From: Synergistota bacterium
GTDB taxonomy: Bacteria; Synergistota; GBS-1
Reading direction: 5' to 3'
Assembly (NCBI GenBank): GCA_025060595.1
Contig: JANXBX010000010.1
Span: 1 to 64,000 of the forward strand
Length of the DNA: 64,000 bases
The notes below the pieces were generated by a model that made no database searches, was not told the origin of the DNA, and saw only the letters and a program-made list of their open reading frames with translations. Position 1 is the first letter of the stretch. The number at the start of each line of letters is the position of its first letter. Of the stretch, positions 1-64,000 are shown in pieces. Both the position numbers and the translations under genes were made by a program.

Positions 1-64
1 TATTACCCCTACAAACTAAAAGAACCCTCTTTTTTCCCAAAATCTACCTAACCTCCTAAACAAT

Positions 65-490
65 CTACTTGAAAGTCAAAACCATTATACCAGAAATGGT
101 AAGAAGCATACCCAAGATGTTTTTTATCGAAAGGCTCTCCATCCCTAACATAAGGCTTATAAGGACACCAAAAAGAGGAGATGTAAAAGCTATGGGGAGA
201 ACCTTCCCAATATTACCTGTCTTTAATGCAGTGTAAAACATCGCTATTCCCAATGCTCCAGCAAGAAGTCCTCCGCCAAAGGCAACAAGTAAAAATGGCT
301 TTAAGCCAGCCCTAAATGCAGTTTGAATATTAGGCCAGGCAAGAAAAAGCAAAATTATGAGGGAAATAGATGTTCTCATAGCTGCACCCACAAATGGAGG
401 GATATTTCCAAGAGCAAGCCCCTTCTTCTCAAAGAAGCTACCTATTCCCCAACAAGCTGCCGCAAGTAGAGCGAAAAGTTCAGCTTTCAT
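65..490 (-). CDS. EamA/DMT-family membrane transporter, single-domain form
   Basis: A 141-residue, almost entirely hydrophobic protein with about five predicted transmembrane helices. The start MKAELFALLAAACWGIGSFF and the GALGIAMFYTALKTGN segment are typical of one EamA repeat. Usual DMT permeases have two repeats (about 290 residues), so this is the half-size form that would have to pair as a homo- or heterodimer. The start ATG has a GGAGGGAGCAAG leader, a good SD. The gene lies 44 bp downstream of galE with an extended -10 box at the galE stop, so it may have its own promoter. The substrate (metabolite or drug export/import) cannot be read from the sequence. Confidence 0.8.
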   Translation of the reverse strand: MKAELFALLAAACWGIGSFFEKKGLALGNIPPFVGAAMRTSISLIILLFLAWPNIQTAFRAGLKPFLLVAFGGGLLAGALGIAMFYTALKTGNIGKVLPIAFTSPLFGVLISLMLGMESLSIKNILGMLLTISGIMVLTFK

Positions 491-528
491 CTTGCTCCCT
501 CCTTCAAATTAAGCTAAAGCTCTCTTTA

Positions 529-537
529 ATTATATCA
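529..537 (-). promoter_or_regulatory. Extended -10 promoter for the EamA gene
   Basis: On the minus strand the sequence reads TGATATAAT, a perfect extended -10 (TGn-TATAAT). Its TGA is also the stop codon of galE. No good -35 lies 17 bp upstream. Transcription would begin about 40 bp before the EamA start codon. Confidence 0.45.
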
Positions 538-1515
538 GATACCCTTTCTCAATTCCCAAAGATATGCGGTTTTAATTATATCTTTAATATCAGTAAACTC
601 AGGGGCCCATCCCAAGACCTTTCTGGCTTTTGAGGCATCTGCAATGAGCACCGGAGGATCTCCAGGTCTTCTATCTCCTATTACAAACCTAACCTTACGC
701 CCGGTAACTTCCTCAACAGCCCTTATAACCTCCTTAACTGAAAAACCCCTTCCTATACCCAAATTAAAAACATCGGAATTCCCACCGTTGAAAAGATACT
801 CTAAAGCCAATATATGAGCCTTAGCTAAATCGCTAACGTGAATATAGTCTCTAATGCACGTTCCATCAGGTGTATTATAATCATCACCGAAAATCTCAAG
901 ATGCTCTACCTTACCTAATGCCACCTTCAAAGTTATTGGTATTAGACGCGTTTCACGTTCATGCCACTCTCCCAATTCCCCTTCAGGGTCAGCCCCAGCT
1001 GCATTGAAATACCTTAAGCTAACATATTTAAGACCATAAGCTAACTCAAAATCCTTTAAAGCATACTCTACGATTAATTTAGATCTACCATAGGGGTTTA
1101 TCGGATCCGTAGGATGCTTTTCATCTATCGGTATCCTCAAGGGATTCCCATAAACTGCACAAGTTGAGGAAAAAATAAAATATTTAACGTTACTTTCTAT
1201 CGCTTTTTTAAGCAAAATTAACGTATTATTAACATTATTTATGTAATATTTAATAGGCTCACTTACTGACTCGCCTACATCAGCAAAAGCAGAAAAATGC
1301 ATAATAGCTTTTACCCTATAATTTTTAAAAATCAACCCAAGCAAAGCCTCATCGCCTATATCGCCAAGGATAAACTTCCCCCACTTAACAAAGCCTTCCC
1401 TTCCATTAACAAGGTTATCGACAACTATCGTCTTATATCCCTTTAGATTTAAAAGCTTATTCACATGAGAACCTATATATCCGGCTCCACCAGTAACAAG
1501 CACATATTCATCCAT
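535..1515 (-). CDS. galE: UDP-glucose 4-epimerase
   Basis: Short-chain dehydrogenase-type NAD-binding epimerase that interconverts UDP-glucose and UDP-galactose for surface glycans. It has the Rossmann motif GGAGYIG near the N-terminus, the catalytic Ser in SSTCAVYG (Ser117), and the YxxxK pair in PYGRSK (Tyr142, Lys146). About 326 residues is the normal family length. Upstream in-frame ATGs at 1524, 1527 and 1536 would add up to seven residues. None has a clear SD, while AAAGGG lies 12 bp before the chosen ATG, so the start is uncertain. It ends the polysaccharide block that starts with the MurJ-like flippase, 101 bp after the nucleotide-sugar dehydrogenase. A UDP-N-acetylhexosamine 4-epimerase role is also possible. 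Confidence 0.9.
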   Translation of the reverse strand: MDEYVLVTGGAGYIGSHVNKLLNLKGYKTIVVDNLVNGREGFVKWGKFILGDIGDEALLGLIFKNYRVKAIMHFSAFADVGESVSEPIKYYINNVNNTLILLKKAIESNVKYFIFSSTCAVYGNPLRIPIDEKHPTDPINPYGRSKLIVEYALKDFELAYGLKYVSLRYFNAAGADPEGELGEWHERETRLIPITLKVALGKVEHLEIFGDDYNTPDGTCIRDYIHVSDLAKAHILALEYLFNGGNSDVFNLGIGRGFSVKEVIRAVEEVTGRKVRFVIGDRRPGDPPVLIADASKARKVLGWAPEFTDIKDIIKTAYLWELRKGI

Positions 1516-1616
1516 CTTAACCATCATCCCTTTCATTAATACTGATTTCGATTACCGCTATCCCTCAAATTCTGAATACCCGAATAGCTTCAAGTTAATA
1601 TAAAATCTTTGACACC

Positions 1617-2933
1617 TTATAACCTCCAGTAAATAAACCCCTCTCTTTGAGCATCCTCTTTCTCAAAAACTCCTTTCACATCTATCAATATAGGTGGCTC
1701 CGTTAAAACTCCCTTCAGATAGCTTAAGCTGAGATTTTCTAAAAACTCCCTATGTTTCACTGCTAAAATCACAGCCTCATAGGGGCTAAAGCCTTCTATA
1801 TCTTCTATTAAATCTATACCATATTCCTCCGAAACTTCTTCCTTCTTGGCAACCGGATCGTATACGAAAACCTTAATAGAGTAACTTCTTAACTCCTCAA
1901 TCATATCAAAAACCTTGCTGTTTCTAATATCTGGCACGTTTTCCTTGAAGGTAATACCAAGAACAAGAGCTTTAGCATCTTTTACCGGCTTATTAGCGTT
2001 AATAATCAGCTTAACGATCTCATGAGCTATATATCTAGGGATGCTTTCATTAACTCTCCTTCCAGATAGAATCAGCTCAGGCATATGGCCAGCCTCTAAA
2101 GCCTTATAAGCTAGGTAATAGGGATCTACAGGAATACAATGTCCCCCAACTAGTCCTGGCTCAAATTTTATAAAGTTCCATTTCGTCTCCGCCGCTTTCA
2201 AAACCTCCCTAGTATCCAAGTTCAGCTTATGAAATATTAAAGCTAACTCATTTATCAAGGCTATGTTTATATCCCTTTGAATGTTCTCTATTACCTTTGC
2301 AGCTTCAGCCGTCCTTATACTACTAGCCTTATAAACGCCAGCCAAACAAACCTTAGAGTAAACTTGGGATATTAACTCTAAGGTTTCTTGAGTATCACCA
2401 GCTACAACTTTTATAACCTTATCCAAGCCATGATTTTTATCACCTGGGTTAACTCTCTCTGGGGAATATCCAACCCAAAAGTCTCGCTTCCAAACCATTT
2501 TGCTTTCCTTTTCCAATATAGGTATACATATCTCTTCTGTAGCCCCAGGAAATACCGTAGACTCATAGACAATCACGCTTCCCTTTTGCAAATTTTTACC
2601 AACGATGGTAGAGGCCCCTCTTAAAAAAGCTAGATCTGGGTTTTTCAACTTATCAACTGGGGTAGGTACAGCTACTATTATAAACTTACAACCCTTGATA
2701 ATCTCAGGATCAGAGGAAAAAAATACCTTTGCCTTCCTTAACTCCTCCTCGCTTACCTCAAAAGAGCTATCAATACCCCTCTTTAACTCCTCTATCCTCT
2801 TCTTATTGATATCAAACCCTACTACATTAAAATGCCTCGAAAAGCTCACAGCTAAAGGTAGTCCCACATATCCAAGCCCAACCACACAAATCTTTTCACT
2901 TCCAGAAAGCAAATCCTCAATCTTTAACATCAT
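1617..2933 (-). CDS. Nucleotide-sugar dehydrogenase (WecC/TviB type)
   Basis: NAD-dependent four-electron oxidation of a UDP-hexose or UDP-N-acetylhexosamine to the uronic acid, for an acidic surface polysaccharide. It has N-terminal GLGYVG (residues 19-24), a central dimerisation region, the catalytic cysteine in GGHCIPVDP (Cys266), and a C-terminal UDP-binding part with LGITFKENVPDIRNS. The LGITFKENVPDIR wording favours the UDP-HexNAc dehydrogenase group over UDP-glucose dehydrogenase, so the substrate is inference. I chose the ATG at 2933 because it forms an ATGA overlap with the upstream glycosyltransferase stop and has GGGGG eight bases before it. A longer in-frame start at 2960 would lie inside that gene. 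438 residues. Confidence 0.88.
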   Translation of the reverse strand: MMLKIEDLLSGSEKICVVGLGYVGLPLAVSFSRHFNVVGFDINKKRIEELKRGIDSSFEVSEEELRKAKVFFSSDPEIIKGCKFIIVAVPTPVDKLKNPDLAFLRGASTIVGKNLQKGSVIVYESTVFPGATEEICIPILEKESKMVWKRDFWVGYSPERVNPGDKNHGLDKVIKVVAGDTQETLELISQVYSKVCLAGVYKASSIRTAEAAKVIENIQRDINIALINELALIFHKLNLDTREVLKAAETKWNFIKFEPGLVGGHCIPVDPYYLAYKALEAGHMPELILSGRRVNESIPRYIAHEIVKLIINANKPVKDAKALVLGITFKENVPDIRNSKVFDMIEELRSYSIKVFVYDPVAKKEEVSEEYGIDLIEDIEGFSPYEAVILAVKHREFLENLSLSYLKGVLTEPPILIDVKGVFEKEDAQREGFIYWRL

Positions 2934-4177
2934 AAGTAATCCCCCAAGATCTCCTGCCACTTTTTAGCTATTACCTTTATATCAAAATCCTTTGCCCTTT
3001 CCTTACCTTTCTGAGAATAACCCTTCCTTAAACCTTCATCAAGTAAAAGCTTCTTAACTACATCAACCCACATCCTCTCTTTATCATCCAAAGGCTCACT
3101 AGCACCCTTAAAACTACCATCAAAAACAGGCATCAAAACACCATAATCCGCAAACTCAGGAACCTCAGTCTGATACTCAAAATCCGTATCAGGTGCCAAA
3201 ACCTCCCTAGGACCACTCCTACAATCAGAAGATATAACAGGAACACCACAAGCTAAAGCCTCAACCAAAACATTAGGAAGCCCTTCCCATAAAGAAGGAA
3301 AAAGAAAAAGAGCAGAGTTAGAAACAAACTTAAACGGATTCCTATGAAAACCTAAAAAGTAAACATCAAAGCCAGAAGAAAGCTCATCCCTATCCCAAAG
3401 ATAGGTCCTTAAATTAAGCTCCTCAGAAAGCTTAACTAAATAACCCTTTAACTCCCCATCACCTAAAATAACAAGCTTAAGATCAGGAAAATCACACTTC
3501 AAAGCCTTAAATATCCTCAACAAATACCACTGACCCTTAGCTTTAGTAAGCCTTCCTACTGTTATAAGCACAGGATAACTAAAAATACCACAATGCTCAC
3601 CCAAATCCTCCCTAACACCTAAAGAGATCTCATCAAAATAAATAGGATTGTAGATTACCTTAATTTTATAAGGATCGATATTATAATTCTTAACCATGTC
3701 CCACTTAACAGATTCAGATGCCGCTACCAAGACATCAGCCTTATTGTAAATAAGCTTAAAAGCCAATTTATACAGAGCCACAACAACCTTTTTTGTCAAG
3801 CCTTGTCCCCAAAAGGGGCTATTTAAAATATCCAAAGTATAATTAGAACGAAAAGAAACAAATATCCTTTCTTCTGGAAACTTTGTCAGTAAATTATACA
3901 AATTTGCTGGCTCAAGCAAGCTAATGGTCAAATTTGGCTTCAGCTTTTTCTTTATCTTTCTTATTCTGTATATTCTAAAGGGTAAATTGAGAAACTTCTT
4001 AAACAGGCTTTGAGAAGCTGGGCTATTTATGCAAAAAACCTTCTCCTCAGGCATAGGATAGTCTATTAGGTTTTCAAAGGTAATAAAGCCATCGAAACCT
4101 AACGCCTTAAACAAATTTACAGCAACTCGCTCTGCCCCACCCCTACCAAGATGAGGAATAAGAATAAGCTTAGTCAT
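2930..4177 (-). CDS. Glycosyltransferase family 4 (GT-B fold)
   Basis: Cytoplasmic glycosyltransferase that would add one sugar to a lipid-linked glycan. N-terminal acceptor domain with HLGRGGAERV (residues 9-18). C-terminal nucleotide-sugar domain with VGRLTKAKG (207-215) and the EX7E pair Glu298/Glu306 in SLWEGLPNVLVEAL. 415 residues is a normal GT4 length. The SD is GGAGG nine bases before ATG. It overlaps the dehydrogenase gene by 4 bp and follows the methyltransferase gene by 27 bp, so it is cotranscribed with the polysaccharide genes. Donor and acceptor sugars are not predictable here. The codons in 2990-3600 look more repetitive and A-rich than the flanks. Confidence 0.88.
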   Translation of the reverse strand: MTKLILIPHLGRGGAERVAVNLFKALGFDGFITFENLIDYPMPEEKVFCINSPASQSLFKKFLNLPFRIYRIRKIKKKLKPNLTISLLEPANLYNLLTKFPEERIFVSFRSNYTLDILNSPFWGQGLTKKVVVALYKLAFKLIYNKADVLVAASESVKWDMVKNYNIDPYKIKVIYNPIYFDEISLGVREDLGEHCGIFSYPVLITVGRLTKAKGQWYLLRIFKALKCDFPDLKLVILGDGELKGYLVKLSEELNLRTYLWDRDELSSGFDVYFLGFHRNPFKFVSNSALFLFPSLWEGLPNVLVEALACGVPVISSDCRSGPREVLAPDTDFEYQTEVPEFADYGVLMPVFDGSFKGASEPLDDKERMWVDVVKKLLLDEGLRKGYSQKGKERAKDFDIKVIAKKWQEILGDYL

Positions 4178-4204
4178 AAGATAATGCCTCCTTCACAATA
4201 TATC

Positions 4205-5209
4205 TTAATCAACATATCCCTGAAAATATAAACAGGGTCCTTCATCCTTTAAAGCGGACACTAAATATAAAACCATGCAGATAGGGCTATATATTAAATT
4301 TCTCAATCTTTTAACAACCAATAGGCTTTCACTTAAAAAGCTGTTAGAGTCTTTCAACTTGCTTATCGACTCTAGATCAACTGCCTCAGCAATATGTTTA
4401 TCAGCAACTAACTTTTCTTTTAAACACCTCTTCAACTTCGGCCCCAAAGAACCCAGAACAATAAAATCTATAAAGGGGCTGTAGTCTCTAAGCCTTCTAT
4501 CCACAGATTTGACACTCAAATTGCCATATCCAAGATTAGCAAAACATCTAAGTAAGCTATTTTTACTAAACCATAAGAAATGATGAGGAGGCTTATCCCC
4601 AGTAAAATACTTTCTATCCATTTTAACAAACAACCTCTCCCTATTTGGGACGCTACCAGCTATCCAGCCTCCGGGTTTCAATAATTTCTTAACGGTCTCT
4701 AAGAACTCCCTAGGTCTATCTTGGTGCTCTAAAACCTCAAAGAAGGTTATTACATCAAACTTAAGCCCATCTTTATCAGCGAACTTCGCAAACTCCTCAA
4801 GACTCATAGCAAACGTATTCTCTAAACCCCATTTCTCTTTACAAACCTTTATAGATTTGCTATCGAAGTCTATACCCCAAACCTCATAACCAGCTCTCCT
4901 TGCCTCCTTTAAAAACACCCCATCACCACAACCTATATCAAGAAGCCTACCAGACTTCACTGGTATAAATTTGAAAAACATCTCGTGATTTTTTCCTATC
5001 TTCTCCCTTAAACCTATGTGAAAAGCGGCATAAGATTTCTCTACCTCCTGTTCGTAATAACACGGAATGATCTTCAAAGGCTCCCACCACTCAAGGTAAC
5101 AGGAATCACAGCTATAAAGCTTATATTCCTGGTTATTAAAGGAGGAAACGTAAGTTTCAATGAAAGATTCATCGCTCCTTAAATTTCCACAGATAGGGCA
5201 TTTAGGCAT
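4205..5209 (-). CDS. Class I SAM-dependent methyltransferase with N-terminal zinc ribbon
   Basis: Two cysteine pairs (Cys4/Cys7 and Cys34/Cys37, CPIC and CDSC) make a zinc ribbon at the N-terminus. A SAM-binding motif DIGCGDG (91-97) and the post-I acidic residue in VWGIDFD follow, then FFEVLEHQDRP, the usual motif II region of the Methyltransf_11/23 group. The last 80 residues are less conserved and end in a hydrophobic stretch. Set between a flippase and a GT4 enzyme, it probably methylates a sugar or lipid-linked glycan. The zinc ribbon is common in sugar C-methyltransferases. SD GGAGG seven bases before ATG. It abuts the flippase gene. Confidence 0.82.
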   Translation of the reverse strand: MPKCPICGNLRSDESFIETYVSSFNNQEYKLYSCDSCYLEWWEPLKIIPCYYEQEVEKSYAAFHIGLREKIGKNHEMFFKFIPVKSGRLLDIGCGDGVFLKEARRAGYEVWGIDFDSKSIKVCKEKWGLENTFAMSLEEFAKFADKDGLKFDVITFFEVLEHQDRPREFLETVKKLLKPGGWIAGSVPNRERLFVKMDRKYFTGDKPPHHFLWFSKNSLLRCFANLGYGNLSVKSVDRRLRDYSPFIDFIVLGSLGPKLKRCLKEKLVADKHIAEAVDLESISKLKDSNSFLSESLLVVKRLRNLIYSPICMVLYLVSALKDEGPCLYFQGYVD

Positions 5210-6568
5210 TCAAACACCTCCTCTCTTCAAACCTATATACCCTATTGAACAGAGAAAAAGATAAGAAAAAAATGTGCCTAGACAAATCCCAACAATCCCT
5301 AAGCCTAATTCTATCATAAAGAGATAGTTTAACACACCATTTAAAAGAACCCCTGAAAAAGCTATCATGACTAAGCCTCTCATCTTCCCTCTTATTTGAA
5401 AAACCCTGTAAACGATAGGCCACAAAAACATAAAAGGAAAGCTTAAAGAGTAAAACCTTAAAGCACTAGATGTTAAATCTATATCTACCTTTGAAAAAGC
5501 ACCATAACCAAAAAGAAGCCTTACAATTAGCCCTGAAAAAGCAAAGAGGAAAATAGAGAGGGGAACAGTTATCAAAAGCAGTTTTTCTATATAGAAGTTA
5601 AGCTTTTCAAGGCTTCCCCTTGCCTCAGAAAGGCTCGTCATCGCAACATTTTCTATTTTCAAAATGCCCTTTAATCCGGTTAGTATAACAAGACCATAAG
5701 ACAAGGCAGAAACGGACCTTTCCGGCAAGATAGAAGCAAAGGCTCTATCTACCATTATGTAAAGGTGAAATACACCGTAAAGTATGGAAAGCTGAAAAAA
5801 ACACTTTAAGATGGTTTTTACTTTCTCATCTTTATAAAACCTTAGATGGAAAAACTCCCTACCTTTGAAGGTTATAAATAAGGTTCCAATTAACTGAGAA
5901 AGGGCAAGGCTTAAGGGCAAAACCCAATAATCCCTGAAAGCTAAAAGTCCGAAAAGAATCATCAAAAAAGAGGAAAGTGAGATTATAAATTCAGCCACAA
6001 AATAAGCTGTAAATCTTCTTAAGCTTCTTAAAACCGCTCCAAAATGTTGAAAAATAAAAGAGAAAAAGAGATAAGGAAGCAGAAGTAAATAAGAAACCTT
6101 AAGATAATTTAAAGCTTCCTCTTTAAAACCAAGGGGAATCTTTAATATAAGAGGCATAAGCAAAAAGGCAAAAACTGAGGAAAGTATCGCTAAAGTCAAA
6201 GCAAAGGCAAATAAAAAACCAGAAAGCCTTTTAAACTCCCCCATGTTTTCCTGTCTTGCTTTAACGAGGTTCGGAACACCAATAGACTCAAAAACATCAG
6301 AGAATATAATAAAAATGCCAAGTAAAGAGAGAGCCATAAAATAACCATCCGTTTTAGCACTGAAGCCAAGGAGAACGGCAATAGCTACATTTTTTAAATA
6401 ACCTATTCCACGAGCTAAAAGATTTAAAAAAGAGGATCTTATGACCGCTTCTAATACCTTTTCTTCCCTTTCTAAATCCCACTTACGAAAGGATCTAATA
6501 GCTTCCTTTAAACTATCAAGCTCTAAAAGCCTGGTAATAGAAAACTTTTTTATAATTTTAAAAAACAA
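5210..6568 (-). CDS. MurJ/MviN-type lipid-linked oligosaccharide flippase
   Basis: Polytopic MOP-superfamily membrane protein with about 12-14 hydrophobic helices. The segment RSSFLNLLARGIGYLKNVAI (residues about 44-63) followed by LGFSAKTDGYFMAL matches the MurJ start. About 50 polar residues precede it. 452 residues is slightly short of typical MurJ (500). In this block the protein could flip lipid II or a surface-polysaccharide lipid carrier; I infer the latter as equally likely. The start is uncertain. The only canonical in-frame start is a TTG at 6568 whose nearest SD (GGGAG) is 18 bases away, while an ATC lies 6 bases after that SD. It is about 80 bp downstream of trxB with no obvious terminator between. 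Confidence 0.78.
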   Translation of the reverse strand: MFFKIIKKFSITRLLELDSLKEAIRSFRKWDLEREEKVLEAVIRSSFLNLLARGIGYLKNVAIAVLLGFSAKTDGYFMALSLLGIFIIFSDVFESIGVPNLVKARQENMGEFKRLSGFLFAFALTLAILSSVFAFLLMPLILKIPLGFKEEALNYLKVSYLLLLPYLFFSFIFQHFGAVLRSLRRFTAYFVAEFIISLSSFLMILFGLLAFRDYWVLPLSLALSQLIGTLFITFKGREFFHLRFYKDEKVKTILKCFFQLSILYGVFHLYIMVDRAFASILPERSVSALSYGLVILTGLKGILKIENVAMTSLSEARGSLEKLNFYIEKLLLITVPLSIFLFAFSGLIVRLLFGYGAFSKVDIDLTSSALRFYSLSFPFMFLWPIVYRVFQIRGKMRGLVMIAFSGVLLNGVLNYLFMIELGLGIVGICLGTFFSYLFLCSIGYIGLKRGGV

Positions 6569-6648
6569 GTTATAAACGATTTTTATCTCCCACCCACAGG
6601 AGAAACCTTAACGGAAAAACCGAAGTTTCAGTGATGAAAATCGCATCG

Positions 6649-7812
6649 CTACAATTGTACATCATTAATTTCCTCCCAACTTGAGAAGGCCTCTTTCTTA
6701 TAGATAAGCTTTCCATCACTAAAGACAAGAAGCGCAGGAAAGGCCTTTATATCCCATTTTGACACTAACCTGGAATATTTATATTTATCAAGGGGGATTA
6801 TATCCTCATGAGGAAGATCCCTCTTGAGCATTCTGTTAACTTCATCAAGAGGATCAAACACGAAAATATACTTTTTGGTAGAAGAAATAACGCTTTCCTC
6901 TATATACTTTTGCTCCCTTATATACCTTTCCGCAGAAACAGCCGCAATGGCACCATCTCCAACCGCAGTCGCTATTTGTCTTAAACCTTTAGATCTCACA
7001 TCACCTGCAGCAAATATACCTTCAACAGAAGTCTCCATCTCTTCGTTAGTTATTATAAAACCATATTCATCAAGCTTTAACAAGCCCTCCACTAAAGAGG
7101 TATTAGGCTTAAGCCCTATATAAACAAATATTCCAGATATGGGGAGTTCCTTAAGCTCACCAGTGGAGAGATTTTCCACAAGCAATCCCTTAACAAAGTT
7201 ATCTCCCTTTATCTCCTTAACGACTGTGTTCCATAAAACCTCAATCTTGGGATTAGAAAAGAGCCTCTCCTGCAAAACTCTTTCGGCCCTAAGAGAATCC
7301 CTTCTATGAATCAAATAGACCTTTGATGCAAACTTCGTGAGATAAAGGGCCTCTTCAACAGCAGTGTTACCTCCTCCAACAACAGCAACTTTCTCATCTG
7401 TATAGAAGGCCCCATCACACACAGCACAATAAGAAACGCCCTTTCCCTTAAACTCCCTCTCTCCTTTAACACCAAGCTCTCTCGGAGATGTACCAGAGGC
7501 AATTATCAATGCCTGAGTTTCAACCTCTCCCCTTGAGGTTATAAGCTTTCTCTCATTCCAATTTATCCCTTTGACTTCCGCAAAGATTATCTTAGCACCA
7601 AAGCCTTCTGCTTGCTTTTTCATCTTTTCTATCAATTCCACTCCTTCTATACCTTCAGGAAAACCAGGATAGTTTTCAACATGGCTTGCAGTAGCTACAA
7701 GCCCACCTAACAAGCTTTTCTCAAACACTTCCACATCAAGTAAAGCTCTTGCAGCATAGATAGCTGAAGTCAAACCTGCTGGACCAGCGCCTATTATCGC
7801 CAAATCAGGCAT
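6649..7812 (-). CDS. trxB: Thioredoxin reductase with C-terminal cysteine-less thioredoxin-like domain
   Basis: FAD- and NADPH-dependent reductase of thioredoxin. GAGPAG FAD motif (residues 8-13), redox CAVC (129-132), second dinucleotide motif GGGNTA (146-151), an HRRDSLRA stretch typical of NADPH 2'-phosphate binding, and AAGDVR near 268. The reductase part ends near residue 301, the usual TrxB length. A further 86 residues carry a pattern seen in thioredoxin folds, with KWDIKAFPALLVFSDGKLIY including a cis-proline-like FP. There is no CxxC: where it would sit the sequence reads VFDPLDEV. The ATG at 7812 is chosen because AGGAGG lies eight bases upstream. A GTG at 7821 overlaps the SD. 387 residues. 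Confidence 0.9.
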   Translation of the reverse strand: MPDLAIIGAGPAGLTSAIYAARALLDVEVFEKSLLGGLVATASHVENYPGFPEGIEGVELIEKMKKQAEGFGAKIIFAEVKGINWNERKLITSRGEVETQALIIASGTSPRELGVKGEREFKGKGVSYCAVCDGAFYTDEKVAVVGGGNTAVEEALYLTKFASKVYLIHRRDSLRAERVLQERLFSNPKIEVLWNTVVKEIKGDNFVKGLLVENLSTGELKELPISGIFVYIGLKPNTSLVEGLLKLDEYGFIITNEEMETSVEGIFAAGDVRSKGLRQIATAVGDGAIAAVSAERYIREQKYIEESVISSTKKYIFVFDPLDEVNRMLKRDLPHEDIIPLDKYKYSRLVSKWDIKAFPALLVFSDGKLIYKKEAFSSWEEINDVQL

Positions 7813-7836
7813 ACCGCTCACCTCCTTTTAAAAGGC

Positions 7837-9660
7837 TTACTCAACCGTAACACTCTTGGCAAGATTTCTAGGCTGGTCTATCTCTCTTCCTAAAATGTCA
7901 GCCACATAGTACGCAAAAAGCTGTAATGGTATAACATTAATTAGAGGATAAAATTCCTCAAGAACTTCCGGAACATATAGCACATCAGATACGTGGGACT
8001 TCATGTTTTCATCTCCCTCGGTAGCAATAGCTATGAGTTTCGCATGCCTCGCTTTGGCCTCCTGAATATTACTTAAAGTTTTAGCATAAAGCTTATCCTT
8101 TGGAACTATAACTAAAACCGGCATTAGCTCATCTATCAAAGCTATAGGTCCATGTTTCATCTCCCCAGCAGCATAAGCCTCAGCATGTATATAAGATATT
8201 TCCTTAAGCTTTAAGGCTCCCTCTAAAGCAATAGGATAATTTATCCCCCTTGCAAGATAAAGGAAGTTAGAATAATGATAATACTTTTGAGATAGCTCCT
8301 TAACCTGTGGAGATAACGCTAGGCAGGCCTCGACATGATAGGGAAGCTGCCAGAGCTCCCTTATGATAACTTCGCTCTCCCTCTCGCTTAAAGTCCCCCT
8401 AACCTGAGCAAATCTAAAGGCTAGAAGGTAAAGAGCTGAAAGTTGTGCAGTAAAGGCCTTTGTTGAGGCTACACCAATTTCCGGACCCGCCCTTAAATAC
8501 ATGGTCCTATGCGCTTCCCTCGTTATGGTGCTTCCCTGAACATTAGCTAATGCTAATGTGAAAGAACCTTTAGCCTTTGCCTCCCTGAGCCCAGCTAAGG
8601 TATCAGCTGTCTCACCCGATTGAGAAATGGCTATTGTCAAGCTGCCAGGAGGTATTATTGGATCCCTATATCTAAACTCGGAACCAATATCTACCTCTAC
8701 CGGGATCCTAGCCCATCTTTCAAAAATGCATTTCCCCACCATACCAGCATGATAGGAAGTCCCACAAGCTACTATGAAAATCTTATTCAAGCTTTTTATG
8801 TAACTATCATCTAAATCAAGCTCACTTAAGTCTATACTGCTTTCCTTCAGCCTCCCCTTAAGAACATTCCTGACCACACTTCCCTGCTCATTTATCTCCT
8901 TTAGCATATAATGCTTATACCCTCCACGAGATACCATAGAGCTATCCCATTCCACAAAGTGAACCTGCTTTACCTTTCTCGCTCCACCTAAGTCGAAAAC
9001 CCACCACCTTGATTCCTCTACAACTACCACTTCTCTATCCTCTAAGTAAACGACCTTTCTTGTGTAAGGAAGTATGGCAGGAACATCAGATGCAAGGAAT
9101 GTCTCTCCCTCACCTATACCAAGAACTAAGGGGCTACCGTACCTTGCAGCTACAAGCTTCCTTGGCTCCTCGGTTGAAATTACAGCAATAGCATAGGAGC
9201 CATCAAGCCTCTTTAGAGCCTTAGCAACTGCTTCCTCTAAGTTATTTGAATAATACTTGCTTATCAGCTGAACTATTACCTCTGTATCTGTCTCCGAGGA
9301 AAAGCGAATCCCCTCTAACTGAAGCTCATGCTTTATTTCTTTGTAATTTTCGATTATTCCGTTATGAACTAAGGCAAATCTCCCTGTAACATCAACATGA
9401 GGATGAGCATTGACATCATTTGGACTTCCATGAGTAGCCCAACGGGTGTGACCTATACCGATGCTTCCCAGAAGGTCTTCCCCCTTAATAAGGTTTTCCA
9501 AATCTCTTATCTTTCCTGCGGTCTTAACCACCTTTATCCTTCCATCCGAAAGAAGAGCAACACCTGCGGAGTCATAACCTCTATACTCTAAGCGATATAA
9601 TCCCTCAATAAGAATAGGTATTACATTTCTATAACCTATGTAACCTATTATCCCACACAT
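7837..9660 (-). CDS. glmS: Glutamine-fructose-6-phosphate aminotransferase (isomerizing)
   Basis: Makes glucosamine-6-phosphate from fructose-6-phosphate and glutamine, the first step to UDP-GlcNAc. The N-terminal glutaminase domain starts MCGIIGYIG, with Cys2 as nucleophile after Met removal, and has RWATHG and HNGIIENY. Two SIS domains follow (GTSYHAG and SQSGETADT in the first). The C-terminus PRNLAKSVTVE is the conserved tail that closes the active site. 607 residues, full length. It lies 6 bp after galU and 24 bp before trxB, so it shares their transcript. I see no glmS ribozyme-like leader; the 6-bp gap cannot hold one. Confidence 0.97.
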   Translation of the reverse strand: MCGIIGYIGYRNVIPILIEGLYRLEYRGYDSAGVALLSDGRIKVVKTAGKIRDLENLIKGEDLLGSIGIGHTRWATHGSPNDVNAHPHVDVTGRFALVHNGIIENYKEIKHELQLEGIRFSSETDTEVIVQLISKYYSNNLEEAVAKALKRLDGSYAIAVISTEEPRKLVAARYGSPLVLGIGEGETFLASDVPAILPYTRKVVYLEDREVVVVEESRWWVFDLGGARKVKQVHFVEWDSSMVSRGGYKHYMLKEINEQGSVVRNVLKGRLKESSIDLSELDLDDSYIKSLNKIFIVACGTSYHAGMVGKCIFERWARIPVEVDIGSEFRYRDPIIPPGSLTIAISQSGETADTLAGLREAKAKGSFTLALANVQGSTITREAHRTMYLRAGPEIGVASTKAFTAQLSALYLLAFRFAQVRGTLSERESEVIIRELWQLPYHVEACLALSPQVKELSQKYYHYSNFLYLARGINYPIALEGALKLKEISYIHAEAYAAGEMKHGPIALIDELMPVLVIVPKDKLYAKTLSNIQEAKARHAKLIAIATEGDENMKSHVSDVLYVPEVLEEFYPLINVIPLQLFAYYVADILGREIDQPRNLAKSVTVE

Positions 9661-9666
9661 TAATCC

Positions 9667-10536
9667 TCACCACTCCTTCATTATATTTTCGAGAAAGGCC
9701 TTAAACTCCCTTTTGAAATCATTATGCCTCAATGCAAGCTCAACCGTCGCTTTGATAAAGCTTTCTATGGTTCCACAATCGTATCTTTTGCCCTTATACT
9801 TGACACCATAAATTGGTTCCTCTTCAAGAAGCAATCTCATGGCATCGGTAAGCTGGATCTCTCCACCAGCACCAGGTTCAACTCGCTCTAAACAATTAAA
9901 TATCTTAGGCGAAAGTATATATCTACCAATTATGGCAAGGTTAGATGGGGCCTCGTTTTTTTTAGGTTTCTCAACAAGATCAACAATCTTATAGATACCC
10001 CTCTCTATCTCCTCAACCTTAACCACACCATACCTTGACACCTCATCCCATGAGACCTCCTCAAGAGCGATAACGCTGCCGCCAAATCTTTCGTGAACAT
10101 CTAACAAAAAAGATATGGCTGGTCTCTCCCCTATTATTACATCATCCGCTAAAAATATCGCGAAATATTCATGCTCAACAACAGGCTTAGCGCAGAGTAT
10201 AGCATGACCGAGCCCCTTTGGCTCTCTCTGTCTTACAAACACAAAATCAGCCATCTCAGATATGGATACTATAAGATCAAGAAGATCATTCAATCCCTTT
10301 CCCCTTAGAGTAGATTCAAGCTCAAACGATCTATCAAAATAATCCTCTATAACCCTTTTGCCTTTAGCTGTAATAAGGATAAGTTGATTTATCCCAGCAG
10401 AAACAGCTTCCTCCACTGAATACTGAACAAGAGGTTTATCTACAAGAGGTAGCATCTCTTTAGGAATTACTTTTGTGGCGGGTAAAAACCTCGTTCCAAG
10501 ACCAGCTACTGGGAAGACGGCCTTCTTTATGCTCAT
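9667..10536 (-). CDS. galU: UTP-glucose-1-phosphate uridylyltransferase
   Basis: Makes UDP-glucose from UTP and glucose-1-phosphate, feeding GalE and nucleotide-sugar enzymes encoded 7 kb downstream. The nucleotidyltransferase signature AGLGTRFLPATK (residues 11-22) and KEMLPLVDKP are present, with FAIFLADD and the sugar-binding KYDCGT-like GKRYDCGT near the end. 289 residues is the normal bacterial length. A GGGGGTGGGCTT leader precedes ATG. It overlaps no neighbour but is 6 bp from glmS and 21 bp from the TPR-NHL gene. Confidence 0.96.
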   Translation of the reverse strand: MSIKKAVFPVAGLGTRFLPATKVIPKEMLPLVDKPLVQYSVEEAVSAGINQLILITAKGKRVIEDYFDRSFELESTLRGKGLNDLLDLIVSISEMADFVFVRQREPKGLGHAILCAKPVVEHEYFAIFLADDVIIGERPAISFLLDVHERFGGSVIALEEVSWDEVSRYGVVKVEEIERGIYKIVDLVEKPKKNEAPSNLAIIGRYILSPKIFNCLERVEPGAGGEIQLTDAMRLLLEEEPIYGVKYKGKRYDCGTIESFIKATVELALRHNDFKREFKAFLENIMKEW

Positions 10537-10557
10537 AAGCCCACCCCCTCTTTGAGG

Positions 10558-12600
10558 TTAACGTAAGACCTTCTCCGGTTCCCCCCAGCTATAATAAGTT
10601 ACCTCATCCTCATAATGTGCAGTAGGCATCTCTATAAAAACCCTTAAGTTTTTTCTCGCTTCCTCTTTATCGCTACGCGAAAGGGAAGTATAGGATACTA
10701 AATAAGACTCATAAGGTGACCTTCTAAGGTGATAAGCTATAGGCATTTCCTTATCAATATAGAATATATTCCAAAATCGACCCCCAGTGTAGGCCATCAA
10801 GCTTTCCCAGGAAGGATCAGGCTCTTTATCGGAGATTATAAATAATCTAATCTGGTGCTTTCTCATAAAATATGCCATCTTACGCATTTCAGCCTCAGAA
10901 AGAACAGGTAGATTGCCACAATATAATAACACCCTTTCCCTATCTTTTTGAACCAATAGCCTTAAGACCCTATCTAATAAAGCCTTTGCATTAAATGGCT
11001 CTTTAGATTTCTCCCAAACCCATCTACTTATCGGAAGCTCAGAAGAGGAAAAAGCCCCAACAACAAAAGCCTCGTCAATAGCGAAAAGCCTTAGCTTAAG
11101 GACTTTTAAAACCTCCTCAATCTCCCTTTCAAAGGCAGGATCAGCTATAACGCCAATAGCTAAAGGCTTATCAATTTCCTTAATAGCGGAAGGCTCAATT
11201 ATCCAATCTCCCTCAATAATGCGGACGAATAAGCCGATCTTTTCCAGAGGAAGAGGATACCAACCCTCTGAAACTTCGATCTCCACCTCTCTCTCAAGAT
11301 TCTCTTTAATGTTAAGCTTTGCAATTCTTATCTCTATCTCACCTGTGTGAAGAGGGGTCTCCACCTTATAAAGAAGAAACCGATCAAAATCAACTAAAAA
11401 TATATTTCCAAACCTATCGAGGCAAAGAGAGGAAAGCGCCGAAACCTTTGAAACGTTAACCTTTTCTACAACCTTATCTTTATCTATAAGAAAGAAACAC
11501 TTTCTTTCCTCGTCAGCAACGATAACCCTATTTTTAAAATCTAAGGAAAGACCTCTTGAAAAAACGTCCTCTAGAAATCTTCCCTTAAGCAAACCATCCC
11601 ATCCAAACTTAAACACGCATCTTTCGCTGCCATCAGAGACCCAAATGTCTCCCTTATCATCAACACAAAGAGCTAAAGGCTCCCATAAAACCCCTTCCCC
11701 TATGGTCCTTACAAGCTTCCCATCCAAGGTATATCTACATATGCGATGGTTACCCCAATCACATACATAAAGATAGCCATAGGGATCTATAGCTAATCCC
11801 TGCGGGTTAAGAAGCTCTCCCTCACCAAAAGAGTTAATTAACTTACCTGAAAGGTCAAAAATGAAAACCTTACTTTCTGAAAAGTCAGAAACATAGACGC
11901 GCCCATCTAAGGAAACTGCTATACCTGAGGGATTTTTTAGGCCTCCCCACGATCTAATAGGTATACCTTCCCTGGTAAGCACAAATATTTTGCCCCTTCC
12001 ATAATCTGCTATATAAAGATTATCATCCGGACCTAAAGCCATGGCAGAAGCATTATAAACTGGGTTAATAAAGATGTTTCTAAGGCTTTCTAGAATTCCT
12101 TTATTTTCTCTTACCATATCAATGGGGTTAACCATAATATAGTTTTTAGGAAAGAGAAACTGCGGAATAGAAAGCCTTGGAAAAACCGTTTTATTAACTT
12201 TTTCAAGAGCTCTTATAAGACGCAAATCTGCAGGCTTAACCTCTAAATAAAGCTCAAACATCCTTTTAGCTTCCTCTAACGCCCCCTGTCTTAGATATAT
12301 CAATCCCTTCCAATAATAAGGCTCAAGCGCATAAAGATCTGCCTTTATAGCCTGATCAAAGTTTTTTAAGGCCTCATCGTATTTCCCCAACCAAAAGGCT
12401 TCTAATCCATTCTTAAACTCCCCTAAGGCTCTTACTGGATCTCTCTTAATCCCTCGAGGGGGAGCAATCTGTTCAGGAGGAACTAAACCCGGTAAGGGAG
12501 GAGGAGTTTTAGTAGAAGCGTAAATCTCACTCTTAATAAGAAAAAGAAAGAAAAATAGAAAAAAAGAAAGGGCTATCCTTAATAAGCAGTGAGTTTTCAT
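10558..12600 (-). CDS. Secreted TPR-NHL beta-propeller protein with vWA-like C-terminal region
   Basis: The N-terminus MKTHCLLRIALSFFLFFFLF is a signal peptide or anchor. A proline-rich linker follows, then TPR-type helices (EAFWLGKYDEALKNFDQAIK, residues about 75-94). Next come at least four NHL-type propeller blades with recurring LYIADYG, VYVSDFS, LYVCDWGNHR and IWVSDGS. The last 200 residues have a pattern like a vWA or alpha/beta domain (VLLYCGNLPVL, IRLFIISDKEPD, YTGGRFWNI). I do not recognise a named family for the whole. It is probably extracytoplasmic with a scaffold or binding role. The start at 12600 gives a clean signal sequence; the ATG at 12624 lies inside the small upstream gene. 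Its SD is about 17 bases away, so translation may be coupled to that gene. 680 residues. Confidence 0.75.
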   Translation of the reverse strand: MKTHCLLRIALSFFLFFFLFLIKSEIYASTKTPPPLPGLVPPEQIAPPRGIKRDPVRALGEFKNGLEAFWLGKYDEALKNFDQAIKADLYALEPYYWKGLIYLRQGALEEAKRMFELYLEVKPADLRLIRALEKVNKTVFPRLSIPQFLFPKNYIMVNPIDMVRENKGILESLRNIFINPVYNASAMALGPDDNLYIADYGRGKIFVLTREGIPIRSWGGLKNPSGIAVSLDGRVYVSDFSESKVFIFDLSGKLINSFGEGELLNPQGLAIDPYGYLYVCDWGNHRICRYTLDGKLVRTIGEGVLWEPLALCVDDKGDIWVSDGSERCVFKFGWDGLLKGRFLEDVFSRGLSLDFKNRVIVADEERKCFFLIDKDKVVEKVNVSKVSALSSLCLDRFGNIFLVDFDRFLLYKVETPLHTGEIEIRIAKLNIKENLEREVEIEVSEGWYPLPLEKIGLFVRIIEGDWIIEPSAIKEIDKPLAIGVIADPAFEREIEEVLKVLKLRLFAIDEAFVVGAFSSSELPISRWVWEKSKEPFNAKALLDRVLRLLVQKDRERVLLYCGNLPVLSEAEMRKMAYFMRKHQIRLFIISDKEPDPSWESLMAYTGGRFWNIFYIDKEMPIAYHLRRSPYESYLVSYTSLSRSDKEEARKNLRVFIEMPTAHYEDEVTYYSWGEPEKVLR

Positions 12601-12602
12601 AT

Positions 12603-12761
12603 TTAACGAAAGCTTTCCCTCCATAACTGTTTTCTAACCATAAGATCTATGATGAATCTAAATCGATCCCCTACATTAGGTTCATAAAAGATTATTAAGA
12701 GGTATAGAAAAAGAAGGAGGGTTATAACAAAAATTATGAATATTATCACATCCCTACGCAT
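12603..12761 (-). CDS. Small single-pass membrane protein (52 residues)
   Basis: An intact 52-codon reading frame fills the gap between the flavoprotein and TPR-NHL genes. It starts MRRDVIIFIIFVITLLLF with a very hydrophobic helix (residues about 5-25), then a polar tail ending RKQLWRESFR. A strong SD, GGGAGGGGTA, directly precedes ATG. The stop TAA is 2 bp before the next gene's ATG, an arrangement typical of translational coupling. No family is recognised. Positive residues before the helix and a basic tail suggest an inner-membrane peptide, perhaps a partner of the secreted TPR-NHL protein; that pairing is inference. Confidence 0.65.
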   Translation of the reverse strand: MRRDVIIFIIFVITLLLFLYLLIIFYEPNVGDRFRFIIDLMVRKQLWRESFR

Positions 12762-12773
12762 TACCCCTCCCTG

Positions 12774-14171
12774 CTAACCTTTCACCCTCTCTTCTCTCCT
12801 CAATATTTCCCTTCCTATCACAATTCCGGAAATAGAGGCCTGCATAAGCCCCCTAGTTATTCCAGCTCCATCTCCACCAGCAAATAGATTTTTAACCTCC
12901 GTCTCCAAGTTCGAAGAGAGCCTTAACTTTGAAGAGTAAAACTTTACCTCAACCCCATAAAGGAGGGTAAATGGAGAGAATACACCTGGTGCAATTTTGT
13001 CAAGTGCTTCAAGCATTTCTTTTATATCCTGAAGATATCTGAAGGGAAGGACAAAGCTTAAGTCTCCAGGGACAGCTTCCTTAAGGGAAGGCTCTATGGG
13101 ACCCCTACTTATTCTGCTATAGGTAGATCTTCTACCGTTTAAAAGGTCACCAAGCCTCTGGACTATAACGGCCCCACTTAACATATTAGCGAGCCTCGCC
13201 ACATGACTACCATAAAGATTGGGCTCATGGAAAGGCTCTGTAAAGGAGGTACTCACAAGAATTGCAAAATTTGTCTTATCCGTCTCTCTATTCCTATAGC
13301 TGTGACCATTAACGGATAAAACCCTTTCCTCTTCGTTCCACTCTACCACTACCTCACCGTGCGGACACATACAGAAGGTTCTAACCTTATCATCAAAAAA
13401 CCTAGAATAGTAAATAAGCTTTGCCTCGTAAAAAACGCTAGTCAGTTCCTCCATCACAGCTGCAGGAAGCTCCACTCTAACTCCGATATCAACAGGGTTA
13501 CGCTCAAGAGATAAACCAAGCTTTCGAGCTTGCTCCTCAAGCCAACTAGCACCCGACCTTCCAGGAGCTACAACCACATATCTACCTTGAATCTCATCTC
13601 CATTTGCAAGTCTAACTCCCCTAACCTTTTTAGACTCCTTATCTATCAGAATCTCCTCAACCTTTGAGTGATATTTTATTTCAACTTTATCTTTAAGAAA
13701 ATCCTCCATCTTTAGCAAGGTTTCATAGCAGTTTTCTGTTCCTAGGTGTCTTATCTTCATTGGAACAAGCTTAAGCCCTGCCTTCTGGGCCTTAAATGTA
13801 AACTTAATTACATCATCAGGAGAAGGATCAAAGATACGCCCCCCGTTACCGAAACCTGAATAAATCTGATCAACATATTGCAATAATTCACTAGCAACTT
13901 CCTCTGAAAGGAGCTCTGTCAATCTTCCACCTGCATCCAAACTAAGAGTTAGCTTGCCATCGCTAAAAGCTCCTGCTCCTCCCCATCCAGAGACCAAGGC
14001 GCAAAAATGACAACGTCGACATGCCCCACCTTGCTCTCTCATGGGACAAAACCTTCTCTTAATAGAAGCTCCTCTTTCTAAAACAACAACTTCTAAATTA
14101 GACCTTTTAACAAGCTCTAAGGCGCAAAAAATACCTGTTGGACCAGCTCCCACTATGATAACATCATACAT
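12774..14171 (-). CDS. FAD-dependent dehydrogenase of the COG2509 type
   Basis: Flavoprotein with an N-terminal FAD motif VGAGPTG (residues 7-13) and ERG at the end of the second strand, and a C-terminal FAD contact in NLFAGGDGAGITRGLMQA. Between them lies a cysteine cluster, C42-x8-C51-x2-C54-x2-C57, followed by SGWGGAGAFSDGKL, the family's hallmark. The substrate is unknown in the family. The four cysteines could bind a metal or Fe-S cluster (inference). About 465 residues, normal. I chose the ATG at 14171, which overlaps the preceding gene by 8 bp and has GGGGAG 11 bases upstream. An ATG at 14180 is too close to that SD. Confidence 0.85.
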   Translation of the reverse strand: MYDVIIVGAGPTGIFCALELVKRSNLEVVVLERGASIKRRFCPMREQGGACRRCHFCALVSGWGGAGAFSDGKLTLSLDAGGRLTELLSEEVASELLQYVDQIYSGFGNGGRIFDPSPDDVIKFTFKAQKAGLKLVPMKIRHLGTENCYETLLKMEDFLKDKVEIKYHSKVEEILIDKESKKVRGVRLANGDEIQGRYVVVAPGRSGASWLEEQARKLGLSLERNPVDIGVRVELPAAVMEELTSVFYEAKLIYYSRFFDDKVRTFCMCPHGEVVVEWNEEERVLSVNGHSYRNRETDKTNFAILVSTSFTEPFHEPNLYGSHVARLANMLSGAVIVQRLGDLLNGRRSTYSRISRGPIEPSLKEAVPGDLSFVLPFRYLQDIKEMLEALDKIAPGVFSPFTLLYGVEVKFYSSKLRLSSNLETEVKNLFAGGDGAGITRGLMQASISGIVIGREILRREERVKG

Positions 14172-15090
14172 TTTTACCATCTCTCCCCATCGCTTCTAGA
14201 ATTTTTAAGGCTATATAGAAAGATTCTCTTCCATCATTTATGGTACCTTTACCAGCTTTAACATTTTTAATAAAATTATGTATCTCCTTCTTTAACGGTT
14301 CCTCTGAGGAGAAAAGCTTTATATGCTCAGTGGTTCGCAAACCATCCAAGTCATAAACGAATAGCTCTCTCTGAGTGTAGTTTAAAACTATCCTCTTGTT
14401 TTCGTCAAGTATATCAAGCTCCCGAGTAGCTGTTGGGCTAACTCTACTTACTATAAAGTAGGCTCTGCAACCTCCTTTAAATCGAAGATAAGCAGAAGCC
14501 ACATCCTCATGAGGTGAGACAACAGACATTCCAATACCTTTTATATCTTCAACCTCCTCACTTACTACTGATAGAACGATATCTATATCATGAACCATGA
14601 GGTCAAGAACAACCCCCACATCCAGATTCCTATTAACAAAAGGACAAAGCCTCTTAGCCACTATAAAAAACGGCTTCTCAATAAACTTGGGAAGATAAGA
14701 GACTATTGGGTTAAACCTTTCTACATAACCTACCTGAAAAACCACACCCTTTTCCTGAGAAATTTTAAATAGTTCATCAGCATGTTCTAGCTTCGTAGCT
14801 ATCGGTTTTTCAAGGAGAACGTTTATCCCTCTAAGCAGGCAATCCTTAGCTATCTCATAATGCAAAGTAGTAGGAACGGCTATACTAACTGCATGAGGAC
14901 TTTCCTTATCAAGCATCTCCCTATAGTCAGTATAGGCTTTACAACTATAAATATTGGCTATCTCTTCAGCCCTTTCTTCAAGAATATCAGCAACCGCAAC
15001 AAGGTTCGACTCTTTTAACTCACTATATATCCTCGCATGATGCCTCCCTAAATACCCCACACCTATAACTGCGGCTTTTATTTCTCCCAT
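14164..15090 (-). CDS. Gfo/Idh/MocA-family NAD(P)-dependent oxidoreductase
   Basis: Sugar-type dehydrogenase fold with N-terminal Rossmann domain (IGVGYLGRHH) and the family's catalytic lysine motif LLEKPIA. The C-terminal alpha/beta part has DLMVHDIDIVLS, which carries the conserved His and Asp. About 308 residues, normal length. Substrate unknown; bacterial relatives act on sugar nucleotides, inositol or biliverdin. The ATG at 15090 is preferred because the family usually starts 6-8 residues before the glycine motif. A GTG at 15102 is also in frame. It is 16 bp after the CCA-adding enzyme gene and overlaps the flavoprotein gene. Confidence 0.85.
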   Translation of the reverse strand: MGEIKAAVIGVGYLGRHHARIYSELKESNLVAVADILEERAEEIANIYSCKAYTDYREMLDKESPHAVSIAVPTTLHYEIAKDCLLRGINVLLEKPIATKLEHADELFKISQEKGVVFQVGYVERFNPIVSYLPKFIEKPFFIVAKRLCPFVNRNLDVGVVLDLMVHDIDIVLSVVSEEVEDIKGIGMSVVSPHEDVASAYLRFKGGCRAYFIVSRVSPTATRELDILDENKRIVLNYTQRELFVYDLDGLRTTEHIKLFSSEEPLKKEIHNFIKNVKAGKGTINDGRESFYIALKILEAMGRDGKNV

Positions 15091-15106
15091 CTTGTCCGGC
15101 ACCCAT

Positions 15107-16504
15107 TTATATTATCCCCAAAATCCTTCTCAAAGCCTCATCCTTAGTTTTAAGCTTTCCCATCCTTTGAAGATAAACTATCCTATCCTTTATAATCCCT
15201 ATCTCCTTACCCTCCCTCAAGCCAGTTACAGCCATTATATCCTTTCCACTTAGGAGAGGTTTAACCCTGAGTACATCGTCAAGGTAATACCTGATCCTTT
15301 CTCCTATTTCAAAAAGCGATCTTCTTTCCTCATCAGAAACCTTTTTACCCCTCGTAGCTCTTAAATCAGCAATAGAGAGGAGAAGTAAGCTTAATGCATC
15401 CTCTCCTACTTTCATAAGCCAAGAAAGAAGCGACCTCTCCCAAGGTCTACCAGCCCCTTCTCTTTTCAAGAAAAATAAGGGCATCATATGATTATAGACT
15501 AGCTTGGATATGTAATCTATCTCTCTACTGCCCAAAAGAAGCGCTCGAGAGTATCCCCTTGCTATCTTGGATCCTATAAACTGATGCCCCTTAAACATTA
15601 CCTCTCCATCTTTTACCCTGAAACAAAAAGGCTTTCCTACATCATGAAGTAGTGCAGCAATCCTAAGAAGATCCCTTCTCCTAAAGAATCCAACCTTTGA
15701 CTCAAGATAGCTTCTATCTATCCATGAGGGAGGGGCGCAAAGAAGATCCTCCATAGCCTCAAGCGTTTTAATCGAGTGATTAAGAACATCAAGATGGTGA
15801 TAATCTCCCTGCGGCATACCTCTCATAAGCTTAAAAGCTAAGAAAAACCTTTCAAGATAACCCAGATCTAACATATCTTTAACGGCTAGGTAAAAGTAGT
15901 CGCCGAGAAGCAGCTTTTTCCACTCTTCCGCAATCCTTTCCCTTGGGGAAGCTTTCCAGGGAGAAAAATTCAATATCTTTCTTTTAACTATCCTTCTAGT
16001 TCCCTCATGAATCTTAAATCCTAAAGAGGACCTAAATCTGAAAGCCCGCAGCAATCTTAAGGAGTCATAATCAAAAGCGTGAGGAGAAGCCACTTTTATC
16101 ACGCCTTCCTCTATATCTCTAAGCCCATCCAATGGGTCAAAAATCCTCTCACTTTCTAAATTCAAAGCTATGGAGTTAATAGTGAAGTCTCTACTTAAAA
16201 GATCACCGATTAAAGTGTGACCGTTAAGCGGTGTGAAGTCAAATGTAAAAGGATATTTAAGAACCTTAAAAGTCTTCCTCTCCTTACCTAGTACTACGAC
16301 TTTACCGCCTATCTCTGAGGCGAAACTTAAGGGAATAGAGTAAGAGCAAAAAACCACATCTATATCGCTAGAAAGCTTACCCATTAGAGCTTCTCTTATA
16401 GCTCCACCAACTATATAAGCCTTTCCGTTTTTTCTCAAACAGGAGCGCAGTGGCTCATACCAAAAGCTATTTCTGAAAAGCGCTATTAAGTCCCCTAATC
16501 TCAA
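15107..16504 (-). CDS. cca: CCA tRNA nucleotidyltransferase / poly(A) polymerase family protein with HD domain
   Basis: Adds or repairs the 3' CCA of tRNA. Class II nucleotidyltransferase core: GGAIREAL (33-40) and the metal-binding carboxylates in SDIDVV (Asp47, Asp49). RDFTINSIALN and RAFRFRSSLGF are the motif B and head-domain signatures. Residues from about 240 hold an HD domain with LLHDVGKP and later YNHMMP. The start is a TTG at 16504, supported by GGAGG six bases upstream. It overlaps folC by 38 bp. All six tRNA genes in this window encode CCA, so repair rather than primary addition is one likely use. A poly(A) polymerase role cannot be excluded. Confidence 0.9.
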   Translation of the reverse strand: MRLGDLIALFRNSFWYEPLRSCLRKNGKAYIVGGAIREALMGKLSSDIDVVFCSYSIPLSFASEIGGKVVVLGKERKTFKVLKYPFTFDFTPLNGHTLIGDLLSRDFTINSIALNLESERIFDPLDGLRDIEEGVIKVASPHAFDYDSLRLLRAFRFRSSLGFKIHEGTRRIVKRKILNFSPWKASPRERIAEEWKKLLLGDYFYLAVKDMLDLGYLERFFLAFKLMRGMPQGDYHHLDVLNHSIKTLEAMEDLLCAPPSWIDRSYLESKVGFFRRRDLLRIAALLHDVGKPFCFRVKDGEVMFKGHQFIGSKIARGYSRALLLGSREIDYISKLVYNHMMPLFFLKREGAGRPWERSLLSWLMKVGEDALSLLLLSIADLRATRGKKVSDEERRSLFEIGERIRYYLDDVLRVKPLLSGKDIMAVTGLREGKEIGIIKDRIVYLQRMGKLKTKDEALRRILGII

Positions 16505-17798
16505 GATTTCCCTCCAAAATGCTACCTATAAGATAAAGAGAGCCACAAAGGCAGATAACTTCTTCTTTAGAGTTTAATGCCTCATTAAAGGCTTGCAATG
16601 GAGACTCTACTCCAAAAATTGGAATCTTACTCATCTCCTCCAAAGACTGGGAAGCGCTTAATAGCTCCTTTACGCTTAAGGCCCTTCCTATACCAACGCT
16701 TGTAAAGATAACCTTACTCGCTATCCTAGAGAGCTCTTTCAGCATCTTGAGGTAGTTTTTATCTCTCATGGCACCGAAAACAAAACACACGCTTTTCCCC
16801 TTAAAAAGGAGTTCTAAAGAGGAAACCAAAGCATTCATTCCATGAGGATTGTGAGCTCCATCTAAAATAACAACCTTATCAGCATAATTAAAAACATCAA
16901 ATCTTCCACGCCATCTTGCACTTCTTATTCCATCTCTGATGCTTTTTTCACTGACACTAATACCTAGGCTATTAAGTAAAATAGCGGATTCTATAGCTAC
17001 GCTCGAGTTCAAAAACTGATATATACCTTTAAGGCCAAGTTTAATGTCTGGAAGGAAGTTAAAACTATCTTTGAAGTCCATAAGAGATTCTTCAAGAGAG
17101 AACCTTTTTATCTCGAAATCAAAGTCTCTTCCCTTCCTATAGAGCTTCGCTCTCTTCGCAAGAGAGACCTCTTCTACCACATTTACAGCTTCTTCCTTTT
17201 CCTCTCCGAATATAACGGTAACGCCCTCTTTTATTATCCCTGCCTTTTCTCTCGCTATCGAAGCAATGGTATTTCCCAAGTAATTTTCATGATCAAAGTC
17301 AATAGTAGTAATAACAGATTCTAAGGGGTGGACCACATTAACTGCATCAAGCCTGCCTCCTAACCCTATCTCAAGCACCGCAACATCCACCTTTGACTCA
17401 TTAAAGTAAGAAAAAGCTATAGCAGTGATTATCTCATAAAAAGTAGGTATATCACTCATACTCTTCGCAATCGCTAAGATCTTCTGACCTATCCTGAGAA
17501 AGGCATCTTTATCTATCCAGTAGCCATCTATCATTATCCTTTCTCTTATATCACAAAGATGAGGGGAAATGTAAGACCCAACTTTATAACCTGCAATTTT
17601 AAGAATGTTAGAGAGCATGGCTACCACTGATCCTTTACCGTTTGTACCAGCTACGACTATGCTCCTTAAATTACGATGAGGATTCCCACATCTATCAAGA
17701 AGCTCTTCTACCCTATCAAGTCCCAATCGAATCTCTCCAGGTGGTCTAAGCGAGCTTAGCTCTTTAAGAAAGGATTCATAATTAAGCAAGCTGTTCAA
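16467..17798 (-). CDS. folC: Folylpolyglutamate synthase / dihydrofolate synthase
   Basis: ATP-dependent Mur-ligase-family enzyme that adds glutamate to folates. P-loop GTNGKGS (51-57), SPHLCDIRERI (folate-binding loop), GLGGRLDAVN, and the C-terminal DGAHNPHGM are all present. 443 residues, normal. It starts at a TTG (17798) inside the end of valS, with a 17-bp overlap; GGAGG is 13 bases upstream, longer than usual. It overlaps cca by 38 bp at the other end, so coupled translation with both neighbours is likely. The valS-folC order is a common bacterial arrangement. Confidence 0.95.
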   Translation of the reverse strand: MNSLLNYESFLKELSSLRPPGEIRLGLDRVEELLDRCGNPHRNLRSIVVAGTNGKGSVVAMLSNILKIAGYKVGSYISPHLCDIRERIMIDGYWIDKDAFLRIGQKILAIAKSMSDIPTFYEIITAIAFSYFNESKVDVAVLEIGLGGRLDAVNVVHPLESVITTIDFDHENYLGNTIASIAREKAGIIKEGVTVIFGEEKEEAVNVVEEVSLAKRAKLYRKGRDFDFEIKRFSLEESLMDFKDSFNFLPDIKLGLKGIYQFLNSSVAIESAILLNSLGISVSEKSIRDGIRSARWRGRFDVFNYADKVVILDGAHNPHGMNALVSSLELLFKGKSVCFVFGAMRDKNYLKMLKELSRIASKVIFTSVGIGRALSVKELLSASQSLEEMSKIPIFGVESPLQAFNEALNSKEEVICLCGSLYLIGSILEGNLEIRGLNSAFQK

Positions 17799-20436
17799 TG
17801 TGTCTTTCTATCCTCCTTTTTATATCTTGAAACTCCTCAAGTTTTGCCCTTTCCTTTTCCACAACGCTGTGAGGAGCCCTTTCCACAAAATCCCTATTGG
17901 AAAGCTTCATTTCAATCCTATTTATTTCCTCCATCACTTCTCCAAGCTTAAGCTTTAATCTCGCCATCTCTTTATCTACATCTATAAGCTCCCCAAGAGG
18001 CATAAAGATTTCTGCTTTATCTATAACTCCCACAGCACAACCCTTTGGACGCTCATAATCTTGAGCTATACGAAGCTCCGATAGCGAAGCCAATCGAATA
18101 ATATACTTCTCATATTCTCTTACAAGGTTCTCATATTCCAAATCGCGAGGTTTTATTATGATCTTAACCTTATCTCCAGGCTTTATTTCCATCTCGGCTC
18201 TCAAGTTCCTTATAAGACGTATAGTATCCATTATATATCTCATCTTATTCTCCGCATCCTCATCTATAAAATTATCCTCAGGAATCGGCCAAGAAGAAAC
18301 TACGATGCTCTCCTTTACACCAGGAAGATACTGCCATAGCTCCTCAGTTATAAAGGGCATGTAAGGATGAAGAAGCCTTAATATTACCGATGAAACCTTC
18401 CATAAAATGTATTTAACACTATCTTTTCTAAGCTTACTTTCAGAATCATTGTATAATGTGGCTTTTGATATCTCCACATACCAATCGCAAAACTCCCCCC
18501 ATATAAACTCGTAGAGAGCTTTAGCAGATTCACCAACATAGTAACCGCTGAGCAAGTCTGTCACTTCCCTTATGATTTTCTGGGTACGGCTCAAAATCCA
18601 CTTATCTGGAAGATCCAAGACCAATCTTTCCTCAAAAAGAGCCTGTGGCTCGAAGTCCTTTATGTTCATTAATATAAACCTTAAAGCGTTCCATATCTTG
18701 TTAGCGAAGTTCTTAGAGGATTCTATCTTGCTTTCAGAAAGCCTTATATCCCTACCCTGAACAGCAAGAGAAGCTAAAGTAAATCTTAAGGCATCAGCTC
18801 CATACTTTTCTATCATATCAAGCGGATCTATAACATTTCCAAAGGATTTGGACATCTTTTTGCCTTCCTCATCTCTAACTAACGCATGTATATATACATC
18901 GTAAAAAGGAACGTCCCCCATAAACTTTAACCCCATCATTATCATTCTTGCTACCCAGAAAAAGATTATGTCAAAACCTGTAACGAGAAGGTCAGTAGGA
19001 TAATAGTATCTTAAATCTAAGGTTTTCTCTGGCCAACCTAAAGTAGAGAAAGGCCATAAAGCTGAACTAAACCATGTATCTAAAACGTCAGGATCCTGTA
19101 CAAGATCTTTAGAATCGCACCTTTCACACCTCTCTGGAGGATCAACAAAGGCGTTCATGTGACCGCAACTTTGGCAGTACCAAACAGGAATTCTATGCCC
19201 CCACCAAAGCTGACGTGATATACACCAGTCCTTTATGTTCTCCATCCATTCATAGTAAACTTTTTTCCAAGTTTCAGGAATAAACCTAACTCTGCCCTCC
19301 TGAACAGCCCGTATAGCTGGTTCAGCTAAGGGCTTCATCTTAACAAACCACTGCTCGGAAAGGTAGGGCTCAACCACGGTCTTACATCTATAGCAATGTC
19401 CAACAGCATGAGAATATTCTTCCACTTTCTCAAGGAGCCCTTCTCTCTTTAAATCTTCAACAGCCCTTTTCCTACACTCAAACCTATCAAGCCCTTTATA
19501 TCTTTCTCCAGCCTCTTCTGTCATTCTCCCATCAGGACTAATTACCTTTATAAAGCTTAAAGAATGCCTCTGAGCTACGAGAAAGTCGTTGGGATCATGA
19601 GCAGGCGTAATTTTAACAGCACCGGTTCCAAAAGAGGGATTCACCATGTTATCAGCAATTATAGGACCAATTCTATTCGTTAGAGGTATCCTAACCTCCT
19701 TACCAATAAAACTCTTGTACCTTTCATCATCAGGATGAACAGCCACAGCTACATCTCCAAGAATTGTCTCTGGACGGGTTGTCGCAACAGTTATATAATT
19801 ACCAGGTTCTCCCACTATAGGATATTTAACATACCACAAATTCCCTTTAATTTCCTCATGCTCAACCTCTATATCCGAGAGAGCGGTTTCACAACGAGGA
19901 CACCAATTTATTATATAACTTCCCCTATAGACAAGCCCCTCTCTAAAAAGCCTAACAAAAACTTCCCTTACAGCCCTTGATAACCCTTCATCTAAGGTAA
20001 ACCTCTCCCTATCCCAGTCACAGGAAGCTCCTAGCCGCTTTAATTGATGAATTATCGTGCCACCATATTTCTCCTTCCATTCCCAAACCCTTTCAAGAAA
20101 CTTCTCCCTACCTAAATCTTCTTTCTTTAAACCCTCTTTGGCAAGCGCCCTTTCCACAACGTTCTGTGTAGCTATACCAGCATGATCCGTCCCAGGAAGC
20201 CACATTGTATTAAAGCCCTGCATCCTTTTCCAACGAACAAATATATCTTGAATGGTATTATTTAAGGCATGTCCCATATGAAGAGAACCCGTAACATTTG
20301 GAGGAGGAATCACTACTGAAAACTTCTTCTTTGAAAAATCCACTACACTGTGAAAATAGCCCCTTTCTATCCAATAGGCATACCACTTTTCTTCCACTCT
20401 AGAGGAATCATAAGCCTTCGGGAGATCTAAATGCAT
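17782..20436 (-). CDS. valS: Valyl-tRNA synthetase
   Basis: Class Ia synthetase charging tRNA-Val. It has the HIGH-type motif LHMGHA in PPPNVTGSLHMGHAL, the editing domain (CP1) with ATTRPETILGD, the KMSKS loop in EGKKMSKSFGNVIDP, an anticodon-binding domain, and the C-terminal coiled coil typical of ValS (final about 65 residues, rich in Lys/Glu/Leu). A zinc-like Cys set CQSCGH...CERCDS lies in the insertion. 884 residues from the ATG at 20436, which has GGAGG 11 bases upstream. A TTG at 20460 would lie within engB. No T-box leader is possible because engB ends 4 bp upstream. Confidence 0.97.
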   Translation of the reverse strand: MHLDLPKAYDSSRVEEKWYAYWIERGYFHSVVDFSKKKFSVVIPPPNVTGSLHMGHALNNTIQDIFVRWKRMQGFNTMWLPGTDHAGIATQNVVERALAKEGLKKEDLGREKFLERVWEWKEKYGGTIIHQLKRLGASCDWDRERFTLDEGLSRAVREVFVRLFREGLVYRGSYIINWCPRCETALSDIEVEHEEIKGNLWYVKYPIVGEPGNYITVATTRPETILGDVAVAVHPDDERYKSFIGKEVRIPLTNRIGPIIADNMVNPSFGTGAVKITPAHDPNDFLVAQRHSLSFIKVISPDGRMTEEAGERYKGLDRFECRKRAVEDLKREGLLEKVEEYSHAVGHCYRCKTVVEPYLSEQWFVKMKPLAEPAIRAVQEGRVRFIPETWKKVYYEWMENIKDWCISRQLWWGHRIPVWYCQSCGHMNAFVDPPERCERCDSKDLVQDPDVLDTWFSSALWPFSTLGWPEKTLDLRYYYPTDLLVTGFDIIFFWVARMIMMGLKFMGDVPFYDVYIHALVRDEEGKKMSKSFGNVIDPLDMIEKYGADALRFTLASLAVQGRDIRLSESKIESSKNFANKIWNALRFILMNIKDFEPQALFEERLVLDLPDKWILSRTQKIIREVTDLLSGYYVGESAKALYEFIWGEFCDWYVEISKATLYNDSESKLRKDSVKYILWKVSSVILRLLHPYMPFITEELWQYLPGVKESIVVSSWPIPEDNFIDEDAENKMRYIMDTIRLIRNLRAEMEIKPGDKVKIIIKPRDLEYENLVREYEKYIIRLASLSELRIAQDYERPKGCAVGVIDKAEIFMPLGELIDVDKEMARLKLKLGEVMEEINRIEMKLSNRDFVERAPHSVVEKERAKLEEFQDIKRRIERHIEQLA

Positions 20437-20440
20437 TCTA

Positions 20441-21034
20441 TTACTCTCCTCCCTTCCCAAAAAGCAATCTATTTATAAGAATCCATGCTTCTTTCTTGCC
20501 TTCACCAGTTAAAGCAGAAAATAAAACATAGTTTTCCTCTTCTACAGGGAAAAACCTTTTAGCAAATTTTAGCTGTTCCATAACCTCCGATTTAGAAAGC
20601 TTATCTACTTTAGTAAAAATAAAAGCTACCTTGTATCCTAGGCTTCCTATCCACTCATATAGCCTTAAATCGCTATCCATAGGAATGTGTCTTATATCTA
20701 TGATCTGAAGGAATAACTTTAGGGCTTCCCTTCCTCTAACATATGCCTCAACGAGTTTAGCCCATCGCTTTCTTTCCTCTAATGGAACCTTAGCATATCC
20801 ATATCCAGGCAAGTCTACAAGAATAAACCTGTTATCTATCAGATAGAAATTAATAGAGCGAGTCTTACCCGGTGTAGAGCTAACCTTCGCCAACCTCTGT
20901 CCAAGAAGAACATTTATAAAAGAAGATTTTCCAACGTTTGATCTCCCAGCTATCGCTACTTCAGGAAGACCAAAGTCTGAAGGAATATCTTCAGGCAGAT
21001 AGGCACTGACCAAGAGCTTCCTCTCTTCTCTCAT
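20441..21034 (-). CDS. engB: Ribosome-biogenesis GTPase EngB/YsxC
   Basis: TRAFAC GTPase needed for large ribosomal subunit assembly. G1 GRSNVGKS (30-37), G3 DLPGYG (74-79) and G4 TKVD (141-144) are intact. 197 residues, normal. The ATG at 21034 lies 44 bp inside lon and lacks a clear SD. A TTG seven codons later has AGAGG six bases upstream and is a real alternative. The lon-engB pairing is common in bacteria. Confidence 0.93.
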   Translation of the reverse strand: MREERKLLVSAYLPEDIPSDFGLPEVAIAGRSNVGKSSFINVLLGQRLAKVSSTPGKTRSINFYLIDNRFILVDLPGYGYAKVPLEERKRWAKLVEAYVRGREALKLFLQIIDIRHIPMDSDLRLYEWIGSLGYKVAFIFTKVDKLSKSEVMEQLKFAKRFFPVEEENYVLFSALTGEGKKEAWILINRLLFGKGGE

Positions 21035-23372
21035 TTTTAATAAGAGCTATATCTAAAACCTCGTTCATTTTTTCAACGAAGCAGAAGCGAATCTTCTTTC
21101 TTATATCTGGAGCAATTTCCAAGGTATCTTTCTCATTATCCTTTGGAAGTATAACCACGTTTATACCAGCCCTGTGCGCTGCCAAGACCTTTTCCTTTAT
21201 TCCTCCAACGGGTAGCACCTTACCCCTTAAAGTTATTTCACCAGTCATAGCTACATCCTTTCTTACAGGATAACCTGTCAAAACAGAAACCAAGGCAGTA
21301 AGCATCGCTACACCTGCAGAAGGCCCATCCTTAGGAATAGCTCCCTCAGGAACATGAATGTGAATATCCAGGTTCCTATAAAAATCATCCCTTATACTAA
21401 ACTCTTTAGCATGACTCCTTATATAGCTAACGGCTGCCTGTGCCGACTCTTGCATTACATCTCCAAGATTACCGGTAAGCGTCAACTTACCCTTACCTTT
21501 CATCGTCACAGCCTCAACCAAAAGTATTTCCCCACCTACTTCAGTCCAAGCGAGCCCTGTAGCTATTCCTACCTCGTCCTTTTCCTCAGCAACTCCATAT
21601 CTAAACTTAGGAGGACCGATATATAGATGCAAGTTTTGAGCAGTAACTTTATATTCTTTTTCAGATTTATCCTTGCTCTCAACTATCTTCCTTGCTATCT
21701 TTCTACAAATTGAAGCTATCTCTCTTTCTAAGTTTCTAACGCCTGCCTCCCTTGTATACTCTCTTATGATCTTTTGAATAGCTTGCTCGGTAATCTTAAC
21801 CTTGTCTTCGCTTAAACCATGCCTTTCAAGCTGCTTCGGTATAAGGTGCTTTAAGGCTATCATTATCTTTTCTTCTTCCGTATAGCCAGGTATATGAACA
21901 ACCTCCATCCTGTCTAAAAGAGGCCTCGGAATAGTATAAGTAACATTAGCCGTTGTTATAAACATGACCTCTGAAAGATCAAAGGGAACCTCAAGGAAGT
22001 GATCACTGAAAGAGTGATTCTGCTCAGGATCCAATACCTCAAGTAAAGCAGCAGCTGGATCTCCTCTAAAATCCACACCTATCTTGTCAACCTCATCAAG
22101 GAGAAACACAGGATTTTTAGTACCTGCTTGCCTTATCTTCTGTATGATTCTTCCCGGAAGAGCTCCTACATAGGTTCTCCTATGCCCTCTTATTTCAGCT
22201 TCGTCCCTAACACCGCCAAGAGAAATTCTAACAAACTTTCTATTTAAGGCTCTAGCTATAGAACGCGCTAAAGACGTTTTTCCAACTCCTGGGGGTCCAA
22301 CAAAGCATAAGATCTGCCCCCTCATTTTTTTAGAGAGCTTTCTAACAGCTAAGTACTCCAAGATTCTCTCTTTTACCTTTTCGAGGCCATAATGGTCTTC
22401 ATCAAGTATTTTAGCAGCTCTATTTATATCAAGCTTATCCTTAGTTCGTTTAGCCCAAGGAAGGGATACCAACCAATCAAGATACGTTCTGACGACTGTC
22501 GCCTCAGCTGTCATAGGAGGCATTTTCTCGAGACGTTTAAGCTCCTGCATAGCCTTTTCCTCAACCTGCGAAGGCATTTTTGCCTCTTTTATCTTCTTAG
22601 CATATTCCTCTATCTCTTCAGCAAACTCATCGGTTCTACCAAGCTCTTTCTGAATAGCCTTTAGCTGTTCTCTTAAGTAATATTCCTTTTGAGTTTGCTC
22701 CATCTGCTTTCTAACTTCCTCATGTATCTTCTTTTCAAGCTCAAGAACCTCAACCTCTCTAACAAGAAGGGATAAAAGCTTCTTAAGCCTATCTTCTGGA
22801 AGAATCGCTTCTAGTATCTGCTGCTTCTCTTGAAGCTTAATATGCATGTTAGCAGCAATAATGTCAGCTATCCTACCAGCATCGCTCATACTCATAATGG
22901 TAATCATTATCTCAGGCGGAACCTTAGGATGAAGCTTAACATATTTTTCAAATTCGGAAATCACATTTCTTAAAAGAGCCTCTACATTAGGAGAGTAAGG
23001 AACCTCTAAAGATATAGGAGTTACTCTCGCCTCAAAGAAATCATCGGTCCTTAAGATATTATCTATTCTAACCCTCTCCTTACCCTCAACAAGAACCTTA
23101 ACGGTGTTATCAGGAAGCTTAACCATCTGATGAATGTGACAAAGCGTCCCTATACTGTAAAGATCCGACGGTTTAGGTTCCTCAACTTTCGGATCTTTCT
23201 GTGCTACTATAACTATTAACCTGTTACCAAGCATAGCAACCTCAAGAGCCCTTAAAGATTTAGGCCTTCCCACAAAAAGTGGAACAACTATATTTGGAAA
23301 AACTATAACGTCTCTTACAGCAAGAAGAGGCAAAATCTCTTGCATCTTTACTTGTGGCAAAAAACCATCCAT
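20991..23372 (-). CDS. lon: ATP-dependent protease Lon
   Basis: Cytoplasmic AAA+ serine protease. N-terminal substrate-binding LON domain beginning LPLLAVRDVIVFPNIVVPLF, a coiled-coil-rich middle, Walker A GPPGVGKT near residue 360, and the C-terminal peptidase domain with catalytic Ser in PKDGPSAG (about 680) and Lys in GGIKEKVLAAHRAG. About 793 residues, full length. The ATG at 23372 has GGAGG 11 bases upstream; a TTG one codon earlier is also usable. 15 bp after clpX. Last in the tig-clpP-clpX-lon quality-control series. Confidence 0.97.
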   Translation of the reverse strand: MDGFLPQVKMQEILPLLAVRDVIVFPNIVVPLFVGRPKSLRALEVAMLGNRLIVIVAQKDPKVEEPKPSDLYSIGTLCHIHQMVKLPDNTVKVLVEGKERVRIDNILRTDDFFEARVTPISLEVPYSPNVEALLRNVISEFEKYVKLHPKVPPEIMITIMSMSDAGRIADIIAANMHIKLQEKQQILEAILPEDRLKKLLSLLVREVEVLELEKKIHEEVRKQMEQTQKEYYLREQLKAIQKELGRTDEFAEEIEEYAKKIKEAKMPSQVEEKAMQELKRLEKMPPMTAEATVVRTYLDWLVSLPWAKRTKDKLDINRAAKILDEDHYGLEKVKERILEYLAVRKLSKKMRGQILCFVGPPGVGKTSLARSIARALNRKFVRISLGGVRDEAEIRGHRRTYVGALPGRIIQKIRQAGTKNPVFLLDEVDKIGVDFRGDPAAALLEVLDPEQNHSFSDHFLEVPFDLSEVMFITTANVTYTIPRPLLDRMEVVHIPGYTEEEKIMIALKHLIPKQLERHGLSEDKVKITEQAIQKIIREYTREAGVRNLEREIASICRKIARKIVESKDKSEKEYKVTAQNLHLYIGPPKFRYGVAEEKDEVGIATGLAWTEVGGEILLVEAVTMKGKGKLTLTGNLGDVMQESAQAAVSYIRSHAKEFSIRDDFYRNLDIHIHVPEGAIPKDGPSAGVAMLTALVSVLTGYPVRKDVAMTGEITLRGKVLPVGGIKEKVLAAHRAGINVVILPKDNEKDTLEIAPDIRKKIRFCFVEKMNEVLDIALIKNERREEALGQCLSA

Positions 23373-23387
23373 CAATCTTTATCCCTC

Positions 23388-24680
23388 CTAAGCTAACCTT
23401 ATAAGGGTATCGCTCACCTCTACACTCTTTCTCTTTGGAGGACCTTCCAATATCAAAGGAGAGGCTTTCTTCTCTACAGTTTCTTTAGTTATAATGCACT
23501 TCCTAACGTTTTCCGAAGAAGGAACTTCAAACATCACATCCAATAGAATATCCTCAATTATAGCCCTTAAACCGCGAGCCCCTGTTTTAAGCTCTAACGC
23601 CTTTTTTGCAATACTTCTTAAGGCATCCTCTTCGAACTCGAGATCCACACCATCAAGTTCAAATATCTTCTTGTACTGTTTAACAATGGCATTTTTAGGC
23701 TCAGTGAGAATCCTAACCAATGCTTCCTCATCTAAAGGATGCAAGGTAGCAATTATAGGTAACCTTCCTACGAATTCAGGTATCATACCAAACTTAAGAA
23801 GATCCTCAGGCATAACCCTCTCAAGAATTCTACCTATATCTGTTTCTTCTTCCTTTACAATATCTCTGCCAAAGCCTAAGCTCTTCTTACCGATTCTCCT
23901 TCCTATTATCTCCGTAAGACCCTCAAAAGCTCCACCACATATAAAAAGTATATTAGTAGTATTAACTGGTATAAACTCTTGATAAGGATGTTTCCTCCCT
24001 CCTCTTGGAGGAACATGAGCCACAGTCCCTTCAAGAATTTTAAGTAGAGCTTGTTGAACACCTTCCCCTGAAACATCCCTCGTTATAGAAGGACTATCCC
24101 CTTTCCTAGCTATCTTATCTATCTCATCTATATATACTATTCCTTTCTCCGCTCTCTTAACATCAAAATCCGCTGCTTGAAGCAACCTAAGAAGAATATC
24201 CTCTACATCTTCACCAACATATCCAGCTTCCGTCAACGTTGTAGCATCAGCTATAGCAAAGGGAACATTGAGCATCTTAGCTAAAGTTTGAGCAAGCAAG
24301 GTTTTCCCACAGCCTGTTGGTCCTATTAAAAGAATATTGCTTTTTTCTATGTTCATGCTAACTTGTTCACCACAATATATTCTCTTGTAATGATTATAAA
24401 CTGCAACAGAAAGAATCTTTTTTGCCTTTTCCTGTCCCACAACATAATCATCTAGGAACTTCTTTATCTCCGCAGGCTTAGGCAAAGAAGATCTTATGGC
24501 TACTGGCCTGTCGTCTTCCATCTCCGCATCAAGGATCTGCTTGCAAAGCTCAACACATTCGTTACATATACTAACACCAGGACCCACTATTATCCTTTTA
24601 ACCTCCGCTTGGCTCCTGCCACAAAAGGAGCAAACAAGCTTCTTTTTGTTTTTCTCACTATCCCCTTTAAAAGTTATCAT
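23388..24680 (-). CDS. clpX: ATP-dependent Clp protease ATP-binding subunit ClpX
   Basis: AAA+ unfoldase that feeds substrates to ClpP. N-terminal zinc-binding domain with Cys17, Cys20, Cys39 and Cys42, Walker A GPTGCGKT (120-127), pore loop AGYVGED, and the ClpP-contacting loop region around GKKSLGFG. The C-terminus has [19 protein letters not shown]. 430 residues, full length. SD GGAAG seven bases before ATG. It sits 4 bp after clpP, the usual order. Confidence 0.97.
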
Positions 24681-24684
24681 TTAA

Positions 24685-25266
24685 TCACTTCCTTCTTGTT
24701 ATCACTTCATCTATTATGCCGTATTCTTTAGCATCTTCTGAAGTCATGTAGAAATCCCTATCAGTATCCCTCTCTATTCTCTCGAGACTTTGACCCGTAT
24801 GCTTAACTAATATCTCATTTATTAATGCTCTGAGTCTCATTATCTCTTTAGCCTGTATATTTATGTCTGTTGCTTGTCCTTGAGCTCCACCAAGGGGCTG
24901 ATGAAGCATAATACGCGCATGAGGTAATGCATAACGCTTTCCTTTCGTTCCAGCAGCCAAAAGAACAGCTGCCATACTCGCTGCTTGCCCTATACATATA
25001 GTACATATGTCAGCCTTTATATACTGCATAGTATCGTATATGGCAAGTCCAGCTGTAACAAGTCCGCCAGGACTATTTATATACACATATATATCCTTTT
25101 TGGGATCTTCCGCTTCAAGAAATAGAAGTTGAGCAACGACTATATTTGCCACGTTATCATCTATAGGTTCTCCAATAAATATAATCCTGTCCTTTAATAA
25201 CCGAGAGTAAATATCATAAGCTCTTTCTCCCCTATGAGTCTGCTCTATCACTACTGGGATCAACAT
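24685..25266 (-). CDS. clpP: ATP-dependent Clp protease proteolytic subunit ClpP
   Basis: Barrel-forming serine peptidase working with ClpX. Catalytic triad Ser97 (GQAASMAA), His122 (LHQPLGG) and Asp171. It starts [20 protein letters not shown], the usual ClpP start. I chose the ATG at 25266; a GTG at 25281 adds five residues and lies on the AAGAGG SD. The gene overlaps the end of tig by 35 bp, so translation is likely coupled. 193 residues, full length. Confidence 0.97.
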
Positions 25267-26494
25267 TTCCCCTTTTTTCACCTCTTCCCTTGATATACTC
25301 TATGATTCTATTAATAGCTTTCCTTCTTATTATATCACTCCTGAGAATCTCCACTCTCTCTTTATCTCCCCAAAAAGCTTTCACCTTCTCATAAGGAACA
25401 TTATTTTCGCTAGCTATTCTTCGAAGTTCTTCTTCTAATTCTCCATCAGTTATAAATATTCCCTCCTTTTCAGCGACCGCATCAAGAACGAACTCCCTTT
25501 TTAATCTCCTCTCAGCACGCTCTCTATAATATTCGTTAATCTTATCCTCTGTTATTCCTATTCTCTTTAAAAACTCTTCCAAAGTCATACCATATTCCTT
25601 AGATCTTTCCGCATCTTTCTCCTTAAGATACTCCATTTCCTCAACAAGGGCCTCCTCAGGAACTTCCAACTGAGACAGCTCTACTAATTTATCTAAAACC
25701 CTTTCCCTAAAGTTGTTCTCAGCTTTTCTTTTAAGTTCTTCCTCAAGCGCCTTTCTTACGGCATCTTTAAACTCCTCCAAGCTTCCAAAACCCAAGGAGG
25801 ACGCAAAGGAATCATCAAGCTCTGGTAGCTTCCTCTCCATTATATCCAATATTCTTATTGTAAACCTATCTCCTTTAATTTCAAGTTCCCTCTCATCACC
25901 AACATCTGATCCTTCAAGAGCGTCCTTGATTTCCTCGCTTATAAAAATTTGAACTTTTTTCCACTCCCCGCTTTCCTTATCTTTTAACTCCACATGAAGT
26001 ATATCCCCTACCTTTGCCTTTCTATCTTTTACTTTCTCAAAGTTAGCAAAGCGTTCCTGATAATCCCTCAAAATTCTATTCACCATATCTTCGGTAACTT
26101 CTACCTTCTCTTCTTGGACATCTATATCATCATAATTACCCAGCTTAACCTCTGGTTTTAAAACAAGATCAACAGTAAAGATAAGAGATTTCCCTTCCTC
26201 AATCTGATTGAATGATAAACGAGGCCTTGCTATGGGATTAAGTCCAAGCTCTTTTAAGGCCTCTTCGTAAGCATGTGGAGCTAAATCTTGAATAGCCTCG
26301 TCATAAATAACCTTTTTACCATAAACAGCTTCAAAAACTTTCCTTGGAACCATACCTTTTCTAAAACCAGGAATATCAGCATTCCTAACAAGCTTTTTAA
26401 AAGCTCTATCTACAGCTTGAGAGAACGCTTCAGCCGGAATTTCAATCTTTACACGTGCATGATGCTTTTCCTTACCCAATATTTCAGCTTTCAT
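25232..26494 (-). CDS. tig: Trigger factor, ribosome-associated chaperone
   Basis: Binds ribosomal protein L23 at the exit tunnel and shelters nascent chains; also a peptidyl-prolyl isomerase. The ribosome-docking signature GFRKGMVP is at residues 43-50, the FKBP-like domain follows (about 150-240), then a long helical C-terminal chaperone region. 420 residues, normal. SD GGAGG seven bases before ATG. Only 32 bp separate its start from the terminator hairpin of the tRNA operon, and no good promoter is visible in that gap. Expression may therefore depend on readthrough from the tRNA promoter or on an unrecognised promoter. Confidence 0.96.
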
Positions 26495-26526
26495 AATTTT
26501 CCCTCCTCAGATAAAATTAAATATTA

Positions 26527-26557
26527 AAAGGATGCTTCTTAAAAAGAAGCATCCTTT
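26527..26557 (-). terminator. Rho-independent terminator of the tRNA operon
   Basis: A 14-bp perfect stem (26527-26540 pairs with 26544-26557) with a 3-base loop. On the minus strand it is followed by TTTAATATTTAATTTT, a broken U-rich tract. It lies after tRNA-Leu and before tig. The plus strand has a weaker T run (TTTCTCTT), so function there is doubtful. Confidence 0.85.
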
Positions 26558-26585
26558 CTCTTAAACCTAAAAAATACTCTCTTAC

Positions 26586-26672
26586 TGGTGCGAGAGGCGG
26601 GATTTGAACCCGCACGGCTTTTCGCCACTGGATCCTAAGTCCAGCGCGTCTGCCAAGTTCCGCCACTCTCGC
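26586..26672 (-). tRNA. tRNA-Leu (anticodon UAG)
   Basis: The minus strand gives an 87-base cloverleaf including encoded CCA. Acceptor stem GCGAGAG/CTCTCGC, anticodon stem CTGGA/TCCAG with loop CTTAGGA (anticodon TAG, reads CUA/CUN), a long class II variable arm, and T-loop GGTTCAAATCC. Last tRNA before the terminator. Confidence 0.96.
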
Positions 26673-26706
26673 AAAATCTATCAGAAAGGAATAATAAAAG
26701 TCAATA

Positions 26707-26784
26707 TGGTGGGTCGTGCAGGACTCGAACCTGCAACCCCCTGATTAAGAGTCAGGTGCTCTATCCTGTTAGAGCTAACGACCC
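26707..26784 (-). tRNA. tRNA-Lys (anticodon CUU)
   Basis: Acceptor stem GGGTCGT/ACGACCC, anticodon stem CCTGA/TCAGG with loop CTCTTAA (anticodon CTT, reads AAG), T-loop GGTTCGAGTCC, and CCA encoded. The CUU species reads AAG only, so a separate UUU tRNA-Lys must exist elsewhere. Confidence 0.96.
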
Positions 26785-26803
26785 ACCCACCTAATTTAGA
26801 AGA

Positions 26804-26881
26804 TGGGGTGAACGAGGGGACTCGAACCCCCAACCCCCAGGTCCACAGCCTGGTGCTCTAACCACTTGAGCTACGTTCACC
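26804..26881 (-). tRNA. tRNA-His (anticodon GUG)
   Basis: Acceptor stem GTGAACG/CGTTCAC with an extra 5' G (position -1) opposite C73, the histidine identity pair. Anticodon stem CCAGG/CCTGG, loop CTGTGGA (anticodon GTG). CCA is encoded. Confidence 0.96.
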
Positions 26882-26902
26882 ATAAAAAAAATTTATCAAA
26901 TA

Positions 26903-26979
26903 TGGCGCGCCTGGGGAGACTCGAACTCCCAGCCTACGGATTAGAAGTCCGTTGCTCTATCCTGTTGAGCTACAGGCGC
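26903..26979 (-). tRNA. tRNA-Arg (anticodon UCU)
   Basis: Acceptor stem GCGCCTG/CAGGCGC, discriminator G, CCA encoded. Anticodon stem ACGGA/TCCGT, loop CTTCTAA (anticodon TCT, reads AGA/AGG), the common arginine codons in AT-rich genomes like this one. Confidence 0.96.
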
Positions 26980-26990
26980 ACCTTTCTTTC

Positions 26991-27067
26991 TGGAGCGGGA
27001 AACGGGATTCGAACCCGCGACCCTCGGCTTGGAAGGCCGATGCTCTAGCCACCTGAGCTATTCCCGC
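26991..27067 (-). tRNA. tRNA-Gly (anticodon UCC)
   Basis: Acceptor stem GCGGGAA/TTCCCGC, discriminator T, CCA encoded. Anticodon stem TCGGC/GCCGA, loop CTTCCAA (anticodon TCC). T-loop GGTTCGAATCC. Confidence 0.96.
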
Positions 27068-27081
27068 CCACTTAAAGAAAA

Positions 27082-27159
27082 TGGTCGGGGCGAAAGGATT
27101 CGAACCTTCGGCCCCCTGCTCCCAAAGCAGGTGCGCTAACCAAACTGCGCCACGCCCCG
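27082..27159 (-). tRNA. tRNA-Pro (anticodon UGG)
   Basis: Acceptor stem CGGGGCG/CGCCCCG, discriminator A, CCA encoded. Anticodon stem CCTGC/GCAGG, loop TTTGGGA (anticodon TGG). First tRNA of the operon, just downstream of the promoter. Confidence 0.96.
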
Positions 27160-27168
27160 CCGCTCTAT

Positions 27169-27197
27169 ATTCTATCATGGCAACTATACTTAGTCAA
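27169..27197 (-). promoter_or_regulatory. Sigma-70-type promoter of the six-tRNA operon
   Basis: The minus strand reads TTGACT, 17 bp, TAGAAT: near-consensus -35 and -10 with ideal spacing. Transcription would begin just upstream of the tRNA-Pro 5' end, giving a very short leader. Confidence 0.85.
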
Positions 27198-27279
27198 TAT
27201 ATTGTTGAGCTCAGACAATCTAACATCTTTCCCAAGAGGAAATCTATACAAATACTATCCTTTAGTATAAAATTGAGCT

Positions 27280-28251
27280 ATGACTGGCAAAGTTAAAAGC
27301 CCAATGTATGGACTCCTAGTGATCTTGGGAGCTATCATAACAGGTGGTACTCTAGGTTACACACTTATAGAAGGATGGACACTATTCGACTCACTATACA
27401 TGACAGTTATAACTATAACAACTACAGGATATAAAGAGGTTGGAGAGCTATCTATAGCTGGAAAGGTTTTCTCCATGATACTTATGTTTCTCGGAATAGG
27501 AGTTTTCTTTTACACCCTTAATACAATCATTCCCATAGTTATAGAAAGAAGAGAAGAGAGGTGGAGAAATCTGTTAAAAAGGATGGAAAACCATTGCATA
27601 GTGTGCGGTTTTGGGAGAACAGGACACGAGATAGCAAAAAAGCTTCCTAAAGAAAACCTTGTAATAGTAGATAACGACATCAATAAGATAACTATAGCGA
27701 GAGAGCTTGGCTTAATCGCAATCCATGGAGACTCCACTGAAGAAGAAGTGCTTGAAATGGCCGGTGTAAACAAAGCTAAAACCCTTATAGCGTGTACTGA
27801 TAAGGATTCCTCAAACGCCTTTACTATTATAATAGCTAAAGATCTAAACCCTAAAATCCATACCATAGCCGTCTTAAGAAATCCCTCTGGGAAAAGCAAG
27901 CTGAAAAGAGCTGGAGTAGATTTAATACTTTCACCATATGAAGATATAGCGAGAAAGGTGAGCATTGCCATACAAAACCCTGAACTAGCAGACTTTATAG
28001 AAATAGCAAGCAAAAAGGAAAGCTTAATTATTAGAAAGATAGAGTTACTGAAAACCCCGCTTATAGGAAAGAGCCTTGAAGAAATAGACCTGAGAAAGAA
28101 AACAGGCTGTACCGTAATAGCCATAGAAAGAAACGGAGATATCTTCTTGCCAAACCCTAAAACCTCTCTTAAAGAGGGAGATATAATTTACATTATTGGA
28201 AGCGAGGGAGAGCTCTGCAACCTTAGAGAAATACTTTCTGATTCTTTATAA
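27280..28251 (+). CDS. Two-helix potassium channel with RCK (TrkA-N/TrkA-C) domains
   Basis: MthK-like architecture. Two transmembrane helices (residues about 9-29 and 62-88) flank a pore helix and selectivity filter TTTGYKE (47-53). A cytoplasmic RCK domain follows with nucleotide-binding CGFGRTG (109-115), VDND and HGDSTEEE, then TrkA-C (about 230-320). 323 residues, normal. The canonical K+ filter is TVGYGD; here the positions after GY are KE, a variant found in some prokaryotic RCK channels, so selectivity is less certain. The ATG at 27280 has only a weak SD (TTGAG). A TATAAA box lies about 10-15 bp before it, so a near-leaderless transcript is possible. Divergent from the tRNA operon. 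Confidence 0.87.
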   Translation: MTGKVKSPMYGLLVILGAIITGGTLGYTLIEGWTLFDSLYMTVITITTTGYKEVGELSIAGKVFSMILMFLGIGVFFYTLNTIIPIVIERREERWRNLLKRMENHCIVCGFGRTGHEIAKKLPKENLVIVDNDINKITIARELGLIAIHGDSTEEEVLEMAGVNKAKTLIACTDKDSSNAFTIIIAKDLNPKIHTIAVLRNPSGKSKLKRAGVDLILSPYEDIARKVSIAIQNPELADFIEIASKKESLIIRKIELLKTPLIGKSLEEIDLRKKTGCTVIAIERNGDIFLPNPKTSLKEGDIIYIIGSEGELCNLREILSDSL

Positions 28252-29124
28252 ACCCTTGCTTAATCTATCCAACCTATCCCTTAGTTCCCTATAAGATATA
28301 TCTATCTCTCCGGCCTTATTCCATAGATTTCTGAGATGAGTATCATAAAATATCCTCCATTTCTCATCAAGCCTTTTAAAGCTATCAGCGAGTGCTTCTA
28401 GTTCCTCTTTTATTTTCTCCGCCCTTTCTGAAAGTCTTCTTGCTTGAACACCCGCCTTTATTAGTTCAACTTTATGCGATAGTGTCAGAGGAGAAACAAC
28501 ATGAACTCCCTTTTTTATAAATTCCCTAAGAAGATCAAAGGCCTCATTAATCAAGAACCAATATATTGACTCCGAAGGAATATAAACAAAAGCATAAGGA
28601 GCCGTTCCAAACTCCGGATTAATATAGTCTTTTTCTATCTTACTTAAATGCATTTTAACATCGTTCAAGAACCTTCTCTTATATTCCTCTTTATCCCTTA
28701 GATCAGTTACTTCCTTCATCCTGATATAATTATCAAGTGGGAATTTTGAGTCAATGCATATGATTCCCTCAGTAGATTTAATATAGGCATCCGGTATTTT
28801 ACCAGCAAAAATCCTTTCTCTTATTCCAAACATATCTGGTGGAAGCTGATCAGATAGAATCCCCTCTAAAGCGATCTCTCCTAGGGATCCCCTCTCCTGA
28901 GGAACTCGTAGAGCCCTTTCAAAAAACTTAGATATTTCCTGAAGCTGTTTTAAATGAACGCCTATTTCCCCTATAGCTCTTTCAAACCCCGTATCACGCC
29001 AAAGCCTATAAAAAGCCTTCTCAAGCTCAGCTACTTTATCTTCTTTTTTAATCATAAGAAAGACCGCTAACATAACGATTTGAAGTATAACTATCGATAT
29101 TAAAATATACTCCTGCTTCGTCAT
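28246..29124 (-). CDS. rmuC: RmuC-family DNA recombination protein
   Basis: PD-(D/E)XK nuclease-related protein that limits inversions in E. coli; exact activity unsettled. N-terminal transmembrane helix (residues about 4-24), a helical region, then the RmuC core with GIRERIFAGKIPDAYI, ICIDSKFPLDNY (putative catalytic D-x-K) and FVYIPSESIYW, ending in coiled coil. 292 residues, a compact version. The ATG at 29124 makes an ATGA overlap with the HD-GYP gene and has GGAG six bases upstream. It converges on the K+ channel gene with a 6-bp overlap. Confidence 0.88.
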   Translation of the reverse strand: MTKQEYILISIVILQIVMLAVFLMIKKEDKVAELEKAFYRLWRDTGFERAIGEIGVHLKQLQEISKFFERALRVPQERGSLGEIALEGILSDQLPPDMFGIRERIFAGKIPDAYIKSTEGIICIDSKFPLDNYIRMKEVTDLRDKEEYKRRFLNDVKMHLSKIEKDYINPEFGTAPYAFVYIPSESIYWFLINEAFDLLREFIKKGVHVVSPLTLSHKVELIKAGVQARRLSERAEKIKEELEALADSFKRLDEKWRIFYDTHLRNLWNKAGEIDISYRELRDRLDRLSKGL

Positions 29125-30404
29125 TCTCCACTCCAAAAGCTCTCGTATATATAAGAAGCTTCTTTTTGCATTATTCTTCTATGCTCATCTATCTCTTCTA
29201 AGTTAAGTTTAAGAACCTCAAAGGTATCAGAACAAAGTTTCCCCTCTAAAACCATCTCTTCCATTATATTTAATGCTGAAATAGGATCCATCGATTCTCT
29301 GTAAGGGCGATCTTCGGTCAAAGCAGTATATATATCTGCAAAGATCATTATTATAGAACCCAAAGGAATGTTTTCCTTCTTAATATGAAAAGGATATCCA
29401 CTACCATCAATTTTTTCATGATGTAGAGCTCCCCATGCATTTATTAGTTCAAATCCCTCTATGCTTTCTAAAATTCTATAAGTGTAAAAGGGGTGTTTTT
29501 TAATTAAATTATACTCCTCCTCTGTAAGTTTTCTTGGAACTTCAAGAATGCTCAAAGGAACAGCCAGTTTACCAATATCGTGAAGATAACCTGCAACCCT
29601 AATCAAATTTTTCTCCAATATAGAGAACTTATAAAGCTCAGCAAGTTTTTCTGCAACAGCAGCTACTCCTGCTGAATGCGTAGCTGTAAATCTACTTCTA
29701 AAGTCTATTATATGAGAAAAGAGCTTCGCAAGATCGTTTAAAGTTTTATCATCAAGAAATATAGATGAAACGCCAATGTAACTATAAATGGTATTATTTA
29801 GATGCTTTGACGAAAGATCAAACCAAAAATACTCTTTATAAGAAAGTTCCATAAAAGCATCCACAGCCTCTGGATGAAAAACCTTTCCCCGTAAATCTTT
29901 AATCCTTTCTCTTATACTTTTAGCCTGCTGAAGAACATCCCCATCAGAGTGAAATAAGGTATCAATTCTGTCAGCCAAGTGGATTATGTGACTTTCTAAA
30001 GGAATTCTATCACCTTCGCTTTCCTGATTTTGGCCATAATCCCAGCTGTGGTGATGAAACTTAACTATCCTAGCTATATGGTAGAAAGGTTCAAACAGCT
30101 TCAATAATTTAAAACCATTTTTAGCATGGTGATAAATTCCAGGACTATAAATTGACTCAAACTTCAAGGCCTCAAGCCTCTCCTTAACGGATAAGGCCCC
30201 TATGTCATGCAAAGCTCCCGCCAAAAATATTGCTTCTCTATCTTGATAGGGCAAACCCATAACCTTAGCTATCTCGTAAGCTGAGTAAGCGACCCTTATA
30301 TGATGATTAAAGACAGCCGGGCTCACAAGATCAACAGCGGTAGAAAGGGGAAATATGACCTTAAAAATAGGCAATTTAATACCGCCCTTAGGAACAAGAT
30401 ACAC
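29121..30404 (-). CDS. Tandem HD / HD-GYP domain protein, probable c-di-GMP phosphodiesterase
   Basis: N-terminal HD domain (about 30-150) with H35, ALHDIGA (64-70), HHH (117-119) and LADRID (143-148). C-terminal HD-GYP domain with H243, LHDIGK (274-279), HHEKIDGSGYP (328-338) and FADIYTALTEDRPYR. All metal ligands of HD-GYP appear intact, so hydrolysis of cyclic di-GMP is likely; the N-terminal HD may have another nucleotide substrate. No membrane or receiver domain. It starts at GTG 30404 with GGAGG ten bases upstream. The window also encodes two GGDEF proteins. Confidence 0.87.
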   Translation of the reverse strand: MYLVPKGGIKLPIFKVIFPLSTAVDLVSPAVFNHHIRVAYSAYEIAKVMGLPYQDREAIFLAGALHDIGALSVKERLEALKFESIYSPGIYHHAKNGFKLLKLFEPFYHIARIVKFHHHSWDYGQNQESEGDRIPLESHIIHLADRIDTLFHSDGDVLQQAKSIRERIKDLRGKVFHPEAVDAFMELSYKEYFWFDLSSKHLNNTIYSYIGVSSIFLDDKTLNDLAKLFSHIIDFRSRFTATHSAGVAAVAEKLAELYKFSILEKNLIRVAGYLHDIGKLAVPLSILEVPRKLTEEEYNLIKKHPFYTYRILESIEGFELINAWGALHHEKIDGSGYPFHIKKENIPLGSIIMIFADIYTALTEDRPYRESMDPISALNIMEEMVLEGKLCSDTFEVLKLNLEEIDEHRRIMQKEASYIYESFWSGE

Positions 30405-30476
30405 CCTTTTAACGCCTCCTTCACATCTTAATATTTTAAAACTACTTTATTTCCTAAAAACAATATGCTTTCACTT

Positions 30477-31160
30477 TCATGACTCTTTAATAAACTGATC
30501 TTTACCTGCTCCACAAATTGGGCAAAACCAATCCTCTGGAAGATCCTCGAAAGGCGTTCCAGGTTTCACACCTGAATCTGGATCCCCTAAGCGGGGATCA
30601 TAAACATAATTACAGATTAAGCATCTATATTTATTTACTTTCTTAATCTCCCTTTCGATATAGTGAGGAGCAGTTTTAGGAATACCGCCTCTTTTAACCT
30701 CATGATAATAGTCATAAGTCATTGGCTCTCCCTCTTTAATGATCTCTGCCTCCAATAGCTTTCCTATGAAAAGAATATGACTCCCCATATCAATTTCCTT
30801 TTCAACACAAACTTCTACAAATGCTAAAGAGTTTTCTAACACTATAGGAGCTCCACTCTTACCTACAGTGTATTTAAAATTAACACTCGAAAATTTATCA
30901 ATATTCCTACCAGACTTAAAACCGAAATGTCCTATAAATTTAAGCGGAGTTTCTTTAGAAAGTACAGAAGCAGAAAAAACCTTAGATTCCCTAACAAAAT
31001 CACATGTAAGGTTAATTTTATTAAGACTAACCGCAAGCATAGGCGGCTCGTTTGTAACCTGAAATAACGTATTGGCTATTTGTCCATTCAACTTGTTTCC
31101 TTTAAAAGAACAAACAACATACATACCATAGCTTAACTTATAAAGAGCATTTAGATCCAT
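30477..31160 (-). CDS. Flavin reductase-rubredoxin fusion (high molecular weight rubredoxin type)
   Basis: Residues 1-160 are an FMN-binding split-barrel flavin reductase (flavoredoxin) domain with [20 protein letters not shown]. The last about 50 residues are a rubredoxin with Cys180/Cys183 (CLIC) and Cys213/Cys216 (CPIC), binding one Fe. In Moorella this architecture (Hrb) passes electrons from NAD(P)H to a flavodiiron protein for O2 or NO reduction; no flavodiiron gene is in the window. The ATG at 31160 has GGAGG seven bases upstream. A TATAAT box at 31183-31188 (minus strand) suggests its own transcript as well as readthrough. Indicates an anaerobe dealing with oxidative stress. Confidence 0.9.
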
Positions 31161-31199
31161 GGTTTCACCTCCTCTCAAAGAGATTATACTGCAAAATCC

Positions 31200-32540
31200 T
31201 CACGCTTTATACCCCTCAAGATCTACGGAGACTCTATTAAAGCCTATCCTTTTGAATTCTTTAACTAAATCCACATATAAATCGGGATTTAAAGCCCTTT
31301 TTATTTCATCTTTACCGAACTCAACCCTACAAATATCTGGTTGATCTACCCTAACCCTAACTACCTTAAAGCCTAAGAGTTTAAGATAGGCTTCAGCTTC
31401 CTCTACTTTCCTTAAAATTTTAGAATCTATCGCCAAACCCCTGTAAAACCTAGTTGCAAGACAAGTTCCAGGAGGTTGATTCCAAAAAGGCAACTTAAAG
31501 TACTTAGAAAGTTCCCTTATCTCTTCCTTAGTTAGCTTAGCTAACTTTAACGGAGAAACTACTTTAAGCTCCTCAAGAGCCTTCAATCCAGGCCTATCCT
31601 CACTAAGGTCAGAAAAGTTCGTTCCATCTAAAACTATCAAATTTTTATCCTTTGCCCAATCCAAGAAAAGCTCATACATCGCTTTTTTACAGTAATAACA
31701 CCTTAACGCAGAGTTATTAGATAGCTCGCTTAAGGAAAGCAAATTAAGTTTTAAACTAACAAGCTTTACTCCCAAAAGCTCAGCATGCTTTCTTACCCTA
31801 ATTCTCGCTTCTTCAGTTAGGAAGGGAGTATCTGCAAAGAGAGCATAAACCTCATCACAAAACCTCTTTGCAGAAAAAGCCAGAAAAGAGCTATCAATCC
31901 CTCCTGACAAAGCGACAGCAACTTTATTGAAACCCCTCAATATCTCTCCAAGATGAAGAAACTTCACAAATTTAAGTATGCCTCTTAAAGCCTTTCCCCT
32001 ATGACTTACAGCAAGCTTTTCCTCCCTAGACAACTCAGCAAAGGTCTTACCTAAAGGAGTATAAAAAAATATGGGATCATAACCGAAACCAGAACTACCT
32101 CTAGGAAAGGTTGTAATGGTTCCCTCTACCTTTCCTTGAGAAACAAACCTCTCCCCCGTAGGAAGAGCTAAAACCATAACACATCTAAACCTAGCAGTTC
32201 TATCTTCAAAAGGGACCCCCTCAAGAGCCTTAAGAAGCTTGCTTATCCTTTCCTGATCATCCCTACCATAGCGCGAAGAGTACACGCCTGGAGCGCCATT
32301 TAAGGCATCTACCTCTAAAGCGCTATCCTCAACAATAACGGGGAGACTTAAAAAACGAGAGTAGACTTTACCTTTAAGAAGAGCGTTTCCCCTTATCGTC
32401 TTGGCACTTTCCTTCACCTCAGGAACTTCACTAAAATCGCTAAGAGAAAGAATTTCTATTTCTTCGTTTATTTCCCTTTCAAGAAACGCCTTTATCTCCT
32501 TAAACTTCCCCTCATTTGTAGTAGCTATAACTATCTTCAT
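31200..32540 (-). CDS. Fusion of RdgB/HAM1 (d)ITP/XTP pyrophosphatase with LarE-type PP-loop sulfur transferase
   Basis: Residues 1-195 are a complete non-canonical purine NTP pyrophosphatase: ATTNEGKFKE (6-15), VEDSALEVDALNGAPGVYSSRY and SGFGYDPIF (150-158), SHRGKAL (179-185). Residues about 200-446 are a LarE-like ATP pyrophosphatase with SGGIDSS (212-218), CYYC (Cys281, Cys284) and GTCLATR (Cys360). A three-cysteine set is what [4Fe-4S]-type LarE proteins carry; LarE adds sulfur to the nickel-pincer precursor of lactate racemase. I saw no larB, larC or larA here, so the sulfur acceptor is unknown. Overlaps the flavoprotein gene by ATGA. The two domains are normally separate proteins. Confidence 0.87.
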   Translation of the reverse strand: MKIVIATTNEGKFKEIKAFLEREINEEIEILSLSDFSEVPEVKESAKTIRGNALLKGKVYSRFLSLPVIVEDSALEVDALNGAPGVYSSRYGRDDQERISKLLKALEGVPFEDRTARFRCVMVLALPTGERFVSQGKVEGTITTFPRGSSGFGYDPIFFYTPLGKTFAELSREEKLAVSHRGKALRGILKFVKFLHLGEILRGFNKVAVALSGGIDSSFLAFSAKRFCDEVYALFADTPFLTEEARIRVRKHAELLGVKLVSLKLNLLSLSELSNNSALRCYYCKKAMYELFLDWAKDKNLIVLDGTNFSDLSEDRPGLKALEELKVVSPLKLAKLTKEEIRELSKYFKLPFWNQPPGTCLATRFYRGLAIDSKILRKVEEAEAYLKLLGFKVVRVRVDQPDICRVEFGKDEIKRALNPDLYVDLVKEFKRIGFNRVSVDLEGYKA

Positions 32541-33073
32541 AGCTTTAACCTGTTTATTTCCCTCCTAAGTTCTCTCACAGAATTAACCACTATAACGTTT
32601 TCCATACATCTTAGTCTCAGTATGTTTTCTTCATCAACGTTACGTCTTTTAAGAACTATCTCTTTACCAGAAGGTGAAAGAGAAATAAGCCCCTCATCAA
32701 CATCAGTAGGTAATACTACAGACGGAACTCCTGCTTTTCCAGATTGAGCAAATATATTAGTTATAAGCGTATCGGCTATCCCATACGCCATTTTTGCCAC
32801 TGTATTAGAAGTAGCAGGAGCTATAACCAAAAGCGAATAGACACCCCTATAAAACAAACCACATGAAGGAGAGCTTGAAGTTCTATCAAGAATAAGATTA
32901 TTTTCCTTGAGACAATCCCAAAATCTATACATTTTTAAAACTTCCTCACCTGCTTTAGATATAAAGATATCAACCTTATTTTTAGGAAAAGAAAGGATCA
33001 TCTCTATACATTCTTTTAGAAAGGCCCCTGCTCCAGTTATCCCCCATGCAATTTTCTTCTCATTCATCGACAT
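32537..33073 (-). CDS. AfpA/DmrB-like flavoprotein (HFCD superfamily)
   Basis: 178-residue flavoprotein related to archaeoflavoprotein AfpA and dihydromethanopterin reductase. N-terminal KIAWGITGAGAFLKE and the FMN-binding LVIAPATSNTVAKMAYGIADTL with central IAPATSNT are the family signatures. It likely binds FMN and carries two electrons from a ferredoxin-like donor; substrate unknown in bacteria. SD GGGGG seven bases before ATG. In an operon with a nucleotidyltransferase-like gene and the RdgB-LarE fusion, which suggests cofactor work (inference). Confidence 0.82.
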   Translation of the reverse strand: MSMNEKKIAWGITGAGAFLKECIEMILSFPKNKVDIFISKAGEEVLKMYRFWDCLKENNLILDRTSSSPSCGLFYRGVYSLLVIAPATSNTVAKMAYGIADTLITNIFAQSGKAGVPSVVLPTDVDEGLISLSPSGKEIVLKRRNVDEENILRLRCMENVIVVNSVRELRREINRLKL

Positions 33074-33164
33074 CTATATACCCCCATCTCAAAGGTTGAT
33101 CTTGAATATACCTCTTTCTAAGCAAAATTGCGAGCTTAGCCCTATAAGACCTGTGAGCTAACAT
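33060..33164 (-). CDS. Possible 34-residue small protein (unsupported by homology)
   Basis: An ATG-initiated 34-codon frame exactly spans the 68-bp gap between the MobA-like and AfpA-like genes, overlapping the first by 23 bp and the second by 14 bp. It has basic and hydrophobic residues (MLAHRSYRAKLAILL...) and ends IDVDE. The AGG before ATG is a weak, close SD. It may be chance. Confidence 0.25.
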   Translation of the reverse strand: MLAHRSYRAKLAILLRKRYIQDQPLRWGYIDVDE

Positions 33165-33750
33165 CACCTTCTCGTAAGAAAGCAAAATAGCTAATCACCT
33201 CTTTTAACCTATAAAGATCTTCTACATAGTTAACATTTAAAAAAGTATATGGAGGAAAGTCTTCTGCATTAATAAATTTCACAAAATGGGACCTCCTTAT
33301 AACCGCTTGAAGGCTCCTTATGCCACTTCTAAAAGACTCCTTTAAAAGTTCTAAAAACTCAATCCTATATAAAGCAAATAGGGGCTCTACCCATCCATTA
33401 TGCCATCGAGGAACCAATGCAAAAAAATCTTCAGAAGAACTGCCTAGAAGAAAATTCACACTCTCCCGAGAAATAAGAGGCATATCACCAGCAACAGCAA
33501 GAAACTCCCTTATTCCCATTTTAGAGAGCTCTTCAAAGAGATATATAAAAGAAGGTATTATCCACTCTTTCTTATCCTCAAGGATAGGAAAAGAACAATT
33601 AAAATTGACTTTGCTAAAAACCAAGATATCAAGACCTGCACTTCTCAGAGAATCTAAAATAAGATCTATCAACCGAAAACCCGGTTTTACTTCCACAAAA
33701 TGCTTATTTGGAAACCTTTTTGAATTCCCTACAAATACTACCGCTAGCAA
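33142..33750 (-). CDS. MobA-like nucleotidyltransferase-fold protein with degenerate signature
   Basis: 202 residues with the GT-A-like fold pattern of MobA/MocA: an N-terminal strand (MLAVVFVGNSKRFPNKHFVE), VAGDMPLISRESVNFLL with the metal-binding Asp motif, and VEPLFALYR. The usual LAGGxSxRMGxxK phosphate-binding loop is altered to FVGNSKRFPNK, so activity is doubtful. A molybdenum-cofactor guanylyl- or cytidylyltransferase ancestry is likely. It starts at TTG 33750 with AAGGA six bases upstream. Eight to ten bp after the CMD-family gene. Confidence 0.75.
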   Translation of the reverse strand: MLAVVFVGNSKRFPNKHFVEVKPGFRLIDLILDSLRSAGLDILVFSKVNFNCSFPILEDKKEWIIPSFIYLFEELSKMGIREFLAVAGDMPLISRESVNFLLGSSSEDFFALVPRWHNGWVEPLFALYRIEFLELLKESFRSGIRSLQAVIRRSHFVKFINAEDFPPYTFLNVNYVEDLYRLKEVISYFAFLREGDVSSQVL

Positions 33751-33759
33751 AGATTTTCC

Positions 33760-34113
33760 TTATTTAGCTCCAAATTGTTCGCAAGCATCGAAAACATATT
33801 TGATATAAGTGAAAGCTGGCCCTCCACCCATAAGACCAGCAACGAAAGCAGATTCTAATATCTCTTGTTTCGTTGCGCCTGCCTCTATGGCGTTTTTAAC
33901 ATGTATAGCTATACAAAATTGGCAACGAGCTGCAACAGCTAAAGCCACAGATATAAGTTCCTTAACTTTTGTTGAAAGAGCCCCCTCCTTTTCTGACTCC
34001 TTAACAAGCCCCATAAAAGCCTTAGCGTAGTTCGGATCCACCTGCTGAATCTTCTTAAACATATCAACAAACTGATCATAATACTTCTTCATATCCTCTG
34101 TAAGGTTAGCCAC
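33760..34113 (-). CDS. Carboxymuconolactone decarboxylase / AhpD-like protein
   Basis: 117-residue all-helical CMD-family protein with the redox motif CQFC and a following His (Cys64, Cys67, His71) inside AVAARCQFCIAIH. This CxxCxxxH arrangement is the AhpD alkylhydroperoxidase-like signature. Probably a thiol-dependent peroxidase or related redox enzyme; substrate unknown. It starts at GTG 34113 with GGAGG nine bases upstream. Confidence 0.88.
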   Translation of the reverse strand: MANLTEDMKKYYDQFVDMFKKIQQVDPNYAKAFMGLVKESEKEGALSTKVKELISVALAVAARCQFCIAIHVKNAIEAGATKQEILESAFVAGLMGGGPAFTYIKYVFDACEQFGAK

Positions 34114-34143
34114 ACAGATCCACCTCCTCTTTGACTTCTAAAA

Positions 34144-34155
34144 GAATTATATCAT
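34144..34155 (-). promoter_or_regulatory. Extended -10 promoter for the CMD/MobA-like/LarE cluster
   Basis: The minus strand reads TGATATAAT (TATAAT at 34147-34152) in the gap after the pseudouridine synthase gene. No good -35 is visible. Transcription would start about 30 bp before the GTG. Confidence 0.5.
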
Positions 34156-34171
34156 AGTAATAATGAAATTT

Positions 34172-34867
34172 TTATCTTTTAAGAATCTCAACTTCTTCAG
34201 AAGTTAGCTCCCTCCAATCACCCTCCCTAAGGCCATCTAAAAAAACCGGCCCTATTCTAATCCTTCTAATTTTAACAGGGTTAACCCCGAGAGCATAGCA
34301 CATATTTTTAACTTGGTGAAACATCCCCTCACAAATGGTAAGAGAAATAAGATCACTAGACACCCTAATTAGCCTTCCAGGTCTGCAAGAAGTTCCATCT
34401 CTTAATATCAACCCCTTCTCGACCAACTCTTCCGCATTTTCGGGAAGGCTTCCCTCTACCCAAACGTGATATTCCTTTTCCACCTTATTCCTAGGGCTTA
34501 TAACACGATGAATAAACTGACCATCGTTAGACAAAAGCAAAAGTCCCTCCACATCCTTATCGAGTCTTCCTGCTATAGATAACCTCTTCCTAAGAGGGTG
34601 CTTCAAAATTTCAAGAACGGAACCCTCGTTACCAAGAGTAACACTGAGAAATCCCGCTGGCTTAAACATAGCAATATACACCATTTGAGGCGGACCTATA
34701 ATAACCCCATCTAAAGAAACTTCGTCATCTTCCTGAACCTTAAAAGAGGGATCTCGTATTTCCCTTCCGTTAACTAGAACCTTTCCCTTTCTTATAAGAT
34801 TCCTAACTTCACTCCTACTAAACTCGCTAGAGGAGGAAATATACCTATCCAGTCTAAACTTCTTCAT
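34172..34867 (-). CDS. RsuA/RluB/RluE/RluF-family pseudouridine synthase
   Basis: N-terminal S4 RNA-binding domain (residues 1-58, LDRYISSSSEFSRSEVRNLI), then the catalytic domain with the active Asp103 in GRLDKDVEG. It lacks the HRLD wording of RluA/RluD, so it belongs to the RsuA-type group acting on rRNA. The ATG at 34867 is chosen; a GTG at 34882 would sit directly on the GGGGG SD. About 231 residues. A TGGTATAAT extended -10 lies about 50 bp upstream. Confidence 0.88.
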   Translation of the reverse strand: MKKFRLDRYISSSSEFSRSEVRNLIRKGKVLVNGREIRDPSFKVQEDDEVSLDGVIIGPPQMVYIAMFKPAGFLSVTLGNEGSVLEILKHPLRKRLSIAGRLDKDVEGLLLLSNDGQFIHRVISPRNKVEKEYHVWVEGSLPENAEELVEKGLILRDGTSCRPGRLIRVSSDLISLTICEGMFHQVKNMCYALGVNPVKIRRIRIGPVFLDGLREGDWRELTSEEVEILKR

Positions 34868-34917
34868 AGATACCAGGAACACCCCCTACCTAATCCGTAT
34901 TAAGAAAAACTCTTAAA

Positions 34918-34926
34918 ATTATACCA
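34918..34926 (-). promoter_or_regulatory. Extended -10 promoter for the RsuA-family gene
   Basis: The minus strand reads TGGTATAAT with TATAAT at 34918-34923. No clear -35. It lies back to back with the plus-strand promoter of the DUF2848 gene. Confidence 0.5.
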
Positions 34927-34929
34927 CTG

Positions 34930-34938
34930 TGATAAAAT
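34930..34938 (+). promoter_or_regulatory. Extended -10 promoter for the DUF2848 gene
   Basis: TGATAAAAT, an extended -10 with TAAAAT at 34933-34938. Transcription would start about 20 bp before the ATG at 34963, just upstream of the SD. Confidence 0.45.
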
Positions 34939-34962
34939 AAATGATATAAGGAGGGATAACAC

Positions 34963-35664
34963 ATGATGGTAAAACTTAAATGCTATTTCAAAAATGGGGG
35001 AGAGAAGGAGGTTACCCTTAGCTGGAACAGTTGCGTAGCAGCAGGTTATACAGGAAGAAACAGAAAAGCTGTAATAGCCCATATAGAGGAGCTTAAAAAA
35101 TTAGGGGTTCCAGCACCCGAGAAAGTTCCAGCAACTTATTGGATAGAACCCTATAGGGTAACAACAGAAGGAGAGATATATGTAATAGGGGAGAAAAGCT
35201 CAGGAGAGGTAGAGTTCTTCCTAGCTAAGGATGAAGAGGGGGAATTATATGTAACCGTTGGTAGCGATCACACTGATAGAGAACTCGAAAGAATATCAGT
35301 TTCAAAAGCCAAACAAATTTGTTCCAAAGTAATAGCGCCAACTTGTTGGAAACTAAAAGAGATAAGAGAACACTGGGATGAGCTAATCTTAAAAATGGAG
35401 GTTAAAAATAATGAAAACGAAGATTTTCTCCTTTATCAAGAAGGAAAGGTCTCAAACATCCTAACGCCTGAGGAACTTGTAAAGTTAGCCTATGAAGAAA
35501 AACCATATTATCTAGATAATCCTTCTATTTTCAGTGGAACTATACCTATACTTACTAAAGAGGTTCTATTTTCAAGAATTTATAAAATGAGCCTTGAAGA
35601 TCCAATTCTTGGTAGGGAGATAAAACACTCTTACAAAGTAATAAGTTTACCTGACAAAATTTAA
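34963..35664 (+). CDS. DUF2848-family protein
   Basis: 233 residues matching the DUF2848 pattern: SWNSCVAAGYTGRNRKAVIAH near the start, YRVTTEGEIYVIG, TVGSDHTDRELE and SKQICSKVIAPTCWKLKEI-like AKQICSKVIAPTCW. The fold is thought to be related to fumarylacetoacetate hydrolase-type enzymes, with SDHTDRE a probable metal or acid/base site; the reaction is unknown. SD GGAGG eight bases before ATG. It converges on the TRAP operon with a 4-bp overlap. DUF2848 genes commonly sit beside solute transporters, so its substrate may be the TRAP solute (inference). Confidence 0.78.
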   Translation: MMVKLKCYFKNGGEKEVTLSWNSCVAAGYTGRNRKAVIAHIEELKKLGVPAPEKVPATYWIEPYRVTTEGEIYVIGEKSSGEVEFFLAKDEEGELYVTVGSDHTDRELERISVSKAKQICSKVIAPTCWKLKEIREHWDELILKMEVKNNENEDFLLYQEGKVSNILTPEELVKLAYEEKPYYLDNPSIFSGTIPILTKEVLFSRIYKMSLEDPILGREIKHSYKVISLPDKI

Positions 35665-36956
35665 TCTACCCTCCTTGCCAAGAAGAGAGCAAGCTCCGGA
35701 AACCTTATCAATATAGCTATCATTATCAACATCATAAAGACGAAGGGAACGCTTCCTATTATCACATCAGAAATGGTCCCTTCCCTTCTTATCCCTTGAA
35801 CTACGTACAGATTAAGCCCTACGGGAGGAGTTATAAGAGCCATTTCTATCAAAATTATAAGCAATACACCAAACCATATCGGATCATAACCGCAATCTAC
35901 TATCACAGGAAAAACTATTGGTATAGTTAATACCATCATCGAAAGAGTTTCTATAAAAAATCCCATAACTATATAAATGGCTATTATAACGAGTAAAGTT
36001 TGAAAAGGAGAAAGCCCAAGATTAGACATAAGATCACGAAGAGTATCAGTTAAGCCCAAAGAAACAAGGACAAAGTTCAAGAAGGTAGCTGCAACGAGAA
36101 TAAACATTATCATCCCTGTTGCACTTACAGTTCCCTCAAAAGACTCTTTAAGCATCCTAAGAGAAAGTCTTTTCCTGCGCCAAGCGAAAATCAGAGCTCC
36201 AATAACACCCATTGCCGCAGATTCCGTAGGGGTAGCAAACCCTGCATATATAGAACCAACCACAATTAAAAATATCACAAGTGTAGGGAAAAAGTCTTTA
36301 AGGCTTTTAATTCTATCCTCCCAACTTACATTTTCGGAAGTTCTCCTCCCTGCAAGATCAGGTTTCACTAAGCAAGCTAAAAGTATAAATATACTAAAGA
36401 GAATAGCCAGTACTATACCTGGAATTATACCGGCAACAAACAATCGAGGAATTGAGGTGTTTGTTAAAAAACCATAAACTATCATGTTTATAGAAGGTGG
36501 AATTAGTATACCAAGGGTTCCACCAGCAGCTATAGAGCCAGCAAACAAAGCCTCATTATAGCCATATTTTTTAGCTTGAGGAAGAGCAAGGGTTCCTATA
36601 GTTGCAGCTGTAGCTACACTTGATCCAGATGTTGCTGCAAAAAGCGCTGAGGCAAAAACGTTTGCATGCATCAAACCCCCAGGTAACCAGGAAAGCCATT
36701 TATCAGCAGCTTTGTAAGTATCCTCAGCTATTCCAGATTTTAAGAGAATCTGTCCTAATAGTATAAAAAGAGGTATAGCAAACAAAACGAAATCAGTGCT
36801 TCCTATCCATGCTACTTCCCCCATAGCAGAATGAAGAGGAAATGGAGAGAAAAGCTTTCCCAAAATTAAACCCAATACCCCCATAGTTGCACCTACGGGG
36901 ATACTCAACATCAATAGAAGTAAGAGAACTGCAAGCAAAGTTAGGGTTATCGTCAC
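35661..36956 (-). CDS. dctM: TRAP transporter large permease subunit (DctM/SiaM type)
   Basis: Sodium-driven tripartite transporter core with about 12 transmembrane helices. Conserved segments include LFILLGQILLKSG, SGSSVATAATIGTLALP and GGTLGILIPPSINMIVYG. 431 residues, full length. The GTG start forms a GTGA overlap with dctQ. It imports an organic anion in exchange for sodium cotransport; the solute is unknown. Confidence 0.95.
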   Translation of the reverse strand: MTITLTLLAVLLLLLMLSIPVGATMGVLGLILGKLFSPFPLHSAMGEVAWIGSTDFVLFAIPLFILLGQILLKSGIAEDTYKAADKWLSWLPGGLMHANVFASALFAATSGSSVATAATIGTLALPQAKKYGYNEALFAGSIAAGGTLGILIPPSINMIVYGFLTNTSIPRLFVAGIIPGIVLAILFSIFILLACLVKPDLAGRRTSENVSWEDRIKSLKDFFPTLVIFLIVVGSIYAGFATPTESAAMGVIGALIFAWRRKRLSLRMLKESFEGTVSATGMIMFILVAATFLNFVLVSLGLTDTLRDLMSNLGLSPFQTLLVIIAIYIVMGFFIETLSMMVLTIPIVFPVIVDCGYDPIWFGVLLIILIEMALITPPVGLNLYVVQGIRREGTISDVIIGSVPFVFMMLIMIAILIRFPELALFLARRVD

Positions 36957-37525
36957 TTTACCTTTCCCTCCTTTAAATCTTCTATCTCCTCTTCCAAAGT
37001 TGTAGAGCCAGCCAATTTATAGGCTTCTGCCAAGTTACCCTTAGAGAGGTTATACAAGGTTAATCCCAAAAACACAGCTAAAACAAACGAAAAGAAAAGA
37101 AGGCCAAAAAACCAAAGAGATTGAGGAATCCATAAAGGAGTTTGAAGAGGGGTATTAGACAGTGATTTTCTTATCCAGGATGTCTTAAGTACACCAAAAG
37201 AGTAATAAGCTAAAGGAAAAACAAAAGCTATAAGAGCTAAGAGGGAAAATACATCTAATACGGATCTGAATTTAAGCGAGGTTTTAAGATAGATAACATC
37301 TATCCTAATATGATTCTTGTTAAGAAAAGCATAAACAAACCCCCACCCACTCATTATAGCCAAAACATAACCTGAGAACTCATCTCCACCTCGTATGGAA
37401 ACAGCAAAGATCTTCCTCATTAAAACATCTACACATATATAGAAAGCCATAAATAGAACCAAGGCCCCGCATAACCAAATACTTACCCTACATAATCTTT
37501 CAATAGATGAAAGAAAACCTTTCAA
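36953..37525 (-). CDS. dctQ: TRAP transporter small permease subunit (DctQ type)
   Basis: 190-residue four-helix membrane protein with RKIFAVSIRGGDEFSGYVLA (WxxE-like region of DctQ) and a cytoplasmic acidic tail. It pairs with DctM. GGAGG lies only 3 bases before ATG, just after the hairpin that follows dctP, so initiation may be weak or structure-dependent. Confidence 0.9.
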   Translation of the reverse strand: MKGFLSSIERLCRVSIWLCGALVLFMAFYICVDVLMRKIFAVSIRGGDEFSGYVLAIMSGWGFVYAFLNKNHIRIDVIYLKTSLKFRSVLDVFSLLALIAFVFPLAYYSFGVLKTSWIRKSLSNTPLQTPLWIPQSLWFFGLLFFSFVLAVFLGLTLYNLSKGNLAEAYKLAGSTTLEEEIEDLKEGKVK

Positions 37526-37547
37526 CTTTCATCTACCTCCAACTTAA

Positions 37548-37587
37548 AAAAGGGGATATGGCCTTTTAAAAGGCCATATCCCCTTTT
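37548..37587 (-). terminator. Intercistronic perfect palindrome between dctP and dctQ (partial terminator or mRNA stabiliser)
   Basis: A 40-bp perfect inverted repeat; each arm is AAAAGGGGATATGGCCTTTT. On the minus strand the stem ends in TTTTTT, as in a rho-independent terminator. It lies after the solute-binding protein gene and before dctQ/dctM in the same operon. Such hairpins usually raise the yield of the binding protein relative to the permease by partial termination or by blocking 3' decay. Confidence 0.8.
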
Positions 37588-37596
37588 AAAAAATCA

Positions 37597-38655
37597 CTAT
37601 TTCTTAATTTCCGCCTTAAGGCCGATCACTTTACCTATGCTCTCATTCCAACGCTTAACAGCATCCTCACCAGCTTGCTTTGCCCACGCGGGAAGAACAT
37701 GCTCCAAAAGAAGCTTACGAGCAAGCTCTATGTCAGTAGGCGTAACTTCGATAAGCTGCATCGAGTTAGGCTTTCCATACTGACAATCTCCCTTACCAGT
37801 AAGGCAGTTTATACCCTGGCGAGTTTGATCATCCGCGTCATCCCAAGCAGGATTCTCATACTTTTCCTTCATAAGGCTTTCGATAGTCTTGCGTTCCTCA
37901 GGAGAGAAAGAATTCCAAACATCAAGCCTCATAACAGTCATAACATAATCCCAACCACCTATGGGCAAAGGATAAAGATACTTAGAAACCTCTCCCCAGC
38001 CGGCACTGTATCCAGAAAGGCTTCCTGTAACAGCACAGTCAACCACCCCTCTTTGAAGAGCGGTAGCTACTTCACTAAAAGTTATAGTTACGCCTGTTGC
38101 GCCAAGGGCCTCAACAAATTGCGATGTGGTCCAGCCACTGGCACGAACCTTTTTACCTTTAAGATCAGCTAAACCTTTTATTTCAATCTTGGAGAAAAGC
38201 ACTTGCGCAGGATAGGGAACGACGGCTAAAAGCTTAGCGTTAAAAGTCTTTTCAAGAACACCAGCCATAACCGGCTTATAGGCTTCAACTACCTTGCGAG
38301 CTGTTCCAATATCAGGAGCAATAGCCGGAAGATCTAAACCTGCTAACTCAGGAGCATCAGAAACTACATAGTCAACAACTGTAGAAACCACATCAAATAC
38401 GCCTTTATCCATGGCACGAAGTACTTCCGCCCCCGAAAGCTTTACCTGTTCGAGAGTAGTTAAAACCGGCTTCAACTTACCCCCAAAAGCCTGAGGCAGA
38501 ACTTCCGTCCACAATGGACGTTCAAACTTCTTGTGTAAAGCTAGATTGCCCCAGCTTCCTACCACCCTTACAGTTTTTTCCTGAGATATAATGGGTAAGG
38601 CTAATCCTAAAAGAACCATAACTACTACCGCTGTAACTAGTAAAGACCTCCTCAT
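37597..38655 (-). CDS. dctP: TRAP transporter solute-binding protein (DctP type)
   Basis: Periplasmic binding protein. Signal peptide MRRSLLVTAVVVMVLLGLAL cleaved after about residue 25, then a DctP domain with GKKVRASGWTTSQFVEALGA and the RGVVDCAVTG pattern (TRAP proteins carry a conserved Arg for the ligand carboxylate). The motifs GWDYVMTVMRLDVWNS and NPAWDDADDQ follow. 352 residues. The ATG at 38655 has GGGGG eight bases upstream; an in-frame extension to 38721 lies upstream of the promoter -10. The solute is unknown. Confidence 0.94.
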   Translation of the reverse strand: MRRSLLVTAVVVMVLLGLALPIISQEKTVRVVGSWGNLALHKKFERPLWTEVLPQAFGGKLKPVLTTLEQVKLSGAEVLRAMDKGVFDVVSTVVDYVVSDAPELAGLDLPAIAPDIGTARKVVEAYKPVMAGVLEKTFNAKLLAVVPYPAQVLFSKIEIKGLADLKGKKVRASGWTTSQFVEALGATGVTITFSEVATALQRGVVDCAVTGSLSGYSAGWGEVSKYLYPLPIGGWDYVMTVMRLDVWNSFSPEERKTIESLMKEKYENPAWDDADDQTRQGINCLTGKGDCQYGKPNSMQLIEVTPTDIELARKLLLEHVLPAWAKQAGEDAVKRWNESIGKVIGLKAEIKK

Positions 38656-38692
38656 ATGCTCCACCCCCTTTATTAAAAAGAGATGATATCTT

Positions 38693-38718
38693 ATTCTAAA
38701 GTAAAAACTCTTTAGAAT
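38693..38718. repeat. Inverted repeat ATTCTAAAG-N8-CTTTAGAAT over the TRAP promoter, candidate operator
   Basis: Perfect 9-bp arms (38693-38701 and 38710-38718) that span the -10 and most of the spacer. A further CTTTAGAA half-site lies at 38769-38776. The placement suits a repressor or activator binding site. Confidence 0.6.
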
Positions 38719-38721
38719 CAA
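38693..38721 (-). promoter_or_regulatory. Promoter of the TRAP operon
   Basis: The minus strand reads TTGATT (38716-38721), 17 bp, TAGAAT (38693-38698). This gives a roughly 30-base leader before dctP. The boxes lie inside an inverted repeat (next entry). Confidence 0.8.
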
Positions 38722-38819
38722 CTACTTTAAAAAGATTTTAAAATTCTAACCATAGCAAACTTTTTATTCTTTAGAAAACCTTAATAATGAAACTTAAAGA
38801 TAACTATATAGTTCTATCT

Positions 38820-39002
38820 TCACTGAGAAACAGAATAATAACAGCGCTTGGGCGAAATTATCTTTCCCTCATCTTTAAGCTTTTTGATTATTTCTGATAT
38901 CTCCTTACTGTCAATACCTGTTAACTTAGCCACATCACCAGGCCTTAAAGGCTTACCTGCCTTTTTAAAAGCCTCGAGAACTATTTTTTCTTTTTCTTCC
39001 AT
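38820..39002 (-). CDS. Small winged helix-turn-helix protein (60 residues)
   Basis: A single winged-helix domain: helices KIVLEAFKKAGKP, LRPGDVAKLTGID and SKEISEIIKKLKDEGKIISP, with a final wing KRCYYSVSQ. The pattern is of MarR/ArsR-like or FaeA/DprA-tail wHTH proteins. It has no ligand domain. The ATG at 39002 has GGAGG eight bases upstream. It is the gene just upstream of the TRAP promoter, so it is a candidate for its regulator (inference). A nucleoid or tRNA-related role is equally possible. Confidence 0.75.
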   Translation of the reverse strand: MEEKEKIVLEAFKKAGKPLRPGDVAKLTGIDSKEISEIIKKLKDEGKIISPKRCYYSVSQ

Positions 39003-39015
39003 TGGAAACACCTCC

Positions 39016-39522
39016 TTAAATAAACTTAACTATTTCCTCCAAGGGTAACCTTGGTCTCGGAACAGGCTCCTCAGCAGGATAGCCAAGAGTCATAAGTTGA
39101 ACAACTTCTGCCTCTTTTGGAAGGCCAAGCACCTCTTTAACCTTATCCTGATCAAAGGAACCTATCCAACAGGTCCCAAGCCCCTCTTCTACTGCTTGAA
39201 GGTGAATGTGTGTCAAAGCTATAGCTATATCAATATAGTGAGCTGGAACCTTACATTTCATAATATAATTATTTTCAGTTGTATAAGCTACGATTATTAC
39301 AGGAGCTGAAAACATGAAAGGCTGATGGGGAGAGGCATTTTGAATAAGTTTTTCCTTTAATTCCTTATTTTTAATCACTATAAACCTCCACTCCTGCCTA
39401 TTCCTAGCTGAGGGAGCAAGCCTAGCAGCTTCAAAAATCTTCTTGAGTTTTTCCTCTTCCACATCTTTGGGAAGATAACTTCTGATGCTCCTTCTTTTCG
39501 ATATAGCAGTAAACACATCCAT
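39016..39522 (-). CDS. Nitroreductase-family FMN oxidoreductase
   Basis: 168-residue, NfsB-like. RRSIRSYLPKDV near the start, APSARNRQEWRFIVIK, and LGTCWIGSFDQDKVKEVLGL near the end, which are the FMN-binding signatures. NAD(P)H-dependent, substrate unknown. It is a short member of the family (no C-terminal extension). Follows the B3/4 gene by 14 bp and precedes the wHTH gene by 13 bp. Confidence 0.92.
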   Translation of the reverse strand: MDVFTAISKRRSIRSYLPKDVEEEKLKKIFEAARLAPSARNRQEWRFIVIKNKELKEKLIQNASPHQPFMFSAPVIIVAYTTENNYIMKCKVPAHYIDIAIALTHIHLQAVEEGLGTCWIGSFDQDKVKEVLGLPKEAEVVQLMTLGYPAEEPVPRPRLPLEEIVKFI

Positions 39523-39536
39523 TCCCCATCCCTCCC

Positions 39537-40244
39537 TTAAAAAGCTCGGAATACATTTCGCTCCTTATTAAGCAAACACACCCTAACTTTAGCAGAACAA
39601 TACTTTTGAAGAAGCTCAGCAAGCTCATCTCTCGCTTTAACTATAACTTCCTCTGGAGTTAAACCAATACCATCAAGATTTATAACTACTCTTTTGGTTT
39701 CTCCTGTTATTTTGCTGAAGTCACCGTTTCGCCAGTTCCACCTTCTACACATAACATACAAGCTATCATCATCAAAGTAAATTACTTCGCCAGGTTCTGG
39801 ATTTTCCTCTTTACCACCCCCTATAGGTACAAACTTCTCTTTACCCTCAGCAAAAGACAATCGAAGATTCCCCTTTATTTTGTCCACATCATCTCCACCA
39901 CATGGAATCAAATATTTTAGAGAAATATAGTTAAATAAGGCAACTACGCTATTTACAAAAGGAATATCTCCCCCCTTTTGAATCCTCTTTAATAAGGATT
40001 TTATAGAAGGAGGATAACGATTCGGATTAGAACCAAACTTCTTATAAGCCTCATCCCAGGCTCTGACATAATCATGCTCTATCCAATTTCCGTCACGCCT
40101 AAGCTCTAAAGCCTCTCTTAAAAGCAGCTCTATTTCCGAATGCCACAACCCGTTTTCCATAAAGTCCACTAAAACAACTCCCCTTTTGAAATCTGGGAAA
40201 ACACCAAATATCTTAGGATCTATTATAATATTTTTAGTTCCCAC
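39537..40244 (-). CDS. B3/B4 tRNA-binding-domain protein (PheT-like domain, standalone)
   Basis: 235-residue protein with the B3/B4 fold of the phenylalanyl-tRNA synthetase beta chain: VRAWDEAYKKFGSNPNRYPPSIKSLLKRI and GNLRLSFAEGKEKFVPIGGG, YVMCRRWNWRNGDFSKI. It lacks the rest of PheT, so it is not a synthetase. Standalone B3/4 proteins are suspected editing or tRNA/amino-acid binding factors. It starts at GTG 40244 with GGAGG seven bases upstream. TATAAT at 40267-40272 (minus strand) is a likely -10. Divergent from ileS. Confidence 0.85.
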   Translation of the reverse strand: MGTKNIIIDPKIFGVFPDFKRGVVLVDFMENGLWHSEIELLLREALELRRDGNWIEHDYVRAWDEAYKKFGSNPNRYPPSIKSLLKRIQKGGDIPFVNSVVALFNYISLKYLIPCGGDDVDKIKGNLRLSFAEGKEKFVPIGGGKEENPEPGEVIYFDDDSLYVMCRRWNWRNGDFSKITGETKRVVINLDGIGLTPEEVIVKARDELAELLQKYCSAKVRVCLLNKERNVFRAF

Positions 40245-40266
40245 CGAACCACCTCCTTTTATTAGT

Positions 40267-40272
40267 ATTATA
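40267..40272 (-). promoter_or_regulatory. -10 box for the B3/4-nitroreductase genes
   Basis: Perfect TATAAT on the minus strand, 23 bp before the GTG. The -35 is not clear. Lies in the 110-bp divergent gap with the ileS promoter. Confidence 0.4.
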
Positions 40273-40302
40273 CTCTTAAACCTTTCAAATCTTCACCCCA
40301 TT

Positions 40303-40311
40303 TGATATAAT
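40303..40311 (+). promoter_or_regulatory. Extended -10 promoter of ileS
   Basis: TGATATAAT, TATAAT at 40306-40311, with a poor -35 (TTTCAA). Transcription starts about 37 bp before the chosen ATG, so no T-box fits in this leader. Confidence 0.5.
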
Positions 40312-40354
40312 TCAATAAAACCCCTATAAAATGCCTAAACGAGAGGTGAAGGTA

Positions 40355-43162
40355 ATGGATTATAAAGATACTTTAAATCTTCCCAAAACAAAATTTCCAA
40401 TGAAGGCTGACCTTCCCCAAAGGGAGCCAGAAATACTCAACTTTTGGGAAAGGGAAAATATCAACAAAAAGGCAAGAGAAAAAAGAAGGGGAGCTCCGAA
40501 GTTCGTTCTACATGATGGACCTCCTTATGCTAATGGCCCAATACACATAGGAACAGCATTCAACAAGGTTCTAAAGGATTTTATAGTGAGATATAAATTC
40601 ATGCGGGGATTTGACGCCCCTTATGTACCAGGATGGGACACACATGGACTACCCATAGAGTATCAAGTTTTAAAGACAAATAACCTTAAAAAGGATGAAA
40701 TTGAACCGGCAAAGCTCAGAGATATGTGCAGGGAATATGCTCTTAAATTTGTCAATATTCAAAAAGAAGAGTTTAGGAGGCTTGGTGTAAGGGGACATTG
40801 GGAAAGCTATTACATAACTTTAGACCCAAGGTACGAGGCAAAGCAAATAGAAATTCTTGGAAAAATAGCTTCTAAAGGATATCTCTATAGATGGAAGAAA
40901 CCCGTTTTCTGGTGCGCCTCCTGTGAAACAGCCTTAGCTGCAGCAGAAGTAGAATACTGGGATGAGAGCTCCCATTCTATATACGTAAAATTTAAAGATA
41001 CGGGGGACCTTAGGAAGTTTTTTAACAACATAACAGATAAACCGATAAGCGTTCTCATATGGACTACAACGCCTTGGACACTACCAGCTAATTTAGCCAT
41101 AGCACTTCATCCTGAATATGACTATGCATTAGTAGAGGGAAAAAGCGAGGCCTTTATCATAGCTTTAAAGACAAAAAGCAGGATTGAAGAGTTAATTAAG
41201 GAAGAATTAAAGATATTAAGTAGTGTAAAGGGGAAAATGCTAGAAAACCTTAAAGTAATCCACCCCTTTTTGGAAAGAGAGGTACCATTGCTTTTAGCAG
41301 AATTTGTAACTCTCGAAGAAGGTACCGGCTGTGTCCACTCCGCACCAGGACACGGTCCTGAAGACTATGAAATGGGTGTAAGATATGGTCTTGAACCATT
41401 TTCGCCACTAGATAATAAGGGAAGGTTCACTGCAGATATACCCATACTTGAGGGGCTAAGGTATGATGAAGCAGATTACAAAATAATAGAGATAATGAAA
41501 GAAAATAACAATCTATTACACGCTGACAAAATAAGTCACTCGTATCCTCACTGCTGGAGGTGTAAAAACCCAGTTATATTCAGAGCAACTCCACAATGGT
41601 TTATAAACGTGAGTGCCTTCAGGGAAATAGCACTTAAATCAATAGACGAAGTAGAATGGATACCCGATTGGGGTAAGAATAGGATATATAACATGGTAAA
41701 AGAAAGATCCGATTGGTGTCTTTCAAGACAAAGAGTATGGGGAGTCCCAATACCAGCCTTTTACTGCAAAAGCTGTGGCAAAGAAATAATTACTGAAAAA
41801 ACTATAGAAAAAGTAAAAGAGCTCTTTTTAAAAGAGGGATCAAATGCCTGGTTCTCAAAAAGCTCTGAAGATATTTTGGGCAAAGACTTCAAGTGCCCTC
41901 ATTGCGGAAACTCTAAAGGTTTTGATAAGGAAACGGATACCATGGATGTATGGTTTGATTCTGGAGTAAGTCATTTCGCTGTTTTAGAAGACAACACAGA
42001 CTTAAAATGGCCCGCAGATATGTATCTTGAGGGCTCAGATCAACACAGGGGATGGTTCCAGACATCTCTTTTAACATCGGTTGCAGTAAAAGGAAGAGCA
42101 CCCTATGAATCGGTATTAACTCATGGATTTATTGTAGACGGTGAAGGAAGAAAGATGTCTAAATCTCTTGGAAATGTAATTTACCCACAGGAAGTCATAG
42201 AAAAATACGGAGCAGATCTGTTAAGACTTTGGGTTGCTTCAGCAGATTATAGGGTGGACGTCAGAATATCAAATAAGATTCTAGAACAGCTAGTTGAAGC
42301 CTATCGAAAGATAAGAAATACAGCAAGATTCATTCTTGGCAATTTATACGACTTCTGTCCCTCTAAGGACTCCGTACCATACGAAGAGTTACCAGAAATA
42401 GACAAATGGGCATTGCATAGACTTCAACAACTTATAAAGAGAGTAACTTGGGGATATGACCACTATGAGTTTCACCTTCCTTATCACTATATACATGATT
42501 TTTGCGTACTCGACATGAGCTCTTTCTATCTTGACATATTAAAAGATAGACTATATGTAATGCCCCCAGATTCTAAGGAAAGGAGAAGCGCTCAAACTGT
42601 TCTTTTCCAAATAATATTAGCCTTAGCAAAGCTTTTAGCCCCTCTTCTTACATTTACCGCAGAAGAAATATGGCAAAACCTTCCTGAACCGGAAACAAGA
42701 GATAAAAGCGTCCACTTAAGCGATTGGCCTACAGTAGAGGAAAAATACATAAACGAGGATTTAGAAAAAAGATGGGATAAGATAATAAAGATAAGAAAAG
42801 CAGTAAATAAAGCTATAGAGTTAGCTAGACAAAAGGACCTCATAGGATCCTCTCTTGAGGCCAAGGTAAGAATCTTTATACCTGAAGAAGAAATAAGAAA
42901 CCATTTCTCAGAAAAAGAGCTTACAGACATATTCATAGTTTCCCAAGTGGAAGTCTATAGTAAAAACTTGAACGACTTCGATTATAAAGATGAAGAAGAT
43001 CTCGGAACCGAAGTGAAAATATTAAAGGCCGATGGAAATAAGTGCGAAAGGTGCTGGCAGTACCACATAGATACAGGGAAAGACCTATCCTATCCAAACA
43101 CCTGTCCGAGATGCGCCTCAGTGTTAAAGAAGCTGGGCTATTCATCACCTGTATCGGAATAG
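40355..43162 (+). CDS. ileS: Isoleucyl-tRNA synthetase
   Basis: Class Ia synthetase. [15 protein letters not shown] (HIGH motif), editing domain with [30 protein letters not shown], and a C-terminal zinc site with CERCW...CPRC. The start [20 protein letters not shown] is the typical IleS N-terminus. The ATG at 40355 follows AGAGGTGAAGGTA. An in-frame ATG at 40331 would add eight residues. 935 residues. It heads an ileS-lspA-rluD operon with lspA starting inside it. Confidence 0.97.
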
Positions 43163-43557
43163 ATAGACTATCCAAAATATGGGCTTTAGAAAATCTATGG
43201 GGAGGAGAGGGTAAAACCCTTCTTCTCCCTTTCTTTAGGCTTAAACTTACCTTTAATGAAGGCTCTCTGTGGGGATTGAAGGTTTTCGAAAATAACCTTT
43301 GGTGGATAGTCATAACTGCAATACTAATAGGAGGATTATATTTCTTTCATATTAATAAAACGGGATTTAAAATAGGAAGAAGCTTAATAGTTAGTGGAGC
43401 CATAGGAAACCTTATCGATAGATTAAGCTACGGTAAAGTCATAGATTTCATTAGTATTTATAAATGGCCGATCTTCAATTTAGCTGATGCTTTTATGACA
43501 ATAGGATTAATATTTTTATTTATGATCTTCTTTATAAATAGAGATGATAATAATTAA
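43111..43557 (+). CDS. lspA: Lipoprotein signal peptidase II
   Basis: Inner-membrane aspartyl peptidase that removes lipoprotein signal peptides. Catalytic Asp103 in GNLIDR and Asp126 in FNLADA, with four transmembrane helices. The usual N-x-G-x-A-F-G is here FNEGSLWGL, a mild departure. 148 residues from the ATG at 43111, which lies 52 bp inside ileS with a weak SD, so translation is probably coupled. An in-frame ATG at 43042 is too long for the family. It overlaps rluD by 14 bp. Supports a cell with processed lipoproteins. Confidence 0.93.
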
Positions 43558-44446
43558 AGTTAACCTTGAAGAGGCGGGTAAACGATTAGACAAGTTTCTT
43601 GCAGAAAAGCTACTCGAGTTCTCCAGATCCTTTATAAAGGATCTCATAGAAGAGGGCAAGGTAAAAGTTAATGAAAAGAAAAGCGAACCAAGTTACAAGA
43701 TAAAAGCCGGTGATGAAATTAAAATAGAGGAGTTTTCCCCTCCACAGAAGGAACTAAAGCCCCAAGACATAGCTCTAAAAACGGTTTATGAAGATGAGGA
43801 TATACTGATCATAGACAAACCCGCTGGCATGGCAGTTCACCCAGCGCCAGGATGTGAAGAAAACACGGTAGTCAACGCATTACTCAACAGATACAAGGAT
43901 TTACCAGCCTCTTCTCCAGAAAGGCCAGGTATAATCCATCGGCTTGATAAAGACACTTCGGGATTAATGATAATAGCTAAAAGCCCGTTAGCATATAATA
44001 AGCTCTCCAAAGACTTTGCTGAAAGGAAAATAGATAAAAAATATCTAGCCTTACTTGTCGGAAACCTACCTATTGATGAGGGTGTAATAGACCTACCCAT
44101 AGGAAGGGATCCTTTTGATAGAAAAAAGATGAAAGTAACCCTTGGGGGAAGAGAAGCCATAACCTTATTCAAGGTTCTTAAAAGATACAAAAATTTCACT
44201 TTAGTGGAAGTTAAGATTAAAACAGGAAGAACCCACCAAATAAGAGTTCACTTCTCCTATGAAGGATATCCTGTTGCAGGGGACGAAATATATGGACAAG
44301 GAAAGATTTCTGGATTAGAAAGACAATTCTTACACGCATACTATCTATCCTTCAATCACCCTAGAACAATGAAAACCCTTATATTTAGGTCACCCTTACC
44401 TAAAGACCTTAGAGATTTTCTCCGCTCCTTGGTCTTACCCAAATAG
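43544..44446 (+). CDS. RluD/RluA-family pseudouridine synthase
   Basis: S4 domain at the N-terminus (about 12-60), catalytic HRLDKDTSGL with its Asp, and C-terminal KTGRTHQIRVH and GYPVAGDEIYG. 300 residues, normal for RluD. Likely modifies helix 69 uridines of 23S rRNA (RluD) but the exact site cannot be assigned. Its 3' end overlaps the convergent RqcH gene by 38 bp. Confidence 0.92.
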   Translation: MIIIKVNLEEAGKRLDKFLAEKLLEFSRSFIKDLIEEGKVKVNEKKSEPSYKIKAGDEIKIEEFSPPQKELKPQDIALKTVYEDEDILIIDKPAGMAVHPAPGCEENTVVNALLNRYKDLPASSPERPGIIHRLDKDTSGLMIIAKSPLAYNKLSKDFAERKIDKKYLALLVGNLPIDEGVIDLPIGRDPFDRKKMKVTLGGREAITLFKVLKRYKNFTLVEVKIKTGRTHQIRVHFSYEGYPVAGDEIYGQGKISGLERQFLHAYYLSFNHPRTMKTLIFRSPLPKDLRDFLRSLVLPK

Positions 44447-45950
44447 TTTTTTGATTCTTAATTAAAACAGCTCCTTTCTTACCAGAAGGATGCCTTTTAA
44501 CATACTTGACCAACGTATAGTCGACAGGGACTTTTGTATTCATCTTAGCTTTACTATAATAAGCAGCTAAAGAAGCAGCAATCTCTAAAACATCTTGAGG
44601 AACATCAGATCGTGAGAAATTTTTTATTATAACATGACTACCCGGTGAGCCTTTAACATGAAGCCAAACATCCTCTCCCGAAGCTATCTTAAAGGTTAAA
44701 ATCTCATTTGAAGAGCTCCCCTTACCAACTAATATAGTCCAGCCATTATATTTAAACTCCCTAAAAGGGCTGCTTACCTCAGAAGGTTTCTTCCTTTCAA
44801 CCGATAAACTTAGTGTTTTTACCCCCTCGAGCTTAGAAAGCTCTTCCTCAACCTTCTTAAGTTCCTCCTCCGCCTTCTCTATCCCTCTTTTAAGCTTTGA
44901 AGCCTCTTTAAAGTACCTCTGAGCATTCATTGCAGGCGTCAAAGAAGGATCAAGTTCCACTTCTTCAATTTCACCCGTATATGGATTAACCATATTGACT
45001 CTTGAAGCCTTGTCAGGTATAGATGAAAGATTAGTAAATATCATTTCACCGATAATCTCAAACCTTCTTACCTCATCCCTTCTCGATAAGAATTTATTTA
45101 GATTTTCTCTCTTCTTAAGAAGATATCTACGTCTATCTTCTATTTCCTTAGCTCTCCTTTGCTCCTCTTCCCTTAAAAGATCAACCTCAGCCTTCTCTTT
45201 TAAAAAGGACTCTATTAACTCTGAAAGGCTATTAAAATATTTTCTACCTATGGCCCCTTCCATATCGTAGTCAAAAATCCAATAATCAAGGGGATGTCCT
45301 TCAGGGGAAAGAAAGAGGGTTGGCTTATAGTTTCCCTTCTGTAATCTGTCTAACCATTCATTCCATCCTATCTCTACATTAGGGAAAGAGTTTAAGAAGC
45401 TTATAAGATTTCTGCTTAACCCCTGATAAGATCTCGTTTTAAAAGCATTTTCATTAAACTCATTTAAATGAAGAGGATTTACTCCCACGGAAGGAGGAGA
45501 CAAATAAAAGTTAGCCTCATATGAGACTTTATTCCAACTGCCTATTACTCTTCTACCTTCTCCAACTAAAATAGCATTTAACTTCTTTGGAATAAACTCT
45601 ACAAATAAACGCTTCCTTTCAACAAGTCTACCAGGATAAACTACCTCAAAGTCTAAGATAATGACCCTATCAAACTCATTCTGATATATACTAACTAAAG
45701 TGCTCCCTACAAGATGTTTTCTCAAGAGCAAAACGAAAGGAGACTCTATCTCATCGGAAGGCACAAAAGGGTCTTTACTAATGAAGGCAGAAAAACTCCT
45801 TTCATGCAAAATGAAAATAAAATGCTCTTCTTTCCCAACTTCGAAAGAAAAACCTTCCCTATTTCCTTTTACCCCTTTAATAACTTTTCCCAAAAGAGAA
45901 GATTTCGCCTCTTTTACAAGAAGATAAATTAAGCTACTATCAAAGGCCAT
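44409..45950 (-). CDS. rqcH: RqcH / NFACT ribosome quality-control protein
   Basis: Binds split 50S subunits with stalled peptidyl-tRNA and adds alanine tails. N-terminal NFACT-N with the DR pair in EFDRVII (Asp94/Arg95, which contacts tRNA in known RqcH), a central coiled coil (about 255-370, rich in Arg/Lys/Glu), and C-terminal NFACT-R with DVWLHVKGSPGSHVIIKN. 513 residues, normal. A bacterial rescue companion to Lon and Clp found elsewhere in this window. Converges on rluD with a 38-bp overlap. Confidence 0.9.
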   Translation of the reverse strand: MAFDSSLIYLLVKEAKSSLLGKVIKGVKGNREGFSFEVGKEEHFIFILHERSFSAFISKDPFVPSDEIESPFVLLLRKHLVGSTLVSIYQNEFDRVIILDFEVVYPGRLVERKRLFVEFIPKKLNAILVGEGRRVIGSWNKVSYEANFYLSPPSVGVNPLHLNEFNENAFKTRSYQGLSRNLISFLNSFPNVEIGWNEWLDRLQKGNYKPTLFLSPEGHPLDYWIFDYDMEGAIGRKYFNSLSELIESFLKEKAEVDLLREEEQRRAKEIEDRRRYLLKKRENLNKFLSRRDEVRRFEIIGEMIFTNLSSIPDKASRVNMVNPYTGEIEEVELDPSLTPAMNAQRYFKEASKLKRGIEKAEEELKKVEEELSKLEGVKTLSLSVERKKPSEVSSPFREFKYNGWTILVGKGSSSNEILTFKIASGEDVWLHVKGSPGSHVIIKNFSRSDVPQDVLEIAASLAAYYSKAKMNTKVPVDYTLVKYVKRHPSGKKGAVLIKNQKTIWVRPRSGENL

Positions 45951-45967
45951 ACCCTAGGAAAGATACA

Positions 45968-47026
45968 TTATTCAACTACCTTAGCAATCATAGAAGTCTT
46001 CAAATCTCTTTCCGTTTTTATATTTCCTTTACCCTTGCTTTTTGCAAGATATAAGGCTTCATCAGCTCTTAAAAGAAGCTCTCTTGGCGTATCTTTCTTG
46101 CTAGCCTCAGCTAAACCAGCACTTAAAGTAACCCTTATCTGATTCCCTTTACTAGTAGGGAACAAAACTTTCTCCACATTTGAAAGGATTCTCTCCATAA
46201 CTGCAAAAGCATCCTCTAGCTTTCTACCTGGCATAAGAATACAGAACTCATCTCCTCCATATCGATAAAGCAGATCTCCATTAGATAGTCCGCTTTTAAC
46301 GACTTCAGTTACCTTTCTTAAAACGTCATCACCAAATACATGCCCATATTTATCATTTATTTCCTTGAAATTATCTATGTCAAATATAACTACACTAAAT
46401 GGGGTACCTTCTACCTTCTTTTTCTTTATATTCAGAACAACCATTGTCTCCAAACTACCTCTGTTAAGAGCCCCAGTTAAACGATCAGTCAAAGCTTCTG
46501 TTTGTACTTTCTTAAGCTCTTGTTTCAAATCCTTTATCTGTCTCTTAGAATCCTCAAGCTCCTTGTTGAGATCATCTATCTTCTTTCTAGCTCTTACAAC
46601 CTCCTCAAGCAATCCCTTAACTAAAGAAGATATATCTCTTTTCTCAACAGCTTCTTTAACCCCATCAGAAAAAATCTCAATCGTAGAATCAAAATCTTTT
46701 CCCATCCCATGCAGGTTTTCAGCATGATTGGCAAGCTCTTCAGCTACAGCATAAAGCTTAGCCGAGGTCTCAGCTAAGACCGTCTCTTTATCACTTGTCC
46801 CTAAGTTAAGTCCCCATTCCTTGATGAAGTTCTCCCATGTCAGTGGAATATTACTTTCCTTAAATTTTTCCACTATTTTATAACACCTTTCATAATTCTC
46901 TGGGGTTAAAGGAATATAGTATCTTTTATCCGTGGCAAAAATTAAAGCTGTACGTGCAATCTCACTTATTCTTTCCAGTTCTTTTTTCCTTTTTTCCAAC
47001 TCATTACTATCAAGTAAAGAAACCAT
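45968..47026 (-). CDS. Cytoplasmic GGDEF diguanylate cyclase with novel N-terminal helical region
   Basis: The C-terminal GGDEF domain (about 180-340) has RYGGDEF (GGDEF 257-261) and DRLTGALNRGSL. The active site looks intact for making cyclic di-GMP. The inhibitory RxxD I-site is absent: five residues upstream the sequence is SNGD. Residues 1-140 are a helical region with no recognised sensor, and 145-178 a coiled coil. No membrane segment. SD AGGA seven bases before ATG. 9 bp downstream of the ADP-ribosylglycohydrolase gene. Confidence 0.88.
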   Translation of the reverse strand: MVSLLDSNELEKRKKELERISEIARTALIFATDKRYYIPLTPENYERCYKIVEKFKESNIPLTWENFIKEWGLNLGTSDKETVLAETSAKLYAVAEELANHAENLHGMGKDFDSTIEIFSDGVKEAVEKRDISSLVKGLLEEVVRARKKIDDLNKELEDSKRQIKDLKQELKKVQTEALTDRLTGALNRGSLETMVVLNIKKKKVEGTPFSVVIFDIDNFKEINDKYGHVFGDDVLRKVTEVVKSGLSNGDLLYRYGGDEFCILMPGRKLEDAFAVMERILSNVEKVLFPTSKGNQIRVTLSAGLAEASKKDTPRELLLRADEALYLAKSKGKGNIKTERDLKTSMIAKVVE

Positions 47027-47035
47027 TAAGCTTTC

Positions 47036-47962
47036 CTACCTCTCCTTTTTTCTCTCCCAAAGCTCATATAATCTCTCACCAAGAGAAGTTATATAATCCC
47101 TTCTCTCTAACCCGTTTAGCCAGTTTTCAGGAATAGCCCCAGCCCCATTAAAAGCTCCACTTATAGCGCCGGTTAATGCTGCTATAGTATCAGTATCTCC
47201 ACCAGCCATAACAGCATTAACCACACTTCCAAGAAAACTATCTGGTGAAAACGCGAAACAATAAAGCGCACTTGGAACGCTTTCAACTACATATACGCTT
47301 GTCCCCAGAAGAGGAAGAGCATCCATAGGAGGAAAGTCCTCTTGCAAGTAGCTATGAGCCTTCTTAAGCTTATTTGCAATTTCAGAATTACCCACATAAT
47401 CCGCAACTTCCATTAGGAACGTATCAGGATTAAGAGTTCCACTAGATGCACGAGCTATAGCATAAGCTATAGCTTGGGCTCCCTTTATAGCTTCTATATT
47501 TTTATGAGTTATTTCAACAGCAAGCTTAACTTTTTCCTTTAACTTATTAAAATCATCCTTATAAAGAAGAGCAAGAGGAACTACCCTAACAGCCCCCCCA
47601 TTACTTGCAGCCATATCTCCACCAATTCCACTCTCCCTCCACGAAATTCCTTTAAGGAGTTTCTCTATAGCCTCCTTCGTTACCTTACCTACTCCTCTTG
47701 TATCACCTTTTTTATACCATTCTACAAGCTTTTTAGCTGTGTCTTCAGGATCTATATCTCCTTTATCTATAATGCTTTCCGCCTGAGCAATAGCAAGCAT
47801 AGTATCATCAGTAAATTGCCCTGCTTTCAAACCAGCGCGTGAAAGAAAACTCTTTCTATCCCATTTTTTCCTAATATCCCTCGAATTCCATCCTTCAAAG
47901 GGCATACCCAGAGCATCACCTACAGCAAGCCCGAGAAGCGCTCCTACAAACTTATCTTTCAC
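47036..47962 (-). CDS. ADP-ribosylglycohydrolase family protein (DraG/ARH type)
   Basis: Removes ADP-ribose from proteins or nucleic acids using two magnesium ions. Metal-binding GQFTDDTM (Thr51-Asp52-Asp53-Thr54) and AGGDTDTI (Asp256, Thr257, Asp258) are intact. 308 residues, family length. In nitrogen-fixers DraG reverses ARTs; no ADP-ribosyltransferase gene is in this window. It starts at GTG 47962 with GGGGGG seven bases upstream. Sits between the asparaginase and GGDEF genes. Confidence 0.9.
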   Translation of the reverse strand: MKDKFVGALLGLAVGDALGMPFEGWNSRDIRKKWDRKSFLSRAGLKAGQFTDDTMLAIAQAESIIDKGDIDPEDTAKKLVEWYKKGDTRGVGKVTKEAIEKLLKGISWRESGIGGDMAASNGGAVRVVPLALLYKDDFNKLKEKVKLAVEITHKNIEAIKGAQAIAYAIARASSGTLNPDTFLMEVADYVGNSEIANKLKKAHSYLQEDFPPMDALPLLGTSVYVVESVPSALYCFAFSPDSFLGSVVNAVMAGGDTDTIAALTGAISGAFNGAGAIPENWLNGLERRDYITSLGERLYELWERKKER

Positions 47963-47980
47963 TAAACAACCCCCCTCTTC

Positions 47981-48952
47981 TTAGGAGAACCTTTCCCTTA
48001 ACTCATCGATATCTCTAGTTACTCCCAAAAGAACCATCAACTTAACCCTTGCTTTCAACCCATTAAGCTTCCCAGCCGGTATGATGCCTCTCTTGACAAG
48101 ATCCAAGCTACCACCACTATATCCATATATCGGAATTACATCAGAACCTGGGCACCTACTTGCAAGAACTATAAAAAGACCATTCTCTAAGGCTTTCTCT
48201 AAAAATGGAACCAAAGAAGGAGGAACATTACCCACTCCCATACCTTCTAAAACTATCCCTTTATAATTGGCGGAAATTAAAAGATCTATAATATCTGGAT
48301 CCATAGAGAAGCAAACCTTTATCAAAGCAACCCTTTCTTCTACTTCATCAATCTCATAAAATTCCCTCTTAAGAAGCTTTCTTCTAAACTCTACTCCATT
48401 AGGTGTTAAACTTCCTAAAAAGCCGTAAGGGAAAGAAGAAAAGGCGTCTATTCCGAAAGATTTTAGCTTTATAACTTCAGAAGCAGCATGAATTTCATCA
48501 TTCATGACCACCAAAACGCCTTGTCCTATAGCATCAAAGCAAGAAGCAACTTTTATAGCGTTATATAGGTTCCTTAAAGCATCGCTACCAGGAAAGCTTA
48601 AAGGATACATCGCCCCAGTAAAAACCACAGGAACAGCACCACCGTAAAGAAGATCCACCATATAAGATGTTTCCTCAAGGGCATCAGTCCCATGGGTCAC
48701 AACTATACCATCATAGCTCTTTGAAAGCTCTCTTATTAAACGAACCAATTCCATTACATCCCTTGTAGTTAAATAACCTGATGGAAGCAACTTCCACTCC
48801 TTAACTTCTATCTCCGAAACATTTGAAGGAAGAACAGGTAGCTTGCTAACAAGATCCGCACCTTTAAGGCGAGGCATCAGCCCACTGTTTCCAGACTCAT
48901 CCATTGAAATAGTCCCACCTGTAGTTATAATAGCAATCCTATTTTCCCCGAT
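47981..48952 (-). CDS. L-asparaginase, read from an AUC start codon
   Basis: Type I cytoplasmic-like asparaginase. The N-terminal catalytic motif ITTGGTIS (nucleophile Thr11) lies upstream of the first ATG (48904), which encodes only residue 17. No ATG, GTG or TTG precedes it in frame back to a stop codon. The best reading is an ATC at 48952, nine bases after GGGGGAGG, giving MGENRIAIITTGGTISMDES and 323 residues. Further motifs are VVTHGTDALEET (Thr89/Asp90), TGAMYPLS and GMGVGNVPPSL. Starting at 48904 would delete the nucleophile. If no AUC start is used, the gene would need a nonstandard one or the assembly has an error. Follows the aminotransferase gene by 115 bp. Confidence 0.82.
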   Translation of the reverse strand: MGENRIAIITTGGTISMDESGNSGLMPRLKGADLVSKLPVLPSNVSEIEVKEWKLLPSGYLTTRDVMELVRLIRELSKSYDGIVVTHGTDALEETSYMVDLLYGGAVPVVFTGAMYPLSFPGSDALRNLYNAIKVASCFDAIGQGVLVVMNDEIHAASEVIKLKSFGIDAFSSFPYGFLGSLTPNGVEFRRKLLKREFYEIDEVEERVALIKVCFSMDPDIIDLLISANYKGIVLEGMGVGNVPPSLVPFLEKALENGLFIVLASRCPGSDVIPIYGYSGGSLDLVKRGIIPAGKLNGLKARVKLMVLLGVTRDIDELRERFS

Positions 48953-49067
48953 TTTAAAACACCTCCCCCTTAAAAGATTTTAACATAAAAGTTGCCACCA
49001 AATGATTCACAGGAAACTTATAACTTCTTTAATTATTGTTAATTTGCTCCATGAAATTAAAACTTCC

Positions 49068-50351
49068 CTATTCCCTACTCAGCAACCCAAGGCTTTCCTT
49101 AAGTATCTCATAGGCTTTTTCAAGCTCATCCCTCGATATAATAAGAGGTGGTTGAATTCTTATAACGTTTCCATAAACACCCCCAACCCCAACAAGAAGC
49201 CCCCTCTCCCTACAAAGCCTCCTAAGAGCTTCAGCTTCTTCAGAAGCGGGAGCTTTATCCTTACCCTTAACAAGCTCTATCCCTATCATTAACCCTTTAC
49301 CTCTTATGTCACCTATAAGTTTAAATAGCTCTTTAAGCTCCGCAAGCTTACCTAAAAACCAGTTACCTTTTTCCTCAACTTGCTTAGGAAGATCCTCGCG
49401 AAGCATAAATTCAATATTTGCTAAGGCAGCTGCACATGAAACAGGATTTCCTCCGAAGGTACTCAAGTGATCACCAGGTCTAAAAGCATTTGCAAGCTCC
49501 TCTTTAGCTATAAATGCCCCCAGAGGAAAACCATCAGCAATTCCCTTAGCCAGAGTCATACCATCAGGTTCAACACCATAATGCTCTATGGCAAACATCT
49601 TACCAGTTCTACCAAAGCCGCTTTGAACTTCATCAACTATAAAGAGTATCCCATACTTGTCAAGTATAGACTTTACTTCTTTAAAATACTCAGTTGGAGG
49701 AACTATAATACCCCCTTCACCTAGGAGAGGTTCGGCAAAAAATGCAGCAACGCTTCCACTCGTATTAAATCTAATCACATCTTCAAGGAACTTAGCACAT
49801 CTCAAATCACAACTAGGATAGCTTAAGCCAAAGGAACATCGATAACAGTAAGGCGCAGGCGAAAAAGTTGTTCCAGAAAGATATGGCCCACCATTTCTTT
49901 TTCTCCCCATATTACCAGTTATGCTTAAGGTCCCAACAGTTCTTCCATGGAAAGAATACTGAAGGGCAATAAACTCATACTTACCTGTAAATTGCTTAGA
50001 TGCTCTCATCGCAGCCTCATTTGCTTCCGCTCCACTATTAGAGAAGAAGGTTTTCTTTAACTTACCAGGTGTAATTTGAGCAAGCTTCTCGGCTAGATCA
50101 GCCACAGGCTTTATATAGTAAACATAAGTACAGGCATGTATTAACTTTTCTATTTGCTCTTTGGCCGCTTTTACAACTTCATCATTACAATGGCCTGCAT
50201 TAACAACAGCTATACCAGCGAAGCAGTCAATATACTCCTTTCCACTTTCATCATAAATTATTGCACCTTTAGCTCTTTCTATAACTACAGGTTCTATAGC
50301 TTTAACCATACTCGTATTTACATATTCTCTATACTTCTCTACCGTATTCAT
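49068..50351 (-). CDS. Class III PLP aminotransferase (4-aminobutyrate / beta-alanine type)
   Basis: Transfers an amino group from an omega-amino acid to an oxo-acid. PLP lysine Lys269 (TLAKGIADG), Asp240 (VDEVQSGFGRTG) contacting the ring nitrogen, and NSGAEANEAAMRASK. A four-cysteine cluster (Cys169, Cys172, Cys181, Cys185) occurs in AGXT2/GabT-like members. Physiological substrate could be GABA, beta-alanine, or N-acetylornithine; the flanking transporter and amidase lean to an omega-amino acid (inference). 427 residues, normal. 4 bp after the M20 gene. Confidence 0.9.
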   Translation of the reverse strand: MNTVEKYREYVNTSMVKAIEPVVIERAKGAIIYDESGKEYIDCFAGIAVVNAGHCNDEVVKAAKEQIEKLIHACTYVYYIKPVADLAEKLAQITPGKLKKTFFSNSGAEANEAAMRASKQFTGKYEFIALQYSFHGRTVGTLSITGNMGRKRNGGPYLSGTTFSPAPYCYRCSFGLSYPSCDLRCAKFLEDVIRFNTSGSVAAFFAEPLLGEGGIIVPPTEYFKEVKSILDKYGILFIVDEVQSGFGRTGKMFAIEHYGVEPDGMTLAKGIADGFPLGAFIAKEELANAFRPGDHLSTFGGNPVSCAAALANIEFMLREDLPKQVEEKGNWFLGKLAELKELFKLIGDIRGKGLMIGIELVKGKDKAPASEEAEALRRLCRERGLLVGVGGVYGNVIRIQPPLIISRDELEKAYEILKESLGLLSRE

Positions 50352-50354
50352 ATC

Positions 50355-51584
50355 CTATCCCTCTCCCTCCCTTAAAAAATCCAATATGCTTAAAGCATAT
50401 ATCTTAGCTGTATCAAGAAGGTCTTCTATAATAACATACTCATCCACCTGATGAGGAATCTCCCTTTCTCCCGCTCCTATCACTACTACAGGGATGTTTT
50501 TCCAAGCCCTTAAGAAAGTCCCATCGGTAGCTCCAGGAACACCGTTATAAATAGGCTCTTTCCCCTTAACCTTTCGGTAAGCTCTATGAACTGCCTTAAC
50601 TATGGGATCATCCTTAGGGGTACTGACGCAAGGTCTTCTCTCTAAAACCTCAAGCTCATAATTAAAATCCGTAATCTCAAGTTTTATACTATCTAAGCAA
50701 GCTTTGATTCTCTCTATTAAATCAATATCATCCTGCCCCGGAATAGTCCTTATATCATATCCTATCAAACAATCCTCAGGTATAACATTAAGCTGACCTT
50801 TACCATTAGAAGGGGACATAACAACCGTAGGCGTTATACTCGGATAACCAAGATACTCATGAGCCTTCAGTCTTTCCTTCTCCTCTGCTTCAAGATCTCT
50901 AATCTTCAAGATTGCTTTAGCCATACCTATATTTGGATTTATACCAGCATAAGGCATACAACCATGAGCCATTTTCCCCTTAACTCTAAGAATAACCCTT
51001 AAAGCTCCTTTTATATCCAGGCAAATTTGATTATCAACAGGTTCACAAATTATAGCACCATCTACATCATCGGCCCAACCGCGCTTTATAAAATCCTTTA
51101 TCCCAATCATAAGGCCTTCCTCATCCACCGGAATGCATAGTATAACCTTCCCTGAGAATTTTATTTCAGAGTCCTTCAAAGCTTTAGCAGCAATTATAGC
51201 TGCAGCTAAATTCCCTTTTGTATCGCACGAACCCCTACCATAGATCTTCCCATCAACTATTTCTCCACTAAAAGGATGGCATTTCCATCTATTTACATCA
51301 CCTGGAGTAACTACATCAGTATGTCCCTCAAGAAGAATAGTCTTGCCCCCTGAAGCGCCCCTAAGAATGGCAACCACATTAGGCCTCTTAGGGGCAACTT
51401 CCTCTATATAAACATCAAAACCTATACCTTTAAGCCTTTCATACAAAAATTTAGCCACTCTTTCTTCATTAGCATTCTCATCAGAAGGATCATAAACGCT
51501 TGAAATCCTTATAAGCTCTTGAGTTAAGGATATTAACTCTTCCTCTTTTATAAAGCTTAATATCTTTTTTTCCTCATTGTCCAG
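50355..51584 (-). CDS. M20 family amidohydrolase/peptidase (ArgE/DapE/ACY1 type), CUG start
   Basis: Dinuclear zinc hydrolase of N-acyl-amino acids or dipeptides. GHTDVVTPGD (metal His/Asp), YGRGSCDTKG (bridging Asp), VDEEGLM (Glu pair), and a dimerisation domain with GKMAHGCMP. The frame continues 42 codons upstream of the GTG at 51458 with a typical M20 start (EEELISLTQELIRISSVYDP), but there is no ATG, GTG or TTG in that part. A CTG at 51584 follows GGGAG nine bases earlier and gives MDNEEKKILSF. 409 residues fits the family; from 51458 only 367. Substrate is unknown. Confidence 0.82.
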   Translation of the reverse strand: MDNEEKKILSFIKEEELISLTQELIRISSVYDPSDENANEERVAKFLYERLKGIGFDVYIEEVAPKRPNVVAILRGASGGKTILLEGHTDVVTPGDVNRWKCHPFSGEIVDGKIYGRGSCDTKGNLAAAIIAAKALKDSEIKFSGKVILCIPVDEEGLMIGIKDFIKRGWADDVDGAIICEPVDNQICLDIKGALRVILRVKGKMAHGCMPYAGINPNIGMAKAILKIRDLEAEEKERLKAHEYLGYPSITPTVVMSPSNGKGQLNVIPEDCLIGYDIRTIPGQDDIDLIERIKACLDSIKLEITDFNYELEVLERRPCVSTPKDDPIVKAVHRAYRKVKGKEPIYNGVPGATDGTFLRAWKNIPVVVIGAGEREIPHQVDEYVIIEDLLDTAKIYALSILDFLREGEG

Positions 51585-51590
51585 CTTAAA

Positions 51591-53072
51591 TCACTCCCAG
51601 AACTTTCTTATAGTTTCCTCTTTTGGAGGCCTTGTCAAAATAGAAACAAAAACAAAAGCTAAAAGCCCGAGTAGAAGCGTTAAAACTATAGGATGAGTCC
51701 CAAAAGGTCTTTTCCAATACTGGCTCAAAAGAATGAAACTCATGACTCCAACAATTATAGAAGCTATAGCACCAGGAGCATTAGCTCTCTTCCAGTAAAG
51801 GCCCAATATTATTAACCAGAAGAAAGTTGCCTCAAGCCCTCCAAAAGCATAAAGATTTATCCAAATTATTAAAGAAGGAGGTTTTATAGCAAAGAGAATA
51901 ACAATAAAGCTAACTAAAGCCGTTATAACCATGCTAAGCCTAGAGATCTTCTTCGGATCAACTTCAGGATTTATATAGTTAAGGTAAAGATCTTTAACTA
52001 TAGCGCTTGACACAAGAATAAGCTGGGAGTCAACGGTAGACATTATGGCAGCAAGAGGCGCAGCTAAAAGAAGACCTGCCAACCATGGAGGAAGGAGATT
52101 AAGAGCAAGAAGGGGAATAACTGCATCGCTACCAAGCCCCTTAGGTATTTCAGGAATTATAACCCTTGCAATAACCCCTGTAAGATGAAGCGAAAGCATC
52201 AGAAAGCCCAAAACAAATGTTCCTACAACCATTGCCACATGCATCGATCTTGAATCTTTATAAGCCATGGCTCTTAAAGCATTCTGTGGCAAACCTATTA
52301 TACCTATGCAGACCAGTATCCAGAAAGAGGATATCCAAGGAACTGTAATAAAGTTTTTAACCCCGAAGGGGGTTAACATCTCTGGGTTAATCTTAGAAAG
52401 CGCTTGCATAGCATTAAAGGCTCCACCTGCCCTATTAAAGGCCATAACCATTAAAATAGCTATTCCAATAAACATAACTATTCCCTGGAGAACATCAGTT
52501 AAAACTACAGCCCTAAAGCCACCGTACGTAACATAAAGCAAGACTACAAGACCAAAAAGAAAAAGCCCCCATACATAAGGTAAACCAGTTAGAGTTTGAA
52601 AAAGCTTTGCTCCTCCTACAAACTGTGCCACAACAGCAACCATAAGAAAGATAACCGCACTTAAAGATGCCAACCAAACTAAAACTGGATTATTATCATA
52701 CCTTTCCCTCAAAACATCTATAAGCGTTACAGCTTTCACTCTTCTCGATATTATCGCAAACCTTTTGCCTAAAATTCCTAATGTGACAAAGGCAGCAGGA
52801 AGCTGAGTCATAGCAAGCAAAACCCATCCAAGCCCTTGAGAGTAAGCTGTTCCAGGACCTCCCAAGTAACTCGAGGCACTTACATAAGTTGCAACTAAGG
52901 TCATCGCAACAACAAAGCCACTAAAGTTAGCTTTACCTAAAAAGTATTCACTTAAAAAATCCTTTTCTTCCTTCAGCTTCTTAGTACTATAAAAACCTAT
53001 GTATAGAACTACCACAAGATAAGCTATAAGAGGTATCCATATCTGAATTAAAACCTCCCTTGTAAGATTCAC
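51591..53072 (-). CDS. panF: Sodium:solute symporter, PanF (pantothenate) type
   Basis: SSS-family permease with about 13 transmembrane helices. TLVATYVSASSYLGGPGTAY is the family's TM2 signature, AVVLTDVLQGIVMFIGI and DSQLILVSSAIVKDLYL are also conserved. Paired with a YhdT gene as in E. coli (yhdT-panF). 493 residues. The GTG start forms a GTGA overlap with yhdT. The actual solute may be pantothenate or an amino acid; the downstream M20 amidase and aminotransferase argue it could import an acyl-amino acid (inference). Confidence 0.88.
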   Translation of the reverse strand: MNLTREVLIQIWIPLIAYLVVVLYIGFYSTKKLKEEKDFLSEYFLGKANFSGFVVAMTLVATYVSASSYLGGPGTAYSQGLGWVLLAMTQLPAAFVTLGILGKRFAIISRRVKAVTLIDVLRERYDNNPVLVWLASLSAVIFLMVAVVAQFVGGAKLFQTLTGLPYVWGLFLFGLVVLLYVTYGGFRAVVLTDVLQGIVMFIGIAILMVMAFNRAGGAFNAMQALSKINPEMLTPFGVKNFITVPWISSFWILVCIGIIGLPQNALRAMAYKDSRSMHVAMVVGTFVLGFLMLSLHLTGVIARVIIPEIPKGLGSDAVIPLLALNLLPPWLAGLLLAAPLAAIMSTVDSQLILVSSAIVKDLYLNYINPEVDPKKISRLSMVITALVSFIVILFAIKPPSLIIWINLYAFGGLEATFFWLIILGLYWKRANAPGAIASIIVGVMSFILLSQYWKRPFGTHPIVLTLLLGLLAFVFVSILTRPPKEETIRKFWE

Positions 53073-53359
53073 TTCTTAACACCTCCTTTCTCCTCAGGCT
53101 CGAGAGGAATTTCTTTGAAAAATAAAGGAATAACAAGCGCTACTAAGACACTGAATATTATAAAGCTCGCTATACAGCTCCAGAAAAACCAGGCAGGAAA
53201 ACCCATAACATAAGAATAATCCTTAGGGGACTTTGAACCCAAACCGTAGGCAAAAAGAAACCACCATAAAATGTTGGCTATGAAAAGCACAAGAACTACT
53301 ATCGTTTCTTTCCGCATTTGAGAACGTCGAGGATCTTCCCTAAAACCGCTTCCCGTCAT
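53069..53359 (-). CDS. yhdT: YhdT-family small membrane protein
   Basis: 96-residue protein with two transmembrane helices (TIVVLVLFIANILWWFLFAY and FFWSCIASFIIFSVLVALVI) and an acidic tail. YhdT is encoded next to PanF in many bacteria and probably assists the symporter. The ATG at 53359 has GGGGGG six bases upstream; upstream in-frame ATGs lie before the promoter and are excluded. Heads the minus-strand operon. Confidence 0.88.
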   Translation of the reverse strand: MTGSGFREDPRRSQMRKETIVVLVLFIANILWWFLFAYGLGSKSPKDYSYVMGFPAWFFWSCIASFIIFSVLVALVIPLFFKEIPLEPEEKGGVKK

Positions 53360-53393
53360 AACTATCCCCCCTTTTTTAAAGATCTTATACTCT

Positions 53394-53422
53394 ATTATAA
53401 AGCTATTAGATCCATACATCAA
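53394..53422 (-). promoter_or_regulatory. Promoter of the yhdT-panF operon
   Basis: The minus strand reads TTGATG (53417-53422), 17 bp, TATAAT (53394-53399). It rules out longer yhdT starts and yields a leader of about 28 bases. Confidence 0.82.
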
Positions 53423-53481
53423 GATTCAAAAATTAGCACTTATTCACAACCATCCTAATCGAACCTTTGAATACTTCTGAC

Positions 53482-53510
53482 TTGATATACAACTTAACTT
53501 CCTGTATCAT
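53482..53510 (+). promoter_or_regulatory. Promoter of the GGDEF-gcv operon
   Basis: TTGATA (53482-53487), 17 bp, TATCAT (53505-53510). Transcription begins near 53517 and the leader is about 18 bases, so no glycine riboswitch lies between promoter and gene. Confidence 0.72.
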
Positions 53511-53534
53511 TTTAGTTAAAAGGAGGATTTTACA

Positions 53535-55412
53535 ATGAGAAAAGCAATGCTTTCTAATTTATCTCTTATATTAATTGTTGTGGTTTTAGTAAGCACGCCA
53601 GTTACTCTCATATTCATTTTTAATTCTGTAAAAGAGACCGTTTACTCTGCTGAAAAAAACCTGATCAGTAACACGCTTGATACATTAATCTCTTTTATAG
53701 ATGCTCAGATCAATAGCCTATACCAGGAGAAAAACCTCCGCTTTTTCGAGAGTCATAAAAAGCTTATAAATTTAACTAACACCATAGCTGATCTTATAGA
53801 AGAGAAAAACTCAAAAGAAATAATAGAAAAAATAGCCTTAATGAATGATGTTACTCTTCTAATATATGAAGGAGAAATACCATTTATATTTGGAAGAAAA
53901 ATAATTATTCCATCGGAAGCTTTAAGAAGGGGTCTGTTTAGGCTAAGCCACTATGAGCATTTATTTTTGTGCTTAAATGATCCCGAGCATCCACTACTAG
54001 TATATTTTAGAAAGCTTTTAGATAAGGACAGAACAATTATAATAATAGATTCCCTAAAGCCATTGATGGAATACTTTGAAAAGAGATTTCATCAAAACCT
54101 TAGTAGTATTAGAGAAAAAGTAATAAACTTAAAAATAGAAGAAAAGGGATATGTAGTTGTGATCTCAGGAGACAGCGAAAGCTTCGTTATACACCCAAAC
54201 CCAAAATTTGATGGAAAACCAGTTCCTTTAGAACCACAGAGAAATAGAAACTTAATGAAACTTATTAAAGACTCTATAGATCAAAATACAGGTTTATTTA
54301 ACTACCTATGGTATTCAGATGAAGAAGGTAAGGTAGTACCGAAAATAGCACTGGTAAAATATTATAAGCCCCTTAACTGGTATATAGCAGGAACTATATA
54401 CGAGGAAGATCTAAGAAAAAGAATTGAAATATTAAATATATTAGCCGCAACATTGGTAGGAATAGGATCCACAGTTGCATTAATCATTTCTTTTATATTA
54501 ACTAAAAAGCTTAGAGAAAACATTAAAAACCTAAAGTTGACCTGGGAAACAGTTAACGTTGGAATAGTTATGTGTCAAAACAATACTTGGGAGGTAAAAG
54601 AAATAAACGATCATCTTAAAAACACATTAGAAAGACGCAGAGAAGAAATATTAGGAAAACCAATAATCAACTTTGTTCACCAAGAAGATAAAAAACACTT
54701 CTTAGAACATTTAAAAAAGGCCTCAAATGGACTATTTGAAAGCTTACAAGCAAGACTCTTAAAAGGCGAAGGAGAGATAGTTCATGCTATAATAAGATCG
54801 TCACTAATTAAAGAGAAAAATTTAATCCTGCTTTCTGTAACTGACATAACTAAGGTAGTAGAGCTTCAGAAAGAGTTGGAAAGAGCTAATGAAATTCTCC
54901 AAAAACTATCCTCAAGAGACCACTTAACAGGTGCCTTTAATAGAAGAAGCTTAGAAATTAATCTTAAAGAAGAGCTTGAAAAAAGTAAAGAAGAAGGAGA
55001 ACCCTTATCCATAATTATGCTTGATATAGACCGTTTTAAGAAAATCAACGATATTTACGGTCACATTATAGGAGACTTTGTATTAAAAAGCTTAACAAAG
55101 CTCTTAACCTTAAAGATACGTTTGGAAGATAGCATATACAGATATGGGGGAGAAGAGTTTATAATTCTACTTTTGAGAACTTATAAAGCTGAAGGAATAA
55201 AAGTCGCAGAAAGACTCAGGTCAGAGATAGAAAATCACGATTTCAACTATAGAGTTAAAGGAGAAACCATGCTTAAGATAAAACTTACCTGTAGCTTTGG
55301 TGTTTCAGCCTTTCCAGAAGATGGCTCTACCCCCGAGGAGCTCATTTCAAAAGCTGATGAAGCGCTTTATAGAGCAAAAAGGAATGGAAGGAACAGAGTT
55401 GAAGAAGCTTAA
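53535..55412 (+). CDS. Membrane Cache-PAS-GGDEF diguanylate cyclase
   Basis: Two transmembrane helices (residues about 10-30 and 303-323) flank a periplasmic Cache-type sensor domain (about 33-300; GYVVVISGDSESFVIHPNP and WYIAGTIYEE are Cache signatures). A PAS domain follows (about 340-440, then a coiled-coil linker), and a C-terminal GGDEF domain with GGEEF (538-542), DHLTGAFNRRSL, and an intact I-site R529-x2-D532. It should make cyclic di-GMP in response to an extracellular ligand such as an amino or carboxylic acid. 625 residues. 18 bp before gcvT and almost certainly cotranscribed. Confidence 0.9.
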   Translation: MRKAMLSNLSLILIVVVLVSTPVTLIFIFNSVKETVYSAEKNLISNTLDTLISFIDAQINSLYQEKNLRFFESHKKLINLTNTIADLIEEKNSKEIIEKIALMNDVTLLIYEGEIPFIFGRKIIIPSEALRRGLFRLSHYEHLFLCLNDPEHPLLVYFRKLLDKDRTIIIIDSLKPLMEYFEKRFHQNLSSIREKVINLKIEEKGYVVVISGDSESFVIHPNPKFDGKPVPLEPQRNRNLMKLIKDSIDQNTGLFNYLWYSDEEGKVVPKIALVKYYKPLNWYIAGTIYEEDLRKRIEILNILAATLVGIGSTVALIISFILTKKLRENIKNLKLTWETVNVGIVMCQNNTWEVKEINDHLKNTLERRREEILGKPIINFVHQEDKKHFLEHLKKASNGLFESLQARLLKGEGEIVHAIIRSSLIKEKNLILLSVTDITKVVELQKELERANEILQKLSSRDHLTGAFNRRSLEINLKEELEKSKEEGEPLSIIMLDIDRFKKINDIYGHIIGDFVLKSLTKLLTLKIRLEDSIYRYGGEEFIILLLRTYKAEGIKVAERLRSEIENHDFNYRVKGETMLKIKLTCSFGVSAFPEDGSTPEELISKADEALYRAKRNGRNRVEEA

Positions 55413-55430
55413 AGTAAAGGAGGTAATAAG

Positions 55431-56495
55431 TTGAAAAAAACCCCTCTTTATGAAAAACACCTTGAGTTAAAGGCAAAAATGATAGAATTTGGTGGTTGGG
55501 AGATGCCATTACAATATAGCAGCATCTTAGAAGAACATTTATCGGTGAGAAATAACGTGGGAATGTTTGATATAAGTCATATGGGTGAAATTGAAATATA
55601 TGGAGACAAAGCTAAAGAAAGCATCTTAAGATTAACTCCAGTTCATGAGAAAAAGCTTATTCCTGGAAAAGCATCCTACTCCTTTTTACTGAACGAAAAG
55701 GGAGGTATTATAGACGATCTTATAATTTACACGTTTTCCTCAGAAAGATTTATATTAGTAGTTAATGCAGGAAACCTCGAAAAAGACCTTAACTGGATAA
55801 AAGAACAGGTTTATCCTAAAACAGAAGTCAAAAACCTCTCTGATGATATATCAGCATTATCCATTCAAGGCCCAGCTTCAGAAGAAATATTTAAAATTTT
55901 ATTTAGATCCGATCTATCAGATCTAAAATATTACTCCTTTGAGAAAGATTTAAGATACAACAACGTAGAATTTCTTTTCGTCTCAAGAACAGGATATACG
56001 GGAGAGCTTGGATTTGAGATATACGCTCGTCCTGAGGAAATACTGAAGCTATGGGATATCTTACTTAGATTGAATGTAAAACCGTGCGGTTTAGGGGCAA
56101 GAGATGGTCTAAGGCTTGAGGCAGGAATGCCCCTTTACGGACATGAGCTTAATGAAAACATAACACCTTTAGAAGCCAACCTCGAGAGGTTTGTAGATAT
56201 AGAGAGGAGCTTCATAGGAAGAGAAGCCTTGATCCAAAGAGAGAGAGAAAAACATCTCATAGGTTTTAAAATGCTTGACAAAGGCGTACCAAGAGAAGGA
56301 CAAAAAATCTTCATTCTTAAAAACAAGGAAGAAGTAGGGTATGTAACAAGCGGTGGGTACTCCCCTTGTCTTAACGAGTATATAGGGATGGGCTATGTAA
56401 AGTTATATGATAAAGAAACCGAGCTAGGCATAGACATTCGAGATAAAATAAAAAGAGCAGTTATAACTGCTCTTCCATTTTACAAGAGGAGGTGA
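55431..56495 (+). CDS. gcvT: Glycine cleavage system T protein (aminomethyltransferase)
   Basis: Transfers the methylene of the lipoyl-bound aminomethyl group to tetrahydrofolate, releasing ammonia. GMFDISHMGEI, LSIQGPASEEI, RTGYTGELGFEI and LEAGMPLYGHEL are family motifs. 354 residues, normal. It starts at TTG 55431 with GGAGG seven bases upstream. Followed by gcvH, 6 bp away. Confidence 0.96.
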   Translation: MKKTPLYEKHLELKAKMIEFGGWEMPLQYSSILEEHLSVRNNVGMFDISHMGEIEIYGDKAKESILRLTPVHEKKLIPGKASYSFLLNEKGGIIDDLIIYTFSSERFILVVNAGNLEKDLNWIKEQVYPKTEVKNLSDDISALSIQGPASEEIFKILFRSDLSDLKYYSFEKDLRYNNVEFLFVSRTGYTGELGFEIYARPEEILKLWDILLRLNVKPCGLGARDGLRLEAGMPLYGHELNENITPLEANLERFVDIERSFIGREALIQREREKHLIGFKMLDKGVPREGQKIFILKNKEEVGYVTSGGYSPCLNEYIGMGYVKLYDKETELGIDIRDKIKRAVITALPFYKRR

Positions 56496-56501
56496 TTTTA
56501 A

Positions 56502-56882
56502 TTGATCCCTAAGGAGCTAAAATACACAAAAGAGCATGAGTGGATAAGAATAGAAAATGGTGTAGGAACAGTGGGAATAACTCATTATGCTCAAGAGCAA
56601 CTTGGGGATATAGTCTTTGTTGAGCTTCCATCTACTGGAAGAGACGTGGGAAAAATGGAGACAGTAGCTGTAGTAGAATCGGTGAAGGCAGCTTCGGATA
56701 TATATACACCTGTAAGCGGAAAGATAATAGAGGTAAACGAGGAGCTAAATAGTTCTCCTAACCTTATAAACGAGGATCCATATGGAAAGGGATGGATATT
56801 TAAGATAAAATTATCAGATCCAAGAGAAATTAAAGAGCTTCTTTCAGCAGAAGAATATGAAAAACTTATAACGGAGGGTTGA
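56502..56882 (+). CDS. gcvH: Glycine cleavage system H protein
   Basis: Lipoyl carrier. Lys62 in the VESVKAASD motif is the lipoylation site. 126 residues, standard. It starts at TTG 56502 with GGAGG nine bases upstream, another TTG start with a strong SD. Confidence 0.97.
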
Positions 56883-56886
56883 AATC

Positions 56887-58233
56887 ATGCCCTTTATTCC
56901 TCACACTCAAGAAGATGAAAGAGAGATTTTAGATTCTCTTGGAATAAAAAATAAAGAAGAGCTTTTCTCCCATATCCCCCAAGAAATTAGACTCAATAGA
57001 CCGCTCCATCTTCCTCAGCCTCTTTCAGAAGTCGAAATAGAAAAAGAGATCCAAAAAATCGCTTCTGTAAATAAAGGAGTAAATGGCTACATTTCCTTTT
57101 TAGGAGGTGGAAGCTATAATCACTGGATTCCCTCTACAGTAGAATCTATACTATCAAGGGGAGAGATATTTTCTCCCTATACTCCTTACCAACCAGAAGC
57201 AAGTCAAGGAACACTTACAATACTTTTTGAATTCCAAACTATGATGTGCGAATTGTTCGAAATGGAAGTGTCAAATGCCTCCGTTTACGATGGAGCATCA
57301 GCTCTTGCAGAAGCATGCCTCATGGCTCTAAGAATTACAAAAAAGGAGGAGGTCATATTATCATCTGCAATACACCCTGAGTATAGAACAGTTGTAAAAA
57401 CGTATCTCCAGAGCGCAGGGTTTAGGGTAAAAGAAACACCCTTTAAAAAGAATGGGAAAACAGACCTTGAGACCTTAGAAAGAAATATATCTAATGACAC
57501 AGCGGCTTTTGCTATACAAAATCCTAACTTCTTCGGAGTTATAGAAGACCTCGAAGGATTAAAGAAACTGCGAGAAAGTAAAGATATCTTACTTATAAGT
57601 TGCATAGTTGAACCTATTTCCCTTGGAGTTCTTAAACCTCCTGGAAGTTACAAATCAGATATAGCTGTTGGAGAGGGAAAATCTTTTGGGATACCTTTAA
57701 ATTTTGGAGGGCCATACCTTGGAATATTCACAAGCAAAATGGAATACGTTAGAAATATGCCAGGAAGAATCGTGGGAGAAACAATAGATATAGAAGGTAA
57801 GAGAGGTTTTGTTCTAACCCTTTCAACAAGAGAACAACACATAAGAAGAGCTAAGGCTACATCAAACATATGTACTAATCACAACATGTGTGCAATAGCA
57901 GCCACTATATATCTTGCATCAGTTGGCAAAAATGGCTTTAAAAAGATATCAGAAATTAACTTGAAAAAAGCCCATTTCTTAGCAAGGGAACTTCGAAAAA
58001 GAGGCTTTGAACTTCTCTTTGACTCTCCATTTTACAACGAATTTGCAATTAAGCTGAGAAGCCCAGAAAGAGCCTTAAATACTGGCCTTGAGAGAGGGTT
58101 TATAGCCGGTCTTCCACTTAAGAGATTTTACCCAGAACTTGAAGAAGGCCTTCTTATAAATGTCACAGAAGTTCATGATGTCCTTAGTCTAGAAAAATTT
58201 GCAGATTTCCTGGAGGAGGTCAAAGATGCCTGA
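56887..58233 (+). CDS. gcvPA: Glycine dehydrogenase (decarboxylating) subunit 1
   Basis: N-terminal half of the P protein in the split form used by many anaerobes and thermophiles. SFLGGGSYNHWIPSTVESILS, YTPYQPEASQGTLTILFEFQT, GASALAEACLMALR and GKSFGIPLNFGGPYLGI are family motifs. 448 residues. It pairs with gcvPB to make the PLP enzyme. SD GGAGG nine bases before ATG. Confidence 0.96.
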   Translation: MPFIPHTQEDEREILDSLGIKNKEELFSHIPQEIRLNRPLHLPQPLSEVEIEKEIQKIASVNKGVNGYISFLGGGSYNHWIPSTVESILSRGEIFSPYTPYQPEASQGTLTILFEFQTMMCELFEMEVSNASVYDGASALAEACLMALRITKKEEVILSSAIHPEYRTVVKTYLQSAGFRVKETPFKKNGKTDLETLERNISNDTAAFAIQNPNFFGVIEDLEGLKKLRESKDILLISCIVEPISLGVLKPPGSYKSDIAVGEGKSFGIPLNFGGPYLGIFTSKMEYVRNMPGRIVGETIDIEGKRGFVLTLSTREQHIRRAKATSNICTNHNMCAIAATIYLASVGKNGFKKISEINLKKAHFLARELRKRGFELLFDSPFYNEFAIKLRSPERALNTGLERGFIAGLPLKRFYPELEEGLLINVTEVHDVLSLEKFADFLEEVKDA

Positions 58234-59686
58234 GAAGTTAATTTTTGAACTGGGTAGAAGGGACAGGGAAGGGGTATCGGTTCCTCAGGATGAACTTAAA
58301 ACTTTAAATATAGAAGAACTGCTACCTAAAGACTTTTTAAGGGATAAACAGCCATGTTTACCCGAAGTAAGCGAAATAGAAGTGGTCAGGCACTATACAA
58401 GACTATCTCAATTGAATTTTTGTGTTGATACCCATTTCTATCCTCTTGGCTCATGTACAATGAAATACAATCCAAGGATAGGAGAAAAACTCTCTTCTTT
58501 AAGTGAATTTACGAACTTGCACCCCTATGAACCTGAAGAACTCGTTCAAGGAGCTCTAAAAATTATGTTCGAACTTGGAAAATACTTATGTGAAATTGGA
58601 GGGTTTGACGCCATAACATTACAACCCTCAGCAGGAGCACATGGAGAACTTACCGGCTTACTCCTTATAAGAGCATATCATGAATATAAGGGTAAAAAAA
58701 GAAGCAAAGTTATAATACCAGATTCAGCACATGGTACCAATCCTGCTTCTTGCACCTTAGCCGGATATAAAGCAATAGAAATAAAATCTGGTAAAGATGG
58801 CTGCATAGATATAGATAGGTTACGGGAAGAACTCGATGAAGAGGTAGCTGCTGTAATGATAACTAATCCTAACACTCTTGGAATATTTGAAGAAAATATA
58901 CTTAAAATTGCTGAGTTAACACACTCTGTAGGTGCACTTCTTTATGGAGACGGAGCTAATATGAACGCTTTAATGGGGATAAGCCGTCCAGGTGACATGG
59001 GATTTGACGTACTACACTTTAACTTACATAAAACCTTTAGTGCACCTCACGGTGGAGGAGGACCTGGTTCAGGACCAGTCGCTGTTAAAAGGGACCTAGA
59101 ACCCTTTTTACCTGTACCGGTAATAGTTGAAAGAGATGGTAAGTACCATCTGGATTATAATAGACCCTTAAGCATAGGGAAGGTAAAAAGCTTCTATGGT
59201 AATTTTCCCGTAATGTTAAAGGCCTATATATATATAAGGATGATGGGAAGCGAGGGCTTGAAAAAGGCTTCTGAAAATGCTGTGTTAAATGCAAGATATA
59301 TCATAAGCAAAGTTAAAAATGATTATGACCTACCTTATGATAAACCACCCATGCATGAAGGTGTTATATCAGGGAGGAAATTTAAAGAATATGGGATAAA
59401 AACATTAGATATAGCTAAACGTCTTCTTGATTATGGATTTCATCCACCAACAATATACTTCCCACTTATAGTCGAAGAAGCGCTAATGATTGAACCAACG
59501 GAAACTGAAACTAAAGAAACTTTAGATGCCTTTATAAACGCTATGCTTAATATAGCAAATGAGGCTAAAAACAACCCTGAGCTACTTAAAAACGCTCCCC
59601 ATAAAACACCTGTAAGAAGACTGGACGAGGTTAAAGCAGCAAGAGATCTAAAATTAAGATGGGTTGAAAATAAGGGGGGTCTCTAA
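58226..59686 (+). CDS. gcvPB: Glycine dehydrogenase (decarboxylating) subunit 2
   Basis: Catalytic half of the P protein with the PLP lysine in HFNLHKTFSAPHGGGGPG. DTHFYPLGSCTMKYNPRIGE and SAHGTNPAS are also conserved. 486 residues from the ATG at 58226, which has GGAGG six bases upstream and overlaps gcvPA by 8 bp; an earlier in-frame ATG at 58199 has no SD. No gcvL (dihydrolipoyl dehydrogenase) is in the window. Confidence 0.96.
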   Translation: MPEKLIFELGRRDREGVSVPQDELKTLNIEELLPKDFLRDKQPCLPEVSEIEVVRHYTRLSQLNFCVDTHFYPLGSCTMKYNPRIGEKLSSLSEFTNLHPYEPEELVQGALKIMFELGKYLCEIGGFDAITLQPSAGAHGELTGLLLIRAYHEYKGKKRSKVIIPDSAHGTNPASCTLAGYKAIEIKSGKDGCIDIDRLREELDEEVAAVMITNPNTLGIFEENILKIAELTHSVGALLYGDGANMNALMGISRPGDMGFDVLHFNLHKTFSAPHGGGGPGSGPVAVKRDLEPFLPVPVIVERDGKYHLDYNRPLSIGKVKSFYGNFPVMLKAYIYIRMMGSEGLKKASENAVLNARYIISKVKNDYDLPYDKPPMHEGVISGRKFKEYGIKTLDIAKRLLDYGFHPPTIYFPLIVEEALMIEPTETETKETLDAFINAMLNIANEAKNNPELLKNAPHKTPVRRLDEVKAARDLKLRWVENKGGL

Positions 59687-59700
59687 AGTAGAGCCCCCTT
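59672..59700. terminator. Bidirectional terminator between gcvPB and buk
   Basis: A hairpin made by GGGGG-T-CTCTA / TAGAG-CCCCC (one bulged T), loop AAG. It spans the end of gcvPB and the gap to buk. T-rich runs follow on both strands (TTATTTATAT plus, TTATTTTC minus), so it can end both convergent operons. Confidence 0.75.
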
Positions 59701-60760
59701 ATTTATATATCTTGGCTGCTTCCTCCCCCTTTAAAACTCTTAAAGCTCCTAAAGCTAAAGCTATCATCTCATCCTCACCAGGGTAAACTAAAACCGGCGC
59801 TATAAACGAAACTCTTTCCTTTATCCAAGATGTTATTCTTTCACTATGAGCCATTCCTCCAGTCAGCACTATAGCATCTATGTCTTTACCTAAAACTGAG
59901 GCCATTTTACCTATCCATTTAGAAACTTGATAAGTCATAGCCTTGAGTACAAGTTCAGCAAACTGGTCCCCAGCATCTATCATCTTCTCTACATCTAATG
60001 CGCTATTAGTTCCAAAGTATGCCACTAAACCTCCATTCCCGACTATACGCTTCATAAGAAAATCTAGATCCACTCCCTTTTCAAAAAGATCAAGAACCTT
60101 AGTAGTAGGAATACTTGGACATCTCTCAGGAGTAAACGGACCATCGCCATTTAAAGCATTATTAACATCCACAACCTTTCCTTTTCTATGGGCTCCAACC
60201 GATATTCCACCACCTAGGTGAGCTACAACCAAGTTAACGCTGTTATAATCCTTACCTAGATCACATGCCACTCTTCTTGCTACCGCCTTTTGATTCAAAG
60301 CATGGAATATGCTTCTTCTGGTAATTTCTTTGAGCCCAGATATTCGAGCTATATCACTAAGCTCATCAACAACCACAGGATCTACTATATAAGCTGGACA
60401 GTTAGCCTCCTTAGCTATCTCATAAGCTAAGATCGCTCCTAAGTTTGATGCATGCTCCCCATACCTGGCGTTCTTTAAATCATCCAAAATCGCTTCATTA
60501 ACCAAAAACGTCCCACCTGGTATAGGTTTAAGCAACCCTCCTCTACCTACAACGGCTGAAAGCTCAGCAAGAGATAACTCTTTACTCTTAAGAAAATTTA
60601 AAATTATGTTTTTTCTAAACTGGTACTGATCTATTATTCTAGCATACTTACTTAACTCATCTTTAGGATGTCTCAAAGTCTCTGAGAAAAGCTCCTTATC
60701 CCTATCGAAAATGGCCACTTTCGTAGAGGTAGAACCTGGGTTTATAACCAGGATAAGCAT
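59699..60760 (-). CDS. buk: Butyrate kinase
   Basis: ASKHA-fold acyl kinase: butyryl-phosphate + ADP gives butyrate + ATP, the last ATP-yielding step. VINPGSTSTKVAIF at the start, VGRGGLLKPIPGGTF, SIFHALNQKAVARR, AHLGGGISVGAHRKGKVVD and TGGMAHSERI are family motifs. 353 residues. The ATG at 60760 (MLILVINPGS) has a weak AAAAAGG SD. A TTG at 60790 would overlap ptb. A branched-chain acyl kinase role is possible in an amino-acid fermenter. Confidence 0.95.
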   Translation of the reverse strand: MLILVINPGSTSTKVAIFDRDKELFSETLRHPKDELSKYARIIDQYQFRKNIILNFLKSKELSLAELSAVVGRGGLLKPIPGGTFLVNEAILDDLKNARYGEHASNLGAILAYEIAKEANCPAYIVDPVVVDELSDIARISGLKEITRRSIFHALNQKAVARRVACDLGKDYNSVNLVVAHLGGGISVGAHRKGKVVDVNNALNGDGPFTPERCPSIPTTKVLDLFEKGVDLDFLMKRIVGNGGLVAYFGTNSALDVEKMIDAGDQFAELVLKAMTYQVSKWIGKMASVLGKDIDAIVLTGGMAHSERITSWIKERVSFIAPVLVYPGEDEMIALALGALRVLKGEEAAKIYK

Positions 60761-60777
60761 GGCCTTTTTGAAACTAA

Positions 60778-61674
60778 CTACATAGCACAAACAGCGGCTA
60801 AAGCTATAGAAAGAAGTTTGGCTTCAGCACTATCAGCTCTTGATGTTAGAACAATGGGAACCTTAGCTCCCATAACGACACTCGCTGTCTTTGCCCCAGC
60901 TATAAAAATCAAAGCTTTATAAAGAACGTTCCCAGCATCTATATCAGGGAGAACCAATATATCCGCTTTTCCTGCAACTTGACTCTCTATCTTCTTATGC
61001 TTAGCCGCTTCCTCTGAAACCGCATTGTCAAGAGCAAATGGTCCATCTATTATACATCCCTTAATTTGACCACGCTGGTTCATTTTAGAAAGAATAGCCG
61101 CATCAATGGTAGCCGGAATTTTAGGATTCACTACTTCAACAGCACTAACTATAGCAACCTTGGGATTATCGTAACCCAACTTGTGCATTACATCTACAGC
61201 GTTGTTTATAAGATCTACCTTCTGCTCCAACTCGGGAGCAATAGTTATACCAGCATCTGTAATAGCAAAAACACGAGGATAAGTCGAAAGCTCAAAAAGA
61301 GAAACCATAGAAAGAACTCTACCAGTTCTCAAACCTCTTTCCTTATCAAGAACAGCTCTCGCAAGGTCAGCAGTTTGAATATAACCTTTCATTAAAAAGT
61401 CGCACTTTCCTTCCCTTACGAGATCGACAGCTTTATATGCAGCATCCACAGGTCTAGGGATATCGTAAATCTCGTAGTTGCTCAAATCAATTTTCAACTC
61501 CTCAGCTATTTTTTCAATGGTAGGCTTAGAACCTACCAAGACACCGCTAACGATCTCTCGCTTTCGAGCATCCTCAACAGCCTCAAGAACATGAGCATCC
61601 TCCGCAGCAGCGACAGCAAGTCGCATTCTTTTACCGCGCGCTATGTCTAACAATTCTAATAAGCTTTTTAGCAA
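60778..61674 (-). CDS. ptb: Phosphate butyryltransferase
   Basis: Converts butyryl-CoA to butyryl-phosphate for Buk. PTA/PTB fold with MKGYIQTADLARAVL, RVLSMVSLFELSTYPRVFAITDAGI, and AILSKMNQRGQIKGCIIDGPFALDNA. 298 residues, normal. It starts at TTG 61674, directly after the stop of the upstream gene, with GGAGG eight bases upstream. 17 bp before buk. Confidence 0.94.
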   Translation of the reverse strand: MLKSLLELLDIARGKRMRLAVAAAEDAHVLEAVEDARKREIVSGVLVGSKPTIEKIAEELKIDLSNYEIYDIPRPVDAAYKAVDLVREGKCDFLMKGYIQTADLARAVLDKERGLRTGRVLSMVSLFELSTYPRVFAITDAGITIAPELEQKVDLINNAVDVMHKLGYDNPKVAIVSAVEVVNPKIPATIDAAILSKMNQRGQIKGCIIDGPFALDNAVSEEAAKHKKIESQVAGKADILVLPDIDAGNVLYKALIFIAGAKTASVVMGAKVPIVLTSRADSAEAKLLSIALAAVCAM

Positions 61675-63439
<1,765 letters not shown>

Positions 63440-63465
63440 TTAAAAATCTTAAAGGAGGGATGCCC

Positions 63466-63678
63466 ATGGGAAAAGGTGCTGCGGTATTTTGGGGATGTAT
63501 AGTTCCATGGTTAGCCTACGTAGTGATCTCTCCCTTCTTCAACTTTTTTGATCCAAAAACGAAAAGCCCTCTGATCTTAGGAATGCCTCCCCTTATGTTC
63601 TGGGACATACTATGGATTATCCTAACACCATTTTGCCTCCTTATTGCCTATAGCATTGAGAAAAAGGGGTGGTCCTAA
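63466..63678 (+). CDS. DUF3311-type small membrane protein
   Basis: 70 residues with two transmembrane helices (VFWGCIVPWLAYVVISPFF and FWDILWIILTPFCLLIAYSI) separated by a loop with FDPKTKSPLILGMPPLMF. Small DUF3311-like proteins are encoded just before SSS symporters, and that is the case here. The ATG at 63466 has GGAGG seven bases upstream; an in-frame ATG at 63460 is too close to the SD. The stop TAA overlaps the next ATG. Confidence 0.85.
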   Translation: MGKGAAVFWGCIVPWLAYVVISPFFNFFDPKTKSPLILGMPPLMFWDILWIILTPFCLLIAYSIEKKGWS

Positions 63679-64000
63679 TGTCTCAAGCAGCAATTGCTTT
63701 AACGATAATCTTCGGGTGGATCATATTAACATTAGTAGTCGGGGTTTTAGCAGGAGTTAAAAAGAAGTTTACCCTTGACGGATATCTAGTATCTGGAAGA
63801 TCCCTTAGCTTTATCTTTCTTTACATGCTTCTTGCTGGCGAAATTTATAGCGCTTACGCTTTTCTAGGAACAGCCGGCTGGGCTTATTCTTTCGGCATGC
63901 CTATAATGTACGCTCTAGGATATGGAATTTTGGCTTATGCTTTCGGCTATTTCTTTGCAGAGTATGTTTGGAAAGCTGGAAAGGCTTTCGGGTTTGTTAC
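63678..64000 (+). CDS. Sodium:solute symporter (SSS family), 5' part; cut by the window end
   Basis: 107 complete codons plus two bases. It starts MSQAAIALTIIFGWIILTLV and shows KKKFTLDGYLVSGRSLSFIF and AGEIYSAYAFLGTAGWAYSF, typical of the first helices of SSS permeases. The start forms a TAATG overlap with the DUF3311 gene. Its full length and solute cannot be seen. Confidence 0.85.
   Translation, partial: MSQAAIALTIIFGWIILTLVVGVLAGVKKKFTLDGYLVSGRSLSFIFLYMLLAGEIYSAYAFLGTAGWAYSFGMPIMYALGYGILAYAFGYFFAEYVWKAGKAFGFV

Follow-up and report, generated by a model that had tools for sequence, protein, structure and literature searches.

The window, the whole stretch of 64,000 nucleotides analysed, shows on its minus strand an L-asparaginase gene in which no in-frame ATG, GTG or TTG spares the conserved N-terminus. 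Comparison of four species strongly supports AUC as its initiation codon, since the only codon well spaced from the Shine-Dalgarno sequence (SD) is near-cognate (AUC or AUA) in all of them and the first ATG, at 48904, loses the TTGGT motif. The genome (G000; 1.86 Mb, 99% complete, draft in 34 contigs) belongs to the lineage of GBS-1, a bacterium that NCBI lists as unclassified Bacteria only; we take this lineage to be a deep branch of Synergistota (GTDB). The choice of AUC as the best initiation codon had been made in the first-pass annotation and is borne out by the relatives; its view of the asparaginase gene as a single oddity has to be widened, with at least ten other genes and infC of the family starting likewise. 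This frequency, taken from one genome pair, is the more interesting part of the result and may be unusual.

Read from ATC (48950-48952), the asparaginase gene covers positions 47981 to 48952 and encodes 323 amino acids plus a stop codon (47981-47983). The protein shows both PF00710 and PF17763 above the curated cut-offs and contains the TGGT motif, as in the L-asparaginase family; for assignment to type I or type II, both TIGR models score below cut-off. Upstream, the frame is closed by a TAA at 48982-48980, and between this stop and the ATG at 48904-48902 there is no ATG, GTG or TTG. The codons after TAA are AAT, CTT, TTA, AGG, GGG, AGG, TGT, TTT, AAA, ATC, GGG, GAA, AAT and AGG, followed by ATT, GCT, ATT, ATA, ACT, ACA, GGT, GGG, ACT, ATT, TCA and ATG (48904). 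The earlier description of this frame as open and free of canonical starts was right; its codon list skipped AAT, CTT, TTA and one AGG, a harmless gap. Also correct was its placing of the first ATG 3' of the catalytic motif: this codon, 16 codons after ATC, is not plausible as a start, and a protein begun there lacks positions 1-19 of the PF00710 profile, including TTGGT with the catalytic Thr.

The SD of the asparaginase gene, AGGGGGAGGTG (48960-48970, minus strand), contains GGAGGTG, invariant in the four species. Its core GGGGGAGG (48969-48962) ends nine nucleotides ahead of ATC, the spacing first reported. The SD is strong: CACCTCCTTTCT stands at the 3' end of the 16S rRNA of this genome, and a simple duplex calculation gives -15.3 kcal/mol. 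Upstream, TGTTAAAAT (48977-48985, minus strand) is also invariant in the four species, separated from GGAGG by a variable 9-12 nucleotides, and is probably an extended -10 promoter element; since no good -35 element was found upstream of the gene, this assignment stays putative. An mRNA made from such a promoter would probably begin near the SD and exclude the sole upstream ATG (48986-48984).

The relatives compared are G001, of the same genus, and G002 and G003, of the same family. The comparison of orthologous starts proposed in the first-pass annotation gives ATA in G001, ATC in G003 and ATA in G002, and all four species show GGAGGTG followed by seven nucleotides, ATC or ATA, GGN and GAA. 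Chance is an insufficient explanation, as the four species keep the non-canonical state while synonymous positions around the start vary. Before the conserved N-terminus, the four species contain no canonical codon except one GTG in G003, which sits two codons before TGGT and is formally canonical, too late for use. In other families of the phylum, 22 of 22 asparaginases show ATG or TTG after an SD and within about one codon of the site, and asparaginases from outside the phylum (mainly Halobacillus, other Bacillaceae and Cloacimonadota) start at ATG, TTG or GTG, in most cases 8-10 codons ahead of TGGT. With four members near-cognate and other families and outside sequences canonical, the missing canonical start is, on this comparison, a derived feature of the family and not an error. 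A second asparaginase gene of the same genome (C5:14488) starts at TTG, and one may speculate that one asparaginase is kept low in the cell and the other is ordinary.

Other non-canonical starts were sought by comparing stop-to-stop open reading frames in 1.79 Mb of G000 with those in 0.95 Mb of G003, a genome of about 1.8 Mb; some of this sequence is N. In contig C1 of G003 a run of N of about 70 kb (about 136000-209000), masked or withheld sequence, appears as an open frame of 24,308 codons, so that fewer genes were compared than the sequence length suggests. The comparison contains 771 orthologous pairs, of which 647 show a canonical start and an SD in both genomes. A first list of 154 pairs with no canonical start in either genome consisted mostly of shadow open reading frames and was set aside; of the 40 pairs left after removal of overlaps and the requirement for an SD, most show a better canonical start nearby (rplC, TTG) or are ambiguous (yicC). 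At least ten genes besides asparaginase (ATC in both genomes) show an aligned ATT, ATC, ATA or CTG behind a strong SD and no plausible canonical start. ATC is found in both genomes in the RNase Y gene and in a gene whose product matches no Pfam family and apparently carries a signal peptide; ATT in queA and in a gene for a small protein without a Pfam match, KOW-like by eye; ATA in the genes of the MlaE permease and of a DedA/VTT protein; and CTG in polX (DNA polymerase X), hisB and the gene of an M20 peptidase of the ArgE/DapE type. The gene of a GntR/FCD regulator shows ATA in G000 and ATC in G003. The M20 peptidase gene (50355-51584, minus strand, start CTG at 51584-51582) lies two genes upstream of asparaginase, and its first canonical start, GTG at 51458, would remove about 42 N-terminal residues. 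The open frame of mlaE is 249 amino acids long in each of the four species, with a stop directly before ATA in both genomes whose sequence was read there. In the RNase Y gene and in the GntR gene of G003, a GTG overlaps the SD itself, a poor start comparable to that in Streptomyces sigR. In three further genes just one of the two genomes departs from a canonical start: leuC-like (CTG/TTG), hydrogenase-protease-like (CTG/ATG) and small nucleotidyltransferase-like (ATA/ATG). In queA the codon at this place is ATA in G001, and G002 carries a GTG near the SD. In G018 and G015, from another family of the phylum, queA shows no ATG, GTG or TTG before the conserved N-terminus, and GTC, ACG and ATA follow the SD; non-canonical starts may thus extend beyond the family.

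Within genes, the rate of aligned ATH or CTG pairs whose SDs both reach -12 or better is 0.00033 per column. For the 124 non-standard genes this predicts about 0.5 chance cases if 12 columns are counted and 2 for all 50 columns scanned; the cut is passed by nine genes of the list. The list was completed by eye, so the count of 11 genes and infC may be off by a few in either direction. The median SD energy is -15.4 at non-canonical and -12.1 at canonical starts, a gap to which the SD requirement in the selection adds. The frequency, which comes from one genome pair, may be unusual, and a literature search for a lineage rich in non-canonical starts found no report. It is tentatively proposed, at somewhat below even confidence, that AUA, AUC, AUU and CUG open 1.5% or more of the conserved genes of the family, a share far higher than that documented for well-studied bacteria and compensated by stronger SDs, and that IF3 reads these weak starts genome-wide or a wider set of start codons has evolved.

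For asparaginase itself, the explanation we consider likely is weak initiation by the ordinary initiator tRNA, rescued by the strong SD and exposed to rejection by IF3. The CAU anticodon would pair with A and U of AUC and leave the third base mismatched, the SD nine nucleotides upstream would make the weak codon usable, and AUC would keep expression low. The mRNA would also be open to rejection by IF3, with enzyme going down when IF3 is abundant and up when it is limiting; any benefit would lie in having little enzyme. By analogy with infC, pcnB, sigR and ccpN, the gene is probably repressed by IF3. An altered or extra initiator tRNA was considered and rejected, since the initiator found is standard: it carries the anticodon CAT, is mismatched at C1-A72 and has an anticodon stem with three G-C pairs. 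IF3 shows no obvious divergence: of normal length, it aligns throughout with bacterial IF3 proteins whose structures are solved, and its MDYGK and LAPK blocks are retained; nothing in these sequences points to a changed genetic code. In the four genomes infC reads ATT behind GGAGGTG (near 55632 of contig C5 in G000), as in E. coli, and in three of them a nearby ATG or GTG overlaps or abuts the SD.

These same observations weigh on the main alternative, that a changed ribosome or factor has relaxed the start-codon rules of the lineage overall, so that AUC is ordinary and unregulated. Such starts occur in infC and in at least 11 of the 771 genes compared, with no common function evident among them, which favours relaxed rules and counts against IF3-checked initiation by leaving it without a regulatory logic; the late GTG of G003 is a further point against the latter. 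Relaxed rules are nevertheless unlikely, given the normal initiator tRNA and IF3, the ATT retained by infC, which suggests that discrimination is still at work, and SDs at weak starts that are stronger than average.

Far less probable than relaxed rules is that translation begins at the ATG at 48986-48984 and either shifts frame by +1 at TTT TAA or reinitiates after a mini-ORF. G000 and G001 do contain a ten-codon frame with an SD-like stretch inside that ends in TTT TAA just before ATC, but in G003 and G002 it stops before the SD and the spacing varies. A frameshift of the prfB type would require orthologues to keep the upstream frame, an SD inside it and a slippery stop, which G003 and G002 lack, and neither frameshifting nor coupling is conserved, since outside G000 and G001 the mini-ORF does not reach the start site. 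Moreover, its ATG lies within the conserved TGTTAAAAT, which would leave it outside an mRNA from that promoter, and the SD spacing suits ATC.

A sequencing or assembly error that deleted an ATG or GTG or shifted the frame, the alternative offered in the first-pass annotation, could be suspected in a draft genome with homopolymers beside the site, but is refuted by three separately assembled relatives with ATC or ATA there and no canonical start, and is very improbable. Equally improbable is a decaying pseudogene or an ORF translated only from ATG 48904: although this is the first canonical codon in frame, the proteins are 70-80% identical and intact to the stop in the four species, the codons ahead of it are conserved as protein, TTGGT included, and the shortened form would lack the catalytic Thr motif. 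The asparaginase start at AUC is thus very probably real and of a known kind.

Gene finders usually admit ATG, GTG and TTG alone, so genes with AUH or CUG starts are truncated or lost and their enzymes may be wrongly called inactive. A family with about a dozen conserved starts of this kind would let one ask how often bacteria use weak starts as a dial, and whether the IF3 level coordinates them.

Starts at AUU, AUC or AUA are found in infC of E. coli, Streptomyces and S. aureus (PMC5472188, PMC13009471), and inefficient, IF3-checked initiation has been shown experimentally for E. coli infC and Streptomyces sigR (PMC5472188). Like infC, which begins with ATT in this family too, the asparaginase gene has a strong SD followed by an AUH codon, and its relatives keep this arrangement; unlike infC, it does not encode an initiation factor and hence has no autoregulatory loop, and its control by IF3 is a prediction. 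Streptomyces sigR starts at GTC and is repressed by IF3 (PMC5472188). It shares with asparaginase a non-canonical codon behind an SD (AGGAGGTG in sigR), conserved in the genus and missed by gene finders, and differs in its codon, in encoding a sigma factor and in an IF3 effect that was shown there and is presumed here. In S. aureus, two further genes examined by experiment alongside infC, cvfC1 (AUU) and ccpN (AUA), have starts with an extended SD that are conserved between species, as is the asparaginase start; that study contains four such sites, against infC and at least 11 of the 771 genes compared here, and the stronger SDs at weak starts are common to both (PMC13009471). The closest parallel is PncA of Borrelia burgdorferi, where the annotated start leaves out a catalytic residue and the true start is AUU (PMC13398362). 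That start was proven by biochemistry and structure, and the AUC or AUA of asparaginase is supported by comparison; both genes encode metabolic amidohydrolases, and in both, catalytic residues are encoded ahead of the first canonical start.
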